Assembly: GCA_018902545.1 (NCBI GenBank)
Contig: JAHIQM010000004.1
Location: forward strand, 250,882 to 314,881
Length of the DNA stretch: 64,000 nt
Direction of reading: 5' to 3'
DNA from: Pseudomonadota bacterium
GTDB lineage: Bacteria; Desulfobacterota; Desulfovibrionia; Desulfovibrionales; Desulfomicrobiaceae
Part shown: one piece after another, positions 1 to 64,000 of the stretch
How the letters are laid out: the number at the start of each line of letters is the position of its first letter
Position numbering within the stretch: position 1 is the stretch's first letter
The notes under the pieces: generated by a model
The model's input: the letters and a program-made list of their open reading frames with translations, nothing else
What the model was told of the DNA's origin: nothing
Database searches by the model: none
Made by a program: the position numbers and the translations under genes

Positions 1-29
1 ACCCGCATGAGCGGGGTCTTTGTATTCAT
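1..29 (-). CDS. 5' end of an unidentified gene, perhaps the ABC transporter ATPase (partial)
   Basis: An ATG on the minus strand at 29 opens a frame that runs off the window edge (M-N-T-K-T-P-L-M-R). It begins 9 bases after the stop of the permease gene. In polar amino acid importers the ATP-binding subunit commonly follows the binding protein and permease, so an ATPase is the natural guess. Nine codons are too few to identify it, and the upstream ribosome binding site is weak. Confidence 0.3.
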
Positions 30-37
30 GTTCGCCA

Positions 38-706
38 TTAATGCACATAACCCTTTATTCTGACACGTTTTTCCAATGCACGCAGGGCCACGACCCCAGC
101 CCAGGTCAACAGGAAATAGAGCACCGCCGCACTGACGTACATGGGCAGGTGCTGATAGGTCCGCGAGGCCACGAAGTGGGTCCGGGCCATGATCTCACTG
201 GCCCCGAGCACAAAAGCCAGGGCCGAATCCTTGAGGATGATGGAGTATTCGTTGGACCAGCCCGGAATGGACAGGCGCAGGGCCTGGGGCAGGATGATGG
301 AGCGGATGGCCAGGCCGTCGGACATGCCCAGCGCGCGCGCCGCCTTGAGCTGACCCTTGGACAGGGACAGGATGGAGCCGCGAAAAATCTGGGACTGATA
401 AGCACCGCTGGTCATGCCGAGCACGACGGTGGCCGCCGCCACGGCGCTCAAATTGAGCCCCATAAAATTGAACAGCCCGAAATAGAAGAGAAAAAGCAGC
501 ACCAGGATGGGCACACCGCGAAAAAACCAGACATAGAGGCCGCACAGAGTTCGCACCGTCCAGTGGCCGTACACCTGCCCCACAGCCAGGGGCACGCCGA
601 TGAAAAGGCCCAGGAACATGGCGCCGACCACTGCGGTCACAGTGATGGCCGCGCCCTGCAGTACATACGGCAGGGCGTCCAGGAGGACGGTGACAGTTTC
701 GTTCAT
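38..706 (-). CDS. Polar amino acid ABC transporter permease
   Basis: Inner-membrane permease of the His/Glu/Gln (HisM/GlnP) type, 222 residues from the ATG at 706. It shows about five hydrophobic segments and the cytoplasmic EAA-like loop (KAARALGMSDGLA, about residues 122-134, then IILPQALR) that contacts the ATPase. An upstream TTG at 739 could lengthen the frame, but it lies inside the terminator that follows the binding-protein gene, so the ATG at 706 is preferred. It forms one importer with the binding protein upstream (798-1541) and probably an ATPase beyond the window edge. Family assignment is firm; which amino acid is carried cannot be read from sequence. Confidence 0.9.
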   Translation of the reverse strand: MNETVTVLLDALPYVLQGAAITVTAVVGAMFLGLFIGVPLAVGQVYGHWTVRTLCGLYVWFFRGVPILVLLFLFYFGLFNFMGLNLSAVAAATVVLGMTSGAYQSQIFRGSILSLSKGQLKAARALGMSDGLAIRSIILPQALRLSIPGWSNEYSIILKDSALAFVLGASEIMARTHFVASRTYQHLPMYVSAAVLYFLLTWAGVVALRALEKRVRIKGYVH

Positions 707-737
707 GGTCGGGGCGAAATCCTTGGCGAGGCTTGGC

Positions 738-776
738 AAAAAAACGGGAAGGCCGGAGCATTGCCAGGCCTTCCCG
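738..776 (-). terminator. Intrinsic terminator between binding-protein and permease genes
   Basis: On the minus strand a 10-bp perfect stem (arms 776-767 and 754-745, CGGGAAGGCC type) is followed by seven T (744-738). It sits directly after the binding-protein stop and before the permease start, so it probably works as a partial terminator that keeps the binding protein more abundant than the membrane subunit. Confidence 0.8.
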
Positions 777-797
777 AGGTATCGTGCAAAGGTCGAA

Positions 798-1541
798 CTA
801 CTTGTTCAGGTGCTTGGCGATGAGCTCTTCCCAGTAGGGATCGGCTTTCAGCATCTCGAAGCCCTTGTTCAGCTTGTCGAGCAGGTCCGTGTCTTCCTTG
901 CGCACGGCGGCGCCAAAGGGCTCGATCTCGCCGAAAACGCCGATGATCTGTACGGGTCTCTTGGTTTCCGCGTCGCGAGCCGGGGGATAGTTCATGCCGG
1001 CGGCGTCGATGCGGCCGTTGACCAGATCTTCGATGGCCATGGGAGCGGAATCATACAACTTGATGGAGAACTTCCAGCCCTGCTTTTCCTTCTCGTCGGC
1101 CATCCACTTGGCTTCGGAGGTGCCGGCCTGCATGCCCACGGTCAATTCCTGGCCATAGATTTCCTCGGCCTTGAGCGCGGATTCCTTCTTGGTCACGAAC
1201 ACGTTCTTCACTTCCCAGTAGGGGGCGGTGAAGTTGACCTTCTCGGCGCGTTCGGCGGTGATGGTCATGCCGGAGCAGATGAAGTCGATCTTCTTGGCCA
1301 GCAGGTTGGGGATAATGCCATCCCAGTCCACGGGCACGTGCTTGACCTTGAAGCCCATCTTCTCGGCGATCCAGTCCACAGCGTCGACATCAAAGCCGCT
1401 GGGCTTGCCGCTCTGGTCCACGTAGGCGAACGGAGGATAGTTGGCGTCGATGCCGTTCAAAAGGACTTTGTCCTCGGCCAGGGCCGGACCGGCAGCCATA
1501 CACAGGAGGCAGGCGATCACAAAAGCAGCGCGTTTCAGCAT
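798..1541 (-). CDS. Amino acid ABC transporter periplasmic binding protein
   Basis: Periplasmic solute-binding protein (SBP family 3), 247 residues from the ATG at 1541. Residues 1-22 form a Sec signal peptide (MLKRAAF, hydrophobic core, GPALA cleavage site). The mature protein has the family hallmarks: YPPFAYVD near the N-terminus, GFDVDAVDWIAEKMG, and DFICSGMTITAERAEKVNFT in the middle. Two in-frame ATGs at 1550 and 1556 are possible starts; 1541 is chosen because AGGA lies 8 bases upstream and the signal peptide then has normal length. First gene of the minus-strand importer operon. The ligand is not determined. Confidence 0.9.
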   Translation of the reverse strand: MLKRAAFVIACLLCMAAGPALAEDKVLLNGIDANYPPFAYVDQSGKPSGFDVDAVDWIAEKMGFKVKHVPVDWDGIIPNLLAKKIDFICSGMTITAERAEKVNFTAPYWEVKNVFVTKKESALKAEEIYGQELTVGMQAGTSEAKWMADEKEKQGWKFSIKLYDSAPMAIEDLVNGRIDAAGMNYPPARDAETKRPVQIIGVFGEIEPFGAAVRKEDTDLLDKLNKGFEMLKADPYWEELIAKHLNK

Positions 1542-1745
1542 GTTGTTCATCCTCATGAAAACGTTTGACAAAAAATCAGGTTCCCCCACAAGTACTCACG
1601 AACCGGCCCGGTCCGAACATCCAGGCCGCCGAACCAGTTCTTTTTGCGGCACAACGCGGCCAAATGCCGAATGATTTGCAGCGTTGTGACACAAGCGACA
1701 CAGATATATTCATTTTTCAAAAACCGCAACACATGCCCGGCCCTC

Positions 1746-2645
1746 ATGGAAATGCCCAAGAACCAAAAGAAAGCGTACCTTTGCGGGCTTGCCGCGGTCT
1801 GCCTGTGGTCCACCGTGGCCACGGCCTTCAAGCTGTCGCTTCGCCACCTGGGGCCGGAACCGCTGGTCTTCTACGCCAGCCTGACCTCGGTCCTGGTCTT
1901 GACCCTGATCCTGGCCTTTAAGGGTCGACTGGGGGAGCTTACTCGATTGACCTGGAAGGACGCGCGCTTCTCCCTGTTTCTGGGCGGCCTCAACCCCTTC
2001 CTCTATTATCTTGTGCTGATCCGCGCCTACGACCTGCTCCGCGCCCAGGAAGCCCAGGCCATCAACTACACCTGGGCCATCACCATGAGCCTACTGGCCA
2101 TTCCGCTCCTTGGTCAGCGCCTGCGCGCCCTGCAGTTCGGTGCCATCGGCCTGAGCTATTTCGGCGCACTGGTCATCTCCACTCGCGGCGACCTCCTTGG
2201 CCTGTCCATGGAAAGTCCTTTGGGCTTCGCCCTGGCCATGGGCAGCACCGTGATCTGGGCCCTGTTCTGGATTTTCGGGGTCAAGGACACCATGGAACCG
2301 ACCCTGCGACTGCTGCTCAATTTCTGCTGCGGGGCATTCTATACGGCGATATGGGCGCTTTTTGCGGGCATCTCGCTGATGCCCAACGGGCCGGGATTTC
2401 TGGGCGCGGTCTACATCGGCGTCTTCGAGATGGGCGTGACCTTCGTGCTCTGGATGTCGGCCCTGCGCCTGTCGCGGACCACGGCGCAGGTCAGCAACCT
2501 TATCTACCTAGCTCCATTTCTGTCTCTGTTCATCATCCATTTCCTGGTCGGTGAGAACATCTACGCCTCGACCCTGGTGGGCCTCGGCTTCATCCTGGCC
2601 GGCACGGTGGTCCAAAAATTCGCCGACGCGCAGGGCACAAACTGA
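1746..2645 (+). CDS. EamA/DMT-family transporter
   Basis: Inner-membrane protein of 299 residues with about ten hydrophobic helices arranged as two EamA repeats (first begins AYLCGLAAVCLWSTVATAFK; second near GFALAMGSTVIWALFWIFG). Members export metabolites or amino acids, but substrates differ widely and cannot be assigned here. The frame is open upstream to 1644; the ATG at 1746 (or 1752) gives the usual family start with a short charged N-terminus (PKNQKK). No strong ribosome binding site is visible. It is divergent from the amino-acid importer, with about 200 bases between them. Confidence 0.85.
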   Translation: MEMPKNQKKAYLCGLAAVCLWSTVATAFKLSLRHLGPEPLVFYASLTSVLVLTLILAFKGRLGELTRLTWKDARFSLFLGGLNPFLYYLVLIRAYDLLRAQEAQAINYTWAITMSLLAIPLLGQRLRALQFGAIGLSYFGALVISTRGDLLGLSMESPLGFALAMGSTVIWALFWIFGVKDTMEPTLRLLLNFCCGAFYTAIWALFAGISLMPNGPGFLGAVYIGVFEMGVTFVLWMSALRLSRTTAQVSNLIYLAPFLSLFIIHFLVGENIYASTLVGLGFILAGTVVQKFADAQGTN

Positions 2646-2717
2646 GCCCGAGAGGTCCGGCGCAAAACCATCTGCCCCCGTTGATCCGGCCACAAGCGTT
2701 GCAATCCTAAAAAAATA

Positions 2718-2746
2718 TTGACAGACGAACAGCTCACTACTAATAA
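2718..2746 (+). promoter_or_regulatory. Probable sigma-70 promoter of the RRM gene
   Basis: A perfect -35 TTGACA (2718-2723) is followed after 17 bases by TAATAA (2741-2746), which matches the -10 consensus at only 3 of 6 positions. If used, the RRM mRNA would carry a leader of about 125 nucleotides, which is typical of cold-regulated RNA-binding protein genes. There was no experimental or computed scoring. Confidence 0.45.
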
Positions 2747-2878
2747 ATTGTATTGTTTCGAAGCGTCATGCCATTTCATGGGAAATGAATGTGGCGCTGG
2801 TGCGGGCCAGCTGGCAGCTGTTTCCAGCCGGAATTGCCGCATTTTTTTTACCTTTTTTTCGGAGTTATAGTCTAGTCT

Positions 2879-3136
2879 ATGAACATCTATGTTGGAAATC
2901 TGTCCTGGTCGACCACCGATGCCGACCTGAAGTCCCTGTTCTCCCAGTACGGCGAAGTCGCCTCTGCACACGTCATCGAGGACCGCGCCACTGGCCGCTC
3001 CCGTGGTTTCGGCTTTGTCGAAATGGACGATGAAGGCGCTCGCAAGGCCATCCAGGCAGTGAACGGCACCGATCTTCAGGGCCGCACCCTGAAAGTCAAC
3101 GAATCTCAGCCCCGTGAGAGCCGTCCCCGCTACTAA
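2879..3136 (+). CDS. RNA-recognition-motif (RRM) protein
   Basis: Small cytoplasmic RNA-binding protein of 85 residues made of a single RRM. RNP2 is MNIYVGNL at the very N-terminus and RNP1 is RSRGFGFVEM (about residues 40-49). The tail is short and basic (PRESRPRY), without the Gly-rich domain of larger relatives. Such proteins are common in cyanobacteria and deltaproteobacteria and are often cold-induced. The nearest Shine-Dalgarno (GGAG, 2861-2864) is 14 bases from the ATG, longer than usual, so translation may depend on leader structure. Followed by its own terminator. Confidence 0.93.
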   Translation: MNIYVGNLSWSTTDADLKSLFSQYGEVASAHVIEDRATGRSRGFGFVEMDDEGARKAIQAVNGTDLQGRTLKVNESQPRESRPRY

Positions 3137-3157
3137 GCGGACTGTTCGATCATGAGG

Positions 3158-3184
3158 AAGCCCGTCTCTGACGGGCTTTTTTTT
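3158..3184 (+). terminator. Rho-independent terminator of the RRM gene
   Basis: Perfect 8-bp stem AAGCCCGT / ACGGGCTT (3158-3165 and 3171-3178) with a 5-base loop and a run of T, 20 bases after the RRM stop codon. Confidence 0.93.
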
Positions 3185-3283
3185 GCCCGAAAACCGCCAG
3201 CCACCTGACCGCACAACGATTGACGCCATCCTGCCGTGCGCATAAGCAGGCCCGACAATAAAATCCCGTCTCAGGAGTTCCCG

Positions 3284-3997
3284 ATGCGCCTTTCCGCCAA
3301 TGCGGTTCCGTTACTCCTCGTCCTTTTCCTGTCGATGCTCTCCGGTTGCGCCAAAACCGTCCCCCAGCCTTCGCAACCTACCCAGACCCATAACAACAGC
3401 GGAGCGGATATTCCCGCAACTCCGCCTGCCGCACAGGCCTCCGGGCCGGTCTTGAAACCGGAAGCCGAGCCCAAACCCGAGTCCGCCGAAGAGTCGCCTT
3501 GCCTTGAATGCGAGACGGCGACCTCCGACCAGAACCGCGCGGACTGCTTCAAGCTCCAGCCCGGCAAGATAACCAAGACCAAGAGCGGCAAGACCGTGAC
3601 CGGCCGCTGCCAGCCGCAGTGTGTACCGTACGCCCGCTGCCGCAGCGGCATCATGACCTGCCGCCTGGGCGACACCGGCCCCGTGGAATGGTACGAATGC
3701 GCGCGAAAAAACAAGGCCACCACCCTCACGCCCAAGGCTGGGTCCATCATGGTCATCGACGTCAACACCCGCCGCAAGATGCCCACCGGCCACCTTGGCT
3801 ATGTGGAAGAGGCCTGCTCCAACCCCGACGGCACCTGGACCCTGCGCTTCAGCCACACCAACTACGACCGCAAATGCCACCTGGACCTCGACGCCGAAGT
3901 CCTGTTCAACCCAAAGACCATGACCGCGACCTTCCTGAGCGGGGCATGGAAAGCCTGGGCCAAGGACCTCAAAATCCGGGGCTTCATATTGAGGTGA
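3284..3997 (+). CDS. Lipoprotein with CHAP-like amidase domain
   Basis: 237-residue lipoprotein. The start at 3284 is set by TCAGGAG eight bases upstream and yields a lipoprotein signal peptide ending in the lipobox LSGC. A Pro/Ala/Glu-rich linker follows. The C-terminal half resembles a CHAP (Cys/His amidohydrolase/peptidase) domain: a candidate nucleophile Cys in PQCVPYAR and a candidate His in GSIMVIDV..GHLGYVEE. Several other cysteines (CLECE, CRSGIMTCR) may form disulfides. Family knowledge suggests peptidoglycan hydrolysis or remodelling at the envelope. The CHAP match is by motif only, so a related fold remains possible. Confidence 0.65.
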   Translation: MRLSANAVPLLLVLFLSMLSGCAKTVPQPSQPTQTHNNSGADIPATPPAAQASGPVLKPEAEPKPESAEESPCLECETATSDQNRADCFKLQPGKITKTKSGKTVTGRCQPQCVPYARCRSGIMTCRLGDTGPVEWYECARKNKATTLTPKAGSIMVIDVNTRRKMPTGHLGYVEEACSNPDGTWTLRFSHTNYDRKCHLDLDAEVLFNPKTMTATFLSGAWKAWAKDLKIRGFILR

Positions 3998-4000
3998 GCC

Positions 4001-4369
4001 ATGCGGCCGCGCATCAAAAAGCATGATCCGAAGAGCGAATACTACTTTCGGGAAGGATGTTTCATCACCGAACTCTCCAACGACGACCATGACTCGGCCG
4101 TGTCCCTGGCCCGCGCCCGGGTCGAAGCTGGACGCACCTCGGCCTGGCATGCCCTGCGTGACACGGTGGAACGCTACGTGATTCTTGAAGGCTCCGGCCT
4201 GGTGGAAATCGGCGACCTGCCGCCGCAAATCGTTGCTCCCGGCGACGTCGCCATCATCCCACCCGGAGTCCGCCAGCGCATCACCTGCACCGGCGCATCC
4301 GACCTCATTTTCCTGGCCGTCTGCACCCCGCGCTTTGACCCGCAAAACTACTTCGCCCTTGAAGAGTAA
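4001..4369 (+). CDS. Cupin-domain protein
   Basis: 122-residue single-domain cupin. The first cupin motif is degenerate (SAWHALRDTVERYVILEGSGLVEIGD) and the second is PGDVAIIPPGVRQRI. One His and one Glu of the metal site are visible, but the usual HxH pair is not, so metal binding is uncertain. The gene starts only 3 bases after the lipoprotein stop and is probably cotranscribed. Small cupins of this kind are often sugar- or metabolite-binding; no specific role can be assigned. Confidence 0.75.
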   Translation: MRPRIKKHDPKSEYYFREGCFITELSNDDHDSAVSLARARVEAGRTSAWHALRDTVERYVILEGSGLVEIGDLPPQIVAPGDVAIIPPGVRQRITCTGASDLIFLAVCTPRFDPQNYFALEE

Positions 4370-4399
4370 GGGCACTCTACCAAAAAACTGATGGGATGG

Positions 4400-4419
4400 A
4401 TCCCCGCCTGCGCGGGGAT
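4400..4419. repeat. REP-like palindrome
   Basis: ATCCCCGC / GCGGGGAT arms (4400-4407 and 4412-4419) around a 4-base loop, just after the cupin gene. This short palindrome type is widespread in proteobacterial intergenic regions and may stabilise or terminate the upstream transcript. There is no T-tract, so it is not a classical terminator. Confidence 0.6.
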
Positions 4420-4459
4420 GACGCGTAGTGCAAATGATAACGCATCACAGTACCGCTGC

Positions 4460-4628
4460 GGGGTGGGTTGGTCCGGTCAGGTTGCTTCGACTGTCTGACC
4501 GAGCCAGGCATCGTTGGCGGAATCGTTGCCGCACGCCTTGCTCCGCTTTTACGCCCTGCACGCAGCGATTGCGCCGGACGAGGCCCGCGAGGGAGTTTCG
4601 AAGCGGCCTGACCGGGCCAACCCGCCCC
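4460..4628 (+). repeat. Nested-stem intergenic element, copy 1 (putative structured RNA)
   Basis: A 169-base element whose ends form a 31-bp stem (4460-4490 with 4598-4628). Every mismatch in the stem is a G-U pair if read as plus-strand RNA. Inside lie two conserved single-stranded-looking segments (CTGTCTGACCGAGCCAGG after the left arm; ACGAGGCCCGCGAGGGAGTT before the right arm) and an inner stem (AATCGTTG with CAGCGATT, again one G-U). Copy 2 lies 323 bases downstream and copy 3 at 32014-32188. No open frame is shared by the copies. I do not recognise a named family. Confidence 0.75.
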
Positions 4629-4782
4629 GCCCCTCCAACCAAACGAAAAGCCGTGCCTTTTCCCAAAAAATACCTCCGATTTCCCGCCTACCTACATAGG
4701 CAAAGGTTTTCGGGGATGGCGCAGCAGTAATACCACACTAAAAACGCATCAGAATACCGCAAAAATAACGCTGTACCGCTGC

Positions 4783-4951
4783 GGGGCGGGTTGGTCCGGT
4801 CAGGTTGCCTCGACTGTCTGACTGAGCCAGGCATCGTTGGCGGAATCGTTGCCGCACGCCTTGCTCCGCTTTTACGCCCTGCACGCAACGATTCAGCCGT
4901 ACGAGGCCCGCGAGGGAGTTTCGAGGCGGCCTGACCGGACCAACCCGCCCC
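4783..4951 (+). repeat. Nested-stem intergenic element, copy 2
   Basis: Same length (169 bases) and layout as copy 1, with stem arms at 4783-4813 and 4921-4951. Relative to copy 1, a U-A pair has become C-G (TTCGA/TCGAA to CTCGA/TCGAG), one G-U has become G-C and another A-U, so pairing is kept while sequence changes. The flanks of copies 1 and 2 are also alike (CGCTGCGG before, ACCAAACGAAA after), suggesting a tandem duplication of about 323 bases between the cupin gene and gpmI. Confidence 0.75.
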
Positions 4952-4990
4952 GCCCCTCCTACCAAACGAAATAAAACACGCCTTTTTCCC

Positions 4991-5015
4991 AAAAAAAAAC
5001 GCCGGTTTCCCGGCG
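4991..5015 (-). terminator. Terminator of the rsfS-gpmI operon
   Basis: On the minus strand a short GC stem (CGCCGG / CCGGCG, 5015-5000) is followed by nine T (4999-4991), 47 bases after the gpmI stop codon. Confidence 0.85.
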
Positions 5016-5061
5016 GATCGTATCCCCTGTTGCGGGGCTTTTTCTTACGCGCTCCTCCTGA

Positions 5062-6594
5062 TCAGAACGGCAGCAGCAGGCTCTCTCCGGTCATCTGCAC
5101 GGGCTTTTCAATCCCCAGTATGGCCAGGATGGTCGGAGCCACGTCGGCCAAACGACCGTCACGCACCCTGAAGTTCCCCGGTCCGACGTAGACGAAAGGC
5201 ACGGGATTCAGGCTGTGGGAAGTCTTCACGTTGCCCAGATCATCAAGCATGTCTTCGGCGTTACCGTGGTCCGCCGTGACCAGAAGCGTGCCCCCCAGAC
5301 CCTCCACGCAGTCCATGACGCGCCCCAGGCACAGGTCCACGGCTTCGCAGGCCTTGATCGCCGCCGGGATGACTCCGGTGTGGCCGACCATGTCCAGGTT
5401 GGCGAAATTGCAGACCACCATGTCGTATTTTCCTGATTCCAGGGCCGCCACCAGGGTGTCGGTGACCTTGAACACGCTCATCTCCGGCTTGAAATCGTAG
5501 GTGGGCACGTCCTTGGGGGAGGGAAGCAGCTCGCGGTCTTCGCCGGGAAACGGGGTTTCCTGCCCGCCGTTGAAGAAGTAGGTCACATGGGCGTATTTTT
5601 CCGTTTCCGCCGTGCGCAGCTGGCGCATACCCTGCTCCGAGACGAGCTGGCCAAGGATGCGGTCCAGGCTGACCGGTGGAAAAAGCGCAGGCAGGTCAAG
5701 GTTCTTATCGTAGCGGGTCATGGTCGCAAAGGCCGAAAGGATGGGCTTACGCGGCCGGTGAAAGCCGACGAAAGCGTCCTCGGTCAGGGCCCGGGTCAGC
5801 TCGCGCGCCCGATCCGCCCGGAAGTTGAAAAAGAGCACGGCGTCGCCGTCGCCGATCAGGCCCGAAGGCTGGCCGTTCGCAATCACCATGCGCGGCTTGA
5901 CGAACTCGTCGTTCTCGCCGCTTTCGTAGGCGTCGCTCACGGCCTCGGCGGCGCTGCCTGCCATCAGCCCCCTGCCTTCCACCAAGGCAGCATAGGCCAG
6001 TTCGACCCGCTCCCAGCGCTGGTCGCGGTCCATGGCGTAGTAGCGCCCCGAGACCGAAGCGATGCGGCCCGCGCCCATGCGGGCCAGGTCTTCTTCCAGG
6101 GTCTTTATGTAGCCCAGCCCGCTGCGCGGCGGAGTGTCCCGGCCGTCCAGAAAGGCGTGCACGCAGATGTCCGCCACGCCCTGATCGCTCAAGGCCTGGA
6201 CCAGCGCTACAAGATGGCTCTGCAGGCTGTGCACACCGCCATCGGAGACCAGACCCATGAGATGCACCCGTCCGGAGGCTCTCTTGGCTGTAGCCGCAAG
6301 GTCGGCCAGCACCGCGTTGGCGGCCAGGGAACCGTCTTCGATGGCCAGGTTGATGCGCATGATGTCCTGATAGACGATGCGCCCGGCCCCGAGGTTCAGG
6401 TGTCCGACCTCAGAATTGCCCATCTGCCCGTCAGGCAGACCCACGTCCCGGCCCATGCACTCAAGCTGTCCTTTGGGATGCCCAAAGAGCAGCGCGTCCA
6501 TGCGCGGCGTATGCGCCAGGCTGACCGCGTTGCCCGGCCCGGGAGCAGCCTTGCCCCAGCCGTCAAGGATGAGGAGCACGCAGGGCTTTTTCAT
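5062..6594 (-). CDS. gpmI: 2,3-bisphosphoglycerate-independent phosphoglycerate mutase
   Basis: Glycolytic and gluconeogenic enzyme interconverting 3- and 2-phosphoglycerate through a phosphoserine intermediate with two Mn ions. The 510-residue length is typical. The N-terminal metal motif LLILDGWG (residues 7-14), the catalytic serine in MGNSEVGHLNLGAGR (Ser61) and the metal-binding TADHGNAEDM near the C-terminus are all present. The ATG overlaps the stop of rsfS by 3-4 bases, so the two are translationally coupled. Confidence 0.97.
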   Translation of the reverse strand: MKKPCVLLILDGWGKAAPGPGNAVSLAHTPRMDALLFGHPKGQLECMGRDVGLPDGQMGNSEVGHLNLGAGRIVYQDIMRINLAIEDGSLAANAVLADLAATAKRASGRVHLMGLVSDGGVHSLQSHLVALVQALSDQGVADICVHAFLDGRDTPPRSGLGYIKTLEEDLARMGAGRIASVSGRYYAMDRDQRWERVELAYAALVEGRGLMAGSAAEAVSDAYESGENDEFVKPRMVIANGQPSGLIGDGDAVLFFNFRADRARELTRALTEDAFVGFHRPRKPILSAFATMTRYDKNLDLPALFPPVSLDRILGQLVSEQGMRQLRTAETEKYAHVTYFFNGGQETPFPGEDRELLPSPKDVPTYDFKPEMSVFKVTDTLVAALESGKYDMVVCNFANLDMVGHTGVIPAAIKACEAVDLCLGRVMDCVEGLGGTLLVTADHGNAEDMLDDLGNVKTSHSLNPVPFVYVGPGNFRVRDGRLADVAPTILAILGIEKPVQMTGESLLLPF

Positions 6595-6953
6595 TTTCCT
6601 TCCCCGGCCGTGACGCCCGCCGGCAGTTCCAGGGCCTCGGCCTTGGAGTAAAGTCCTTCGACATTATACAGGGACCGCGTCTCGTCCAGAAAAACATGCA
6701 CGATGACGTCATTGCAATCGACCAGTACCCATTGACCGGCCTGCATGCCCTCGACGCCGAAAAATTCCCATTTTTTTTCCGCGAGCCGTTGCATGACCTC
6801 ATCGGCCAGGGACTGGGCGTGCTTGGCCGACCTGGCCGTGACGAAAACCATGGTCTCGGTCAGGGGAGATATTCCCCGCACGTCGAGGGCCTTTATGTTT
6901 GTCCCCTTCTTATCCGCAAGCCAGGTCACTATCTGCTCAATCTTTTCTTCCAT
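6591..6953 (-). CDS. rsfS: Ribosomal silencing factor RsfS
   Basis: 120-residue RsfS/Iojap protein, which binds ribosomal protein uL14 and blocks subunit joining when nutrients are scarce. The family pattern is clear: LADKKGTNIKALDVRG, TETMVFVTARSAKHAQSLAD, GVEGMQAGQWVLVDCNDVIVHVF. A GTG at 6968 would add five residues; the ATG at 6953 is preferred because it gives the normal RsfS N-terminus (MEEKIEQI). First gene of the operon with gpmI. Confidence 0.93.
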   Translation of the reverse strand: MEEKIEQIVTWLADKKGTNIKALDVRGISPLTETMVFVTARSAKHAQSLADEVMQRLAEKKWEFFGVEGMQAGQWVLVDCNDVIVHVFLDETRSLYNVEGLYSKAEALELPAGVTAGEGK

Positions 6954-7172
6954 AAGGTTCGATTCCACTCCATATTCTGTATTTTATCGCTCAAACTCAT
7001 ATTTTCTACGTCAATTCTTTATGCAGGGCAATGAGGCAAACCTTGACGAATGCCGCGGGTCAAGGCATATGCCTGCTATGCGCTATATTATCGATTCAGT
7101 TTTCTTCCTCATATTTAGAAGCCCCTTCCACGGGGTCACGGTGTAGCGCCCGCCGCGCAAATGATTTTTCCT

Positions 7173-7203
7173 GCCGTGAACAGCCCCATGTTCGCGGCTT
7201 TTT
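7173..7203 (+). terminator. Intrinsic terminator in the leader of paaK
   Basis: 9-bp stem GCCGTGAAC / GTTCGCGGC (7173-7181 and 7190-7198, one G-U) followed by five T, ending 25 bases before the paaK start. No open frame precedes it on this strand for about 200 bases, so it may be an attenuator of paaK or the end of a small RNA. I see no recognisable riboswitch core in 6969-7172. Confidence 0.6.
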
Positions 7204-7228
7204 CATTTTTTCACCTGGAGGTTGAACC

Positions 7229-8530
7229 ATGCTTTACGACGTGTCGAACGAAACCATGCCCCGGGAGGAGCTGGAGGCCTTGCAGCTGCGGCGGCTCAAG
7301 GCCATGGTCGAAAAGGTCTACTACAACGTGCCCTTCTACCAGAACAGGTTCAACGAGATGGGCATCCGGCCGGAGCAGTTTCGCTCCCTGGACGACCTCA
7401 AGTACCTGCCCTTCACCGAAAAGCAGGACCTGCGCAGCAACTACCCCTTCGGTCTCTTCGCCGTGCCCCGCGACAACGTTGTGCGCGTGCATGCTTCCTC
7501 TGGCACCACAGGCACGGCCACGGTGGTGGGCTACACCCAGCGTGACGTGAACACCTGGGCCGATCTCATGGCCCGCTCGCTCATGTGCGCCGGAGCCAGC
7601 CGCCGCGACATCGTGCATAACGCCTACGGTTACGGACTCTTCACCGGGGGCCTTGGTATGCACTACGGCGTGGAGCGCCTTGGCGCGACCATCCTGCCCA
7701 TCTCCGGCGGCGGGACCCGGCGTCAGGTCATGCTCATGCGCGACTTCTGCTCGACCATCCTGTGCAGCACACCGTCCTACGCCCTGTTCCTGTACGAATC
7801 CATCATCGCCGCCGGCATGAGCATCGACGACCTGAAGCTGCACACGGGCATCTTCGGGGCTGAGCCGTGGAGCGAGAAGATGCGCGCCGAGATCGAATCC
7901 AAGCTGCGCATCAAGGCCCTCGACATCTACGGCCTGTCCGAGATCATGGGTCCGGGCGTGGGAATGGAATGCTGCGACGCCCAGGACGGCCTGCATATCT
8001 GGGAAGACCACTTCCTCATCGAGATCATCGACCCCGACACGGGCGAGCAGATGCCGCTTGGCGAATCCGGGGAACTGGTCATCACCACCCTCACCAAGGA
8101 AGCCCAGCCGCTGATCCGCTACCGCACCCGCGACATCACGCGCATCGAGGCCATCCCCTGCCGCTGCGGCCGCACGCACCGGCGCATCTCGCGCATCCAG
8201 GGCCGCAGCGACGACATGCTCATCATCCGCGGCGTCAATGTCTTCCCGCAGCAGATCGAGAGCATCCTGCTTGAAAACCAGGGCGTGGCCCCGCATTACC
8301 AGCTTATCCTGACCCGCCAGGGCAGCCTCGACATGCTTGAGGTCAAGGTCGAAGTGGACGAAAAGCTCTTCTCCGACGAGATCAGGCATTTACAGCGTAT
8401 CGAAGCCAAGATACAAAAAAATATCAAGGAATTCCTGGGCGTCACAGCCAAGGTGACCCTGTCCGAACCGCAGAGCATCGAACGCTCCGAAGGAAAGGCC
8501 AAACGCATCATCGACCTGCGCAACTCGTAA
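7229..8530 (+). CDS. paaK: Phenylacetate-CoA ligase family protein
   Basis: ATP-dependent aryl-CoA ligase (ANL superfamily), 433 residues, AMP-forming. The phosphate-binding loop [12 protein letters not shown] is at about residues 89-100; the AMP-binding [11 protein letters not shown] and the hinge region [14 protein letters not shown] follow in the expected order. In strict anaerobes such enzymes activate aryl acids from aromatic amino acid fermentation. TGGAG lies 9 bases before the ATG. The ACT gene follows 46 bases downstream, a conserved pairing in sulfate reducers that suggests regulation by, or sensing of, an amino acid. Confidence 0.94.
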
Positions 8531-8576
8531 ACAAGGGACCGGCGCCCCGCGCCCCCACCCCAGACCGGGAGGAACC

Positions 8577-9008
8577 ATGAAAGTAGAACAGATTTCCGTT
8601 TTTCTGGAAAACAGAGCTGGCCGTCTGGCCGAAGTGACCAAGACCCTGGCCGATAACCAGATCAATATCCGCGCCCTGTCCCTGGCCGACACCTCCGATT
8701 TCGGTATCCTGCGTCTCATCGTGACCGACAACGAAAAGGCCAAGGACGCGCTGAAGGCCAAGGGCTTCACCGTGGGCCGCACCAATGTCGTGGCCGCCGA
8801 GGTGGGCGACAAGCCCGGCGGGCTGCACACCATCCTGGAGATGCTCAACGCGGGCGGGGTGAACGTCGAATACATGTACGCCTTCGTAACCCAGAGCGGC
8901 CGCAACGCCATCCTCATCTTCCGCTTCGACCGCACGGACCAGGCCATCGAGGTGCTGCAGAAGAACAATGTGCGTATCCTCTCCGGAGACGAACTCTACA
9001 CCCTCTAA
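8577..9008 (+). CDS. Tandem ACT-domain protein
   Basis: 143-residue cytoplasmic protein made of two ACT domains (residues about 3-68 and 72-141), each with the beta-alpha-beta start ([40 protein letters not shown]). No catalytic domain is attached. ACT pairs bind amino acids, and stand-alone versions next to paaK are likely ligand sensors or regulatory subunits for the ligase. GGGAGG precedes the ATG at good spacing, and a terminator follows, so paaK and this gene form a two-gene operon. Confidence 0.9.
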
Positions 9009-9058
9009 GAGCCGGAACCATTCCCGCCCGAGCGGGACAGGCTTCGCATGCAACCCCG

Positions 9059-9085
9059 GCCCTCGTCCCGCGACGGGGGCTTTTT
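9059..9085 (+). terminator. Terminator of the paaK-ACT operon
   Basis: Stem GCCCTCGTC / GACGGGGGC (one G-U) with loop CCGC and a T5 tract, about 50 bases after the ACT gene stop. Confidence 0.88.
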
Positions 9086-9187
9086 CGTTCCAGGATACAA
9101 CGTGCCGACAGCCATTCCCATTCGCCCCCGCTTGCGGCCGAACGGTGCCCGGCCCCAGCCGAGGCGCGCAGGCACGGCGAAACAGTC

Positions 9188-10081
9188 ATGACCCACGCAC
9201 AGCCCCCCCGCTTCCAGCGCATCTATGTAGAGATCACCAACATCTGCAACCTGCGCTGCGATTTCTGCGTCGAGACCGCCAGGCCTGCCGCGAGCATGAA
9301 CCCGGCCTTCTTTAAACGCGTGCTGGAGCAGATCGCCCCGTTGACCGGTCAGATCTGTCTGCATGTATTGGGTGAACCGCTTCTGCACCCGCACTTAGAT
9401 ACGATCATGGACCTCTGCGCGGCGGCCGGGCTACAGGTCAACCTGACCACCAACGCCACGCTCCTTTCCGGCAAGGCGGACCTGCTGCTGCAGGCCAAAG
9501 CCTTGCGCCAGGTCAACTTCTCCATGCAGTCCCTGCGCCGCGGCGAACGTCTCGACACAGACACCCTGGAGGCGATCCTTGAATTCAGCCGCCGCGCGGA
9601 GCGCCTTAAGCCCGATCTCTACCTCAATTACAGGCTCTGGACCTTGCAAAATCTGCATTCTTCTGCGGACGGCGGGTTCAATGCGGCAATCCAGAGAAGC
9701 ATCGCGGCGGGCCTTGACTGTGAAATCCCGCCCCTGCCACCGGGGCGCAAGAGCCTTAAACTCAGGGGCCGCGCCTATCTGCACATGGACACGGTCTTTG
9801 CCTGGCCCGGAGACCTGGGCACAAAGGAACGGACGAGCGGATTCTGTCACGCCCTGTCCACCCACTGCGCGGTCCTGGCCGACGGCACGGTCTGTCCGTG
9901 CTGCCTTGACGCCGACGGCCGCCTCGCACTCGGCAACATCCACGACACCCCCCTTAATGCCATTCTGGATTCGCCCAGGGGCCGCGCCATGGCCGATGGC
10001 TTTGCGGCCGGGCGACTGGTGGAGGAGGTCTGCCGCCACTGCACCTATTGCCGCAGATTCAAAAGCAGGGCACAACGCTGA
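9188..10081 (+). CDS. Radical SAM/SPASM domain protein
   Basis: 297-residue radical SAM protein. The 4Fe-4S motif CNLRCDFC (CxxxCxxC) sits near residue 19 after EITNI, followed by a GEPLLHP motif. The C-terminal SPASM-like region has ADGTVCPCCLDADGRLALGNI and a final CRHCTYC, likely ligands for an auxiliary cluster. The family includes peptide and protein maturases, but no small precursor gene is visible beside it, so the substrate is unknown. It overlaps the upstream-open frame of nudC and is probably cotranscribed with it. Confidence 0.88.
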   Translation: MTHAQPPRFQRIYVEITNICNLRCDFCVETARPAASMNPAFFKRVLEQIAPLTGQICLHVLGEPLLHPHLDTIMDLCAAAGLQVNLTTNATLLSGKADLLLQAKALRQVNFSMQSLRRGERLDTDTLEAILEFSRRAERLKPDLYLNYRLWTLQNLHSSADGGFNAAIQRSIAAGLDCEIPPLPPGRKSLKLRGRAYLHMDTVFAWPGDLGTKERTSGFCHALSTHCAVLADGTVCPCCLDADGRLALGNIHDTPLNAILDSPRGRAMADGFAAGRLVEEVCRHCTYCRRFKSRAQR

Positions 10082-10125
10082 ACAACACCCGCGCAAACCG
10101 CGTACGCCAAGCCTCCGAGGCATTT

Positions 10126-11064
10126 ATGGACCATTACTCCCGTTCCGCCCGGAACACCTTCTCCGGCCTGATCCTCAGCCGCAAGCTCCCGCCCGATGTC
10201 CCGGACTTTGGGCAGACCTCGAGTCGCGCCCTGTACGTCGTGGTCAGGGGAGACGAAGTCCTTTTCGATGCGACGCAAAGCGAACCGCTCCTGCTCGCCC
10301 AGAACATGCTCGGCGGATGTGACCAGGACCACCTGCAGGCCATGCTTCTGGGCGACGACGGGCGGCACTGCTATTTCGCCGTCAACATCGACCGCCTGCC
10401 GTCCGGCACGGCCAGCTGTCTTGGCAGCCTTGGCACCTTTGTGCCCCTGCGCCGCCACGCGGCGGCGATGCCCAGCCAACTCGCCGCCCTGCTCGGCTAT
10501 GCCCGCGCCGCCGCAGGTTGGCACAGCCTGGCGCGCTTCTGCAGCCTGTGCGGGCACCCCACCGCGCCCAAACCAGGAGCCCTGGCGCAGACATGCACCA
10601 ACCCCGACTGCGGGGCGCAACATTTCCCGCGCGTCAACCCGGCCATGATCGTGCTCGTGCATCATGCGGACGCACACGGCGAACGCTGCCTGCTTGGCCG
10701 TCAGTCCACCTGGAATCCACGGGTCTACTCGGCCCTGTCCGGCTACGTGGAACCCGGGGAGAGCGCCGAGGACGCGGTCCTGCGCGAAGTCATGGAGGAG
10801 ACCGGCATCAAAGTAGATGACGTGCGCTACTTCTCGTCGCAGCCCTGGCCGTTTTCCGACTCGCTCATGCTCGGCTTCCACGCCCGCGCCATCAACACCG
10901 AGATTTACCTCGACGTGACAGAACTTGAGGACGCCCGCTGGTTTTCACGCCACGAAATCCCCAGCCTGCTGGACTCGGGCGAATTGGTCCTGCCCTCGGC
11001 CGAGACTATCGCCCGCCATCTCTTCGACGCCTGGTACTCCCACGACTACACGGACCGGGGCTGA
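10126..11064 (+). CDS. nudC: NAD(+) diphosphatase / NADH pyrophosphatase (Nudix)
   Basis: 312-residue NudC-type enzyme that splits NAD(H) to NMN(H) and AMP and can remove NAD caps from RNA. The zinc ribbon (CSLCGHP..CTNPDCG, about residues 139-165) precedes the Nudix box (GYVEPGESAEDAVLREV then MEETG, about 206-228), and the NudC-specific SQPWPF signature follows the box. The start at 10126 is chosen for GAGG 5 bases upstream. The N-terminal half is poorly conserved, as usual in the family. Confidence 0.93.
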   Translation: MDHYSRSARNTFSGLILSRKLPPDVPDFGQTSSRALYVVVRGDEVLFDATQSEPLLLAQNMLGGCDQDHLQAMLLGDDGRHCYFAVNIDRLPSGTASCLGSLGTFVPLRRHAAAMPSQLAALLGYARAAAGWHSLARFCSLCGHPTAPKPGALAQTCTNPDCGAQHFPRVNPAMIVLVHHADAHGERCLLGRQSTWNPRVYSALSGYVEPGESAEDAVLREVMEETGIKVDDVRYFSSQPWPFSDSLMLGFHARAINTEIYLDVTELEDARWFSRHEIPSLLDSGELVLPSAETIARHLFDAWYSHDYTDRG

Positions 11065-11204
11065 AGCTATACCGACCGTTTCAGTCGCAGGCTCCGGACG
11101 CAGCCCCACCTGCCAATGGCTCGTCGTTGCATGACCCCGGCAAGTATGCTTAAACATGGGCACGCCATTTGCCTGATCCGAAAACACGACCACGGGAGAA
11201 GACC

Positions 11205-12320
11205 ATGGGTAAGAAACTAGTTCTGGCCGGGGGCGGCCATGCGCATATGACCATCCTGGCCCACATGCGGGATCTGGTCCGGGAGGGCCACGAAGTCACC
11301 GTGGTCCAGCCATCCGATTTTCATTACTATTCCGGCATGGGCCCGGGCATGCTCGGCACGACCTACACGCCGTCCGAAATCCGCTTCGCGACCCGCTATG
11401 TGGTCGAGGGCATGGGCGGGAGCTTCATACGGGACAAAGTCGTGCGCATAGACGCCGCCCAGCGCCAGGTCATTCTGGCTTCCGGCCAGGTCCTGGACTA
11501 TGATGTACTGTCCTGCAACGCGGGCAGCTTTATCCCCTTTGACAACATCCACGGCGACACATCGAACGTCTTCACGGTCAAGCCCATCGAGCGTCTGCAG
11601 GAAGCGCAGCGGGCCGTCATCTCCCTCTGCGCGACCCGCACCAGGCCCCATGTGGCCGTGGTCGGAGGAGGGCCGGCCGCCCTGGAAATCGCGGGCAACG
11701 TGCGTAAGCTCGCCAAGCTGCGCGGACGCCACGAGCCACGCATCACCATCTTCGCCGGTCGGCAACTGCTCAGCCGTTTTCCGGAAAGAATAGGAAAAAT
11801 GACCAGGGAATCCTTTGCCAGCCAGGACATCACCATCAATGAAGACGGGTACGTCGACGAAATCCGTAACGGGGTCATCGTCCAGGGCGAAAGGCACCAC
11901 CACCCGGACCTCATCTTCGTGGCCACGGGCGTCAAACCCTCGCGCCTGTTCGCCGACTCCGGCCTGCCCACCGGGGTCACGGGCGGACTCTTGGTCAACG
12001 AGTATCTGCAAAGCGTGCAGCATCCGGAAATCTTCGGCGGCGGCGACTGCATCGACTTCGAGCCAAGCCCGCTGGACAAGGTCGGGGTCTACGCCGTGCG
12101 CCAGAACCCGGTCCTGCTGCGCAACGTGCGCGCCGGGCTGAACGGGACCAGGCTGCAGCGTTTCGACCCCGGCGGAAAGTATCTGCTGCTCTTTAATATG
12201 GGCGATGACACGGCCATTTTCAGCAAGGGGCCGATCATTTTCCGTAATTGGCTGGGATTCCTGCTTAAAGACTTCATTGACCGGCGTTTCATGCGTCACT
12301 TCCAGGCCCTTGAACGCTGA
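11205..12320 (+). CDS. FAD-dependent pyridine nucleotide-disulfide oxidoreductase (SelD-fusion/NDH-2 type)
   Basis: 371-residue flavoprotein. The N-terminal FAD motif is KLVLAGGGHAHMTIL; YYSGMGPGMLGTTYTPSE and LSCNAGSF follow, and a second Rossmann motif VAVVGGGPAALEIAGN binds NAD(P)H. The GGGHAH and YSGM patterns match the NADH-dehydrogenase-like domain that is fused to selenophosphate synthetase (SelD) in many bacteria, more than respiratory NDH-2. The gene leads a tightly overlapping operon with an ABC importer. Start at 11205 from GGGAGAAGACC upstream. A link to selenium handling is inference; the reaction is unknown. Confidence 0.82.
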   Translation: MGKKLVLAGGGHAHMTILAHMRDLVREGHEVTVVQPSDFHYYSGMGPGMLGTTYTPSEIRFATRYVVEGMGGSFIRDKVVRIDAAQRQVILASGQVLDYDVLSCNAGSFIPFDNIHGDTSNVFTVKPIERLQEAQRAVISLCATRTRPHVAVVGGGPAALEIAGNVRKLAKLRGRHEPRITIFAGRQLLSRFPERIGKMTRESFASQDITINEDGYVDEIRNGVIVQGERHHHPDLIFVATGVKPSRLFADSGLPTGVTGGLLVNEYLQSVQHPEIFGGGDCIDFEPSPLDKVGVYAVRQNPVLLRNVRAGLNGTRLQRFDPGGKYLLLFNMGDDTAIFSKGPIIFRNWLGFLLKDFIDRRFMRHFQALER

Positions 12321-13308
12321 GAGTCCCGGGCACGATCTGCTGCGGGTCAAGGGACTGGGCAAGCGTTTCGGCACGACCACGGTCTTCCATGACGTAAGCT
12401 TCGACGTGGCCCGGGGCAGTCTTGTCTCCCTGGTCGGCCCCTCGGGCGCGGGCAAGACCACGCTGCTCCACATCATCGCCGGTTTGCAGAAAGCCGACAG
12501 CGGGACGGTGAGCCGTTTTGACGGTGACGGGGACAGGCACCCCGCCATTCTCGTCTTTCAGGACTACGTGCTCTTCCCGAACATGACGGTGTTCCAGAAC
12601 ATCGCTTTTGGCCTCAAAGCCCGGGGGCTGTCCAAGGCCGCCATCCGCGACAAGGTCGCGCCCCTGCTTAACTATTTTCACCTTGAGGACCGGGCCGAGG
12701 CCTATCCGGCCCAGCTCTCGGGCGGGCAGAAGCAGCGCGTGGCCATCGCCCGGGCCATGATCCTTGAGCCATCGCTGCTCCTCCTCGACGAGCCCTTCGC
12801 CAACCTCGACCGCAACCTGAAAATGGAGACGGCCCTTTTTATCCGCTCCACCCAGCGCACCTTCGGCATCACCACGATCTGCGTGACCCACGACCTGCAG
12901 GAGGCCCTGGCCATGTCCGACCACATCGGGGTCATGCTCGGAGGCAAGCTGCGGCAGTTCGCCCCGCCGCTGGAGGTCTACCGAAGTCCCGTAGACATGG
13001 AGACGGCCCGCTTTCTGGGGCCGGTGAACACCATCACTGCGCCTCTGGCCCGGCTTCTGGGCCTTGAGATCTGTCGGCTTCGGCCCGAGGCCCTGCGCAT
13101 GGAACCGGACCCGGAAGGCCCCGGCATCATCATCGCCTCGCATTTCGCCGGGCACTACATGTCCTACACCGTCCGCATCCTGGACCAGGATCTCGCGGTC
13201 TACGCTCTGGAACCTTGGGCGCAGCCCGGGGACAGGGTGCGCATCCACATTTCAAACCAGTATCCGCCCATTTTTGGCGGTTCCTTCACGGAGGATTCAT
13301 GCGTGTGA
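12310..13308 (+). CDS. ABC transporter ATP-binding protein (YnjD-like)
   Basis: ABC ATPase of 332 residues if the TTG at 12310 is the start, which overlaps the previous stop by 11 bases. Walker A is GPSGAGKTT, the signature is LSGGQKQR and Walker B is LLLLDEPFANLD, followed by the H-loop VTHD. A C-terminal extension of about 110 residues resembles a TOBE-like regulatory domain. It supplies energy to the two permeases downstream. No ATG lies between the preceding stop and the conserved start of the domain, so a non-ATG start is required. Confidence 0.88.
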   Translation: MNAESPGHDLLRVKGLGKRFGTTTVFHDVSFDVARGSLVSLVGPSGAGKTTLLHIIAGLQKADSGTVSRFDGDGDRHPAILVFQDYVLFPNMTVFQNIAFGLKARGLSKAAIRDKVAPLLNYFHLEDRAEAYPAQLSGGQKQRVAIARAMILEPSLLLLDEPFANLDRNLKMETALFIRSTQRTFGITTICVTHDLQEALAMSDHIGVMLGGKLRQFAPPLEVYRSPVDMETARFLGPVNTITAPLARLLGLEICRLRPEALRMEPDPEGPGIIIASHFAGHYMSYTVRILDQDLAVYALEPWAQPGDRVRIHISNQYPPIFGGSFTEDSCV

Positions 13309-14513
13309 CATTTTTTCTTTCCCTCCTCTTCCTGGCCCTCACCGCCGGATGTTCCGATGCTCCACAGGAGGAGTCCGTGCTCCAGCAGGACTACGCGAGC
13401 CTGGAAAAGGCCGCGCGCGGCACGGAGGTGCGCTGGCACATGTGGGGCGGCAGCGCCCAGATCAACCAGTGGGTCGACACCTATGTGGCCGGAGAAATGA
13501 AGCGCCTGTACGACATAAACGTGGTGCGCGTGCCCATGGACGCGCCGGTCTTCGTCAACAAGCTCTTGACCGAAAAAGCGGCGAACAAGAACACAGGGAC
13601 CATGGACCTACTGTGGATCAACGGCGAAAACTTCAAGAACTCCATGCAGGCCGGGGTACTTTTCGGGCCCTTCACGGACAGGCTGCCGAACTTCGCGGCC
13701 TGGTACGACCCGCAAAAAGCGGCCCATGATTTCGGCTACCCCGTAGACGGCTTCGAGGCACCTTACGGCCGCGCCCAATTCGTCTTCGAGTTTGACACGG
13801 CGCGCACCGCAACTCCTCCCGCCGACATGGCCGAACTTGCGGAGTGGATAAAGGCCAATCCGGGGCGCTTCACCTATCCTCAGCCCCCGGACTTCACCGG
13901 CTCGGCCTTCCTGCGCCAGATCTTCTACGCCACCACCGGTGGCCACGAGCAGTACATGGACGGCATCAACCCCGAACTCTACGCCAAAAACGCCCCGCAG
14001 ACATTTGCCTGGCTGAGCGACATCAAGCCCTACCTGTGGCAGGAAGGTCGGACCTACCCCAAGGATGCGGCGGCGCTGGACACCCTCTTCGCGCGCGGCG
14101 AGATCGACATGGGCATGTCCTATCATCCGGCCCACGCGCAGATGAAGATCCTGGAAAAGACCTATCCCGATACGGTGCGGACCTTTGTCCTGGCCGAGGG
14201 GGCCATCTTCAACACCCATTTCACGGCCATCCCCTTCAATGCCCCGAACAAGGCTGGGGCCATGGTGCTGGCTAATTTCCTGATGAGCCCCGAAGCCCAG
14301 CTCTCCAAGTTCAGACCCGAAAACTGGGGCGACCTGCACGCCCTTGAGGTGCAAAAACTTGACGTAGCCCAGCGCGAGGCCTTTGACGCAGTGGATCTGG
14401 GAGAGGCCACCCTGGACGCGGGAACCCTGTCGGCGGTCGCTGTGCCGGAAATCCCGTCGGAATACCTGGAACTCCTTGAGCGGGACTGGGACAAATTCAT
14501 TCTCGGACACTAA
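13299..14513 (+). CDS. ABC transporter substrate-binding lipoprotein (YnjB-like)
   Basis: 404-residue extracytoplasmic binding protein with a lipoprotein signal (MRVTFFLSLLFLALTAGC, lipobox LTAGC). The region MWGGSAQINQWVDTYV with LLWINGENFKN resembles the YnjB family of the uncharacterised YnjBCD importer. CGGAGG precedes the ATG, which overlaps the ATPase stop by 10 bases. The ligand of the family is not established; the neighbouring flavoprotein hints at a redox-active or selenium/sulfur compound (inference). Confidence 0.85.
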   Translation: MRVTFFLSLLFLALTAGCSDAPQEESVLQQDYASLEKAARGTEVRWHMWGGSAQINQWVDTYVAGEMKRLYDINVVRVPMDAPVFVNKLLTEKAANKNTGTMDLLWINGENFKNSMQAGVLFGPFTDRLPNFAAWYDPQKAAHDFGYPVDGFEAPYGRAQFVFEFDTARTATPPADMAELAEWIKANPGRFTYPQPPDFTGSAFLRQIFYATTGGHEQYMDGINPELYAKNAPQTFAWLSDIKPYLWQEGRTYPKDAAALDTLFARGEIDMGMSYHPAHAQMKILEKTYPDTVRTFVLAEGAIFNTHFTAIPFNAPNKAGAMVLANFLMSPEAQLSKFRPENWGDLHALEVQKLDVAQREAFDAVDLGEATLDAGTLSAVAVPEIPSEYLELLERDWDKFILGH

Positions 14514-15377
14514 ATGCGGCGCAATGTCATTCTGGGCCTCGCGCCCCTGCTGCTGCCCTACTGCGCTCTGTTCTGCGCGGGATTAACCCTGACCCTGGCC
14601 CAGAGCATGGGCCTTTTCCTGCCGCTGGGGCCAGGGGAAGCCACTTTGGAGTACTATCAGGCCCTGACCCGGGATCAAGGCTTGGGACTATCCCTGCGCC
14701 TGTCCCTGTTCGTCGCCTTTTTCTCGGCGGCCGGCTCGGTCCTGGGCGGCACCGTCCTGGCACTGGCCCTGTGGCGCATGCCTCCCGGCCTGCGCAGGGT
14801 GGGCGTGGTCTCCAAGATCGGTCTCATCCTGCCCCATGTGGCGGTGGCGTTCCTGGTCCTGCTGATGCTCAGCCAGACAGGCCTCGTGTCCTCGGCCCTT
14901 TTTCAGCTTGGCCTCATCTCTACGCCGGAGGAATTCCCGAACATCTTGCACACGGGCAGCGGCCTGGGCATGATCCTGGCCTTTCTGCTCAAGGGCGTGC
15001 CCTTTGCCCTGCTGTTGATCGGAGCCGTACTCTTCGGCTTTGACATCCGGCTGATTCAGACCGCGCGCATGCTCGGGGCCGGGCCCTTGCGCACCTTCTG
15101 GTCCGTGACCCTGCCGCGCCTGCTGCCGGCCATGCACAGCGCCTTCATCATCCTCTTCCTGTACGCCTTTGGCTCCTTTGACATCCCATTTGTACTCGGG
15201 GAATCGCACCCCGGCATGCTCTCCATCCGGGTCTTCGACATCTTCTTCCACCGGGACCTCAGCCAGCGTCCCCAGGCCATGGCCATACTGACGGTCATGT
15301 TCGTCTTTGCCGCCGTCTTCGCCATGCTCTACAATCGCTTCGCGGCCTATATGGACGCTTGGAGGCGCAAGCTATGA
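14514..15377 (+). CDS. ABC transporter permease (YnjC-like, first half)
   Basis: 287-residue inner-membrane permease with six predicted helices and an EAA-type loop (AGPLRTFWSVTLPRLLPA). Its ATG directly follows the stop codon of the binding-protein gene without a spacer, so it relies on translational coupling. In Escherichia coli the YnjC permease is one long fused protein; here the two halves are separate genes. Confidence 0.88.
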   Translation: MRRNVILGLAPLLLPYCALFCAGLTLTLAQSMGLFLPLGPGEATLEYYQALTRDQGLGLSLRLSLFVAFFSAAGSVLGGTVLALALWRMPPGLRRVGVVSKIGLILPHVAVAFLVLLMLSQTGLVSSALFQLGLISTPEEFPNILHTGSGLGMILAFLLKGVPFALLLIGAVLFGFDIRLIQTARMLGAGPLRTFWSVTLPRLLPAMHSAFIILFLYAFGSFDIPFVLGESHPGMLSIRVFDIFFHRDLSQRPQAMAILTVMFVFAAVFAMLYNRFAAYMDAWRRKL

Positions 15378-16156
15378 GACACGCACCGACCATGCTGGTT
15401 CTGGCCTTCTTGTTCCTGCTGCCGGTGCTCGTGCTGATCCTGCAGGCCGGAGCGCCGGGGTGGCGCTACCCGGAACTGTGGCCCGAGCTTGGCTTGGACG
15501 GGGTCCGCTTTCTCGCCACCAGGCCCGGCCCGTTCCTGACGGCACTTACCGGGTCGCTGGGCTATTCCCTGGCCACGGTGGTCCTGACCCTCTCTATGAC
15601 CATCCTGCCCGCCAAGGCCCTGGCTTACTCGTCCTTTCGCGGCAAGACTCTGCTCGAAGGACTGCTCCTGCTCCCGGCCCTGGTTCCGGCCATGACCTTC
15701 TCCATGGGTCTGCATTTCATCTTCATCAAGATCGGCCTGGCCGACACCGCGCCCGGCGTGATTCTGGTCCTGTCGATGATCAGCTACCCGTACATGCTAC
15801 GCGCCCTGACCACGGGCTACACCCTCATGGGCCGCGAGTACGAAATCTGCGCCCGAAATCTGGGCGCGTCGAAATGGCGTGTATTCCTGGAAGTTGAGCT
15901 GCCGCAACTCCTCCCGGCCATGGCGGCGGGCGGAAGCGTGGTCTTTCTGGTGGCGTTTTCCGAATATTTCCTGGTCTTTCTCATCGGAGGCGGAAGCGTC
16001 GCGTCCTTCACGGGCTATCTCTTCCCGCTCATCACCTCCTCCAACCGGGGCCTCGGGGCACTGGTCACCCTGGTCTTCCTGGCCGTGCCCATCGCACTCT
16101 TCATCGTGCTGGAACTGGGACTGTACCGGTACCACCGCAAGCGGCGGATGCGGTAG
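15374..16156 (+). CDS. ABC transporter permease (YnjC-like, second half)
   Basis: 260-residue inner-membrane permease with six predicted helices and an EAA loop (ARNLGASKWRVFLEVELPQL). The ATG at 15374 overlaps the previous stop (ATGA) and is preceded by TGGAGG; a TTG at 15359 is less likely. It ends with a basic tail (YHRKRRMR). It closes the five-gene operon that begins with the flavoprotein at 11205. Confidence 0.88.
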   Translation: MRHAPTMLVLAFLFLLPVLVLILQAGAPGWRYPELWPELGLDGVRFLATRPGPFLTALTGSLGYSLATVVLTLSMTILPAKALAYSSFRGKTLLEGLLLLPALVPAMTFSMGLHFIFIKIGLADTAPGVILVLSMISYPYMLRALTTGYTLMGREYEICARNLGASKWRVFLEVELPQLLPAMAAGGSVVFLVAFSEYFLVFLIGGGSVASFTGYLFPLITSSNRGLGALVTLVFLAVPIALFIVLELGLYRYHRKRRMR

Positions 16157-16646
16157 GCGGTTTGCAGCCTTCCCGTTTAATTCAATGATGGAGATAGGAT
16201 TCTCAGACAAGGAGGCTGAGATAATGATTTCAGGAGGCCTGCAGCACATTTCGGAGGTAATTATACTTCATTTTAAAATTGAATTATAATTCCAAGATGG
16301 TGTGATTAGATTAAGGCCACCAAAAAACAAGGATCTGCGCCAGACGAAACAGCTCACCGAACTACTCATGAATGATGACGAGGACTGACTGCTCAAGGCT
16401 TACAAGGACAACAAGGGTCGGGGAACCAAATAGAATACGTATTTCAAATAAAGGTTAGGGCACTGAGCAATACGGAGATTAAAGCAAGTCTTGCCGAAAT
16501 CTGTGATGAATATTGGGATTATTCGATCTGTAATCGTCGTGCTATGTGGCGGAATCAGCTGAACGTTTAAGAGAGAGTCACAAAACCCAACCTCTTTTTC
16601 CTACTCTCTCACACCGTGTCCATATATAGGTGGCCTTCTGACTTCT
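16157..16646. other. AT-rich intergenic stretch at the left edge of the accessory island
   Basis: No convincing gene. Base composition changes sharply from the GC-rich permease gene to AT-rich sequence. A decayed-looking frame at about 16310-16431 contains an internal TGA and may be the tail of a lost gene. An inverted repeat GAGAGAGT / ACTCTCTC (16571-16578 and 16603-16610) lies just beyond the 3' end of the large minus-strand gene and could help end its transcript. Confidence 0.5.
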
Positions 16647-19600
16647 TTAAAGCCCTAAATCTCGCCGCTTCACTTCAGAGTCCTCCCGTATCGCGTTTTT
16701 CTCATATGACTCGGCGATAGTTCGGAGTACACCTGAAATTCGAGGCCATTGCTTTCCGACTCTTTCAGCGCATTTATTAAAGCTGGCCGCCAGTTTCCTT
16801 TCCTGGGCACCGCCTTCATTCATGGAACGTGAAACAACTCCTCGTCCATAGCGGATGCTACTGTAAAAACTCTCGTCCATATCTCGAGAGTTAAGTCCCT
16901 CTAGAATACGGCATATCTCAGCCGGTGGCCAAGTCTCTCCCGTAGGTTCTGGACCAACAAACCTTCCCAACAAGCCTCCTAGTGCATAATCACAGGAGCT
17001 GAAATACCCCCTATCCTTTGCAAGCTGGCGGACATCGGCAATCCATCCAGAGAGTGTGTCAATGTCAATTTTCCCATTATCGTCAGTTCCCGGAGGGTTA
17101 GCCCATGTTGACAAGAATCTGGAGGCATTGACTGCGACTCGGGTTTCTTGATCCGAGAGCTTCTTCTGTTCTTCCGCGTCGTCTGGACGATACGCCATAG
17201 CAAGAAAATCAATGAATAAATTAGGTGACTTTGCCAAGGTCGTATGAAGGGCAAGGTTTAGTGGTTCGCCTTGGTCAAACGCAGGGATGTAGCGCCACTC
17301 CAAGAGACCAACCGTCATTTCAGAGAGATCTTTTCGATTTTTTAATTCTTTGAACGCCTTGTCTATATAGTAGGATTGCATGTGGGCAAGTCGCGCCTTA
17401 GCTTGATCCTGATGTCTGAGGATGCACTCAAGAATCTGGACTAACACTCCGGAAGGGAGAAACTTTCCATATTGTGCAATTGCTTTAAGTGCTATAGCCG
17501 CATTTCCGTACTGGAGATATGAAATAAAGGCGTAAAGAATATCCTCTTCTTCGGAATCTCTTAAGTTTGGGTATGCTTTATTCCAGTAATCTGTTTGCAC
17601 TTCTTCAGGAAATTCTTCCAGCAAATCCCAGACAAATATATTAGTTGGAGCTTGGCGAAATAAGGCCTTCATGGAAGATATATTCCACTGTTCGTCAATA
17701 GACTTTTGTGCTAATCGCGCGAAATTTTTATTTTCCAGCGGATAAATTTTTTTACGAATATATCCTGTGGCAAAAGCATATTTTGCAGATTCTTCATGCT
17801 CGTTCAGCAAAGAACACATTGCATCTTCTATGTTTTCTTTTTCTTCTATCAAACGTAAGCTAAAGCCGATACTACTTGGCTCTTCAACTATAAATGATGC
17901 TTCGATTAACCCCTGAAATCCAAAACGTGTAAAAATATCAAGAACGGCGCTCTCCCTCTCAGTCTGTACACGTACACCATGTTGATCATCGCTGATGTCT
18001 CCCCCATCAAAGAATTCAGGATACCCAAACACAAAGAGCCAAGCATGTTTATATAGGCCATCTGGTTCTATTTGATGAAAAATTGTTTCGATGTATTTGA
18101 GTTCCTCATCAGGAAGAGCCCATTCGGCGTCTGGAAACGACCTATGGTGTTCAAGGAGGTTACGAAGTTCCTTGACTATTTCAAGGCACGCCGCTTGGTT
18201 TTGCTTAATGTCAGGAATGCACCGTTGAAATTTTTCCCGTGTTATTTCTCTGCTATGGGGAGAAAGATCTGGATACTTCTGCCATAGTTTGTTCCAATAA
18301 GATGGAGCAACAGCGATTTTTTCAAGGATGAGGTGGACAATGGAATCCCATTCCTGTCCCAGCAAATAGAGGGAGTAGGTTCTGGGGCATGGTGCGATAT
18401 CTTCACGGAATGTTGGACGGGGGTTGTCCGTCCAACTGGCGAAGTTATCGGGAAGTAATTGGATGACGACCTTCCAGAATGCTTCGGGCTCTCGATCGTG
18501 CAGCATCCGCAATGTTTCGATTCGTTGTTCCTGAGTCGTTGTGGATTGGGGTGCGATGGGCAAAAGAATCGATTGAAGGCTGTTTCCGGGTCGATTGCTC
18601 ATTTGCCCACCGGGGTCCAAGCGTGACAACTGGGCAAGCGCCAAAGCAACTCGCCCGAAGTGTTCCGGAAACCATGCCAGTGTTTCCAGTGCCCAAAGCA
18701 AATTGGTATGTGTGGACGCTCCCATGAATCCTACTTCGGTGAACATTTTCATGACGGGAGGATCGTCTTGGGCCAGAGAATGTCCCAGGGCCGCCAGAAA
18801 TTGTAAGGGAGATGCTTCGGCTAGATCTGGGAGGCAGCGGGCTAAAGATGCCCAACGGACGCCATTGGCATCATAAAGTAAGTATTGGACAAGACTGCGT
18901 GCGCGGCTTTGCAAGAAAATAGTTTGATCTGGTGCGTCGTCGCGCCGGATTGTTCCCATTCTGTTGATGCTATGGGCTAAGCCTTCAATCAAGCGGTCAG
19001 AATACGGGCGTTGTTTGTTGTACAGAGCCGCGTACCAACGTTTGTCGGGTTCGAGTTCATATTTGGGATGGTCCATCCCGAGAACAGTCTGGACGGCGTG
19101 TTCAAAGCGGTCCAGGTCCGGCCCCGTCAGGAACCGCGCGAGCATGGTCCAAGCATCCTCGGTCGAGATGAGTTTCCATAAACTGCCCACACAAGTGAAG
19201 GGAGAATCAGAAACATTGCGCCAACGCGCCCACACTGTGCTGAGTTCCTCATATGGGCGGCCGCCTAGTTCGGCGAGTACCTGCCGGTCATGTTTGTTGT
19301 GTTCATCCCATTTGTTGGCCAGCAAAGCAGGAATTAGGAGTGGTCCATTATCCGGCAAAGCCCATTCCGGAGATAATAGCATCCCGGATGGTGCTAAACG
19401 ACGCCTAAGGATGGAAAAACTACGACCAGTACTGTCGGCCAACTTTTTGCATTGGTCTTCCCCTAGTCCCATCACTTTCAGCTGGTTAATGAACGGTTCG
19501 CGTGCTGGACGGTCAAGTTTGAGGTATTGCCCCCCGTCAGGTGCATCGTTCCCAACGCAAAGTAGTATATGATGTCCATACCGCGCCAAGGAGGAGGCGA

Positions 19601-20429
19601 TACCTATCTCCGCTTGCAGGGCCACCACAATATGAGGCCTCTTAGTTGGAGCAAACTGCCGCAAGAAGTCTTGGGAGCTAGAGATAAATGTACGTGCTTC
19701 AGCAACTTGCTGTTGGTCGTCTGGCAGGTTTTGGACAAAGGCTGCAAAGAAAGCGACACTTTCATCCGGCGACAAAGACTTAAGAGTAAGAATCGAAGGG
19801 GCAGCCTCAATCCATTTGCCCAATTCGCGCGTTTCATTTTCTCGTCCCGCCAATATTAGGGGGGGCGTGAGAACGGGGTCCGTCACACCGCTCCATTCTT
19901 CCCACCAGTCGTTCAAAGAAATCGCGTCCGGGGGGGCGAATCCAAGTTCTTTGGCCCACCAAGCGCCAACCGCTGGCGACGACTCAAGCCAAAGCTCTAA
20001 ATCCTCGGCGTCATAGGCCCTCACATCGCGCCATGGTCCCTTTTGTCGTTTGGCTTCTTCCCACTCCTGTTTCTTAAGCCATCTGCGCGGGGTGACAAAC
20101 ATGAAGGTCGTTTCAGTAGGGGTGATACCGACGCCCGGTTGATCTTTGCGATTGCCAAAGTCTTCGTTGGCTTTTTGATTAATGTTTCGGTTAGTCCCAA
20201 ACTCCCAAACAGACACACCTTTTGGGATAAATTCGTTGGCTTCATCATCTCTCGCCTCCACAATACCGTCCCAGCCAGAGCGATAGACGCTGTCATGAAC
20301 TGGTATCTGTGGAGGTCGCAGAGTCGTACAGGAAGCCATGATCAAACGGCGGATCAGGTGCGGCAACTGCCCTTGGCTCTGTCTTGTGTCCGCCCATCTG
20401 TTCAATTGGGTTGCGGTAGTCCATCTCAT
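16647..20429 (-). CDS. Large protein with predicted PD-(D/E)xK-like N-terminal domain; candidate defence protein
   Basis: 1260 residues from the ATG at 20429 (a TTG at 20465 is less likely). The N-terminal 170 residues contain GWDGIVEA, VSVWEFGT, INQKA and FMFVTPRRW; the spaced Asp, Glu and Lys could be a restriction-endonuclease-like active site. Next comes YDAEDLELWLESSPAVGAWW, then a region at the position of a STAND ATPase but without a readable Walker A loop. The remaining 900 residues look helical and repeat-like. The gene is alone, AT-richer than its neighbours, and sits in an island with a toxin-antitoxin pair. The nuclease fold and defence role are inferences from pattern and context; I know no tested function. 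Confidence 0.6.
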   Translation of the reverse strand: MRWTTATQLNRWADTRQSQGQLPHLIRRLIMASCTTLRPPQIPVHDSVYRSGWDGIVEARDDEANEFIPKGVSVWEFGTNRNINQKANEDFGNRKDQPGVGITPTETTFMFVTPRRWLKKQEWEEAKRQKGPWRDVRAYDAEDLELWLESSPAVGAWWAKELGFAPPDAISLNDWWEEWSGVTDPVLTPPLILAGRENETRELGKWIEAAPSILTLKSLSPDESVAFFAAFVQNLPDDQQQVAEARTFISSSQDFLRQFAPTKRPHIVVALQAEIGIASSLARYGHHILLCVGNDAPDGGQYLKLDRPAREPFINQLKVMGLGEDQCKKLADSTGRSFSILRRRLAPSGMLLSPEWALPDNGPLLIPALLANKWDEHNKHDRQVLAELGGRPYEELSTVWARWRNVSDSPFTCVGSLWKLISTEDAWTMLARFLTGPDLDRFEHAVQTVLGMDHPKYELEPDKRWYAALYNKQRPYSDRLIEGLAHSINRMGTIRRDDAPDQTIFLQSRARSLVQYLLYDANGVRWASLARCLPDLAEASPLQFLAALGHSLAQDDPPVMKMFTEVGFMGASTHTNLLWALETLAWFPEHFGRVALALAQLSRLDPGGQMSNRPGNSLQSILLPIAPQSTTTQEQRIETLRMLHDREPEAFWKVVIQLLPDNFASWTDNPRPTFREDIAPCPRTYSLYLLGQEWDSIVHLILEKIAVAPSYWNKLWQKYPDLSPHSREITREKFQRCIPDIKQNQAACLEIVKELRNLLEHHRSFPDAEWALPDEELKYIETIFHQIEPDGLYKHAWLFVFGYPEFFDGGDISDDQHGVRVQTERESAVLDIFTRFGFQGLIEASFIVEEPSSIGFSLRLIEEKENIEDAMCSLLNEHEESAKYAFATGYIRKKIYPLENKNFARLAQKSIDEQWNISSMKALFRQAPTNIFVWDLLEEFPEEVQTDYWNKAYPNLRDSEEEDILYAFISYLQYGNAAIALKAIAQYGKFLPSGVLVQILECILRHQDQAKARLAHMQSYYIDKAFKELKNRKDLSEMTVGLLEWRYIPAFDQGEPLNLALHTTLAKSPNLFIDFLAMAYRPDDAEEQKKLSDQETRVAVNASRFLSTWANPPGTDDNGKIDIDTLSGWIADVRQLAKDRGYFSSCDYALGGLLGRFVGPEPTGETWPPAEICRILEGLNSRDMDESFYSSIRYGRGVVSRSMNEGGAQERKLAASFNKCAERVGKQWPRISGVLRTIAESYEKNAIREDSEVKRRDLGL

Positions 20430-20565
20430 GACGATTACATACAGTCCGCTTAATAAAGATAGCAATGGGCAGATAGTAGGCGGTGATAGCCATTTTGCTG
20501 GTTGCCACGGTTGCTGGAAAGGGCGCCGCCCTCAACTCACAATCAAAATTTTTTTAATAATAACA

Positions 20566-20712
20566 TTATATTAAAAGAACAAGCTCTTCCTTCAACCTAG
20601 CCTGGAATCGGATAAGCACACTCCTGGACAAGATATAAGTACCGATCCCGAACATAAGTGCGATGGACAGCAGTATTTCACCCCAGAGGAACCTGAGTAA
20701 AAATATTGTCAT
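20566..20712 (-). CDS. Possible 48-residue membrane peptide
   Basis: An ATG frame on the minus strand encodes one strongly hydrophobic segment (LLSIALMFGIGTYIL) followed by a charged amphipathic tail (RFQARLKEELVLL). It lies between the large gene and the higBA operator. No Shine-Dalgarno is visible, so it may be a chance frame or a remnant. Confidence 0.22.
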   Translation of the reverse strand: MTIFLLRFLWGEILLSIALMFGIGTYILSRSVLIRFQARLKEELVLLI

Positions 20713-20799
20713 GTTTCTGAGTACATTGATTTAACCACGCCTAGAAATGCGTAGGTCGTCCTCGGTTCTTCTTTTCGCCCGCCGCCTTTGCCACTTGCC

Positions 20800-20820
20800 A
20801 TAGTCCCAATTTGGGACTAT
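20800..20820. promoter_or_regulatory. Perfect palindrome, probable HigA operator
   Basis: ATAGTCCCAA-T-TTGGGACTAT: two perfect 10-base arms around a single base, 9 bases before the higB start. Antitoxins of this type bind palindromes at their own promoter and repress the operon, so this is the likely autoregulatory site. No clear -35/-10 pair was assigned. Confidence 0.7.
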
Positions 20821-20829
20821 TTCGTTTTT

Positions 20830-21129
20830 ATGAGAATAATCGCTCTGTCCACATTGAAAAGTTTTTGGGAATCCCCGACCTATGCGGATGCCAAAGAACC
20901 GTTGCTGGCCTGGTACAGGCTTGTTTTCAAGGCTGACTGGGCATCCCCAACGGATATCAAGGCTGATTTGCGAAGCGCCAGCATTTTACGGGATGGAAGA
21001 GTGATTTTCAACATTGCCGGGAACAAATACCGATTGGTGGTTTGGATAAATTACCCTTACCGGGTTGTTTACATCCGCTTTGTCGGGACACATGTTCATT
21101 ATGACGCCATTGACCCGCAAACGATATGA
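20830..21129 (+). CDS. higB: HigB-family mRNA interferase toxin
   Basis: 99-residue RelE-superfamily toxin that cleaves mRNA on the ribosome. Matches to the HigB group include MRIIALSTLKSFWE at the N-terminus, KADLRSASILRDGRVIFNIAGNKYRLVV in the core and RFVGTHVHYDAIDPQTI at the end. The toxin-first order and the antitoxin 8 bases downstream are typical of higBA. The start at 20830 is the first ATG after the palindrome; the Shine-Dalgarno is weak, as is common for tightly controlled toxins. Confidence 0.92.
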   Translation: MRIIALSTLKSFWESPTYADAKEPLLAWYRLVFKADWASPTDIKADLRSASILRDGRVIFNIAGNKYRLVVWINYPYRVVYIRFVGTHVHYDAIDPQTI

Positions 21130-21137
21130 GGTGACTT

Positions 21138-21518
21138 ATGAATATAAAGCCTATTCACAATGAAGATGATTACAGAGCAACCCTGCGCCAGATTGAAACT
21201 TTCATGAACGCGCAAGAGAATACGCCCGAAGGCGATCTGCTCGATATTCTTGTAATTCTTGTGGAAGCCTATGAACGTAAAGCGTATCCGATGAGCTTGC
21301 CTGACCCTGTGGAGGCCATCAAATTCTATATGGAACAAAACGAAATGACGCCCAAGGACTTAGAACCGGTAATCGGGCGCATGAATCGTGTCTATGAAGT
21401 GCTGAACCATACGCGCCCCCTTACCCTGAAAATGATACGCAACCTTCATGGTCAGTTCGGTATTCCGGCGGAAAGCTTGATTAAGGAGCCGACTCGGCAT
21501 CGGAATACCTCAGCATAA
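21138..21518 (+). CDS. higA: HigA-family antitoxin
   Basis: 126-residue antitoxin with a C-terminal helix-turn-helix (about residues 68-116). The family pattern MTPKDLEPVIGRMNRVYEVL, then RPLTLKMIRNLH and FGIPAESLI, is clear. The N-terminal part probably wraps HigB. AGGTG lies upstream of the ATG, 8 bases after the toxin stop. It should repress its own operon through the palindrome at 20800-20820. Confidence 0.92.
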   Translation: MNIKPIHNEDDYRATLRQIETFMNAQENTPEGDLLDILVILVEAYERKAYPMSLPDPVEAIKFYMEQNEMTPKDLEPVIGRMNRVYEVLNHTRPLTLKMIRNLHGQFGIPAESLIKEPTRHRNTSA

Positions 21519-21860
21519 TCCAGTTTCGCACCAAACAACGACTCACCCGTTATCTTGTCTGAAAAGAGTCAAGCAGGTCAACATCGCAGATCAAGTCCGG
21601 CCTCGGAAGATGGGTTGGCCACTTTCCAAATTGCCGTCAACAAACCCGCCAGTTCTCATTTTCATGAGAAAGTCAGATAACATACTCATAATTATTAGAA
21701 AAACAGAAAAACTCGACTTAAATATACTCTTTTTCACTCTATTTTGTGACAAGTGTTGACGTTTCTGGCGCAATTCAGATAGCTCTTATCTATAAATTAC
21801 CGCAACAGTCATCGGTTTTTGCAATAACAGCAGTGAGCACTTGTTCACAAAGGAGAGAAA
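21519..21860. other. Leader region of the selenopeptide operon
   Basis: AT-rich stretch without a gene between higA and the precursor gene. A TTGACG at 21756-21761 could be a -35 element, but no convincing -10 follows at the right spacing. An imperfect palindrome GTGAGC / GTTCAC (21833-21848) sits just upstream of the ribosome binding site. Confidence 0.4.
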
Positions 21861-22112
21861 ATGGACACAAATGATTTGAAAAAAGTTCTGGCTGGCTGCT
21901 GCCTTGCGGCACTCTTGGCCAGTGCCTCGGCAGGTGCGGTCAACGCAGTGGCTTCCGGGAGCGGCTGAGGTGGGAGTTCAAAGCCCGCTGCCGGTGGCAG
22001 CGAGGGAAATGAAACGGACGGAAATTCCACAAAACCTGCTCCCGGTGGAAGCGGCTGAGGTGGTGGAGCAAAAACCGGTGCCGGGAGCACCGATACACCC
22101 CAAAAGCAGTAA
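21861..22112 (+). CDS. sbtA: Selenocysteine-containing RiPP precursor peptide (selenobiotic SbtA-like), two in-frame UGA
   Basis: 83-residue peptide if UGA codons 36 (21966-21968) and 66 (22056-22058) are read as selenocysteine, ending at TAA 22110-22112. The ribosome binding site AAAGGAG is ideal. The leader (MDTNDLKKVLAGCCLAALL, then ASASAG) is hydrophobic, like a signal sequence. The rest is a Gly/Ser-rich core in which both Sec residues have the same setting, GSG-Sec-GG, followed by GSS and GGA. The surrounding 14 bases, AGCGGCTGAGGTGG, are identical at both sites, while sequence between them differs. Each UGA has a hairpin 23-24 bases downstream. The next gene is a peptide-modifying radical SAM enzyme. 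A normal gene caller would stop at residue 35 and discard the gene. Confidence 0.88.
21986..22002 (+). promoter_or_regulatory. Putative bacterial SECIS hairpin for Sec36
   Basis: CGCTGCC-GGT-GGCAGCG, a perfect 7-bp stem whose loop GGU begins 24 bases after the UGA. Bacterial SECIS elements lie within the coding region shortly after the UGA and show a GU-containing apical loop recognised by SelB, which fits. Confidence 0.7.
22076..22092 (+). promoter_or_regulatory. Putative bacterial SECIS hairpin for Sec66
   Basis: CGGTGC-CGGGA-GCACCG, a 6-bp stem with a 5-base loop beginning 23 bases after the second UGA. The position equals that of the first hairpin; the loop has GG but lacks GGU, so the match to SECIS is weaker. 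Confidence 0.58.
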
Positions 22113-22132
22113 AAACGTATCGCTCAGGGAAT

Positions 22133-22160
22133 AAGGGGGAGTTGCATGGCTCCCCCTTTG
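22133..22160 (+). terminator. Terminator or attenuator between precursor and maturase genes
   Basis: 9-bp stem AAGGGGGAG / CTCCCCCTT with an 8-base loop, 20 bases after the precursor stop. The T-tract is short (part of the stem end), so read-through into the maturase is likely. This would give more precursor than enzyme mRNA, as in many RiPP operons. Confidence 0.65.
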
Positions 22161-22240
22161 CCATGTATACATGTATTGATGAAATCCAGAAAATCCTGTT
22201 AGTCCAGAAACTCTTATGACACTTTTCGCAGGAAAAGACC

Positions 22241-23848
22241 ATGAATCAAGCGGAGCTGCATACGATTTATCCAGTGACAGCATCATTTCTCGATGCAAAA
22301 ACACTCTTAAATGTTGAGACGTCTCTCAAAAATAGTGCAAAAACGCTCCTCAAGGCTGTAGAAGATATTTCCCAAAAAAGCTTGGCCCCTTTTTTTCTGC
22401 CGGACATCTGCGCATTGGAAATTGCAATGGAGAAGGTTGCGTCAAAGACGGTTGTCCCGCCTGGACCTACCGAGAGCATTATTGTGAATCCGAGCCTTGA
22501 GTTATGTGTGCTGGCTTCTTCGGGATGTGTTGACGTGATTCACAGAATCGACACAAAGATATGTCCAGTTCCGGGTCAAGAAATGATTCTGGTGTGGAAA
22601 AATAGCGGCATGCAAAAAGTTACTGTTGCAGTAGCAAAGCCTGAAGATCTCGCCGCAATCAAAATTATTACAGACGGGTTGGACCCCGCGAGCGCAGAAA
22701 CCGAAGCGAACGTTACGCCCGGCCTGGTCGACATTCTTCTCAGAAGAGCCTTGGACAAAGGCATCCTCCTTTCTCCCGCATCACTCATACGACGTAAGCG
22801 CCGGGATTTTTCCGACAGTCTTTCAATCCCAGAACAACATCTCAGTGCGGAAGTCTTCACCCTGCAGTGGCATATCACCCAGGACTGCGACCTGTTTTGT
22901 CGTCATTGCTACGACCGGAGCGCCCGATCGAATATGGCCGTGGACAAGGCTATGGATGTGATCGATAATTTCCATTCTTTTTGCCGGGATCGGCACGTTC
23001 GCGGGCAGATAAGTTTTTCCGGAGGAAATCCCCTGCTCTACCCCGGATTTCTGGAAGTCTACGAACGGGCAGCCCGGAAAGGTTTCACCCTGGCCATCCT
23101 CGGCAATCCAACCACCAGGGAAATGATGGACTCGATCTTGAAAATCGCCCGGCCGGAATACTTTCAGGTCAGCCTGGAAGGATTGCCCGAACACAACGAT
23201 TCCATCCGTGGCCATGGGCATTTCCAGCGGGTCATGAACTTTCTTGAGGTATTGAGGGCTGTCGATATCCAAGGGCAGATCATGCTTACCCTGACGCGGG
23301 ATAATATGAACCAGGTACTGCCCTTGGCCGAAATATTGGAAGGCAAAGTCTGGGGCCTGGCCTTCAACCGGCTCTCCCCGGTGGGAAGAGGCGCTGCTCT
23401 TGCCCTGCCCGATCCCGCTGAATTTCAACACTTTGCGGCAAGGTATTGCGAGTCCGCCTCACGGCTTGGTGTCCTGTCTTTCAAGGACAACATGCTCAAT
23501 GCCCAGTTGGCCGCCAAAGGAGAAGCACTCTTCGGGGGCTGCACCGGATTCGGCTGTGGCGCAGCCTTCAATTTCATGGCCTTGCTCCCGGACGGGGAAG
23601 TGCATGCCTGCCGAAAACTCCCTTCACTTATCGGAAACATTTCAACCGCATCTCTTGGCGAAATTTACGATGGGCAAGCAGCCGTCAGGTACCGCACCCG
23701 AAGCGAAGCCTGCCGGGAATGCTCCATCGTGGCGACATGTGGCGGTTGTCTGGCGGTAGTTTCAGGACTTGGATTGGACATCGCCAAGGATCGCGACCCA
23801 TTTTGCCCGGGACCAATCCTCCAGCCTCCCGCCAAGTCGGCCTCTTGA
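22241..23848 (+). CDS. sbtM: Radical SAM/SPASM peptide maturase (selenobiotic SbtM-like)
   Basis: 535-residue enzyme. Residues 1-200 form a divergent N-terminal domain of the kind that binds leader peptides. The radical SAM core starts at WHITQDCDLFCRHCYDR, with cluster ligands Cys216, Cys220 and Cys223, followed by FSGGNPLLYP. The C-terminal SPASM region has GCTGFGCGAAFN, DGEVHACRK, CRECSIVATCGGC and a final CPG, enough cysteines for two auxiliary clusters. AGGAAA precedes the ATG by 5 bases. Position 129 bases after the selenopeptide gene makes that peptide the likely substrate. The chemistry (for example a thio- or selenoether crosslink or oxidation) is not shown by the sequence. Confidence 0.88.
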   Translation: MNQAELHTIYPVTASFLDAKTLLNVETSLKNSAKTLLKAVEDISQKSLAPFFLPDICALEIAMEKVASKTVVPPGPTESIIVNPSLELCVLASSGCVDVIHRIDTKICPVPGQEMILVWKNSGMQKVTVAVAKPEDLAAIKIITDGLDPASAETEANVTPGLVDILLRRALDKGILLSPASLIRRKRRDFSDSLSIPEQHLSAEVFTLQWHITQDCDLFCRHCYDRSARSNMAVDKAMDVIDNFHSFCRDRHVRGQISFSGGNPLLYPGFLEVYERAARKGFTLAILGNPTTREMMDSILKIARPEYFQVSLEGLPEHNDSIRGHGHFQRVMNFLEVLRAVDIQGQIMLTLTRDNMNQVLPLAEILEGKVWGLAFNRLSPVGRGAALALPDPAEFQHFAARYCESASRLGVLSFKDNMLNAQLAAKGEALFGGCTGFGCGAAFNFMALLPDGEVHACRKLPSLIGNISTASLGEIYDGQAAVRYRTRSEACRECSIVATCGGCLAVVSGLGLDIAKDRDPFCPGPILQPPAKSAS

Positions 23849-24148
23849 ATCACTTGCTTCGTGAATGGAAAAAGGGGACGCGTCCACTCTTCAACAAAGC
23901 AGGGCAGAGGGTCAAAGAGCAGATCCGCAAACCCACAACGGGACCGACATAAGACAAAAGGGACTTCAGCGTGAAACTAAAAATCCCCTTGCTTCCTGAT
24001 GTCTGAACCCATTGGGATCGCCCCATGGCCCGGGCTGTTCGCAGAGCGCGCCGCATTTCATACGACTCTGCGCATGCCGGATTGAAACCGCCGGAGGCTC
24101 ATGCTTGCCGCGGCTTGGCCTCTTGGTCCCAAAGATCCCGGAACAAGA
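23849..24148. other. Intergenic stretch at the right edge of the island
   Basis: Between the end of sbtM and the convergent minus-strand gene ending at 24149. A 10-base palindrome GGACGCGTCC occurs at about 23876-23885, in a context (AAAAAGGGG before it) often seen in REP-type repeats. I see no gene, attachment site or clear terminator. Confidence 0.4.
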
Positions 24149-24430
24149 TTATTTTTTGATGTCCGTCGGGCAGACGTTATCCTTGAGACAATAGCTTTCC
24201 ACAAATCGTCCGACCTGAACGCCCATGTGAATGCATTTTCTCCCGGCCAGGCAGTCCTCGACATCCTTCTTGTCCAGATGGGTTTCAAGGGAGTGGTCGC
24301 CGTGCGTGAATTCTACCAGCCAGGCTTCAGTCTTTTCGTCGTAATGACACGATGTCTGGACACCGTTCTTCTCGATCTCCGGGTACATTTCCCTGATTTT
24401 CGCCAAAAGCTCGCTCGCTTTAACCTGCAT
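24149..24430 (-). CDS. Small conserved hypothetical protein
   Basis: 93 residues, start fixed by a perfect GGAGG 5 bases before the ATG at 24430. The N-terminus MQVKASELLAKIREMYPEIEKNG is helical; five cysteines include CLAGRKC and a C-terminal pair (YCLKDNVC), so a metal or disulfide role is possible. No family recognised. It follows the 268-residue gene on the same strand after 157 bases. Confidence 0.72.
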   Translation of the reverse strand: MQVKASELLAKIREMYPEIEKNGVQTSCHYDEKTEAWLVEFTHGDHSLETHLDKKDVEDCLAGRKCIHMGVQVGRFVESYCLKDNVCPTDIKK

Positions 24431-24587
24431 TGTCGCCTCCGTAATTTTAGTGTCCGAATATTCGATAGAGTCAAAAGTCATATTCACATCTGTCAGACTT
24501 TGGGCGAAAAAACAATTGCGAACCAAATTTGTTGTTCGACAAAGGCCGAGCCTGAAAAAAACTGCATCCGGGGACGCAAATTCCAGG

Positions 24588-25394
24588 TTACTTAACGTTC
24601 CTGTCCAGTACGCAGATCGTCTTGTCCTTGGGATCGAAGACCTCGTCCAGGATGGCGTCCACATGGCCGCGCTGGCGAGTGAAGATTTTGGCGCAGCATT
24701 CTTCCAGCGCCGCACGCGCCTTGGAATCCAAAGGCAGGTCCGGGAATGCGGGCAAATCGTAATCCTTAAAATCGATCGGAGCGTAAGCCATATCCTGGTC
24801 CAGGGTCCAGGTCTGTCCTCCGCCGCCGGTCACGGACTCTTTAAGCATCTGAGTCTGGTCCATGCGTTTGGCAAAACCCAGGGATTCGGAAGGGCGATTG
24901 GATTCATTGACGGCCGTGACGCGCTCGTTGATCCTCTCGCAGAGCCTGCGCAACTGGTTCTGGTTGATAGTGATCATGACCCGGCCCGGGTGAAGCGGAT
25001 CTGTGTAGGGGGTGCCGTGCATGTAGGCTTCGATCAGGCGCGCCAGGGGTTCGTAGATCTCCCACACCGTCTTGGCGAAAAGCCCCTTGCGGGTGAAACT
25101 GCGCGGCCGCCGAAATTGCAGGCTGCACGTTTGCAGGGAATAGAGGGATGGCTCATCCAGGGTAACACCCAGGCTGTCGAAGAAGAGGCGCGTGGAGGGC
25201 TCGGAGCCAAGCAGGCAGTTCAGGCCAGCGAACCAGGATCGGATCTCTTCGGCCTGGGGCACGAGCCGAGCAGCCTGGGACTCAAAAAAAGCGATCTCTT
25301 CATCCAGAGCCGTCCTGGCTCCGAAAAAAGTGTCCGCCGCCTCGCGCAGACCTTCTTCCACCAAGGCGTTGCCCCATTCGTCCAAAACTCCCAT
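24588..25394 (-). CDS. Conserved hypothetical protein, 268 residues
   Basis: Cytoplasmic-looking protein without signal peptide or membrane segment. The start at 25394 is set by GGGAGG 5 bases upstream; the frame is open further to 25454. Helical N-terminal part (FFGARTALDEEIAFFESQAA), a region rich in aromatic and basic residues (QFRRPRSFTRKG), then NQNQLRRLCERINERV. No catalytic motif found and no family recognised. Compositionally like the core genome, unlike the island to its left. Confidence 0.72.
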   Translation of the reverse strand: MGVLDEWGNALVEEGLREAADTFFGARTALDEEIAFFESQAARLVPQAEEIRSWFAGLNCLLGSEPSTRLFFDSLGVTLDEPSLYSLQTCSLQFRRPRSFTRKGLFAKTVWEIYEPLARLIEAYMHGTPYTDPLHPGRVMITINQNQLRRLCERINERVTAVNESNRPSESLGFAKRMDQTQMLKESVTGGGGQTWTLDQDMAYAPIDFKDYDLPAFPDLPLDSKARAALEECCAKIFTRQRGHVDAILDEVFDPKDKTICVLDRNVK

Positions 25395-25533
25395 GCAGCC
25401 TCCCTGTCGATACGGATTTACACCGACTCTATCCGGGCCGCTAGTCCCTGACAAGAGCGCATCGGATCTTTGATTGACAGGCTTCCGGGCTGGTTATACT
25501 AGTTTGTGAAATTTTTTACAGGAGGTCTACGCC

Positions 25534-26202
25534 TTGAATATTCTGATTTTCGGACCCAATGGCAGTGGCAAGGGAACCCAGGGTTCCCTGGCGAAGAAGA
25601 AGTACGATCTGGATCACATCGAGTCCGGCGCTATTTTCCGCAAGCACATCGGCGGTGGCACTGAACTTGGCATGAAGGCCAAGGCCTTCATCGACCGTGG
25701 CGAACTCGTCCCCGACGACATCACCATCCCCATGGTTCTCGACGTGCTGCAGAGCTCCAGCCCCAATGGCTGGCTGCTGGACGGATTCCCCCGCTCCATC
25801 GTGCAGGCCCAGAAGTTGTGGGAAGCCCTGCAGGCCGACGGCGTAAAGCTGGACTTCGTCATTGAAATCCTCCTGCCCCGCGAAGTGGCCAAGAACCGCA
25901 TCATGGGCCGCCGCCTCTGTAAGAACGACAACAACCACCCCAACAACATCTTCATCGATGCCATCAAGCCAGACGGCGACGTATGCCGCGTCTGCGGCGG
26001 CGAACTGACCGCCCGCGCCGATGACCAGGATGAGGACGCCATCGACAAGCGCCACAACATCTACTACGACGCCACCACCGGCACTCTGGCGGCTTCCTAC
26101 TACTACAAGAACCTGTCCAAAGAGTTCGGCTTCAAGTACATTGAACTCGACGGTGAAGGTTCCATCGAAGACATCCGCGCCACCCTTATGGCCCAGCTGT
26201 AG
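25534..26202 (+). CDS. adk: Adenylate kinase
   Basis: 222-residue adenylate kinase (ATP + AMP to 2 ADP). The P-loop GPNGSGKGT is at residues 7-15, the AMP-binding DGFPRS follows, and the LID carries an inserted zinc-type motif (C..DGDVCRVCGGEL). Start codon is TTG at 25534 behind a perfect AGGAGG 8 bases upstream; no ATG fits. A strong terminator follows. The long LID with NNHPNNIF and HNIYYDATTGTLA is characteristic of Desulfovibrio-type enzymes. Confidence 0.95.
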   Translation: MNILIFGPNGSGKGTQGSLAKKKYDLDHIESGAIFRKHIGGGTELGMKAKAFIDRGELVPDDITIPMVLDVLQSSSPNGWLLDGFPRSIVQAQKLWEALQADGVKLDFVIEILLPREVAKNRIMGRRLCKNDNNHPNNIFIDAIKPDGDVCRVCGGELTARADDQDEDAIDKRHNIYYDATTGTLAASYYYKNLSKEFGFKYIELDGEGSIEDIRATLMAQL

Positions 26203-26227
26203 GCCCGGCGTTCATCCCAGGAACATC

Positions 26228-26252
26228 AAGGCGGGGGCAGCCCCGCCTTTTT
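26228..26252 (+). terminator. Terminator of adk
   Basis: Perfect stem AAGGCGGGG / CCCCGCCTT with loop GCAG, followed by further T, 26 bases after the adk stop and ending 9 bases before mqnA. Confidence 0.9.
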
Positions 26253-26260
26253 CATTTATC

Positions 26261-27106
26261 ATGACGCTTCAGATCGGCAGAATCGACTACCTCAACATGT
26301 GGCATGTTTTCCACCTCCTGGCAGACATCTGCCCGGAAGGCGGAGATTTCCACTACGTGCCCGGCCACCCCAGCAGGCTGAACCACCTCCTGGCCACCGG
26401 AGAACTGGATATCTCGCCATCGTCCTCGTTTGAGTACCTTCTGCGCGCCGAAGGTTATGAACTCCTCCCCGGAGCCTCCATCAGCGCCCGAGAGGAAGTG
26501 CAGAGCGTCCTCTTCCTTTCTCCGGTCCCTGTGGCCGAACTGCCCGCATGGTTGTCCCGCAACCCCGGACCGATCTGCCTGACCGGCGCGTCGGCCACGT
26601 CCACGGCCCTGCTCAAAGTGCTGTGGAGCCAAAAATGGGGCCTGCCCGAACCACGCTGGGAAAATGTCGAGCCGGGCGCAGGTTTGTCCACGGGCCGACC
26701 GTTCCTTGAGATCGGCAACCTCGCCCTGCGCCATTTCGTGCATCCGCCCAAAGGTTATCACAGTGTCGATCTGGCCACCGAGTGGTCATCCTGGACCGGA
26801 CTGCCTTTCGTTTTCGCGGTCTGGATCGTGCGCCGAAATCTGCCCGCGGCCACCCGCGAACTTTTGGGCCGTCTGCAAGGCCATATCGGGACCATCACCG
26901 CCGACCTTGACAGCCACTTCGAAGCCCTGTCCCGCCTGCCCGAACTGCCGGACTGGCTGACCAGCCCGGATCTGTTCCGCTATTGGCGGGCCATGAGTTA
27001 CGGACTGGGGCCCAGCGAGCAGGCCTCGCTGGCCCTGTTTGGCGAGCGCTGCTCCCGCTGCGGACTCCTGCCCGGCATGCCCGGGCTGCGTTGGTTCAAC
27101 GCCTGA
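26261..27106 (+). CDS. mqnA: Chorismate dehydratase of the futalosine menaquinone pathway
   Basis: 281 residues, MqnA/MqnD fold. MqnA converts chorismate to 3-enolpyruvoylbenzoate, the first step of the futalosine route to menaquinone. Family features: IGRIDYLN at the N-terminus, HPSRLNHLLATGELDISPSSSFEYLL, SREE-like SAREEVQSVLF, and TGASATSTALLK. The ATG at 26261 comes right after the adk terminator and has no clear Shine-Dalgarno, so the true start or promoter may lie within that hairpin region. Confidence 0.88.
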   Translation: MTLQIGRIDYLNMWHVFHLLADICPEGGDFHYVPGHPSRLNHLLATGELDISPSSSFEYLLRAEGYELLPGASISAREEVQSVLFLSPVPVAELPAWLSRNPGPICLTGASATSTALLKVLWSQKWGLPEPRWENVEPGAGLSTGRPFLEIGNLALRHFVHPPKGYHSVDLATEWSSWTGLPFVFAVWIVRRNLPAATRELLGRLQGHIGTITADLDSHFEALSRLPELPDWLTSPDLFRYWRAMSYGLGPSEQASLALFGERCSRCGLLPGMPGLRWFNA

Positions 27107-27218
27107 AGCCCCGGCGGCCCGCGTTTGTCGAGCTTTCCCTTCCCTGCCCTCAAGTTTTCTTGTATTCTCGCCGATAGATTTGATCAGGCGTCATGTTCCA
27201 AAAAAAATGGGAGGAGTT

Positions 27219-27503
27219 ATGGACGTAACCGGGATCTCGGGGAGCACTCCCCAGGTCTTCGACAAGCAGTCCTTCGGGGCCGCCGTGGTCGGCAAGACCC
27301 TCGACTACATGAACGGCAGCAGCGCCTCGAATGCCCAACCCTTTGACAAGGAAACATTCGGGGCGGCCGTTGTCAGCAAAACGCTCGACACCATGAACGC
27401 AAACACCCACCGCAACCAGAACCAGGGCTCGTACTCGTTTCAGCAGGACGTGCTCATGCCCGTGTACACGGGCCGGGGCACCATCCTCGACAGTCTGGGA
27501 TGA
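27219..27503 (+). CDS. Small protein with two internal repeats
   Basis: 94 residues; GGGAGGAG lies just before the ATG. The protein contains a 21-residue motif twice: FDKQSFGAAVVGKTLDYMN and FDKETFGAAVVSKTLDTMN, then an unstructured Asn/Gln-rich stretch. The motif loosely recalls the YjfB putative-motility family, but the match is weak and no function is claimed. A strong terminator follows. Confidence 0.78.
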   Translation: MDVTGISGSTPQVFDKQSFGAAVVGKTLDYMNGSSASNAQPFDKETFGAAVVSKTLDTMNANTHRNQNQGSYSFQQDVLMPVYTGRGTILDSLG

Positions 27504-27546
27504 GAAGACGAACATGACGCTCATTGCGGGGAAATTCTCCGCAATC

Positions 27547-27577
27547 GGCCCCGGATGCCAGCATCCGGGGCCTTTTT
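27547..27577 (+). terminator. Strong rho-independent terminator
   Basis: Perfect 12-bp stem GGCCCCGGATGC / GCATCCGGGGCC with a 2-base loop (more likely a 4-base loop with 11 bp) and T5, 44 bases after the small repeat protein. Confidence 0.93.
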
Positions 27578-27692
27578 GCATTTAAAGAGGGCGCGGATTC
27601 AAGTTTTCCGCCGTTTGTCCGATACATTAAACAGGGCATGGACGCCCCTTTTGACGCAACACCCATGGCCAGGGACGGCCAAGGAGGCGAAA

Positions 27693-27899
27693 ATGAGCTT
27701 ACGTGTGGACAAATCCCAAGCACAGGGACGATGGCGGGAAAGCCAGCTTTCCTGGGACATGGGGAACCAGAAGAAGAAACAGCAGAAGAACCAGGGCCAG
27801 GACGACGACACCCTCGGCCGGGACGCTGAAGGCGGTTCGCTTTACAACTCCAAGGGAGATCTCATCCCTCTCTCCTCTTCCCTGAAGATAAGCATCTGA
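27693..27899 (+). CDS. Small hypothetical protein, 68 residues
   Basis: Start fixed by AAGGAGG 5 bases before the ATG. Very hydrophilic: basic and Gln-rich centre (GNQKKKQQKNQGQDDD) and an ordered-looking end (GSLYNSKGDLIPLSSSLKISI). No family recognised. It is convergent with suhB, with 13 bases between the stops. Confidence 0.65.
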   Translation: MSLRVDKSQAQGRWRESQLSWDMGNQKKKQQKNQGQDDDTLGRDAEGGSLYNSKGDLIPLSSSLKISI

Positions 27900-27912
27900 C
27901 CACAGGGCGCGC

Positions 27913-28692
27913 TCATGCGCCCTCCAGATGCAACAACTCCAGCAGGTCCTCGTGGATACGCCCGTTGGTGGCCACGATCATGTGGCCGCCCAGGCCGTAC
28001 TCCCCGTCCAGACCGCTGACGCGCCCTCCGGCTTCCTCCACCAGCAGCCAACCCGCTGCCGTGTCCCATGGTTTGAGACCGGTCTCGTAATACCCTTCGA
28101 ATCTGCCGCAGGCAGTGTAGGCCAGGTCCACGGCGGCCGACCCCATGCGCCTGATGCCCTGGGAGGCCAGCAGCACCCGCCTGAGCCGCAGGCAGATCTG
28201 ATCCACCTCCGTGTAAAAAGAATAGGGAAAACCGGTGGCCAGGAGCGAATCCTGCATGTTCCCCTCCTCGCTGACCTTTATGCGCTCGCCATTCAAAAAT
28301 GCGCCCTGTCCGCGCACGGCCCAAAAGAGTTCACCTAGCATGGGCACGTGGACCGCGCTCATCTCGACCCGGTTTCCTTTCCACAGGGCCACGGACACCG
28401 CCACGATCGGCAGGCCGTGGGCGTAGTTGGTGGTGCCGTCCACCGGGTCCACGATCCAGGTCAGGGCTCCGGGATGAAGGGAGGCGTGCGATTCCTCCGC
28501 GAGGACGGTGGAACCGGGCAGCAGGCGGGGCAATTCCTCCAGCAGCAGCTTTTCCACGGCCAGATCGGTCTGGGTGACCAGATCGATGCGCCCCTTGAAG
28601 ACGATCTGTTTGGCGTCGCCCCATTGCGCCCGCACAACGTCCCCAGCCAGGCCCATGCAGGCCAGAAAACCGTTCACCAACTCTTTATCCAT
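27913..28692 (-). CDS. suhB: Inositol monophosphatase family protein
   Basis: 259-residue Mg-dependent phosphatase. Metal-binding motifs are in order: AEESHA (Glu, about residue 69), WIVDPVDGTTNY (DPxDGT, about 82-93) and GLKPWDTAAGWLLVEEAGG (WD motif near the C-terminus). GGAGGG precedes the ATG at 28692. Family members hydrolyse inositol-1-phosphate or related sugar phosphates, and SuhB also acts in rRNA antitermination in some bacteria; which applies here is unknown. Confidence 0.92.
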   Translation of the reverse strand: MDKELVNGFLACMGLAGDVVRAQWGDAKQIVFKGRIDLVTQTDLAVEKLLLEELPRLLPGSTVLAEESHASLHPGALTWIVDPVDGTTNYAHGLPIVAVSVALWKGNRVEMSAVHVPMLGELFWAVRGQGAFLNGERIKVSEEGNMQDSLLATGFPYSFYTEVDQICLRLRRVLLASQGIRRMGSAAVDLAYTACGRFEGYYETGLKPWDTAAGWLLVEEAGGRVSGLDGEYGLGGHMIVATNGRIHEDLLELLHLEGA

Positions 28693-28925
28693 GATTTCCC
28701 TCCGTTTACTGAATTCTGCTTGCGCTTCGCCTTCAGTCCGGTAAATATGCAACTGAAAAAGCAACTTGTGTTTCCTGCCCGGCGGCAAAACCGCCCTGTC
28801 CGCGCTCCGGGGGTGCGACATGTAGGCGAAAAACACAAGCCCGTTCACCTCGACCGTCTTTCTGAGATCACCGGAAAGCGCCGAGGCGACCGCCCCGGCC
28901 AACCGTCAGCCCAAGGATCGGACTT

Positions 28926-30587
28926 ATGCTTATCGGAATCGATGTCGGAGGAACGCACACGGACGGCGTCTGCATCCGGGACGGCCGGGTGGAAGCCATG
29001 GCCAAGGTTCCCACGGATCACGACAACCTGCTGGCGACCATCACCGAGGCGCTGTGCTCCATCCTCAAAGACTGCAATGGCGCGGCGATCCGCACCATCA
29101 ACCTGAGCACGACCCTGTCCACCAACTCCATAGTCACCGGCCGCACCGAAAAGGTCGGCATGTTCGTCATTCCCGGACCGGGAATAAACGCCGACGCCTA
29201 CGCACTGGGCAGCCAGTACCATATCCTGAACGGATGCGTCGACCACCGCGGGGCCATCTCCGCCAAGGCAAGGGTTGACCAGATCAAGCCCATGGCCACG
29301 CGCTGCCGGGAAGAAGGCATCCGCGTCTACGGGGTGGTGGGCAAGTTCTGCACCCGCAACCCCGAACAGGAAATGGCCATCGCCGAGGCCCTCGCGCCCC
29401 AGGCCGACTTCGTGACCCAGGGGCACCGCGTGTCCGAATCCCTCAATTTCGGCCGCCGTATCAGCACCGTCTATTACAATGCCGCCGTGTGGCGCACCTT
29501 CAACTCCTTTGCCGACGCCCTGGAGCAGAGCCTGCGCAATCTCAAAATCCAGGCCGACATCAACATCGTCAAGGCCGACGGCGGAACCATGCCTTTGAAG
29601 CTGGCCCGGGAAATCCCGGTGCAGTCCATCTTTTCCGGCCCCGCCGCCTCGGTCATGGGCATCCTCAGCACCTCTGCGGTGACCGAAGACGCCCTGATCC
29701 TCGATATCGGCGGCACCACCACCGACATCGCCGTGCTGCTGGACGGCGTGCCCCTGCTAGAGCGCGACGGCATCTCCATCGGCGAGCACCCCACCCTGGT
29801 GCGGGCGCTCAAGGTCGAATCCATCGGCATCGGTGGGGACTCCTTCATCAGCTCCCGCGACGGACAGCTGCGCGTCGGGCCCGAGCGCCATGGCCCATGC
29901 ATGGCTGCGGGCGGTCCCGCCCCGGCGCTCATGGACGCCATGAACGTCCTCGGCCACTCCTCTTTCGGCGACCGGGAACGGTCGGCCAAGGGCATCAAGG
30001 AAGTGGCCATGATCCAGGGCCTCTCAGCCCGTGAATGCGCCGAACAGGCTGTGAGCCTGGCCATGGACATCCTGAAGAAAAAGGTCAACGCGTTCCTGGC
30101 GGCCATCAACGCCCGCCCGGTCTACACCATTCAGGAAATCCTGGAGGACCGGGTCGTGCGGCCTGCGAGCATCCAGGTCATCGGCGGCCCGGCCGTGGCC
30201 ATGGTCCCGCTGTTGGAGGAAACCTTCGGTCTGCCCGTCGTGGCTCCGCAGCACGCCGAGGTGGCCAACGCCATCGGTGCCTGCCTGACCAGGCCGACCC
30301 AGTCCCTGGTTCTGACCGTGGACACCTCGCGCGGCAGCTTCACGGTGCCGGGCCTGGGCATCCACAAGACCGTCAAGCGCACCTACACCCTGGACGAGGC
30401 CGTACACGACGCCACCACCATGCTGCGGGCCGAACTGGACCGCCAGGGCATCCCGGCCGAGGACGGCGACATCCAGGTCATCCAGGCCGACGCCTTCAAC
30501 ATGGTCGAGGGACACTACACCATCGGTCGCAACATCCGCGTCCGCTGCCAGATGCGCCCCGGCGTCATCACCACTCTGGTATCCTGA
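28926..30587 (+). CDS. Hydantoinase/oxoprolinase family protein
   Basis: 553-residue member of the HyuA family, an ATP-dependent ring-opening enzyme group with the actin/HSP70-like ATPase fold. IGIDVGGTHTDGV (residues 3-15) is the first phosphate loop; ILDIGGTTTDIAVLLDG (about 258-274) the second. NLSTTLSTNSIVTGR is also typical. The substrate is not predictable. Divergent from suhB and followed 11 bases downstream by a histone-deacetylase-like gene, so the two probably act in one pathway. Confidence 0.88.
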   Translation: MLIGIDVGGTHTDGVCIRDGRVEAMAKVPTDHDNLLATITEALCSILKDCNGAAIRTINLSTTLSTNSIVTGRTEKVGMFVIPGPGINADAYALGSQYHILNGCVDHRGAISAKARVDQIKPMATRCREEGIRVYGVVGKFCTRNPEQEMAIAEALAPQADFVTQGHRVSESLNFGRRISTVYYNAAVWRTFNSFADALEQSLRNLKIQADINIVKADGGTMPLKLAREIPVQSIFSGPAASVMGILSTSAVTEDALILDIGGTTTDIAVLLDGVPLLERDGISIGEHPTLVRALKVESIGIGGDSFISSRDGQLRVGPERHGPCMAAGGPAPALMDAMNVLGHSSFGDRERSAKGIKEVAMIQGLSARECAEQAVSLAMDILKKKVNAFLAAINARPVYTIQEILEDRVVRPASIQVIGGPAVAMVPLLEETFGLPVVAPQHAEVANAIGACLTRPTQSLVLTVDTSRGSFTVPGLGIHKTVKRTYTLDEAVHDATTMLRAELDRQGIPAEDGDIQVIQADAFNMVEGHYTIGRNIRVRCQMRPGVITTLVS

Positions 30588-30598
30588 ACGGAGGGACC

Positions 30599-31906
30599 AT
30601 GCTTACCGCAAAAACAAGCCTCGGCATCATATTCTTCCCGGCCTTCGACTGGGCCATCTCGCCCACCCATCCCGAGCGCGAGGAGCGTCTGCTCTACACC
30701 CAGGACCAGTTCCGGGAAGAGGGCCTCTTCGACATCGAAGGCATCCGTGAATACCGTCCGCTCATCGCCGAGGAAAAAGACATCCTGCGGCCCCATTTCT
30801 GTTTTCCGGGCGTAAAATCCGTGTGCACCGATTCCCACTTCATTTCCGCCGGAGGCGTGATCCGCGCCGCTCAACTGGTCATGCAGAAGGAGCGGGAGCG
30901 GGCCTTCGCCGTGGTCCGCCCTCCCGGCCACCACGCCATGCGCACGGTCCACGGCAGCCGCGGCTTCTGCAACATCAACATCGAAGCCGTGATGATCGAG
31001 TGGATCCGCGAGCACTACGGCAACCTGCGCGTGGCCGTGGTCGACACCGATTGCCACCACGGCGACGGCACCCAGGACATCTACTGGCACGACCCGGATG
31101 TGCTCTTCATCTCGCTGCACCAGGACGGCCGCACCATCTATCCCGGCACGGGCTTCCCCTCGGAGGCCGGCGGTCCCAAGGCCCTGGGCCGGACCATCAA
31201 CGTGCCCATGCCCCCGCGCACCTCGGACGAAGGATACCTCATGACCGTGGAGCGCATCGTCATGCCCATCCTCGATCACTTCAAGCCGGACCTGATCATC
31301 AACTCCGCCGGGCAGGACAACCATTTCTCCGACCCCATCACCAACATGAACTTCACGGCCCAGGGTTACGCGCGCCTGACCCAGATGCTGAGGCCCGACA
31401 TCGCGGTGCTTGAAGGCGGCTACGCCATCAAGGGGGCGCTGCCCTACGTCAACCTGGGCATCAGCCTGGCCCTGGCCGGGGTGGATTTCTCCGCCGTGCA
31501 GGAGCCGGATCTGGACCGCGAAAAGATCCGCGAACAGAAATCAACCATCGACTACCTCGCAGCCCTGTGCGACCAGCTGCCCGAGGTCTATTTCAACCCC
31601 CGACCCTCGGATGCCGTGCGCGAAAGCGGGTACTTCGTGCGTCGCCGTTCCATCTACTACGACACCGACGACATCAATGAGACCCAGGTGGAGCGTCTTA
31701 AAGACTGTCCGCACTGCCCGGGCCTCCTCATCGTCGAGAGCGAAACGCCGAAGACTCCCCGCTGCCTGGGGCTGCACGTCCCGGTGCAGGGCTGCGACAT
31801 GTGCAGCCAGGAGGCCGAGGAGCGCTTCGTCAAGTCCCGCCAGGCCGGTTATGCCCACGCCCAACTCTCGGACCGCGTGACCAAGCGCTACGAATACGCC
31901 AAGTAA
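30599..31906 (+). CDS. Histone deacetylase family protein (amidohydrolase) with C-terminal Cys motifs
   Basis: 435 residues; CGGAGGG lies 3 bases before the ATG. Zinc deacetylase motifs: RPPGHHA (about residue 107), DTDCHHGDG (about 149, Asp and His ligands) and SAGQDNH (about 236). The last 80 residues carry CPHCPG, CLGLHVPVQGCDMC, which may bind a second metal. Bacterial relatives deacetylate acetylpolyamines or acetylated proteins. Pairing with a HyuA-type enzyme suggests a two-step amide degradation, which is inference. Confidence 0.87.
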   Translation: MLTAKTSLGIIFFPAFDWAISPTHPEREERLLYTQDQFREEGLFDIEGIREYRPLIAEEKDILRPHFCFPGVKSVCTDSHFISAGGVIRAAQLVMQKERERAFAVVRPPGHHAMRTVHGSRGFCNINIEAVMIEWIREHYGNLRVAVVDTDCHHGDGTQDIYWHDPDVLFISLHQDGRTIYPGTGFPSEAGGPKALGRTINVPMPPRTSDEGYLMTVERIVMPILDHFKPDLIINSAGQDNHFSDPITNMNFTAQGYARLTQMLRPDIAVLEGGYAIKGALPYVNLGISLALAGVDFSAVQEPDLDREKIREQKSTIDYLAALCDQLPEVYFNPRPSDAVRESGYFVRRRSIYYDTDDINETQVERLKDCPHCPGLLIVESETPKTPRCLGLHVPVQGCDMCSQEAEERFVKSRQAGYAHAQLSDRVTKRYEYAK

Positions 31907-32013
31907 TCCATACCGGGCAGGGGCCCTCCCTCTGCCCGGTCTTTTCCGCATCCGCATAACTCCAGAACAATACTGTCTTCAAAAATCAACGATTGAACCT
32001 CAAACGTGCGGCA

Positions 32014-32188
32014 GCGTTGCGGGGTGGTTCGGGCAAGGGCCGCCGACTGTCTGACCGATCCAGGCATCGTTTGTTCAGTCGTCGCGTCCCGCCCGAAGTG
32101 CGGGCCGCTGTTCAGAGGGGCGACGGCTGAACTCTACGAGGCCGGAGAGGGAGTTTCGGCGGCCCTTGCCCGAACCACCCCGCAACGC
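32014..32188 (+). repeat. Nested-stem intergenic element, copy 3
   Basis: 175-base element with a perfect 33-bp outer stem (32014-32046 with 32156-32188) whose sequence differs almost fully from that of copies 1 and 2. The internal segments CTGTCTGACCGATCCAGG and ACGAGGCCGGAGAGGGAGTT are conserved. The inner stem (GTTCAGTCGTCGC with GCGACGGCTGAAC, 32073-32085 and 32120-32132, one G-U) is also replaced but paired. It lies between the HDAC-like gene and the TPP riboswitch. Confidence 0.78.
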
Positions 32189-32195
32189 CACTCCT

Positions 32196-32240
32196 CACCT
32201 GCCTCACCTGCCTCACCTGCCTGACCTGCCTGACCTGCCT
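32196..32240. repeat. Five tandem 9-base repeats
   Basis: CACCTGCCT three times, then GACCTGCCT twice, without gaps. Probably a slippage-prone microsatellite; no coding role is apparent. It abuts repeat copy 3 upstream of the riboswitch. Confidence 0.85.
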
Positions 32241-32307
32241 TCGCAACAAACCCGGTTTTTCCGCCTCCCCGCCACCTTTACAACCCCGCCCAATCCACAT
32301 AAAGTTA

Positions 32308-32404
32308 CATCTCACAAGCTGGGGGAGCCCGATGGGCTGAGAGGGGGATACGTTCCCGACCCTTACGACCTGACGCAGATTATGCTGCCGTAGGGAAGCT
32401 GGTT
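32308..32404 (+). promoter_or_regulatory. TPP (thi-box) riboswitch
   Basis: Contains the conserved core in order: GGGGGAGCCC, GGGCTGAGAGGG (CUGAGA pyrimidine-binding loop), GACCCTTACGACCTGA (ACCUGA), GATTATGCTGCCGTAGGGAA (diphosphate-binding arm and closing strand). It lies directly upstream of a terminator and thiS, so it should switch off thiSGHFE when thiamine diphosphate is plentiful. Confidence 0.95.
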
Positions 32405-32425
32405 CCAGAAAACACCCATTCATCG

Positions 32426-32457
32426 AACCGCTCCCTCCCCGGAGCGGTTTTCTTTTT
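32426..32457 (+). terminator. Riboswitch-controlled terminator
   Basis: Stem AACCGCTCC / GGAGCGGTT (9 bp) with loop CTCCCC and a T-rich tail, 22 bases after the riboswitch and 42 bases before thiS. Likely the expression platform. Confidence 0.88.
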
Positions 32458-32498
32458 CTGCCTCCCCTGCCCGCTTGCATCACACCCCGGAGGCCACC

Positions 32499-32699
32499 AT
32501 GCACATCACCGTCAACGGACGCGCGCTTGAAATCGAGCCCGGCAGAACCCTGAACGATCTGATCATCTCCATGAACCTTGATCCGTCCGTGGTCGTGGCC
32601 GAACTGAACCACGACATCGTGCCCGGCGAAAAATTCGCGGCCACGGGCCTCTACGCCGGAGACCAGCTCGAACTGCTGAGCTTTGTCGGCGGAGGCTGA
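32499..32699 (+). CDS. thiS: Sulfur carrier protein ThiS
   Basis: 66-residue ubiquitin-like protein ending in Gly-Gly-Gly, where the terminal Gly is adenylated by ThiF and becomes a thiocarboxylate donating sulfur to the thiazole. [15 protein letters not shown] start and FVGGG end are diagnostic. GGAGGCC precedes the ATG at 32499; an upstream start would put it in the leader. Confidence 0.95.
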
Positions 32700-32746
32700 G
32701 CCCCATCCCTCGCCCCTTCCTCACACCGCAACATGCGAGAACCCTC

Positions 32747-33538
32747 ATGGAACATACCGACTTTTTCGAAATCGGCGGCAAGCGCCTGACCAGCCGTCTC
32801 TTCACCGGCACCGGCAAGTACGGCAGCGACAGCCTCATCTCCTCCGTGTGCGAATCCTCCGGATCACAAGTCATCACCGTGGCCCTGCGCCGGGTGGACC
32901 TGGACAAAAGCGCCGACAACGTCATGCGCCACATCCCCGCGCACATGACCCTGCTGCCCAACACCTCGGGGGCGCGCACCGCAGGTGAAGCCGTGCGCAT
33001 CGCCCGCCTGGCGCGGGCCATGGGTTGCGGGAACTGGATCAAGATCGAGGTCATCTCCGACAACCGCTATCTGCTGCCCGACGGGTACGAGACCGTCCGG
33101 GCCACGGAAATTCTGGCCAAGGAAGGCTTTGTGGTCCTGCCGTACATGAACCCGGACCTGTACGTGGCCCGCGCCCTGGCCGATGCAGGAGCCGCGGCGA
33201 TCATGCCCCTTGGCGCGCCCATCGGCACCAACCGGGGCCTTAAAACCGAAGAGATGATCCGCATCCTCATCGAGGAGATGGACCTGCCCATCATCGTCGA
33301 CGCCGGGATCGGCACGCCCAGCCAGGCCTGCCAGGCCATGGAGATGGGGGCGGCGGCGTGCCTGGTCAACACGGCCATCGCCACAGCCTCGGACCCCGTG
33401 CTCATGGGCCGCGCTTTCGGGCGGGCCGTGGCCGCCGGACGCGAGGCCTGGCTGGCCGGACCTGGTGCCGTCGCCACTCTGGCGCAGGCGTCCTCGCCTT
33501 TGACCGGATTTCTGGACGACCCCGGGGCGGCGTCATGA
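32747..33538 (+). CDS. thiG: Thiazole synthase
   Basis: 263-residue TIM-barrel enzyme that joins dehydroglycine, deoxyxylulose phosphate and ThiS-thiocarboxylate into the thiazole phosphate. [11 protein letters not shown] at the N-terminus, the Schiff-base lysine in [16 protein letters not shown], and [19 protein letters not shown] are family signatures. Its stop overlaps the thiH start (ATGA). Confidence 0.96.
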
Positions 33539-34647
33539 GCTTTCTGCCCGAAGCCCTGCGCCTGAGCAGGGCCCCTCTGAACGAGCGCTTCGAAGCTGCG
33601 ACAGAAGATGAGGCCAAATCCGTAATCAGCCGGGAGCGCATCGACGAACACGGCTTTGCGGCCCTGCTCTCCCCGGCGGCGTCCCCGCACCTGGAAGCCA
33701 TGGCCAGGCGCGCCCACGAGCTGACCCTGCGCCATTTCGGCCGCACCATAAGCCTGTTCACCCCGCTGTATGTCTCCAACCACTGCGCCAACCACTGCCG
33801 CTACTGCGGTTTCGCGGCCCCCAACGCCATCCCGCGCACCCGACTCAGCCTCGATGAAGTCCGGGCCGAAGGGCAGGCCATCGCCGCAACGGGCTTAAAG
33901 CACCTGCTGCTGTTGACCGGCGAGGCCCCGCACAAGGCGGGCGTGGAGTATCTGGAATCCTGCGTGCGAGTCCTGCGCCCCCTGTTTCCCTCCATTTCAC
34001 TGGAAGTCTTCCCCATGGAAACAAAGGACTACGCACGCCTGGCGCGTGCGGGCGTGGACGGGCTGACCGTATTCCAGGAAACCTACGACCCGGACCTTTA
34101 CGCCAAGCTGCACCCGGCCGGGCCCAAGCGGGACTACGCCTTCCGCCTGGACACTCCGCAGCGCGGGGCCGAGGCGGGACTGCGCGTGGTCAATATCGGG
34201 GCCCTGCTTGGCCTGACCGACTGGCGCAGGGAAATCTATGCCACCGGCCTGCACGCAGCCTGGCTGCAAAAGCGCTATCCCGGCGTAGACGTGGCCGTGT
34301 CCCTGCCGCGCATGCGCCCCCATGCCGGGGCGTTTCAACCGGAGTGCATCGTTTCGGACCGGGAACTGGTGCAGGCCATGACCGCCCTGCGCATCTTCCT
34401 GCCGCGCCTGTCCATCACCATCTCCACCCGCGAGGCTCCGGCCTTTCGCGACAACATCCTGCCTCTGGGCGTGACGCGCATGTCCGCCGGGGTCAGCACC
34501 GCCGTGGGCGGACACGCCAAACCCGGTCAGGCCGGACAGTTCGAGATCTCGGACCCACGCAGCGTGGCCGAGATAGAGGCCATGCTGCAAAGCCACGGAT
34601 ACCAACCCGTGTTCAAGGACTGGGAACCCATCGAGGGGTGCGCGTGA
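33535..34647 (+). CDS. thiH: 2-iminoacetate synthase (tyrosine lyase)
   Basis: 370-residue radical SAM enzyme that cleaves tyrosine to dehydroglycine and p-cresol, supplying ThiG. The cluster motif is [10 protein letters not shown] (Cys at CxxxCxxC). Choice of ThiH rather than oxygen-dependent ThiO fits an anaerobe. The ATG overlaps the thiG stop; the end overlaps the GTG start of thiF. Confidence 0.96.
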
Positions 34648-35267
34648 ATACCTTCGAGCAGGGCCTCGGGCGCTACCTGGACAAAGGCTTGCTGGCGTTT
34701 CTGCGCGATATCAGGATCGCGATCATCGGGGCGGGTGGCCTTGGGTCCAACTGCGCCGTGCATCTGGTCCGCAGCGGATTCGCGAACCTGGTCCTGGCCG
34801 ATGCGGACACGGTGGAGCCGTCGAATCTGAACCGTCAGCATTTCACCCTGGCTCAGGTCGGCACCCCCAAGGTGCTGGCCCTGCGCGACAACCTGCTGGC
34901 CATAAACCCGGCGGTCAGGATAGAGGCTCATCACCTGCTTGTGGACGCCCGCAACATGCCCGGGCTGTTCGGGACCTGCGACGCCGTTGTCGAAGCCGTG
35001 GACGACCCGCGCACCAAGAAGCTCATCATCGAGACCATGGTCCCCACGGGCCGATTGGTGGTCGGCGCATCGGGACTGGGCGGGGTAGGCCGCGCCGCAG
35101 AGATGCGGGTGCGGACCCTGGGACCCAGGCTCGTCATTGTCGGCGACCACGCCACTGCCTGCGACGCCCTCACCCCGCCCCTGTCCCCCGGCGTGGGCAT
35201 GGCCGCAGCCATGCAGGCCGACGTGGTCCTGAACCATTTTCACACCCTTTATAAGGAGCGCTCATGA
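34644..35267 (+). CDS. thiF: ThiS adenylyltransferase ThiF
   Basis: 207-residue E1-like enzyme that adenylates ThiS. Nucleotide motif IAIIGAGGLGSNCAVHL, then DADTVEPSNLNRQHF with the conserved Arg/Gln, and a C-terminal CDALTPPLSPGV. It starts at GTG 34644 behind GAGGGG, overlapping thiH by 4 bases. Shorter than E. coli ThiF, matching the short form usual in anaerobes, which lacks the CxxC zinc pairs. Confidence 0.92.
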   Translation: MNTFEQGLGRYLDKGLLAFLRDIRIAIIGAGGLGSNCAVHLVRSGFANLVLADADTVEPSNLNRQHFTLAQVGTPKVLALRDNLLAINPAVRIEAHHLLVDARNMPGLFGTCDAVVEAVDDPRTKKLIIETMVPTGRLVVGASGLGGVGRAAEMRVRTLGPRLVIVGDHATACDALTPPLSPGVGMAAAMQADVVLNHFHTLYKERS

Positions 35268-35923
35268 ACGGACGCAAACTTGTGACCAGCTTGATAAAGG
35301 CTGGCGGCCTCTATGGTCTGACCGCCGAAAAATTCTCCCTCGGGCGGAGCAACGAAGACGTTGTGCGGACCATGCTGGACAGCGGGATACGCATCATCCA
35401 GTACCGGGAGAAGACGAAAAAGATGGGCCGCAAGTACGAGGAATGCCTGCGCCTGCGGGCCATGACCCGCGAGGTGGGGGCGGCTTTCATCATCAACGAC
35501 GACATCGACCTGGCCCTGCTGGTCGGGGCCGACGGGGTACACGTGGGTCAGGAGGACCTGCCCGTAGCGGCGGTACGAGCCCTGGTGGGCGAAAACACGG
35601 CCATCGGCCTTTCGACTCACGCCCCGAACGAGGCACGCGCGGCCGTGGCCCAGGGGGCGGACTATATCGGCGTGGGCCCGATTTTCCAAACAGCTACCAA
35701 AGAAGACGTCTGCGCACCCGTGGGCCTTGAATATCTGGATTTCGTGGCAGGCGGAATAGACCTTCCCTTTGTCGCCATCGGCGGGATCAAGGAACACAAT
35801 CTGGCCGAAGTTGTCGCGCACGGGGCACGCTGCGTGGCCCTGGTCACGGAGATCACCGAAGTCCGGGACATACCCGGCAAGATCGCCGCGCTGGCAACCA
35901 TTCTCCGTGATCGGACCCCGTAA
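35264..35923 (+). CDS. thiE: Thiamine-phosphate synthase
   Basis: 219-residue TIM-barrel enzyme coupling hydroxymethylpyrimidine diphosphate with thiazole phosphate. IIQYREKTKKMG, FIINDDIDLALLVGADGVHVGQEDLP and IGLSTHAPNEA with YIGVGPIF are signatures. ATGA overlap with thiF. Last gene of the operon; thiC and thiD are not in the window. Confidence 0.95.
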   Translation: MNGRKLVTSLIKAGGLYGLTAEKFSLGRSNEDVVRTMLDSGIRIIQYREKTKKMGRKYEECLRLRAMTREVGAAFIINDDIDLALLVGADGVHVGQEDLPVAAVRALVGENTAIGLSTHAPNEARAAVAQGADYIGVGPIFQTATKEDVCAPVGLEYLDFVAGGIDLPFVAIGGIKEHNLAEVVAHGARCVALVTEITEVRDIPGKIAALATILRDRTP

Positions 35924-36063
35924 ATCAGGGATTGAGCGCTCGGCGTGTGCCTCGCGACACATGTATGACAGGCATTGGCCCTTGATATCGCCTCCGTCTT
36001 GAGCGTAAGCATGACTCGCGCCGTCGCTAGAACCCGCAGTCGTCATCCAACAAGGAGCAATGC

Positions 36064-38301
36064 ATGCAGACAGGATCGCCGTCCCCCCACCGCTGGCGTT
36101 TTTTCCGCCTTGGCGGGTTTGATCAGGTCAGGCTCGACACCGCAGAAGACCTTTTAAATCTGCATGAACTGGATCAGAAATTGTGGGCGGCCTTAAGTTG
36201 TCCGGTGGACGGGCTCGAATTCGACCCGCGCACCCTGGCCATGCTCGATACCAATGGCGACGGCCGCGTCCGGGCTCCAGAGATTCTGGCGGCCGTGACC
36301 TGGGTCTGTTCGGTGCTGCGGGATCTGCGCCCCCTGATGGCGGGCAGTTCATCCCTGCCGCTGACGGCCATCAACGATTCCGTACCCGAAGGAAAACGGC
36401 TGCTCGCCTCGGCCAGGCAGATCCAGAACTTTCTCGGCCAGGAAGGAGCGGAGGCCATCACCGTCGACCACGTGGCCGGTACGGAGGAGCTGCTTCACGA
36501 GTCCCCTTTCAACGGCGACGGGGTGATCACGCCCGCTTCGGCCCGTGACCAGTCCACGCAGATCCTGATCGAGGACATCATGACCTGCGTGGGCAGCGTG
36601 CAGGATCGTGGCGGAGCGGCCGGCATTTCCTCGGAGCAGGTCGAAGCCTTTTTCCTGGCTGCCGCCCAATATGTGCAGTGGCATGGCCAGGCCCAGGAGA
36701 ACGCCCGGGAGATCCTGCCTTTTGGCGAAAGCACCACGGCGGCGCGAGACGTGGCGAATAGCTTGCGGACCAAAGTGGATGACTATTTCACCCGTTGCGA
36801 CCTGGCCGCCTACGACCCCAAGGCCGCGGACGCCCTGACCCCGCCCCTGACCTCTTATGAGGCTCTTGCGCAATGCGAGCTGCGCCTTGACGCGGACCTT
36901 GAACATTTTCCCCTGGCGCGGATCGAGGCGGGCCGTCCCCTGCCACTGAAGGAAGGGGCCAACCCGGCATGGTTTCGGAACCTGACTGCGTTCAAGACCT
37001 TGGTGGTCGCGCCCCTCTACGGCGATGTGGACACGCTGACGCAATCACAGTGGGAGAAGATCAAGACAATTCTGGAGCCCCACGAGGCCTGGCTCGCGGC
37101 CAAGGCCGGCGGCGAGGTGGAAAGCATCGGGGTCGAGCACCTGTTGAGGCTGCTTGGCGACGACAGCCGCCGGGAGCTGGAAAAGATTATCGCCGAGGAT
37201 CTGAGCCTGGCCGAGCAGGTCGAAAGTTTCGAGGGCGTGACCAGGCTTGTGCACTTCACCCGCGATCTTCTGGTTCTGCTCAACAATTTCGTGGCCTTCC
37301 GTGATTTCTACGCCCAGGACCGCAAGGCCGTTTTTCAGGCGGGCACCCTGTACCTGGACGGGCGGGCCTGCGAACTCTGCGTGCGCGTGGCCAGCCCCGA
37401 CACGCACGCCACCCTGGCCGTCCTGAGCCAGTCCTATCTCGCCTACTGCCGCTGCACGCGGCGCGAAAGCAGTGAGCAGATGCACATCGCCGCCGCTTTT
37501 ACCGGAGGCGACTCCGACAACCTGATGGTCGGGCGCAACGGCATCTTCTATGACCGCCTCGGCCGGGACTGGGACGCCACGGTGGTCAAGATCATCGAGC
37601 ATCCCATCAGTGTGCACCAGGCCTTCATGTCCCCCTATAAACGCATTGGCCGCATGATCGGGGAACAGATCGCCAAATTCGCCGCAGCCAAGGACAGCGC
37701 CGTGGACGCCTCCGCCGGGACAAAGCTGGCGGGCATGGGGGCAAGCCCGGACGCCGCCAAGACTCCAACACCCTTCGACGTCGGCAAGTTCGCCGGCATC
37801 TTTGCCGCCATCGGCTTGGCCCTTGGAGCCCTCGGCACGGCCATGGCCGCGGTCCTGGGCGGATTTTTGACCCTGGCCCTGTGGCAGATGCCCCTGGTCA
37901 TCGGCGGCATTGTGCTCATGATCTCGGGGCCGTCCATGCTCATTGCCTATCTGAAACTCCGCCAGCGCAACCTGGCCCCCATTCTCGACGCCGGTGGCTG
38001 GGCGGTGAACACCAAGGCCAGAATCAACATCCCCTTCGGTGCCACCCTGACCAAACTGGCCGAACTGCCACAGGGGGCCAAACGCTCCCTGGTGGACCCC
38101 TTCGCGGAGAAAAAGGCACCCTGGAAACGCTGGGCCGTGCTGCTGGCCCTTTTCGTGGTTCTGGGCATGGCCTGGGACAAGGGCTATATCCAGAAAATGG
38201 CGGCCAACCTGAAGCCGCTGTTTTCAAGCCAGGAAACAAGCGCCACGCCGGAAGCCCCAACGGTAGTTCCGGCAAACCAGACGGCCGATCCCGGCAAATA
38301 G
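36064..38301 (+). CDS. EF-hand-containing membrane protein, function unknown
   Basis: 745 residues. A calcium-type EF-hand loop DTNGDGRVRAPE is at about residues 61-72, and a weaker one (FNGDGVITPASA) at about 150. A long soluble central domain follows. Near the C-terminus are two adjoining membrane segments (IFAAIGLALGALGTAMAAVL; LTLALWQMPLVIGGIVLMIS) and a third (WAVLLALFVVLGMAWDKGY), then a short tail. No catalytic motif seen. ATG with AAGGAGC upstream. Its topology suggests a calcium-sensing inner-membrane protein, but this is inference. Confidence 0.7.
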   Translation: MQTGSPSPHRWRFFRLGGFDQVRLDTAEDLLNLHELDQKLWAALSCPVDGLEFDPRTLAMLDTNGDGRVRAPEILAAVTWVCSVLRDLRPLMAGSSSLPLTAINDSVPEGKRLLASARQIQNFLGQEGAEAITVDHVAGTEELLHESPFNGDGVITPASARDQSTQILIEDIMTCVGSVQDRGGAAGISSEQVEAFFLAAAQYVQWHGQAQENAREILPFGESTTAARDVANSLRTKVDDYFTRCDLAAYDPKAADALTPPLTSYEALAQCELRLDADLEHFPLARIEAGRPLPLKEGANPAWFRNLTAFKTLVVAPLYGDVDTLTQSQWEKIKTILEPHEAWLAAKAGGEVESIGVEHLLRLLGDDSRRELEKIIAEDLSLAEQVESFEGVTRLVHFTRDLLVLLNNFVAFRDFYAQDRKAVFQAGTLYLDGRACELCVRVASPDTHATLAVLSQSYLAYCRCTRRESSEQMHIAAAFTGGDSDNLMVGRNGIFYDRLGRDWDATVVKIIEHPISVHQAFMSPYKRIGRMIGEQIAKFAAAKDSAVDASAGTKLAGMGASPDAAKTPTPFDVGKFAGIFAAIGLALGALGTAMAAVLGGFLTLALWQMPLVIGGIVLMISGPSMLIAYLKLRQRNLAPILDAGGWAVNTKARINIPFGATLTKLAELPQGAKRSLVDPFAEKKAPWKRWAVLLALFVVLGMAWDKGYIQKMAANLKPLFSSQETSATPEAPTVVPANQTADPGK

Positions 38302-38344
38302 ACCATACCTGCGCCGGCCCTAGAACCGGCGCACAGGGATACTC

Positions 38345-38776
38345 ATGTTCAAATGTGTACGTACAATGGACGACCTGCTCCAGGTGCTCATGATCCGGGC
38401 CATCGTTTTCATGGAGGAGCAGGGCATCTCGCAAGCCGACGAAATGGACGGTCACGATCTCGCGGCCGTGCACGTGCTCGGGGTAATGGATAAAGAGCCC
38501 GTGGCCTGCGGCCGCATCCGCTACCAGGGCGACCGGGCCTTCCTGCAGCGGCTGGCCGTGCGCCGTGCCTGGCGTGGCCGGGGAGTCGGGAGCGAGTTGC
38601 TTCATTTCATGCTTGAAGAGTGCCGCAAGAGCGGATTCCGCCGCTTCGAACTCCACTCCCAGACCAGGGCAACAGGGTTTTACCGCGGCCACGGCTTCAT
38701 GCCCTGCGGAGAGGAGTTCATGGAGGCGGGCATTCCTCATGTGAACATGCGACTGGAGGATGACAAGCAAGAATGA
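38345..38776 (+). CDS. GNAT-family N-acetyltransferase
   Basis: 143-residue acetyltransferase resembling the ElaA/YjcF group. The acetyl-CoA loop is RRAWRGRGVGSELL (R/QxxGxG/A), preceded by GDRAFLQRLAV and followed by ATGFYRGHGF. N-terminus RAIVFMEEQGIS matches the group. The acceptor substrate is unknown. Overlaps or abuts the MFS gene. Confidence 0.87.
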   Translation: MFKCVRTMDDLLQVLMIRAIVFMEEQGISQADEMDGHDLAAVHVLGVMDKEPVACGRIRYQGDRAFLQRLAVRRAWRGRGVGSELLHFMLEECRKSGFRRFELHSQTRATGFYRGHGFMPCGEEFMEAGIPHVNMRLEDDKQE

Positions 38777-38783
38777 ACCGGCC

Positions 38784-39938
38784 ATGAAGCACATCTCGCC
38801 CCTGGCCTTGCAAGCGCTGGTCTTTGCGCTGGTTTCGGCCAGCTTCACCACAATCTATCTTGTGCAGCCCGTGCTGCCGGTGCTGCAAGCCGAATTCGGG
38901 GTCTCCATCGCCAAGGCGGCCCAGACCGTGTCCACCGTCATCCTCGGCGTGGCCTTCTCCACCCTCCTCTTCGGACGCCTGGCCGATATGTACCCGGTCA
39001 AGCCCTTCATCATCATGGGCGGCACAGTGGTCGCCGGGGCCGGAATAGCCTGCGCCGTGGCCGAGAACATAAACGTCCTCATCGCCCTGCGCCTGCTGCA
39101 GGGCCTTTTCATCCCGGCGCTGACCACCTGTCTGGCCACTTATCTGGCCAGGAACCTTCCCGTGGAACGACTGAACGTGGTCATGGGCTCCTACGTTTCC
39201 GCCACCGTGGTCGGCGGCCTGGGCGGACGGCTCCTTGGCGGCTGGATTCATCCACCGCTGCACTGGCGCTACGCCTTTGTCACGGCCTCGGTCATGGTTC
39301 TGGCCACGGCGGTGGCGGCAGTTCTGCTGCTGCCCAAGGAAGAGCGGCCCGCCGAAAAAGCGGGCAGCGGGCCGGGCTACCTTGAACTTCTTCGCCGGGG
39401 CGACATGCTGCGCACCTTCGCCGTGGGCTTCGGCGCCCTTTTCGTCTTCGGGGCCACCTTCAACTACCTGCCCTTCTACCTGAGCGCCCCGCCGTTCTCG
39501 GCCTCCACCAACCTCATCACCCTCTTGTACCTGACCTATATCGTCGGCGTGATCATCGCTCCCCTGTCCGGCAGGTTCAGCAACCGCTTCGGCAACGGCC
39601 TGACCATGATCCTGGGATCGCTGATCCTTGCGGCCGCCCTGCTGCTGAGCCATGTGCCGAGCCTCGCCGTCGTCTGTCTGAGCCTGGCCATGGCCTGCGC
39701 GGGGTTCTTCGCCATCCACGCGGCGGCGGTGGGGAGCATGAACCGCAAGCTCTCCTCCAGCCGGGGCAGGGCAAATTCGCTTTATATTCTATGGTATTAT
39801 CTGGGAGGATCGGCGGGAATCACGGTCATGGGATACGGATTCAAACATTTCGGGTGGGCGGGCGTGACCGGTTCGGGGCTGGCCATGCTCGTGCTGCTGC
39901 TCGGCGTTGGAATCCACGAACTGCGCACGGGACACTGA
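38784..39938 (+). CDS. MFS transporter
   Basis: 384-residue major facilitator with about 12 membrane helices. The loop 2-3 motif appears as GRLADMYPVKPFIIMGG. Pattern resembles the YnfM/arabinose-efflux-like group. Start is uncertain: the ATG at 38784 has no good Shine-Dalgarno, and the one at 38760 abuts GGAGG with no spacing and overlaps the GNAT gene by 17 bases. Substrate unknown. Convergent with the TPR gene, with no gap. Confidence 0.87.
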   Translation: MKHISPLALQALVFALVSASFTTIYLVQPVLPVLQAEFGVSIAKAAQTVSTVILGVAFSTLLFGRLADMYPVKPFIIMGGTVVAGAGIACAVAENINVLIALRLLQGLFIPALTTCLATYLARNLPVERLNVVMGSYVSATVVGGLGGRLLGGWIHPPLHWRYAFVTASVMVLATAVAAVLLLPKEERPAEKAGSGPGYLELLRRGDMLRTFAVGFGALFVFGATFNYLPFYLSAPPFSASTNLITLLYLTYIVGVIIAPLSGRFSNRFGNGLTMILGSLILAAALLLSHVPSLAVVCLSLAMACAGFFAIHAAAVGSMNRKLSSSRGRANSLYILWYYLGGSAGITVMGYGFKHFGWAGVTGSGLAMLVLLLGVGIHELRTGH

Positions 39939-40748
39939 TCAGGTCAAGGACAGGGAGCAGAGATACTTTTTGAATTTAATTCCTTCCTCATGTCCGGGGT
40001 TGATGCTCAGGCACTTCTCCAGAGCGCTTTCCGCCTCGCCGACCCTGCCGCCCTGCACAAAGGCCCGAGCCAGGTTGAAATACAGGTTCTCGTCGGTGGA
40101 GCAGACCTCCAGCGCACGCAGGTAATAGCGGCAGGCTTGCTCCAGCATGGTCTGCTTGCGCAGTTCGATGCCGAACTGGTTGAAGAGGTGTTTGAATTCG
40201 GCGGAGGCGAACCCGTCGAGAGCAATGAGCTGTTCGAAGACCGTCTGGGCCTTGTCGTGCTGGTTGTACTGCAAATAGGTCAGCCCGAGGCCAAACAATG
40301 CGCGCACGTTCTGTTCGTCCAGACCCAGGGCGTTGTTGTATTCCATGGCCGCCGAATAGGGTTCGCCGTTTTTACGATGGCGGTCGCCCTTGGCCACGGC
40401 CTTGGCAATCTTCTGGATCACGGGTTTGACCTGTTTCAAAAACATGTCCACTTCGGGCTGATACTGGGTGATCAGCTCGTCCATGGTCACTTCCATGGCT
40501 GGCCCGGAAGGCGCCCAATTGGCGTTGAGGGACTGCAGGGCCAGCAGGTCGTCGTCGATCTGTTTGGCGTAATAGTAGAGGGTGCTGTCCTCTTTCTTGG
40601 ACGTGGCACCCGTGCCGATGGTGACCGAGGAACGTTTCGAGCAGACGCACTCAAGCCCCAGGTCCGTGGCCATGCAGTATTGTGACACTTCCGCGATGGA
40701 ATATCCTTCACTCACCGTATTCTCGTTTTCCAGATCGTTTTTGAACAT
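39939..40748 (-). CDS. Tetratricopeptide repeat protein
   Basis: 269 residues. N-terminal 110 residues are of unknown type; residues 115-260 contain about four TPRs (for example EPYSAAMEYNNALGLDEQN, ARAFVQGGRVGEAESALEKC). Such proteins act as scaffolds. ATG at 40748 directly precedes the nitroreductase stop region, so the two genes form an operon with coupled translation. Confidence 0.82.
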   Translation of the reverse strand: MFKNDLENENTVSEGYSIAEVSQYCMATDLGLECVCSKRSSVTIGTGATSKKEDSTLYYYAKQIDDDLLALQSLNANWAPSGPAMEVTMDELITQYQPEVDMFLKQVKPVIQKIAKAVAKGDRHRKNGEPYSAAMEYNNALGLDEQNVRALFGLGLTYLQYNQHDKAQTVFEQLIALDGFASAEFKHLFNQFGIELRKQTMLEQACRYYLRALEVCSTDENLYFNLARAFVQGGRVGEAESALEKCLSINPGHEEGIKFKKYLCSLSLT

Positions 40749-41408
40749 TTAAAACCAACGCATCATCTGTTCAAGCGGCCTGCGCGTTTTGCGCTTGGGA
40801 GGCTTGGCCCGGTAGCCGAAAGCAAGCATGTAGGCCACCCCGTATTCTTCAAGATCCACGCCGAAATCCTCTGCCAGCACCTCGTCCACCTTGTCCTGCG
40901 CGTAGCCCTCGATGGGGCACGAATCGATGCCGATGAGCGCCGCCGCCGTCATCATGTTGGCCTGAGCGATGTAGCACTGCTTGCAGGCCCAGTCGAACAT
41001 GGCCCGGTCGCTGTCGAGCAGGCGAAAATCCGACTGCTGGAAGGTGGCGTAATACTCCGTGCGGGCGGTGATTCGGTCCTCGGGCAGTTCCTGGATTTGA
41101 CGCATGAAATCAGCGATGCCGACACTGTCGAATTTGAGCAGGGGCGTCTTCATGGCCAGGCAGACCAGATAATGGCTGGCTGTGGGAATCTGCCCCTTGC
41201 CGCCCCAGGTATGCGGCAGGAATTTCATGCGCAAATTCATGTCCTGGACGATGAGAAACTGCCATGGTTCAAACCCGAAGGAACTGGGGGAAAGACGCGC
41301 GGTTTCCAGGATAAAGAGGAAATCCTCTTCGGCGATCTTGAGCCCGGGGTCGAACTCCTTGCATGCGTGCCGGAACATGAAGGCGTCAAGAATGATCTGC
41401 TTGTCCAT
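40749..41408 (-). CDS. Nitroreductase family NAD(P)H oxidoreductase
   Basis: 219-residue FMN enzyme. FRHACKEFDP near the N-terminus (Arg/His phosphate contacts), ETARLSPSSFGFEPWQFLIV, and GIDSCPIEGY are typical of NfsB-like enzymes. Reduces nitro compounds, quinones or similar; the physiological substrate is unknown. AGGAG lies 6 bases before the ATG. Confidence 0.9.
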   Translation of the reverse strand: MDKQIILDAFMFRHACKEFDPGLKIAEEDFLFILETARLSPSSFGFEPWQFLIVQDMNLRMKFLPHTWGGKGQIPTASHYLVCLAMKTPLLKFDSVGIADFMRQIQELPEDRITARTEYYATFQQSDFRLLDSDRAMFDWACKQCYIAQANMMTAAALIGIDSCPIEGYAQDKVDEVLAEDFGVDLEEYGVAYMLAFGYRAKPPKRKTRRPLEQMMRWF

Positions 41409-41868
41409 GAGTCATCTCCTCTCAAAGAGCTTGGCGGACGGCCCGTTTGCGGCATTACGTTTCCATCACTACGCAGGCTTTGCCGCAAGTTCAAGATCGG
41501 CAACGGCCTTCTTCCCGCTTTGGTCTCAAGACTATCCGAAAACTACGGCATCGCAAACCTGAGTTTGAAGTGTCACGCAAAGAATACGACAACGCGAAGA
41601 AAACCCGCCTCACGCGCAGAAAATAACACTGTCATCGCAAATGTAACACCGGGGTCTTCAAATAAGACATTACGATGCATGCCGGATTTTATATCTAAAT
41701 TCGTGATACTATACCTACTTTTTTAGGACTACGTATTGACCTCCCAAGCATCGCCATGTAACGGGAAACAAAAGGCATTATTATGCGAACTTCAGTACCG
41801 AATGTGGACATGACAGGTCAGCAACAATTGCAACCTGTCTTTTATTCATACACTGATGGAGGTGTGTT
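41409..41868. other. Intergenic control region between nitroreductase and hydrogenase operons
   Basis: 460 bases without a gene, AT-rich in its second half. It must hold divergent promoters. TTGACC at 41736-41741 could be a -35 element for hynB, but no good -10 follows. I see no sigma-54 site. Confidence 0.4.
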
Positions 41869-42828
41869 ATGAAGGTTTCTGTAGGTTTAGGAAGACCCGG
41901 GGCCGAAGAGCGATTGGCGAAAAGTGGAGTCTCACGTCGAGACTTCATGAAGTTCTGCACCACAATCGCAGCGGTCATGGGCATGGAGGCGTCATTTGCC
42001 AACAAAATCGCCCTGGCACTGACTTCTCCCCGGCGTCCTTCCGTGGTCTGGCTGCATAACGCGGAATGCACCGGCTGCTCCGAATCCATTCTGCGCGCAG
42101 TTCGACCCTTTATCGACGACCTGATCCTTGACACAATCAGCCTTGACTACCACGAGACCCTCATGGCCGCAGCGGGACACAAGGCCGAAGAAGCCCTGCA
42201 GGAGGCCATCAATTCTCCGCATGGATTCCTGTGTATCGTTGAAGGCGCCATCCCGATGAAAGACAACGGCATCTACGGCATGGTCGGCGGACACACCATG
42301 CTTGATATCAACTCAAAAATTCTGCCCAAAGCCATCGCCACCATCGCTTACGGAACCTGCGCCACCTATGGCGGCGTGCAGGCCGCCAGGCCCAATCCGA
42401 CCGATGCCAAGGGTATCAACGACGCATTGAAGCATCTGGGCGTCAATGCCGTCAACATTCCCGGCTGTCCGCCCAACCCCTACAACCTGGTCGGAACCAT
42501 CGTTCATCTCCTGACCCATAACCTGGCGATCCCGGAAATGGACGACATCAACCGCCCGCTGATGTTCTTCAACGAAACCGTGCACGAACTGTGCGAACGC
42601 CTGCCCCATTACGAAGCCGGCGAGTTCGCGCCCTCCTTTGATTCAGAAGAAGCGCGCAAGGGCTGGTGCCTGTATGAGCTTGGTTGCAAAGGCCCCACCA
42701 CCTACAACAACTGTCCCAAGGTCAAGTTCAACCAGACAAACTGGCCCGTTCAGGCCGGCCACCCCTGCATCGGGTGCAGTGAGCCCGATTTCTGGGATAC
42801 CGCCTCGCCCTTCTACGAAGAAGCGTAA
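41869..42828 (+). CDS. hynB: Periplasmic [NiFe] hydrogenase small subunit
   Basis: 319-residue precursor with a Tat signal (SRRDFMKFC, residues 22-30) that carries the folded heterodimer to the periplasm. Ligands for three Fe-S clusters are visible: [17 protein letters not shown] and PGCPPNP for the proximal cluster; then [16 protein letters not shown] and [13 protein letters not shown] for the distal and medial ones. It relays electrons from the active site to cytochrome c3. TGGAGG precedes the ATG. First gene of the operon. Confidence 0.96.
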
Positions 42829-42879
42829 CAAGGCTGTCGCTTCAGGCTAAACTTTTACTGATTCCAGAGGAGAGTACAT

Positions 42880-44589
42880 ATGTCCGGTTGCAAACCCAAC
42901 CAAGCCCCGGGTGTCATCGCCACCCCCATGGATACAACCTTCAAGGGTCCCATCATCGTGGATCCCGTAACCCGTATCGAAGGTCACCTCAAAATCGAAG
43001 TCGAAGTGGACCAGGGCAAGGTCACCAATGTCTGGTCCAGTTCCCAGCTCTTCCGTGGTCTGGAACTGATTTTAAAAGGCCGCGATCCTCGCGACGCCCA
43101 GCACTTCACGCAGCGCGCCTGCGGCGTGTGCACCTATACCCACGCTTTGGCGTCCACCCGTTGCGTGGACAACGCCGTAGGAGTGGACAAGAACCTGCCC
43201 GACAACGCGCGACTGATCCGCAACCTGGTTCTGGCCGCCCAGTTCCTGCATGACCACATCGTGCATTTCTATCATCTGCATGCCCTCGACTGGGTCGATG
43301 TGACCGGAGCCCTGACCGCCGATCCCAAGAAGGCCGCGGCCATCGCCAACTCCATCTCGACCCGCGTGACCAAGGCCGAAGACCTCAAAGCCGTGCAGGA
43401 CAGAGTCAAGGGCCTGGTCGATTCCGGCCAGCTCGGCATCTTCACCAACGCCTACTTCCTCGGCGGGCACAAGGCCTATTACCTGCCGGCCGAAGTGAAC
43501 CTCATCGCCACCGCGCACTACCTCGAAGCCCTGCACCTGCAGGTCAAGGCCGCCCGCGCCATGGCCGTTTTCGGCGCCAAGAACCCGCACACCCAGTTCA
43601 CAGTGGTTGGCGGCGTGACCTGTTACGAAAGCCTGACCGACGAACGCATCTCCGAATTTGTCGGCCTGTTCCAGGAAACCAAGCAGTTCATCGACGAATG
43701 CTACATCCCGGACCTGCTGGCCGTGGCGTCCTACTACAAGGATTGGGCGGGCATCGGCGGTACCACCAACTTCATGAGCTTTGGCGAATTCCCGTCCGTC
43801 GAGAACGACATCAACAGCCGCTGGATACCCCAGGGCGTCATCTACAACCGCAACATCGGCAGTGTCGGCAATTTCGATCCCAAGCTGATCGAAGAACACG
43901 TCCGCCACAGCTGGTATCAGGGCGACAAGGCCCATCACCCCTATACGGGCGTGACCGAGCCTCAGTACACCAGCTACGAAGACCGCGACCGCTATTCCTG
44001 GATGAAGGCACCGCGCTATGACGGCAACTCCATGGAAACCGGCCCCCTGGCCACGATCCTGGTCGCCTACGGCAAGGGACACCCGGAAGTGAAGAAACTG
44101 GTCGATTACGTGCTGGGCTATCTTGGCGTCGGCGCTCCGGCCCTCTTCTCCACCCTCGGCCGTACGGCTGCGCGCGGTATCGAGACCAAGCTCATCGCCG
44201 ACAAGCTCATGGACTGGGTCAACGAACTGGTCGAAAACGTGAAGAGCGGCAACAACAAGATCTACCAGGACTGGACCATGCCCGACGAGGCCGAAGGCGT
44301 CGGTTACGTCAACGCTCCTCGTGGCGCACTCAGCCACTGGATCAAGATCAAGGGCGGCAAGATCGAGAACTTCCAGCTCGTCGTGCCCTCGACCTGGAAC
44401 TTCGGGCCGCGCTGCTCGGGCGGCAAAATGTCTGCGGTGGAAGAAGCGCTCATCGGCACTCCCATCGCCGATGCGGAACGTCCGGTGGAAATTCTGCGCA
44501 CCGTGCACTCCTTTGATCCGTGCATCGCCTGCGGCGTGCATGTCATCGACTCCAAGACCAACCAGGTTCGCAAGTTCAAGATCCTGTAA
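42880..44589 (+). CDS. hynA: Periplasmic [NiFe] hydrogenase large subunit
   Basis: 569-residue catalytic subunit. N-terminal nickel ligands are in RACGVCTYTH (about residues 79-88) and the C-terminal ones in DPCIACGVH; both positions are cysteine, so this is a [NiFe], not a [NiFeSe], enzyme. The 15 residues after the final His (VIDSKTNQVRKFKIL) are the extension removed by the maturation protease encoded next. Confidence 0.97.
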   Translation: MSGCKPNQAPGVIATPMDTTFKGPIIVDPVTRIEGHLKIEVEVDQGKVTNVWSSSQLFRGLELILKGRDPRDAQHFTQRACGVCTYTHALASTRCVDNAVGVDKNLPDNARLIRNLVLAAQFLHDHIVHFYHLHALDWVDVTGALTADPKKAAAIANSISTRVTKAEDLKAVQDRVKGLVDSGQLGIFTNAYFLGGHKAYYLPAEVNLIATAHYLEALHLQVKAARAMAVFGAKNPHTQFTVVGGVTCYESLTDERISEFVGLFQETKQFIDECYIPDLLAVASYYKDWAGIGGTTNFMSFGEFPSVENDINSRWIPQGVIYNRNIGSVGNFDPKLIEEHVRHSWYQGDKAHHPYTGVTEPQYTSYEDRDRYSWMKAPRYDGNSMETGPLATILVAYGKGHPEVKKLVDYVLGYLGVGAPALFSTLGRTAARGIETKLIADKLMDWVNELVENVKSGNNKIYQDWTMPDEAEGVGYVNAPRGALSHWIKIKGGKIENFQLVVPSTWNFGPRCSGGKMSAVEEALIGTPIADAERPVEILRTVHSFDPCIACGVHVIDSKTNQVRKFKIL

Positions 44590-44594
44590 GCAAG

Positions 44595-44618
44595 ATGGGC
44601 CCCGATTTCGGGGCCCAT
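44595..44618 (+). terminator. Hairpin after hynA
   Basis: Perfect 10-bp stem ATGGGCCCCG / CGGGGCCCAT with a 4-base loop but no T-tract, 5 bases after hynA. It probably protects the hynBA message from 3' decay or lowers read-through to the protease gene. Confidence 0.65.
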
Positions 44619-44686
44619 TCCTCCCTTGAACCAATCCGCGAATTTGCGTAGCTGTTTCCCATTATATTTCAAACATGGACACGTGC

Positions 44687-45172
44687 ATGACTGACAAGCG
44701 CATTCTCGTTCTTGGCGTGGGCAACATTCTTTTCACCGATGAAGGCATCGGCGTGCGCTGCATTGAGCAGATGCAGGAAAAGTACACGTTTTCAGACAAC
44801 GTAACCCTTATGGACGGCGGCACCCTGGGCACCAGGCTGATGGGCCCCATCCTTGAAGCTGATTACCTCATCGTCTGCGACGCCGTGCTCTGCGACGACA
44901 AGCCCGGCTCCGTCTACCGGCTCATGGGCGAGGATCTGCGCAAAAGCCTGGCCTTTCGTGACTCCATGCATCAGACCGACCTCGTCGACACCCTGGGCAT
45001 GTGCGAAATCGTCGGCAACCGCCCGGAGGCGGTGGTCATCGGCATGGAGCCTTTCGACTACGATTCCATGGCCCTGGAACTCTCTCCCACGGCGCTCTCG
45101 TCCATGCCCGTGATGATCGAATCGGTCATCCACGAGATAAAGAGCGCCGGAGGAACCTGCACCCCAAACTAA
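44687..45172 (+). CDS. hynC: Hydrogenase maturation protease
   Basis: 161-residue HyaD/HybD-type endopeptidase that trims the large-subunit C-terminus after nickel insertion. KRILVLGVGNILFTDEGIGVRC holds the first nickel-binding acid (Glu), and MDGGTLGTRLMG and the GMEPFDYD region follow. An ATG at 44675 would add four residues; neither start has a clear Shine-Dalgarno. The gene order after hynBA is typical of Desulfovibrio. Confidence 0.93.
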   Translation: MTDKRILVLGVGNILFTDEGIGVRCIEQMQEKYTFSDNVTLMDGGTLGTRLMGPILEADYLIVCDAVLCDDKPGSVYRLMGEDLRKSLAFRDSMHQTDLVDTLGMCEIVGNRPEAVVIGMEPFDYDSMALELSPTALSSMPVMIESVIHEIKSAGGTCTPN

Positions 45173-45181
45173 GGAGCCGTT

Positions 45182-45460
45182 ATGTGTCTGGCCATTCCAG
45201 TCAAGATTGAATCCATCGAGAACGGCGTGGCGCAGTGCCGCGTCGGTGAAGGCGAAACCTTTGTCACCGCGTCCCTCATGCTCCTCGACGGAGAGGTGGC
45301 CCTTGGCGATTACGTCATCATCCACGCCGGCTTTGCCATCCGCAAGCTCGATCTGCTTGAAGCGCAGCAAACCCTGACCATTCTGCGCGATCTGGCCAAC
45401 GCCTACGAGGAAGTGCAGCGCAAATACGACCAGGAGGCGCTGGACCGTGCCAAGGCCTGA
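45182..45460 (+). CDS. hypC: Hydrogenase assembly chaperone HypC
   Basis: 92 residues with the diagnostic N-terminus MCLAIPVKI, in which Cys2 helps carry the Fe(CN)2CO unit to the large subunit. AAGGAG precedes the ATG. A longer C-terminal helix (LANAYEEVQRKYDQEALDRA) is present. Overlaps the next gene by 14 bases. Confidence 0.95.
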   Translation: MCLAIPVKIESIENGVAQCRVGEGETFVTASLMLLDGEVALGDYVIIHAGFAIRKLDLLEAQQTLTILRDLANAYEEVQRKYDQEALDRAKA

Positions 45461-46271
45461 CCCGGACAAGGCCCTCGGGAGCCTTTTTGGCCTGGCGGTC
45501 TGCGAAGCCCTGGCCGGATCAAACCCGGGCGATGTGTCCGAAGACGCGCCGCTGACTCCGGGCCTGTGGGGCGACGGAACCGCCATGGCCCTGAGCCTGG
45601 CCGAGAGTCTGATCGAAAACAGGGGTATGGATCAGCGCGATCAGATGGTTCGCTACACGAGCTGGCTGCGCTACGGGTACCTCAGCTCGACCGAAACCTG
45701 CGATTTCATCGACGAGACCGTCAAACAGGCCATCCTGCGCTTCGAGCGCACCTGGAACCCGCTGGACGAGAGCCTGACCAAGGGTGACGCCTGCCTGGCC
45801 AGGGTCGCCCCGGTAGTGGTGTACTTCTCCTCTACGCGGGAAGACATGCTGGCGGCTGTGGCCGGAGCAACCATGACCACGCACTCCGACCCCCAGAGCC
45901 TGGACGCCTGCAGGCTGCTGGCAGCCATGATGTTTGATGCCTTGCACGGCGCCGGGAAAGGGAACGTCCTGCGCCCGGCACTGCCGGACAATCTCTGCCC
46001 CGAAATCGCAGACCTGTGCACCAAGGTGTCCATGGCGGCCCAGAGCCCGGCGGGGCTCTCCCTGCAGGCGGCTATGATCGCCTTCCAGGACAGCACATCC
46101 TTTGCCGAAGGCAGCCTCCGTTGCCTTCCCCATGGCCCACGAGCCCTGGCCGCGTATGGTCAGCTGGCAGGGGCATGGTACGGGGAAAAGAACATCCCGC
46201 AAATCTGGCGGCACAGTCTTGCCCGCCATAACGTCTTGGAACAAATGGGAAATCAGCTACTGCGCGATTGA
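45447..46271 (+). CDS. ADP-ribosylglycohydrolase (DraG-like) family protein
   Basis: 274 residues from GTG 45447, inside the end of hypC. GSLFGLAVCEALAGS at the N-terminus and WGDGTAMALSLAESL (the family usually has TDDTxMA) mark the fold. THSDPQSLDACRLLAAMM matches the second metal region. Such enzymes remove ADP-ribose from proteins; here the first Asp pair is partly replaced (GDGT), so activity is uncertain. Coupling to hypC suggests a link to hydrogenase maturation or control. Confidence 0.8.
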   Translation: MPRPDPDKALGSLFGLAVCEALAGSNPGDVSEDAPLTPGLWGDGTAMALSLAESLIENRGMDQRDQMVRYTSWLRYGYLSSTETCDFIDETVKQAILRFERTWNPLDESLTKGDACLARVAPVVVYFSSTREDMLAAVAGATMTTHSDPQSLDACRLLAAMMFDALHGAGKGNVLRPALPDNLCPEIADLCTKVSMAAQSPAGLSLQAAMIAFQDSTSFAEGSLRCLPHGPRALAAYGQLAGAWYGEKNIPQIWRHSLARHNVLEQMGNQLLRD

Positions 46272-46427
46272 GCTTTACCAAACTTGCCAAAATCGAACAC
46301 CGTCCGTAGCATATACAATGCTTGCGGCGTTTCCTCGCGACCCTGGCCGCCCCCTGACATCCGGACCTGCGGACCTTGACCGCCTTCCAACGCTCACGAC
46401 TTCAAACACAAACAACAGGCATTTGGT

Positions 46428-47735
46428 ATGAAAAACCCCATTTCTTCAGCTTTTTTTCTTGTCATGCTGCTCCTTCTTGGAGCCTTGGGAGCCATGTATT
46501 ATGTCAAAGCGGAGTGGACTCCGCCCACCCTGGCGCTGACCCCCGAACAATCCACAGCCAGCACCCGGACAGTGTTCACCATCACGGCGGCGGACAAGGA
46601 CTCGGCCCTGCACAGTCTGCATGTCGTGGCAGTTCAGGGCGGCAACACAGTGGACATCATCAACAAGACCCTGCCCCCCGGCACCAGGGAACTGCGCGAG
46701 GAGTTTTCCCTGCCCAAGGCTGGGCTAAAAAACGAACCCCTGACCCTGACGATCACGGTCAAGGACACATCCTGGCATCGTCTGGGGCGCGGCAACAGAG
46801 CCCAGATCGTACGTCAGATGGACATCGACTCCAAACCGCCGGTCATCTCCGTTCTGTCCGGCCAGCATAACGTCAATCACGGCGGAACAGGCCTGGTGGT
46901 TTACAGCACCAACGAGGAACTGGCCGTCAGCGGCGTGAGACTGGGCGACCACTTTTTTCCCGGCTACCCCTACCAGCCTGGCAAGTATCTGTCTTTCTTC
47001 GCTCTTCCATACAACATCGACCCCAAAGCCGTGACGCCGGTACTGGTGGCCACCGATCTGGCCGGCAACGAGTCCACGGTGGGCTTCAACTTCCGCCCGC
47101 TGATGAAGAAATTCAAGCACGACAGCATCAACATTTCCGATAATTTCCTGCAGTCCAAAATGGGCCAGTTCGCGGATCTCTACCCCGACGCGACCACCCC
47201 CATCGACCTCTTTCTGAAGGTCAATTCCGAGCTGCGGGCCAAGAACGTGAACTTCCTAGTCGAACTTGGCAAGGATACCGTGCCCCAGAAACTCTGGGAC
47301 GGCACCTTCGTCCGTCTGCCCAACAGCGCGCCCATGGCCGCCTTCGCCGACAACCGCACCTACCTGTACCAGAGCAATGCCGTCGACAACCAGACCCACC
47401 TCGGCGTGGACCTCGCGTCACTGGCGGCCTCGCCGGTTCCGGCCGGCAACACCGGACGCATCGTGCTGGCGGAATTCATGGGCATCTACGGCAACGTGGT
47501 GGTCATCGACCATGGCTTCGGACTACAGTCACTGTATTCGCACTTGAGCGAAATTCATGTGCAGACAGGGGAAACGGTCCAGCGCAGCCAGATCATCGGC
47601 AAAACAGGGGCCACGGGCATGGCAGGAGGCGACCATCTGCATTTCGGCGTGCTCGTTTCCGGCATCGAGGTGCAGCCCATCGAATGGTGGGACCCGCAGT
47701 GGATCGACCACAACATCACCTCCAAGTTGAACTGA
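46428..47735 (+). CDS. M23-family peptidase (LytM domain), membrane-anchored
   Basis: 435 residues. An N-terminal uncleaved helix (FFLVMLLLLGALGAMYYV) anchors it in the inner membrane; a large beta-rich periplasmic region follows. The C-terminal peptidase has HLGVDLAS (about residue 325, zinc His and Asp), GNVVVIDHGFGLQSLYSHL and HLHFG (about 403). It should cleave or regulate cleavage of peptidoglycan crosslinks. Confidence 0.92.
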   Translation: MKNPISSAFFLVMLLLLGALGAMYYVKAEWTPPTLALTPEQSTASTRTVFTITAADKDSALHSLHVVAVQGGNTVDIINKTLPPGTRELREEFSLPKAGLKNEPLTLTITVKDTSWHRLGRGNRAQIVRQMDIDSKPPVISVLSGQHNVNHGGTGLVVYSTNEELAVSGVRLGDHFFPGYPYQPGKYLSFFALPYNIDPKAVTPVLVATDLAGNESTVGFNFRPLMKKFKHDSINISDNFLQSKMGQFADLYPDATTPIDLFLKVNSELRAKNVNFLVELGKDTVPQKLWDGTFVRLPNSAPMAAFADNRTYLYQSNAVDNQTHLGVDLASLAASPVPAGNTGRIVLAEFMGIYGNVVVIDHGFGLQSLYSHLSEIHVQTGETVQRSQIIGKTGATGMAGGDHLHFGVLVSGIEVQPIEWWDPQWIDHNITSKLN

Positions 47736-47760
47736 AAAAAGGCCCCCGCGGGCCTTTTCC
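47735..47760 (+). terminator. Terminator of the M23 peptidase gene
   Basis: A6 followed by GGCCC-CCGC-GGGCC and T5; the A/T tracts extend the stem and make it potentially bidirectional. Confidence 0.88.
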
Positions 47761-47852
47761 TTTTTCAGTCCCCGTTGCAGGGATGACAGTCCGGGATACG
47801 GTGCGCTACAAGAGGCTTCAGCCCCGCACCTCAAACCAGCAGCGAGAACGCC

Positions 47853-48167
47853 ATGACCGAATATTCAAATGTCACCGTGCTGAAGAAAGCCAACGTCTAT
47901 TTCGACGGCAAGGTCACCAGCCGCACGGTTGTTTTTTCCGATGGAACAAAAAAAACCCTGGGGATCATGCTGCCTGGGGAGTACGAATTCGGCACCGCCG
48001 AAAAAGAACTGATGGAAATCCAGTCCGGCGACCTGGATGTGCTTCTGCCCGGCGAAACCGTCTGGAAAACCATACGTGACGGCATGACTTTTAACGTCCC
48101 GGCAAATTCCAAATTTTCGCTCAGAGTCCGGGCAGTCACCGACTACTGCTGCTCTTTCCTCAAATAA
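47853..48167 (+). CDS. ppnP: Pyrimidine/purine nucleoside phosphorylase
   Basis: 104-residue small cupin-like phosphorylase (formerly DUF1255/YaiE). [19 protein letters not shown] and [21 protein letters not shown], with [13 protein letters not shown] at the end, match the family. It splits nucleosides with phosphate for salvage. Confidence 0.92.
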
Positions 48168-48183
48168 CGATGCCCTTTCACAC

Positions 48184-48221
48184 AAAAATCGGCCGCGAAC
48201 CTTGTGCTCGCGGCCGATTTT
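48184..48221. terminator. Bidirectional terminator between ppnP and the CBS-ACT gene
   Basis: Perfect 14-bp stem AAAATCGGCCGCGA / TCGCGGCCGATTTT with a 10-base loop, with A-run on one side and T-run on the other, between convergent genes. Confidence 0.92.
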
Positions 48222-48256
48222 GTTGTTGGCCGCTTGTTTTCGGCGCAAGTCAAGGA

Positions 48257-48910
48257 TTACGCCCACTCCTGCTCGAAACGCTCCGGCCCGGCGATCCTGT
48301 AGCCTTTGTCCGTCAGCACCCTCTGCAAGGCTTCGGCGTCGTCGGTGCGGACCCGGAAGACCAGCAGTCGCTGATTGCCGCGAAAAAAGGTCGAGGTGGA
48401 CAGGATGTTCACCCCCAGGTCGAAAAAAAGCCTGCTGATCTCGGCCATGAGTCCTTTGCGATCCTCGACCTCGATGGCGATGCGATGTCCCCCGAGTTCC
48501 AGGCCCATTTCCTCCACCAGCACGGCCAGCATGGAACCCCGGCTGATGTAGCCTTTGAGTCGCTCATTTTTGTCGACCACGGCCAGTCCGGCCAGATCCC
48601 TGTCGTGCATGATCTTGGCCGCGACCTCGATTTCCGTTTCAGGGGTCACGGTGGGCATGCCGCCACGCACCAGTTCTTTGACAGTCATCCGCGAGAGAAG
48701 GTAATTTAATTCATGTTTGCTGAATGTGGTCGCTCCCGAAGGCAATGCGGCTCGAATATCCTCCTTGGCCACATATCCTTTGAGTTTTCCGCTTTCAAGC
48801 ACAAGCAAAATCCAGAGCCTGTTTTCCTCCATCATGCGATCCGCCTTGACGATCAGCGTATCGGAAGTGATGGTGGGGACATGTTTATCCATGGCAAGGC
48901 CTACATACAT
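48257..48910 (-). CDS. CBS-pair and ACT domain protein
   Basis: 217 residues: two CBS motifs (about residues 5-60 and 75-135) and a C-terminal ACT-like domain (GGHRIAIEVEDRKGLMAEISRL, about 142-210). It resembles AcuB-type regulatory proteins that sense adenine nucleotides and amino acids. AGGAG lies 7 bases before the ATG at 48910. It is divergent from the LysM gene. Confidence 0.88.
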   Translation of the reverse strand: MYVGLAMDKHVPTITSDTLIVKADRMMEENRLWILLVLESGKLKGYVAKEDIRAALPSGATTFSKHELNYLLSRMTVKELVRGGMPTVTPETEIEVAAKIMHDRDLAGLAVVDKNERLKGYISRGSMLAVLVEEMGLELGGHRIAIEVEDRKGLMAEISRLFFDLGVNILSTSTFFRGNQRLLVFRVRTDDAEALQRVLTDKGYRIAGPERFEQEWA

Positions 48911-49042
48911 GCTATACTCCTTTGAGTCGTTCGAGTGAATCCCTTTACGCAAAGTGCAGTGACAGTCCGCATCCTTTTTGCTATATCCTTGTTTCCATTA
49001 CCGGAAACAATTGCCCACAAAAAACGGGGCCTCTTGAAAAAC

Positions 49043-50743
49043 ATGAGACGTGCTGTCCTTCTTATTCTCGCTCTATGCTTCCTGACAAGCATAACCAGCC
49101 CGGGATTTTCAGAAAAACCGCTGCGTCTTTTTTTTGAAAAAAATATCGCCGTTGAGCGCCAGCCTGGCGAAGAGCATGTCGTCAAGCAGGGAGAATGGCT
49201 GTTCAAGATACTGGAATCCAAGGGATATTCTTCTTCGGAAATTCAACGGCTCCTGCCGGACATCCAGTCCCTGAACCCGCATATCCCGGACGTAAACCGA
49301 TTGATGCCGGGCCAGGTCATCCAGATCCCCGAAATTTCCTCCCAAGCGGCCGCCGTCGTGGTCAGGCCAAAGCCAACCAAGCCTCCCGGGTCATACGAAA
49401 AAATGCCCTACGTTGTCCGCGCCGGGGACACGCTCGTCCAGATCCTGCAGGCCCAAGGGGTGCCTACAAAACTGATATTCAGCCAGTATATGGACCTGTT
49501 TCTGTCGCTGAACCCCGATGTCCCGGACAGCAACACGCTGCGCATCGGACAGGAAATCATCCTCCCGGTCACCAGCCAGGATAAACAGGCCCAGCCCCCC
49601 GCACCACCCCTGCCGCCGGCCCCAAAACAGGCGCAAACAATCGCCGCGCAGCCCCGGCCGCCCGCCGCAGCCGTCTCGTCCCAAACCGGCACGATCCAGG
49701 CCGCCAGGCAGCCCGCAAGCATCCAGGCCGCACCGGCTGCGCAGCCCGCTTCAACTCCGCCACGACCGCAAATCACGCCCGAAGTATTGCCGGCTTCTCC
49801 CTCCGTTTCGGGGAGCGCAGGACTGACTGATGGGAGCAACGCCACAACGACGGCAAAAAAGAACGAGCGCGTTCCCCGCACCGGTCTGCCACTGGTCAAG
49901 ACCATACTGGAAGAGATGCGCTTTAAATTCGTGCCCGGTGACGAGAGCATGTTCCCCCTCCCCGGTTCGCAGTGGCTCATCGTCAAGATGCAGGAAACCC
50001 CTTTGGTGGAAGCGCCCTGGGGAGAAAAAATCCTGTTCTGCCCCGTGCCCAAAAACGCCGAATGGATTCAGAACGCCAACAAGCTGGGCATGAAAGTCTG
50101 CACCATTTCCCCGCGCTGGGATCTGCAGGAAGTGCTGAATAAACTCGCCACATCTTTTCCCAAACATTTCCGTCTGTGGGGGGCGGGCCAGGATCTCGTG
50201 CTTTCCCACGACGGCGTGGGCGTGACGCTGCAGTCCCCGCAGATAGCCATCATGGAACGCGGCGGGCAGAAACGCATCCATCAGGTCTGGACTAGGCAGA
50301 CTCCTGAAACCGCGCCCCTGCCCCAGGGCCTGCATGAGGTACTGGAAACGGCGCAGGTCAGGCTCATCGAACTCGACGCCTACAACGAACTCTCGCGCCT
50401 GCCGACACGCCCCCGCGAGTCCATCTACGTTCCCGTAGCCACACACATGGAACTGATCCGGGCCATGAACCCGAGCGACCCGGAGCAGACCTTCGGCCAG
50501 ACCATGCCCGACTCGCTGGGATCGCTGCTGCAGGTGCTGCGCGACAAGGATCTGCTGCGCCAGGGCATGGTCCATGTATCGTGGTCATCCGGGCTGCAGA
50601 ACCGCATCGCGGTGCAGGTACCGGCCTGGACAGTGTCCGGCGGAACAGCCCGGATCATCATCCTGGACCGGCGCTTTTCCGATCCCTACCTCGTCTCCGT
50701 CCTCTCCAACGAGGGCTACACCTGCTTCGTGCTTCCGGACTGA
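49043..50743 (+). CDS. Exported LysM-repeat protein
   Basis: 566 residues. Signal peptide from ATG 49043 (MRRAVLLILALCFLTSITS). Two LysM domains (about residues 35-95, EHVVKQGEWLFKILESKGYS; and 112-175, PYVVRAGDTLVQILQ) bind glycan. A Pro/Ala/Gln-rich linker of about 90 residues leads to a 280-residue C-terminal domain without a recognised motif. Probably an envelope protein anchored to peptidoglycan. The Shine-Dalgarno is weak and the frame is open to 48935. Confidence 0.85.
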   Translation: MRRAVLLILALCFLTSITSPGFSEKPLRLFFEKNIAVERQPGEEHVVKQGEWLFKILESKGYSSSEIQRLLPDIQSLNPHIPDVNRLMPGQVIQIPEISSQAAAVVVRPKPTKPPGSYEKMPYVVRAGDTLVQILQAQGVPTKLIFSQYMDLFLSLNPDVPDSNTLRIGQEIILPVTSQDKQAQPPAPPLPPAPKQAQTIAAQPRPPAAAVSSQTGTIQAARQPASIQAAPAAQPASTPPRPQITPEVLPASPSVSGSAGLTDGSNATTTAKKNERVPRTGLPLVKTILEEMRFKFVPGDESMFPLPGSQWLIVKMQETPLVEAPWGEKILFCPVPKNAEWIQNANKLGMKVCTISPRWDLQEVLNKLATSFPKHFRLWGAGQDLVLSHDGVGVTLQSPQIAIMERGGQKRIHQVWTRQTPETAPLPQGLHEVLETAQVRLIELDAYNELSRLPTRPRESIYVPVATHMELIRAMNPSDPEQTFGQTMPDSLGSLLQVLRDKDLLRQGMVHVSWSSGLQNRIAVQVPAWTVSGGTARIIILDRRFSDPYLVSVLSNEGYTCFVLPD

Positions 50744-50760
50744 GCTTCAAGGACCATCCC

Positions 50761-51090
50761 ATGCCCCACGACTTTCGCGTTTACGGCCATCTGGCCGGAC
50801 TTGACGAGCTTCAACTGAAGAATTGCCTTGCACATCTGTCCGCCTACGAATGCGAGACGAGCGGGCATGTCCTTGATTTTGTGCACGAAGGCGGGTTCAT
50901 CGACGTGGACAGTGACCTTGAAGCCCTGCTGCCCCTTGTCGGCCCCAGTGCGCGCGGCGTCATCGACATCATCAACCACCAGGACTGGGAGATGCACCGC
51001 TGCACCCTCTTAAGCGGCGTCCTGACGCGCACCCGCATTGATCTGGACAACGCCCTGGACACGGCTTACGCATCGGAGCGCCGCTCATAA
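50761..51090 (+). CDS. Conserved hypothetical protein, 109 residues
   Basis: Small acidic cytoplasmic protein (GFIDVDSDLEALLPLVGPSA, GVIDIINHQDWEMHRCTL). It starts 17 bases after the LysM gene and ends 16 bases before hypA, so it is probably cotranscribed with both. The hypA neighbourhood hints at a hydrogenase-related role, but no motif supports this. Confidence 0.72.
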   Translation: MPHDFRVYGHLAGLDELQLKNCLAHLSAYECETSGHVLDFVHEGGFIDVDSDLEALLPLVGPSARGVIDIINHQDWEMHRCTLLSGVLTRTRIDLDNALDTAYASERRS

Positions 51091-51106
51091 CCCTAACGGA
51101 GTCAAC

Positions 51107-51460
51107 ATGCACGAACTGTCCATTGCCGAAAGCCTGATCAAGATCATCGGCGAGGAAATGGCCAAGCACGGCCTCAAAAAACTGCACTCGGTCAAGATCG
51201 TTTACGGTCAGATTTCGGCCATCGTGCCCGAGGCACTGGAAATGGCCTTTGAAGTTCTGACCGTGGACACCCCTTTTGCCGGAGCTGCAATGGAGATCGA
51301 GGTCAAACCCATGGTCGTGCGCTGCCGCCAGTGCGGCCAGGAATTCAGCCCCACCCAGGAACAGCGCCTCATCATGCCCTGCCCGCAGTGTGCGACGGAA
51401 CTGGGGCATGAGATCATCTCCGGCCGCGAACTCTACATAGAAAACATCGAAGCCGAATAA
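51107..51460 (+). CDS. hypA: Hydrogenase nickel incorporation protein HypA
   Basis: 117-residue nickel metallochaperone. MHELS N-terminus (His2 binds nickel) and a zinc site C73xxC76...C92xxC95 (CRQC, CPQC). ACGGAG precedes the ATG. Works with HypB, encoded 13 bases downstream, on the large subunit HynA. Confidence 0.96.
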   Translation: MHELSIAESLIKIIGEEMAKHGLKKLHSVKIVYGQISAIVPEALEMAFEVLTVDTPFAGAAMEIEVKPMVVRCRQCGQEFSPTQEQRLIMPCPQCATELGHEIISGRELYIENIEAE

Positions 51461-51473
51461 CACGGAGGAAAGC

Positions 51474-52130
51474 ATGAAAGTCGATGTGGTACGCAATATT
51501 CTGGAGGCCAACGACGCTGTTGCGGCCGAACTCAACGCCCAGCTCAACGCCCGCGGCATCCTGACCCTCAACCTGATGAGCTCGCCCGGTTCGGGCAAGA
51601 CATCTCTGCTTGAGCGCACGCTCACCGATCTGAAGAGTGAGTTCAACATGGCCGTCATCGAAGGCGACTGCCAGACCGAGAACGACGCCCGCCGCGTGGC
51701 CGCCACCGGGGCCAAGGTCGTGCAGATCAACACCGCAGGCGGCTGCCACCTCGACAGCACCATGGTCCGCGACGCCACGGTGAAGCTCGGCCTCGACGGC
51801 GTGGACATCCTCGTGGTCGAAAACGTGGGTAACCTGGTCTGCCCAGCAGAATTCAGCGTGGGTGAAGACTATAAGGTAACCATCCTGAGCGTGACCGAGG
51901 GCGACGACAAGCCCGAGAAATATCCCTTCATCTTCGCCGAATCCAAGGTCATGATCTTAAACAAGATCGACCTGTTGCCCTACGTCAATTTCGACGTTGA
52001 CCGTGCCTGCGCCTTTGCCCGCTCCATCAACAAGGACATCGAGATCTTCTCCCTCTCCGCCACCACCGGCCAGGGCATGGAAGCCTGGTACGACTGGCTG
52101 CGCCGGGAACGGGCCAATAAGAAAAAATAG
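51474..52130 (+). CDS. hypB: Hydrogenase nickel incorporation GTPase HypB
   Basis: 218-residue SIMIBI GTPase. P-loop SSPGSGKTSLLE (residues 36-47), GDCQTENDARR, and NKIDLLPYVNFD (NKxD). It lacks the His-rich N-terminal nickel store of some homologues. CGGAGG precedes the ATG. Completes the hypAB pair. Confidence 0.96.
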   Translation: MKVDVVRNILEANDAVAAELNAQLNARGILTLNLMSSPGSGKTSLLERTLTDLKSEFNMAVIEGDCQTENDARRVAATGAKVVQINTAGGCHLDSTMVRDATVKLGLDGVDILVVENVGNLVCPAEFSVGEDYKVTILSVTEGDDKPEKYPFIFAESKVMILNKIDLLPYVNFDVDRACAFARSINKDIEIFSLSATTGQGMEAWYDWLRRERANKKK

Positions 52131-52260
52131 CCCCGGCCCCGCAAAAATAGCAAAGCCCACCATCCGTCCAGAAAGGTGGGCTTTTTCACGTTTACGGCAT
52201 GCACGCCGTGATGTCTTTCAAGAAATTCCGGATTCCTTCAGAATGACAATCCAGTTCGGT

Positions 52261-52384
52261 GAGGTCGCTCAAAAACCGTTCTGGCAAGGCGCGTGTCGAT
52301 TTTGAAGGGCGAAGTGTAGCCGACTACATGAGGCCTTCAAAATCGACACGCAACGCAGTCCAGAACGGATTTTTCAGCGGCCTC
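52261..52384. repeat. Long imperfect inverted repeat
   Basis: About 50-base arms (52261-52311 and 52331-52384) form a near-complete hairpin. Sections such as CCGTTCTGG / CCAGAACGG and GTGTCGATTTTGAAG / CTTCAAAATCGACAC pair perfectly; the tip AGTGTAGCCGACTACATG is a small hairpin. Similar intergenic hairpins are common in deltaproteobacteria. The right arm runs into the pgm stop codon. Confidence 0.8.
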
Positions 52385-54026
52385 ATGCCCCTTTAAGCAC
52401 CCCGTCGACCATATCCTGAGCCTCGGTCTTGATGCGCTCCAGGTGGTCGCGTCCCAGAAAGCTTTCCACGTAGATCTTGTACATGTCTTCCGTGCCCGAG
52501 GGGCGCGCCGCGAACCAGCCGTTTTCGGTGACCACCTTCAGGCCGCCGATGGACGCGCCGTTGCCAGGCGCGTGGGTGATCTTGGCCAGGATGGGCTCAC
52601 CCGCAAGCTCCGCCGAGGTCACCTGCGCCGGGGAGAGCGACGAGAGCAGCTTCTTCTGGGCCATGGTCGCCGGAGCCTGCAAGCGCTCGTACAGGGGGCT
52701 GCCGTGTTTCGCTTCCAGACCCTTGTAGAGGTCGCCGGGATCCTTGCCGGTCACGGCGGTGATCTCGGCGGCGAGCAGATTCAGCAGAATCCCGTCCTTG
52801 TCCGTGGTCCAGACCCCGCCGTCGCGGCGCAGGAAGGAGGCACCCGCGCTCTCCTCGCCGCCGAAGCAGCACGTCCCGGCCAGCAGGTCGTCCACAAACC
52901 ACTTGAAACCTACCGGCACTTCCCGCACCGCCCGCCCGTGGGCCGCCACAACGCGATCGACCATGGAACTGGTAACCAGGGTCTTGCCCACCTGCGCCGC
53001 CACCGGCCAGCCCGGACGGTGGGCGAGCAGATAGTCGATGGCCACGGAAATGTAGTGGTTGGGGTTCATGAGCCCGTGCCCGGCGGTGACGATGCCGTGG
53101 CGGTCGGCATCGGGGTCGTTGGCAAAGGCGATGGAGAAGGAATCCTTCATGGCGATGAGCTTGGCCATGGCATGGGCCGATGAGCAGTCCATGCGGATCT
53201 TGCCGTCCTTGTCCAGGCTCATGAACATGAAGGTCGGATCAACCACTGTGCTGACCACCTTGATGTCCAGCCCGTAATGCTCGGCAATGGGCTCCCAGAA
53301 CGGCAACCCCGCCCCGCCCAGAGGGTCCACGCCGATGCTGATGCCCGCAGAGCGGATGGCCTGCATATCAATGGCGTTGCCCAGATCAAGGACATAGGGG
53401 CGGATGAAATCGTGCTCCCGGCACAGACCCTCCCGGAGCGCCCTGGCCAGCGGGATGCGCGGCACCGCGCCGGGGGTTTCGAGCAGGGCGTTGGCCCGCT
53501 TCTCGATCCATCCGGTGACGTCTGTTCCGGCGGGACCACCGTGGGGAGGATTGTACTTGATGCCCCCGTCCTCGGGCGGATTGTGCGAGGGAGTGATGAC
53601 CAGGCCATCGGCCAGTCCGGAGGTGCGGCCACGGTTGTAGGTCAGGATGGCGTGGGAGATGACCGGCGTCGGGGTGTACCCGAAGCCCTGCTGAAAACGA
53701 CAATCCACACCGGCTGCCGCCAGAACCTCAAGAGCCGTGCGCAGGGCCGGTTCGGACAGGGCGTGGGGGTCCATGCCCACGAACAGGGGGCCATCAATAC
53801 TTTTGGAGAGGCGATATTCACACACGGCCAGGGTGATGGCCAGGATGTGGGCCTCGTTGAAGGACGCCTTGAAGGCGCAACCCCGGTGCCCCGACGTGCC
53901 GAAAGCGACCAGCTGATCCGCCCGGGACGGGTCCACCGCAAGCGTATAGTAGTCGGAGATCAGCCGGGGAACGTTGATGCGCATTGATTCCGGCACGGAT
54001 GCGCCGGCCAGGGGGTGAACAGCCAT
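52383..54026 (-). CDS. pgm: Phosphoglucomutase (alpha-D-glucose phosphate-specific)
   Basis: 547-residue enzyme interconverting glucose-1- and glucose-6-phosphate. FGTSGHRG near the N-terminus, the phosphoserine loop [16 protein letters not shown] (Ser147), the metal loop [11 protein letters not shown] and the C-terminal [12 protein letters not shown] phosphate site are all present. AAGGAG precedes the ATG at 54026. Confidence 0.96.
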
Positions 54027-54070
54027 GAATACTCCTTGTGGATAAAAAAAGGCAGGATCCCGGATTCCGG

Positions 54071-55432
54071 TCAGTTGCTTTCGTGCAAGGCTTGGGAACG
54101 CTTGAGCGTTGCCCAGAGCACCTTGTCGTTGGGGTCCTGCTCGTAGGCAGACTTGAAAAACCGCGTGCCGTTCTGGCCGGCCTTCTGAAAAATGGTCCCG
54201 ATATTAAAGGCCACGTTCTTGCCCGATGCGGGCAGCTCGGGGTCGAGCTTCAGGGCTTTTTGCACTGCGTTTAAGGCCTTGTTGGCTTCCCCGCCTTCGC
54301 TATAGGCCATGGCCATGTTGTAGAGCAGGATCGCGCTGCCGGGCACCACGGCCAGCACGCGCAGGTACTCGGAAATGGCCTCCCGCCATTTGCCCTGCTT
54401 GCGCAGCGAAATGCCCAGGATGGTGACCGTGGCGATGTCGGCCGCGGTGAGGTTGTCGCCGCGCAGGTCCAGGGCCTTCTTGGAATAGTGGATGGCCATG
54501 TCCGGATCGCGATTGGAGCAGATGTCGGCGATGCGGCCTGACAGATTGGAGAGAAATTCCGACGCCTCGCGCTGGGCCAGGCGCATCACGCTGCGAAACA
54601 TCTCATCCGCCACGGCGGTGTTGCCACGCGCGATCTCCAGTTCACCGATATGCAGGATGCGCTGGGTGTTGAGTGGGCTGATCTCGTTCAATCGGCGCAG
54701 GCAATCGAGCTGCTTCTCAGCGTCTCCCGACTGCTCGTAGAGCGCGGCCAGACGTTTGAGCGGGGTTAGATACAGCTCTGCGCTCTTCATGGCCCGCTGA
54801 TACATCTCCTCGGCCCGGGCCGTCATCTCAAGGCCCATGTAGGCGTCGCCCTTGATCATGTACCCCACCGCGCTGTCCGGCTTCTGCTTCAAAATATCCT
54901 CGGCCACGAGCATTGCCTCACCCCAGCCTCCGGCCTCCAGCAGTTTCTTGCCTTTCTCGATGAGCTTGCTGAGCTTGCCCTGGGGAGCGATGGTGAAGGC
55001 CAGCTTCTCGGTGAAGGAGGCCACGGAGATGGGCTTGGTGATGATGTTGTGCGCACCCTGCTCCACCAGAAGCGCGGTGGTGTGCTGGTCCACCTCCTGG
55101 GTCAGCACCACGATCCCCACTCCGGGGCACAGCCGCGTGATGCGTTCCATGACCTGCGACATGTCCGCCTCAGCAGCCCGGCGTTCGAGGCAGACGATGA
55201 AGCGAGCGCGGGAGTCCTGATGCAGGAGCCCGAAGAGGTCGTCGAGGCGGGTGAAATGGTGGAAAGATTTCTTGGACAGGCCCATGCTGTGATACAGGAC
55301 CGACTTGATCAGCTCCACGAAGACCCCGTCCTCGGTCAGGGCCACGAATTTGCCCCCGGCCAGGGCGTAGTCGAAGATCGTGGCCCCGAAGGTATCCTGA
55401 CCCGGCCCGGAAGCAGCAACGTATGTACCCAT
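54071..55432 (-). CDS. Degenerate receiver domain plus TPR protein
   Basis: 453 residues from ATG 55432. Residues 15-140 have a response-regulator-like fold: GIVVLTQE with the switch Thr and ITKPIS with the conserved Lys, but the beta-3 position reads RFIVCLERR with no phospho-acceptor Asp. Residues 150-450 contain about seven TPRs (for example [26 protein letters not shown]). Likely a protein-interaction adaptor not controlled by phosphorylation. Lies 45 bases upstream of pgm on the same strand. Confidence 0.82.
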
Positions 55433-55655
55433 GGAAGTTAGCCCGCCTTGATTCTTTCTCGCCCCTGTCCCGAAATGGGCAACCAAGCGACAGAGCGAGA
55501 ATACACAAAGCCGCGCGGATGTTCAACGCGTTCCTGGCCGTCCGGCAAAGGTCTGTCGCGCTTTGCCCGCAAGGAACCCGCATGGCGATTTCAAGGGTGA
55601 ATTATGCTTGATTTTACCCCCCGCCTCGCCTAATAAATTTCCTCCACAATGGACC

Positions 55656-55733
55656 GCCCCCATAGCTCAGGTGGATAGAGCACGGGATTCCTAATCCCGG
55701 TTAGCCCATGTTCGAGTCATGGTGGGGGCACCA
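55656..55733 (+). tRNA. tRNA-Arg (anticodon CCU)
   Basis: Full cloverleaf: acceptor GCCCCCA / TGGGGGC, D arm GCTC/GAGC, anticodon arm CGGGA-TTCCTAA-TCCCG with anticodon CCT at 55690-55692, T arm CCATG-TTCGAGT-CATGG, discriminator A and encoded CCA. Phage genes begin shortly after its 3' end, so it is the likely integration site. Confidence 0.96.
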
Positions 55734-56168
55734 AGAAATTCAGCGGTTTACAGGTTATTTCGGACATACCCGAAACCTGTAACCCGCTTTTCTTTTGGCT
55801 TTGGGTCCAATATGGGTCCAATTTTAACACGCCGTTCCCTGATTTTCCCCCTATTATATCTCATCCAGACGCCGTTCCGATTGGAACGCCCGCCCGCCTG
55901 ACTGCCTTAATTTCGTTTAGAGCTGCTGCAGTTGGTATCTTCTTCAAATTGAAAGGTGCCACATCCAGAGATGCAGCCCATCCAAGACAGGCCGGACAGC
56001 TACTACCCCGCCCCCCTCACCCGAGAAATCAAGCAAATGCTCCCATGCGCTCTGGGTCTAACGGGTCCTTCCAGTGCCTCGAATTACAGGGGTCGCTAGT
56101 GGCGCTGGGGGTGGTCGATTTTGAATGTAATAAATTCGATGTAAAAATGGAAAGCTCTGGGGGTGTGC
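55734..56168. other. tRNA-proximal intergenic region of the prophage
   Basis: 435 bases without a gene. An inverted repeat at 55747-55781 (TTACAGG / CCTGTAA with inner TTTCGG / CCCGAAA) followed by T-rich sequence may terminate the tRNA transcript. The duplicated GGGTCCAAT (about 55803 and 55814) is a short direct repeat. The attL core probably lies within the tRNA 3' half, but it cannot be bounded without the other end. Confidence 0.5.
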
Positions 56169-57920
56169 ATGTCGCAGCATGACGAGACTCTGGCTTCTTT
56201 TTTGTCTGGGGCATCGAACGAGAGAGGGCAGGGGTCTGTTTCCGACAGGCTGGACGGCACGGAATCTCAAGCGGATGGCAACGCGGCCCAACTCAAAGAC
56301 GGGGATGGATCCGCTTCTGGCAATCCGGATGGCACTGCCCCCCGATTGGATCAAATCGCCGCGCAGGTGGAGGCCCGGGCCAAGCAGATCCAGGCCATGG
56401 TGCCGAAGGCCGACGAGCAGAAAAGCCGAGAGCTCGACCAGCAGTTCGTGATGCAATGCCTGCGCTACAACCGTGTCGGCGACGCCACCCTCTGGTGCGC
56501 CCTGTTCGCCGACAAGTACGTATGGGTGCACGAATGGAAGAAGATGCTCAAGTGGAACGGCCAGCACTGGGAGCTGGATCCGGACCGCAGGTCCGCCCTG
56601 GCCGACATCGAGCGGGTCTGCGAGGCATACTGGAACGCCTATGCTCAATCCGGTGAAGCTCCGGACTCCGACCTGCACAAGGCGGTCACGAAGCGGATGA
56701 ATGTCCTGCGGGACAAGGCTGGCCGCGACAATCTGCTCGAATGCGCGGTGACCATCGACAACCCGCCGGTCATCTCCCAGGCCCAGCTCGACCGCCAGCC
56801 CTACCTTCTGGCCACCTCCACCGGCGTGGTGGATCTGCGCAGCGGAGACTGCGCCCCCGGCCGTCAATCTCAGCACCTGCTCAATCCCTGCCCGACGCCG
56901 TGGACAGGCAAGGACACCCCATGCCCGACCTTCGACCGCTACCTGCTCGACTGCATGGACGGCGACCAGGACATGGCGGAATTCCTGATCCGACTCCTGG
57001 GCTACGGCCTGCTGGGCGAAAAGCACCTGGCTGTGTGGGCGATCTTCTACGGGCCCTTGTCGCGCAACGGCAAGGACACGCTGATGAACACGCTCAAGCA
57101 TGTGCTGGGCAACAAGCTCCACGTGCGCATCAACGTCCAGATGCTCATGGAGCAAAAATTCGCCCGTCAGTCGGCCCAGCCGGAGCCCGACCTCATGGCC
57201 CTTCGCGGCGCCCGTCTCGCCTACGCCTCCGAGGCCTCCCAAAAGATGTCCATCGACCAGGCCAAGATCAAGGACATGACCGGCGGCGGCTACATCACGG
57301 CCCGCGGCCTTTCGGACAAGGAGATGAGCGAATGGAAGCAGTCGGCGCTCATCGTCATGCTGACCAATTACCTGCCCAAGCTGAACGTGGATGACGACGG
57401 CTTCAAGGCTCGCACGATCTGCGTCGAGTGGCCGGTCAAGTTCGTCGCCAATCCGACAAGGCCCTGGGAGCGGCAGATCGACTACGGCATCGGCAGGCGA
57501 CTCGAGGCCGAGGCCTCGGGGATCCTGGCGCGCCTTGTGTCCGGTTGCCAGGACGTGCTGGCCGGCGGCCTGCGCATCCCGGAGAAGGTGCTGCGCTACA
57601 CCCAGGAGCAGATGGACGCCTTCGACGACATCGGCCGCTTCCTGCGCGAGTGCTGCGAGATCGAGGAGCCTCCCACCGGCGACCGCACCTACCGGACCCG
57701 CATCGCCGTGTCCGAACTCCTGAAGATCTGCAACTGGTGGTGCAAGAAGCTCCTCGGGAACGCCTATCCGTTCACTCCCAAGAAAATGACTCCGGCGCTG
57801 GAAAAGAAAGGCATCCAAACGCACAAGGCCTCGGTCATGTTCTACCTTGGCGTCTCGGTCCTGCCCGAGGTCATGGCCGAGTACAACGCCGACAACGGCA
57901 AGGAGGACCGCCAGTGGTAG
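56169..57920 (+). CDS. Phage P4-type primase/helicase (D5-like ATPase)
   Basis: 583 residues from ATG 56169 (a GTG at 56163 is possible). N-terminal 90 residues are disordered and Gly/Asp-rich. The SF3-type helicase core has the loop FYGPLSRNGKDTLMN (Walker A, GxxxxGKDT), then ALRGARLAYASEASQ (Walker B region) and TGGGYITARGL with LIVMLTNYLPKL (sensor). It would unwind DNA for prophage replication. The gene ends with a winged-helix-like region. Confidence 0.9.
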   Translation: MSQHDETLASFLSGASNERGQGSVSDRLDGTESQADGNAAQLKDGDGSASGNPDGTAPRLDQIAAQVEARAKQIQAMVPKADEQKSRELDQQFVMQCLRYNRVGDATLWCALFADKYVWVHEWKKMLKWNGQHWELDPDRRSALADIERVCEAYWNAYAQSGEAPDSDLHKAVTKRMNVLRDKAGRDNLLECAVTIDNPPVISQAQLDRQPYLLATSTGVVDLRSGDCAPGRQSQHLLNPCPTPWTGKDTPCPTFDRYLLDCMDGDQDMAEFLIRLLGYGLLGEKHLAVWAIFYGPLSRNGKDTLMNTLKHVLGNKLHVRINVQMLMEQKFARQSAQPEPDLMALRGARLAYASEASQKMSIDQAKIKDMTGGGYITARGLSDKEMSEWKQSALIVMLTNYLPKLNVDDDGFKARTICVEWPVKFVANPTRPWERQIDYGIGRRLEAEASGILARLVSGCQDVLAGGLRIPEKVLRYTQEQMDAFDDIGRFLRECCEIEEPPTGDRTYRTRIAVSELLKICNWWCKKLLGNAYPFTPKKMTPALEKKGIQTHKASVMFYLGVSVLPEVMAEYNADNGKEDRQW

Positions 57921-58002
57921 CCTACCCTCCCGCCGTCCCTGCGTTCCTCCCGCTGTTCGCGCATCGCAACCAACTGCGTTTATTGAACTTCAAGAGCGAA
58001 AT

Positions 58003-58094
58003 GGGAGTATGGGAGGATTTTCCCCATAACACCGCGCACACCCGCACACCATACGCGCGGGCGTGCGTATATGTCATTATCCTCCCATACTCCC
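58003..58094. repeat. Perfect 16-base inverted repeat between prophage primase genes
   Basis: GGGAGTATGGGAGGAT (58003-58018) and its exact reverse complement (58079-58094) enclose 60 bases, themselves rich in CGCAC / GTGCG repeats. Candidate phage replication origin or control hairpin, since it lies between the helicase and primase genes. Confidence 0.7.
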
Positions 58095-58179
58095 AAAAGG
58101 GAATAGAAAGCATAATAAAAGAAGGCCTTGCGATGCCCGTGGCGAGCGGGAGAAGCTCCCGGCCAGGGAGGATGGCGGC

Positions 58180-59703
58180 ATGAGCGCGACCATCCTCGAC
58201 CTGCTGGCCCGCCATGTCGGCGCCGACAAGATCATCCGCGTCGGCGGCAAGGACGGCGGGCTGTACCACTCCCCCTGCCCGGCCTGCGGCGGCACCGACC
58301 GATTCATGACCTTCCCCGGGCAGCCCGGCGGCGACATGGCCCAGCAGCACGGCGTGAACGGAACCTGGTCGTGCCCGCGGCACTGCCAAAAGGGTGGCGA
58401 CGTCATCAGCTTCCTGCAGGAGTTCGACGGGATGTCCTTTACCGAGGCCTGCGCCGAGCTCGACATCACCGTCGCGAAAGCTCCCCGGACCTACCGCCCG
58501 CTGCGCCGCCCCCAGGCCGCAACCGCCACCTTCGAGCCCGACGCCTACCAGGCTCCCTCTGCCGTCTGGCGCGAACACGCCGCCAAGCTGGCCACCGAGG
58601 CCCACGCCGCCCTGCTGCGCGAGCCGTCAGCCCTGCGCTGGCTCGCGGACCGTGGCCTGCCCCTCGAGGCCGTCACCGCCTACCGCCTGGGCTGGCTGGC
58701 CGGAGAGGACCGGGACGGGACGAAGATCTTCCGTCAGCGCGCCGCGTTCGGCCTGCCGCCCAAGACCAAGGACGGCAGGGAGGTCCGCTCCATGTGCATC
58801 CCGCGCGGGATCACCATCCCGGCCTGGTCCCGGGACGGGCAATGCCTGCGCCTGCGCATCCGGCGCCCGAACAGGGACCTGGACGCGTCCAACCCGCACG
58901 ACCCCAAGTACATGCTGGTGACCCAGCCCGACCCGAAGTGGTCCGCCCCGCTGGTGCTGCCGCCTGTCGGCGTGCTGCCGGAGCTGGCCACATGGGTGAT
59001 CGTCGAGGCCGAGCTCGACGCCATGACCCTCCACCACGCCTGCGGCGGACGCGTCGGCGTCGTGGCGGTCCTGTCCGTCGCCATGCGCCCGGACGCCGTG
59101 GCCCACGCGGCCCTGTCCGTCGCCACGCGGATCCTAGTGGCCCTCGACTTCGACAAGCCGGCCGAGGACGGCAGGCCGACGCCCACGGCCAAGGCATGGC
59201 CGTGGTGGGAGGCCGCCTACCCGCACGCCAGGCTGTGGCCCGTACCCCAGGGCAAGGACCCCGGCGAGGCCTTCGCCGCCGGCGTGGCCCTCCGGGACTG
59301 GGTGCGCGCCGGGATGCCGCTGGCATGCGCAGTGCCCCCCGCCGTCAGGCAGGATTCCGGGACTTCGGGACCATCGCCGCTTGTCGATCCCAACGGGGGG
59401 CGGGGCGAAAAAGCCCTCCCTGCGGCAGTGAAGCCGGTCCGGCCGTGGCCCGAGTATTTCGGGGACTGGATGCCCCCGGCGGCGGTCGTCGAGCTGGCCG
59501 AATTCTGGCCCGGCAAGCCGTTGGAATTCCGCAAGGAAGGCGACGGCGGCGGCTGGCGCTACGACCCGGATTGGGCGGCCAGCTACCCGCAGTCGCTGCA
59601 CGATTTCCTGACCATGGCCGAGGCCAGCGACGTGTGGCGCTGGCTCGACGAGCATGCGGCCGATGTGGTCACGTCCAGAAATTTCCTCTTCATTTGGGGA
59701 TGA
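58180..59703 (+). CDS. Phage DNA primase (CHC2 zinc finger and Toprim)
   Basis: 507 residues. N-terminal zinc-binding region CPACGGTDRF...WSCPRHCQKGGDVISFLQ, then FTEACAEL; Toprim region with VIVEAELDAMTLHHAC and LVALDFDKPAEDG. GGGAGG precedes the ATG at 58180. Makes primers together with the helicase protein upstream. The C-terminal 130 residues carry no known motif. Confidence 0.88.
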   Translation: MSATILDLLARHVGADKIIRVGGKDGGLYHSPCPACGGTDRFMTFPGQPGGDMAQQHGVNGTWSCPRHCQKGGDVISFLQEFDGMSFTEACAELDITVAKAPRTYRPLRRPQAATATFEPDAYQAPSAVWREHAAKLATEAHAALLREPSALRWLADRGLPLEAVTAYRLGWLAGEDRDGTKIFRQRAAFGLPPKTKDGREVRSMCIPRGITIPAWSRDGQCLRLRIRRPNRDLDASNPHDPKYMLVTQPDPKWSAPLVLPPVGVLPELATWVIVEAELDAMTLHHACGGRVGVVAVLSVAMRPDAVAHAALSVATRILVALDFDKPAEDGRPTPTAKAWPWWEAAYPHARLWPVPQGKDPGEAFAAGVALRDWVRAGMPLACAVPPAVRQDSGTSGPSPLVDPNGGRGEKALPAAVKPVRPWPEYFGDWMPPAAVVELAEFWPGKPLEFRKEGDGGGWRYDPDWAASYPQSLHDFLTMAEASDVWRWLDEHAADVVTSRNFLFIWG

Positions 59704-59715
59704 TCGGAGAACTCC

Positions 59716-60042
59716 ATGAAAGACCATGCCTACAATTGCGGACAGTGCGCCCCAGGCCCGGAGCGCAAGGGCTTCTCGCCTGAAACAAGCCCGGCCGCGC
59801 AGGTCCTGAACGCCCTCGCGCGCACCTCCAACCCCGTCGGCCCCGGGCTGCTCAAGGCGGCCCGGGCGCAGCTGCGGCGCCTGGTCGAGCAGGACCGGAT
59901 CATCGACCGCATCCGCGACGCCGCCGCCCTTCCCGGATGCCCCCCGGGGGACCTGCCGGACCTGATCGAAAGCCTGCTCTCCGAACTGGCGGCAAGGCAG
60001 ATCGCCGCAGACATCCACGCCGGAGGAACGGATGAAAAATGA
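59716..60042 (+). CDS. Prophage hypothetical protein, 108 residues
   Basis: Small mostly helical protein (LLKAARAQLRRLVEQDRIIDRIRDA, LIESLLSELAARQIAADIHA) with an N-terminal CGQC. Starts 12 bases after the primase stop and overlaps the next gene by 11 bases. Not recognised. Confidence 0.7.
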   Translation: MKDHAYNCGQCAPGPERKGFSPETSPAAQVLNALARTSNPVGPGLLKAARAQLRRLVEQDRIIDRIRDAAALPGCPPGDLPDLIESLLSELAARQIAADIHAGGTDEK

Positions 60043-60505
60043 ACACCCGGCTCCCGCCTGCAGGCTGGGCGTCTGCGGCAGCCGCACCCTGACCGATGAG
60101 CGGGTCAAGATCATCCTGCTGGAGGAGATCGCCGCCAGCGCGGCCACGGAGATCGTGACCCATGCCGAGCCGGAGGGCGTCTGCGCCATGGCGCGCGAAC
60201 TCTGCCGCGAAAAGGCCATCCCGCTCAAGCTGCACTTCCTCAATTTCAAGTACCTGCGCGGCGCGTTCGAGCACCGCAGCCGCGATGTCTTCAAGGACTG
60301 CGACCGCTGCGTGTTCATCTGGGACGGGAAAAGCAAGGGCACGCACAACGAGCTGAACATGTGCAGAAAGCTGGGCATTCCGCACGTGTTTCACGAACTG
60401 AAACCGACGCCCTACGCGGCCAGCGTGGGCTTCGAGATCGACCGGGACTGGGACGTTGGCACTGAGATCGAGGTGCCCCTGGCTGATTTCGAGACCGGGC
60501 TGTGA
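60032..60505 (+). CDS. Prophage SLOG/DUF2493-like Rossmann protein
   Basis: 157 residues. RLGVCGSRTLTDERVKIILL and EIVTHAEPEGVCAMARELC, then VFKDCDRCVFIWDGKSKGTHNELNMC, fit the SLOG (DprA/LOG-like) nucleotide-binding fold. Phage SLOG proteins may sense nucleotides or bind DNA; the role here is unknown. The ATG overlaps the previous gene and its stop overlaps the GTG of the next. Confidence 0.75.
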   Translation: MKNEHPAPACRLGVCGSRTLTDERVKIILLEEIAASAATEIVTHAEPEGVCAMARELCREKAIPLKLHFLNFKYLRGAFEHRSRDVFKDCDRCVFIWDGKSKGTHNELNMCRKLGIPHVFHELKPTPYAASVGFEIDRDWDVGTEIEVPLADFETGL

Positions 60506-61281
60506 GCGATCTCCTCGCCCGGATCCAGGCCGCCGTCGAATCCAGCCCGGACAACATCGACCTGAAGCTGCTGGCCTCCGGCTGGCAGGAGGCGCGCCGG
60601 CGTTTCTCCCAGACCAAGAGCGCCGCCAACCGGCGCGAATGGAAGACCCTCGAGGCCGACCTCGTCGAAGCCCTGGATTCGCTTGAAGTGCCCTGCGGCT
60701 TGACGGAAAAGACGCGCACCGAGGCCGACTTCGCTGGCGTCAAGGAGGTCCTGGCCCACCTTCAGGAACAGGGGCGCAAGATCAGGCAGGCCAAGCTCTA
60801 CCAGGACATCAGGAGCGGCTTCCTGCGCAGGCAGAAGAACGGCGCCTTCCGCAGGTACGACGTGGACCGCTACGCGGCCACCCTGCCCATGCTCTCCCTG
60901 CCCCAGCGTGAGACGGACGACCTGTCGAACCTGGCCCGGCAGGAACTGGAGGAACGCGTCCTGAAAACGAGGGAACAGCGCCAGTCCATAGCCTTCGACC
61001 GCGCGGTGAAGGAAGGCAGGCACATCCGGCGGGACGATGTGGCCCTGGAGCTCGCGGCCCGGGCAATGGCCTTCTCCGTGGGCATCAAGTCCGCCCTGGC
61101 CGTGGCCGCCCCCGATCTGGTCGCTGCGGCCGGAGGCCACCGGGACCGCGCCGACGACCTGGTGCGCGAACTGGAAAAACATCTGGACGAGGTGCTGAAC
61201 GAATTTTCACGACCCATCCGCTTCACGGTGGAGTATGCCGAAACAACAGCCGAAAATCACGAAGACCCCGCCCAGGACTGA
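60502..61281 (+). CDS. Probable phage terminase small subunit
   Basis: 259 residues from GTG 60502. Helical protein with basic surface (RRRFSQTKSAANRREWKTLE; GFLRRQKNGAFRRYDVDRYA) and ALELAARAMAFSVGIKSAL; it precedes the GpA-type large subunit and overlaps it by 47 bases, the usual position of the Nu1-like DNA-recognition subunit. Assignment rests mainly on position. Confidence 0.68.
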   Translation: MSDLLARIQAAVESSPDNIDLKLLASGWQEARRRFSQTKSAANRREWKTLEADLVEALDSLEVPCGLTEKTRTEADFAGVKEVLAHLQEQGRKIRQAKLYQDIRSGFLRRQKNGAFRRYDVDRYAATLPMLSLPQRETDDLSNLARQELEERVLKTREQRQSIAFDRAVKEGRHIRRDDVALELAARAMAFSVGIKSALAVAAPDLVAAAGGHRDRADDLVRELEKHLDEVLNEFSRPIRFTVEYAETTAENHEDPAQD

Positions 61282-63268
61282 AAGGATCCGCATCGCGGCC
61301 CTGCCCTCCTGGCTGCATGCGGAGACAGCGGAGGCGGTGCGGTCCAGGACTGCCGACGGCGTTTGGGTCTGGGACTTCGTCCTGGGCAAGGGCGAGCGCG
61401 CCGTCCTGCGGCGCAGGACGCAGATGCCCGTCAGCGTCTGGGCCGAACGTCACCGCGTGGTCCACAACTCCTCCATGCCCGGCCGCTGGAGGAACATCGT
61501 CACGCCCTACGCAGCCGGCATCATGGACGCGTCCTTCGCGCCGTGCGTGCAGACCGTGGTGATCATGAAGAGCCCCCAGACGGGAGGCACCGAGGCGGTC
61601 CACAACTGCGTGGCCTACGGCATCGACCGCGCGCCAGGCCCCGCGCTGTACGTCTACCCGGACGAGACCACGGCCCGCGAGAACGCCCAGGACCGGATCA
61701 TCCCCATGCTGCGCGCAAGCCGGCGCCTGTCCGAATACCTGACCGGCTCGGCCGACGACCTTTCCTCGCTGCGCATCAACCTGGCGCACATGACCATCCA
61801 CATGGCCTGGTCCGGCTCCCCCGCCCGCCTCGGCAACAAGCCCATCCGCTACCTGATCCTGGACGAACTGAACAAGTACCAGTCGTCCCGGCGCGAAGCC
61901 TCGTCCGAAGACCTGGCCGAGAAGCGCGTCACGACCTGGCGGCGCAAGGCGAGAATCTGGAAGATCTCCACGCCGACCATCAAGAACGCGGGGATCCACG
62001 CCGCGTTCGCGGCGGCCGAGGCGCGCTTTCGCTTCCATGTATTCTGCGCGGCCTGCGGCGCCGGGCAGCTGATGCGCTTCGAAGGCATCGGGTGGCCGGA
62101 CGACGCGACGGATCCGATGACCGTGCGCTCGCGCTCCCAGGCCTGGTACGAGTGCGAGCACTGCTCCGCCCGCTGGACCGACGCCGACCGCGACATGGCC
62201 GTGCGCCGCGGGTCATGGCGGGAGGAGTCGTCGGGCCTGGAGCTGGACGAGTGCCTGAGCCGCAGCCAGCCCATGGTCATCGCGTTCCATATCCCCGCCT
62301 GGATCTCCCCTTTCGTCAGCCTGTCCGAAATCGCCGGCAAGGCCCTGGCCTACCGGCAGACCAGGGACGAGGAACTCCTCAAGGACCTGCAGAACAACTA
62401 CAAGGGCGAACCGTGGGAAGAAAGGCACGCCCTGCGCGCCGAGGACTCGATCCTCGCCCTGCGCGACGACCGCCCCCGGGGCCTGGTCCCCGGTGGCGGT
62501 CAGGTCGCCGCGCTGGTGGCGGCGGTGGACACCCAGGACGACGGCTTCGTCTACGAGATCCGCGCCTTCGGCTGGGGCATGGCCGAGGAGTCCTGGTGCG
62601 TGCGCGAGGGCTTCCTGCCCGTGGACTGGAACCAGCTGGCCCGGCCGCAGGGGTCCGACATCCCGTGGCGGTACGTTCCGGCCTTCGATCCGCTGCGGCA
62701 GGTGCTGTGGGAAGACTCCTACAGGGACGAGCAGGGCCGGATCTATCCCGTCCAGTTCGCCCTGATCGACGCCATGGGGCATCACACCACGGAGGTCTAC
62801 GACTTCTGCCGCGCCCACCGGGGCCAGATCCTGCCCTTCCAGGGCGTCCAGCGCATGAACGTGAAATACGGCTATTCCCCGGTGCTGCACTACCCCGGCA
62901 CCAACCGCCCCATCCCCGGCGGCCTCAAGCTGCTGCGCGGCAACTCCACGTTCTGGAAAAACAACCTATCGAATCGGCTGGGCGTTGCCCCGACGGATCC
63001 GGGCGCGTGGCACTATCACGCCGAGCTGTCCGGAGCCTGGGCGCGCGCCATGTGCGCGGAGCACCGGGACGAGAAGACGGGATACTGGATCTGCCCCAAG
63101 GGGACGCCGAACCACGCCTGGGACGTGGCCCACTACCTCCTGATCGCAGCGGACATTCTGGGAATCAAGATGTGGAGCCAGGCGCAGGCTGCGGAACAGG
63201 AACCTGCGCCGGCACCGGAAATGAACCCTTACACGGGAGGCCGGCAGATGTTCGGGAGAAGCGCGTGA
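61235..63268 (+). CDS. Phage terminase large subunit (GpA family)
   Basis: 677 residues. The ATPase has an atypical Walker A (VVIMKSPQTGGTEAVHN) as in lambda GpA relatives, Walker B RYLILDELNKY and motif III WKISTPT. A zinc-binding pair of CxxC motifs (CAACGAGQL; CEHCSARW) follows, then the nuclease domain with AAVDTQDDGF. It packages phage DNA into procapsids. The stop overlaps the next start (GTGA). Confidence 0.93.
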   Translation: MPKQQPKITKTPPRTERIRIAALPSWLHAETAEAVRSRTADGVWVWDFVLGKGERAVLRRRTQMPVSVWAERHRVVHNSSMPGRWRNIVTPYAAGIMDASFAPCVQTVVIMKSPQTGGTEAVHNCVAYGIDRAPGPALYVYPDETTARENAQDRIIPMLRASRRLSEYLTGSADDLSSLRINLAHMTIHMAWSGSPARLGNKPIRYLILDELNKYQSSRREASSEDLAEKRVTTWRRKARIWKISTPTIKNAGIHAAFAAAEARFRFHVFCAACGAGQLMRFEGIGWPDDATDPMTVRSRSQAWYECEHCSARWTDADRDMAVRRGSWREESSGLELDECLSRSQPMVIAFHIPAWISPFVSLSEIAGKALAYRQTRDEELLKDLQNNYKGEPWEERHALRAEDSILALRDDRPRGLVPGGGQVAALVAAVDTQDDGFVYEIRAFGWGMAEESWCVREGFLPVDWNQLARPQGSDIPWRYVPAFDPLRQVLWEDSYRDEQGRIYPVQFALIDAMGHHTTEVYDFCRAHRGQILPFQGVQRMNVKYGYSPVLHYPGTNRPIPGGLKLLRGNSTFWKNNLSNRLGVAPTDPGAWHYHAELSGAWARAMCAEHRDEKTGYWICPKGTPNHAWDVAHYLLIAADILGIKMWSQAQAAEQEPAPAPEMNPYTGGRQMFGRSA

Positions 63269-63498
63269 ACGCGGCGGCAAGGGAACTGGTCAGGGTCGTG
63301 GATCTGGCCAGGGCGGGAGTCATCTTCAGCCCCAGGAACGGTGCGGTCTGCCCGGGCTGCGGCGCGACGCGGCTGCGGGCCTACAAGACAATGCCGTGGT
63401 CGGGGTCGGTGCGGATCCGCTACCACAAATGCGGCAATCCGGAGTGCATTCTGTGCGCCATCGGTGAAGGGATCAAGAGTCTGCAGGAGGAACTATGA
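63265..63498 (+). CDS. Prophage zinc-ribbon protein, 77 residues
   Basis: From GTG 63265. Four cysteines in CPGCG and CGNPECILC with a connecting basic stretch suggest a zinc ribbon of the Mu Com or DksA-like size class. GTGA overlap with the terminase and ATGA overlap with the next gene. Function unknown. Confidence 0.72.
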   Translation: MNAAARELVRVVDLARAGVIFSPRNGAVCPGCGATRLRAYKTMPWSGSVRIRYHKCGNPECILCAIGEGIKSLQEEL

Positions 63499-63992
63499 AC
63501 ATCACGAGCATGAAAGTGGCGGATTTGATTCCCTACGCCTGCAATTCGCGCACGCACTGCCCGGAGCAGGTGTCCCAGATCGCGGCAAGCATCCGGGAGT
63601 TCGGCTGGACCAACCCCGTCCTGATCGACGAACGCGGCGGCGTCATCGCCGGACACGGCCGCATCATGGCCGCGCGCGAACTCGGCATGAACGAGGTTCC
63701 CTGCATCGTCCTGGCCGGCCTGACCGACATCCAGAAGCGGGCATACATCATAGCGGACAACAAGCTGGCCCTCAGTGCGGGGTGGGATGACGCCATGCTC
63801 CGCCAGGAGCTGGAGGCCCTCAGGAGTCTGGACTTCGAACTGGAACTGACGGGGTTCTCCATGGAAGAGATCGACATGTTTCTCGCCGATCCGGAAGCGC
63901 TGAGCAGGGGCACGAAGGAGATCAACGCCGATGACTTCGAACTCAAACACACATGCCCGAGGTGCGGCTTTGAATTCAACGAAAAAGCCTGA
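63495..63992 (+). CDS. Prophage ParB/Srx-like domain protein
   Basis: 165 residues. The ParB N-terminal fold is clear: LIPYACNSRTHCPEQVSQIA, GWTNPVLIDERGGVIAGHGR (GxGR-type catalytic/nucleotide loop) and RAYIIADNKLAL. The C-terminus ends with a CPRCGFEF zinc-ribbon half. In phages such proteins often precede a DNA methylase, which could begin beyond the window. AGGAGG precedes the ATG. Confidence 0.87.
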   Translation: MNITSMKVADLIPYACNSRTHCPEQVSQIAASIREFGWTNPVLIDERGGVIAGHGRIMAARELGMNEVPCIVLAGLTDIQKRAYIIADNKLALSAGWDDAMLRQELEALRSLDFELELTGFSMEEIDMFLADPEALSRGTKEINADDFELKHTCPRCGFEFNEKA

Positions 63993-64000
63993 CTGCGCGT

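What the first reader, a model, noticed from the sequence alone, without database searches (positions are those of the whole stretch)
21861..22112. Hidden selenopeptide gene with two in-frame UGA codons
A frame with an ideal ribosome binding site contains UGA at codons 36 and 66 and continues to a UAA at codon 84. Both UGA lie in GSG-Sec-GG, and 14 bases around them are identical while the linker differs, so selection acts on the motif. Reading UGA as stop would leave a 35-residue leader fragment and make the conserved second half meaningless. It matches a selenocysteine-containing RiPP precursor; I recall a family called selenobiotic SbtA, whose product is to my knowledge uncharacterised.
Basis: partly seen in the sequence, partly recalled or inferred. 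Interest (0 to 1): 0.96.

Follow-up and report, generated by a model that had tools for sequence, protein, structure and literature searches.

The report
Two-UGA selenopeptide of bufferin-like type
A small gene with two in-frame UGA codons, each followed by its own selenocysteine-signal hairpin, is predicted to make a secreted peptide whose two selenocysteines the enzyme next door likely turns into selenium-containing rings; that enzyme carries a domain homologous to the partner proteins of the makers of copper-binding bufferin peptides, so the peptide would be an oxygen-free selenium counterpart of them.

The parts
21833..21848 (+). imperfect dyad GTGAGC-ACTT-GTTCAC just upstream of the ribosome binding site (possible operator)
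   Evidence: sequence; similar in two same-genus relatives, perfect in L125; function untested
21851..21855 (+). ribosome binding site AGGAG
   Evidence: sequence
21861..22112 (+). sbtA: precursor of 83 residues with UGA (Sec) at 36 and 66
   Evidence: TIGR04081 43 bits against cut-off 30.5; the one TIGR04081 match in the genome; substitution pattern
21861..21938 (+). leader (residues 1-26), signal-peptide-like: charged start, hydrophobic core, small residues before the first Sec
   Evidence: TIGR04081 match covers 1-26; family leaders
21966..21968 (+). UGA codon 36, predicted Sec
   Evidence: hairpin at 21986; the first module has UGA in all five distinct same-genus precursors compared
21986..22002 (+). 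SECIS hairpin 1, CGCTGC-CGGTG-GCAGCG, starts 17 nt after UGA36; spans codons of PAAGGSE
   Evidence: sequence, fold, family statistics
22056..22058 (+). UGA codon 66, predicted Sec; TGC (Cys) in relative L124
22076..22092 (+). SECIS hairpin 2, CGGTGC-CGGGA-GCACCG, starts 17 nt after UGA66; differs from hairpin 1 by a two-sided change (C-G to G-C) at pair 3
   Evidence: sequence, fold, family covariation
22077..22091 (+). GAGST codons (residues 73-77), the coding imprint of hairpin 2
22135..22156 (+). GC-rich inverted repeat GGGGGAG...CTCCCCC between sbtA and sbtM, only three T after it; possible attenuator
   Evidence: fold of 22113-22170, z -2.68; similar repeats in the same-genus relatives; not called a terminator by the scan
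22241..23848 (+). sbtM: radical SAM/SPASM maturase, 535 residues
   Evidence: TIGR04082 759.5 bits against cut-off 350; Radical_SAM and SPASM Pfam hits
22265..22777 (+). SbtM N-terminal domain homologous to MNIO partner proteins (DUF2063-RRE, PME type 1)
22874..23329 (+). SbtM radical SAM core, with CDLFCRHC cluster motif
   Evidence: PF04055 residues 212-363; invariant columns in 28 SbtM
23555..23722 (+). SbtM SPASM domain
   Evidence: PF13186 residues 439-494

Best explanation
The ORF is an SbtA precursor whose two UGA codons each have their own SECIS hairpin and are predicted to be read as selenocysteine; the adjacent SbtM, whose N-terminus is homologous to the DUF2063-RRE partner proteins of the enzymes that make copper-binding bufferins, would grip the signal-peptide-like leader and likely turn both residues into selenooxazole rings before a predicted export, after which the peptide likely binds soft metals such as copper. 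Steps. Shown here: the frame, the hairpins and the family covariation, selABCD in the genome, the SbtA and SbtM family matches, the homology of the SbtM N-terminus, a coding-type substitution pattern after UGA36, and a Cys codon at position 66 in a relative. Established for a homologue (review passage): SbtM removes four hydrogens from Cys or Sec substrates and gives a thiooxazole from Cys. Inferred: that Sec is inserted, that this SbtM acts the same way on both residues, that the leader is cleaved and the peptide exported, and that it binds metal. My probabilities: recoding 0.97, SbtM modification 0.85, export 0.8, metal buffering 0.45.
For: Family matches. Sec machinery. SECIS: in 89 distinct precursors a hairpin of at least 5 of 6 pairs with an NG[GU]NN loop lies 15-25 nt after 127 of 141 internal and 38 of 51 terminal UGA modules, against 7 of 141 and 5 of 51 at control offsets 29-39, and 6 of 58 after Cys modules. 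Covariation: 62 both-sided cells against 15.8 shuffled in 45 of the 75 distinct internal hairpins and 28 against 6.3 in the 27 distinct terminal ones; of those 27, 15 lie wholly past the stop codon and in 12 the stop codon (TAG) is itself the start of the stem. Loop base 2 is G in 93 of 93 hairpins chosen without the loop. The GAGST-type motif follows 110 of 138 internal Sec modules but 2 of 41 Cys modules, and both of those share the spacer of an adjoining Sec module. SelB over cut-off: 45 of 48 genomes with a Sec-type precursor, 1 of 9 with a Cys-only one (sample not random). SbtM N-terminus. Leader: 43 of 89 have a Cys at residues 20-33 before the first module, 42 of the 43 with G, A or S before it (20.9 expected), 33 at residue 29. 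Papers, passages only: PME1 proteins with 3DEE as example, thiooxazole and copper (PMC12668002); Sec signal peptides unusual among RiPPs and tied to PME1 (PMC12452194). L094 (Omnitrophota): metal-sensitive repressor, outer membrane efflux protein, CusB-type fusion protein, RND pump, SbtA (Cys), SbtM, DoxX, NDH2 on one strand.
Against: No selenium, peptide or metal was measured. None of the 16 window proteins scanned with Pfam is a metal gene, and such genes are rare elsewhere: RND pumps over the TIGR00914 cut-off in 3 of 80 loci with flanks (0.42 expected, Poisson 0.009), one of them about 4.5 kb away. The seven other Omnitrophota loci looked at (L183-L188, L098) have no match to the L094 repressor, CusB or DoxX; L183 and L187 have only a distant RND protein about 7 kb away (23-24 % identity). 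No SignalP was available, and the window's own leader has no lipobox. Homology does not show that the SbtM domain binds this leader. L014 and L015 have no standard SECIS loop after their Sec module, only a 7-pair hairpin with a GATA-type loop. Rfam gave no SECIS hit. Hairpin energies in the window are only moderately better than shuffles for 50-nt stretches (z -2.37 and -1.49) and not notable for 37-nt ones. SelB absence in metagenome bins may be incompleteness. Many precursors and hairpins are related, so the counts are not independent.
Confidence: 0.6

Rival explanations
1. Same gene and chemistry, but the product is an antimicrobial or signalling peptide (the selenobacteriocin or selenobiotic idea), not a metal binder.
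For: The family is listed under the name Selenobacteriocin (PMC13188914 table); many RiPPs with such precursors are antimicrobial (recalled).
Against: In 81 neighbourhoods no gene cluster other than SbtM (78 loci) recurs in more than 12 loci; the 12-locus one is a GAF-GGDEF protein and an 8-locus one an exo/endonuclease-phosphatase, the rest were not annotated, so no transporter, peptidase or immunity gene of wide occurrence was seen. A lipobox-like Cys in about half the leaders would anchor those peptides to the membrane.
Confidence: 0.17
2. Same gene and chemistry, but the exported selenopeptide works in redox or peroxide defence, or as a selenium store.
For: Sec is favoured at redox sites (recalled); precursors carry up to 4 Sec modules; a pyridine-nucleotide oxidoreductase and DoxX lie beside L094.
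Against: Cys-only precursors occur in genomes without a SelB over cut-off (8 of 9), so selenium itself is not essential to the family.
Confidence: 0.2
3. UGA36 is an ordinary stop; the gene is a 35-residue fragment and the rest is decaying sequence.
For: Standard code; recoding was not observed directly.
Against: Coding-type substitutions after UGA36, Cys codon at 66 in L124, SECIS hairpins with covariation, selABCD present.
Confidence: 0.02
4. The likeness of SbtM's N-terminus to MNIO partners is old shared ancestry of a leader-binding module with no bearing on the biological role.
For: RRE domains occur in many different RiPP systems (passage in PMC12452194).
Confidence: 0.3

Closest known systems
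SbtA/SbtM thio(seleno)oxazole RiPP (TIGR04081/TIGR04082); in vitro work of Lewis et al. 2021 (paper not held; known to me through the PMC11002830 passage)
   Same: Leader family, adjacent SbtM, SGUG-type core with Sec; two Sec are already on record for the family (PMC13188914)
   Different: A further member; UGA66 is a Cys codon in a same-genus relative. Own SECIS per UGA, hairpin-imprinted spacer and PME-like SbtM domain are described here; I could not check whether the 2021 paper mentions them, except that the review passage speaks of an insertion element right after the TGA codon
[quoted passage not shown]
   Same: Thiooxazole from Cys next to Gly; repeated cores; signal-peptide leader, some with lipobox; recruiter of DUF2063-RRE type
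   Different: Radical SAM/SPASM enzyme instead of an MNIO, recruiter fused to it, Sec instead of Cys; copper binding not shown
Bacterial selenoproteins with downstream SECIS (E. coli FdhF type; loop details recalled)
   Same: UGA followed by a hairpin with G-G/U in the loop; selABCD
   Different: Several UGA in a short peptide, each with its own hairpin; in 12 of 27 distinct terminal hairpins the peptide's stop codon forms the start of the stem

Membership tests
SbtA precursor (TIGR04081) | leader matches the model above its curated cut-off | tested here: met
   43 bits against 30.5, residues 1-26
SbtA precursor (TIGR04081) | encoded beside SbtM | tested here: met
   sbtM 22241-23848, 759.5 bits
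SbtA precursor (TIGR04081) | core Sec or Cys in [GS][GS]-U/C-G context | tested here: met
   GSGUGG twice
SbtA precursor (TIGR04081) | Sec/Cys converted to seleno/thiooxazole | not testable with these tools
   reported for a homologue only (passage)
bacterial selenoprotein | SelA, SelB, SelD and tRNA-Sec in the genome | tested here: met
bacterial selenoprotein | SECIS hairpin downstream of each UGA | tested here: met
   21986-22002 and 22076-22092; family controls
bacterial selenoprotein | selenium in the product | not testable with these tools
   needs 75Se or mass spectrometry
bufferin / captophorin | made by an MNIO enzyme | tested here: not met
   SbtM is radical SAM/SPASM; no MNIO among the 16 window proteins scanned with Pfam; the rest of the genome was not searched for MNIO
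bufferin / captophorin | PME1 (DUF2063-RRE) recruiter | tested here: met
   as an N-terminal domain of SbtM by profile and fold; the Pfam DUF2063 model itself does not match at E <= 1 and finds nothing in the genome
bufferin / captophorin | Sec signal peptide on the precursor | tested here: inconclusive
   composition and lipobox statistics only; no SignalP
bufferin / captophorin | copper binding | not testable with these tools
   inferred from chemistry and a few neighbourhoods
bufferin / captophorin | DoxX in the gene cluster (common, not universal) | tested here: not met
   none among the 16 window proteins scanned with Pfam; present in L094

The most novel reading that the evidence does not exclude
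SbtA/SbtM is the anaerobic, selenium branch of the thiooxazole metallophores: a radical-SAM enzyme carries the bufferin-type recruiter domain, its substrate is an exported or lipid-anchored peptide studded with selenooxazoles that buffers copper or other soft metals, and the precursor's GAGST spacers exist only because the mRNA needs a SECIS hairpin there.
Probability: 0.42. Interest if true: 0.87.

Novelty: new member of a known kind. Interest (0 to 1): 0.67.

Why it matters
The gene itself is one more SbtA, but in what I could read the family has no assigned biological role. Finding the MNIO-partner domain inside SbtM, beside signal-peptide-like leaders and the same ring chemistry, ties an orphan selenium natural product to a class with a known copper role and makes its function directly testable. 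It would also be a case of two unrelated enzyme types (an oxygen-using MNIO and an oxygen-sensitive radical SAM enzyme, both traits recalled) feeding the same ring to the same kind of exported scaffold. The hairpin-imprinted GAGST motif is a clear case of an RNA signal writing a conserved peptide motif that is missing where Cys replaces Sec, a warning for anyone reading peptide logos of recoded genes.

Tried and rejected
Rejected: UGA as stop. Viral origin: two scans of viral contigs with SbtM gave no relative. An Rfam match for the hairpins: none; two chance-level sRNA hits. A terminator between sbtA and sbtM: the scan does not call one, though a GC-rich hairpin is there. A conserved gene cluster beyond sbtA-sbtM: the next clusters (12, 8, 8 loci and fewer of 81) sit largely in the same dozen loci; one is a GAF-GGDEF protein, one an exo/endonuclease-phosphatase, the others were not annotated; genes under 80 residues were not called. 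The RND pumps next to L049 and L055 look AcrB-like by their first letters (my judgement, not scanned) and were not counted as metal pumps. Metal operon in other Omnitrophota: none of 7 loci, only distant RND proteins in L183 and L187 (L183's is AcrB/D/F family). RRE-only lookalikes of the N-terminal domain score well below the MNIO partners.

Corrected on the way: the lipobox Cys of some leaders had been counted as Cys modules; one search repeats the counts without them and is the one quoted. In one search the split between Sec and mixed suffers from the same fault, but the Cys-only class does not. One search's strict lipobox count (16 of 89) is cut short for the same reason and is a lower bound. 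In the tree I had labelled five Omnitrophota rows Cys by hand; one search finds Cys precursors for four of them (L154, L155, L158, L159) and none for L157, and repeats the tree with checked labels only (87 rows, 9 Cys-only, 3 changes; well-supported branches force only 1, so repeated loss of Sec is not shown by the tree). Four rows were dropped as chance hits (L083, L076 at 3947, L095 at 2674, L114 minus strand), leaving a precursor in 91 of 110 loci and 89 distinct sequences. The other 19 loci were not examined one by one; some contigs end near sbtM.

Literature: searches of the held open library; searches gave nothing. In those listings, and in the passages I opened of PMC11002830, PMC12668002, PMC12538549, PMC13188914, PMC12452194, PMC12636315 and PMC4513850 (no whole paper was read), nothing links SbtM to MNIO partner proteins or names the hairpin-peptide relation. 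The 2021 SbtM paper is not held and may say more.

Full report
Observation. The frame at 21861-22112 is as described: AGGAG, ATG, UGA at codons 36 and 66, UAA at codon 84, both UGA in GSG-U-GG. The leader scores 43 bits against the curated 30.5 of NCBIfam TIGR04081 (SbtA) and the next gene on the strand, 22241-23848, scores 759.5 against 350 for TIGR04082 (SbtM). It is the one TIGR04081 match in the genome.

Recoding machinery. The genome holds SelB (361 bits, cut-off 242), SelA (618 bits), SelD (332 bits, with one in-frame TGA) and tRNA-Sec with anticodon TCA. SbtM passes its cut-off in 39 of 395 genomes sampled in the phylum and in none of the 16 other genomes of the same order there, and in 5 of 22 genomes of the same family, the window's included. 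Two same-genus genomes carry sbtA identical in letters to loci titled Desulfomicrobium (L126 = L044, L127 = L045), so the window is most likely from a Desulfomicrobium.

Close relatives. L125 keeps both UGA; L124 keeps UGA36 but has TGC at codon 66, with the hairpin behind it still there; L126 has three UGA modules and L127 two. After UGA36, substitutions between the three equal-length genes fall on codon position 3 in 8 of 12, 8 of 14 and 12 of 14 pairwise cases, and pS clearly exceeds pN in the true frame only. The three comparisons share branches.

Family. A scan of named genome contigs found 283 stretches encoding an SbtM relative, of which 80 were kept. With 30 loci this gives 110 loci; 91 have a precursor after dropping four chance rows, 89 distinct. 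In one search, 71 are Sec-type, 8 mixed and 10 Cys-only; 10 have one Sec module, 28 two, 38 three and 3 four.

SECIS. Each UGA in the window is followed after 17 nt by a 17-nt hairpin, and the two differ by a two-sided change at pair 3. Taken alone the window hairpins are not striking in energy (50-nt z -2.37 and -1.49). In the family such a hairpin with an NG[GU]NN loop lies 15-25 nt after 127 of 141 internal and 38 of 51 terminal Sec modules; at control offsets 29-39 it is 7 of 141 and 5 of 51, and for Cys modules 6 of 58 at either place. Within mixed precursors it follows 13 of 16 Sec but 1 of 10 Cys modules. Covariation is strong on 45 of 75 internal hairpins (97.0 % paired, 62 both-sided cells against 15.8 shuffled) and on the 27 terminal ones (98.1 %, 28 against 6.3). 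On the internal set two of the five measures are less decisive (pairs with a two-sided change 146 of 500 shuffles as high, further pair types 41 of 500). These hairpins had been chosen for pairing, so one search leaves each pair out of the choice in turn: 60 of 60 still pair at pairs 4, 5 and 6, 60 of 61 at pair 2, 60 of 63 at pair 3, 60 of 75 at pair 1. Loop base 2 is G in 93 of 93 and base 3 is T or G (47 and 46) in hairpins chosen without using the loop. All 27 terminal hairpins lie at or past the stop codon: 15 wholly past it, 12 with the stop codon TAG as the first three bases of the stem, so coding cannot explain them.

The peptide motif. Internal Sec modules are followed by a GAGST/SAVST-like motif in 110 of 138 cases, Cys modules in 2 of 41, both beside a Sec module that shares the spacer. 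The motif is the hairpin read as codons. In 60 distinct in-register hairpins chosen without pair 4, the silent third base of the first codon predicts the fifth residue: T gives Thr in 33 of 37, C gives Ala or Val in 19 of 19, A gives Ser in 3 of 3, G gives Ser in 1 of 1. RNA pairing therefore writes the amino acid. In the window the second module shows it as GAGST (22077-22091); the first has AAGGS at that place.

Sec and Cys. In 57 genomes with a precursor (60 searched of the 110 loci, chosen to include every Cys-only case I had seen), SelB passes its cut-off in 45 of 48 with a Sec-type or mixed precursor and in 1 of 9 with a Cys-only one (Fisher 8.5e-7, relatedness not corrected for; bins may be incomplete). 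On the SbtM tree the Cys-only rows need three changes, but strongly supported branches force only one.

Leader. Leaders have a lysine-rich start and a hydrophobic core. 43 of 89 have a Cys at residues 20-33 before the first module, 33 of them at residue 29; 42 of the 43 have G, A or S before it against 20.9 expected, and L at -3 in 22. I infer a Sec signal peptide, lipoprotein-type in about half the family; the window's leader is of the type without lipobox. SignalP was not available.

Function. By the passages read, PME1-dependent MNIOs make 5-thiooxazoles on precursors that bind copper, those of bufferins with Sec signal peptides, and the SbtM-modified peptide shares their ~305 nm band. SbtM therefore shares ring, leader type and recruiter with that class. 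I commit to an exported, soft-metal-binding selenopeptide as most likely. Support from neighbours is thin: L094 has a metal-sensitive repressor, outer membrane efflux protein, CusB-type protein, RND pump, SbtA, SbtM, DoxX and NDH2 on one strand; L046 has a divergent set of RND pump, CusB-type protein with a heavy-metal-binding domain and efflux protein; L088 has an RND pump and CusB-type protein about 4.5 kb away. Three of 80 loci against 0.42 expected from 25 such pumps in 67.9 Mb of 20 genomes. Two further loci, L084 and L115, have P-type ATPases with a CPC motif within 10 kb, with no base rate computed. Seven other Omnitrophota loci have no such operon, and the 16 window proteins scanned show none.

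Efficiency. E. coli recoding at one UGA was put at 30-40 % (PMC4513850 abstract and passages). If similar here, two UGA would give roughly 10-15 % full-length peptide and much 35-residue leader; this is a guess for this organism.

Verdict. Observation confirmed and reading supported. The gene is a new member of SbtA. What is new, as far as the searched library shows, is the MNIO-partner domain in SbtM and the RNA-imprinted spacer.

Noticed in passing
window 20788-21126 (+) and 21138-21518 (+): HigB-type toxin gene (PF09907, 100 bits) with a small following gene that has no Pfam hit, upstream of sbtA.
   Followed up: partly
window 16647-20465 (-): 1272-residue open frame with no Pfam or NCBIfam match at E <= 1.
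   Followed up: no
L010 (own genome, C17:16043-16963): selD is itself read through one in-frame TGA, so the selenophosphate synthetase is probably a selenoprotein.
   Followed up: no
window 21653-21670: Inverted repeat TTCTCAT-TTTC-ATGAGAA about 190 bases upstream of sbtA; not well kept in relatives.
   Followed up: no
L124 and L019: Modules with a Cys codon where a SECIS hairpin is still there, which looks like recent loss of Sec.
   Followed up: partly
L014 1119 and L015 1109: Precursors ending GNGSUEGxGSU with a hairpin of another loop type; a divergent SECIS or ordinary stops.
   Followed up: no
L033 (G129): Precursor with many Cys modules and no UGA module although the genome has SelB; sbtA lies after sbtM there.
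   Followed up: no
L094 3468-13200: Run of one-strand genes: metal-sensitive repressor, outer membrane efflux protein, CusB-type protein, RND pump, SbtA (Cys), SbtM, DoxX, NDH2.
   Followed up: yes
L084 15733-17895, L115 14147-15988: P-type ATPases with CPC motif (L084 also with a heavy-metal-binding domain) within 10 kb of SbtM matches.
   Followed up: partly
L020, L021, L043: Two SbtA genes before one SbtM; in L020 and L021 one has a lipobox-like leader and the other does not.
   Followed up: no
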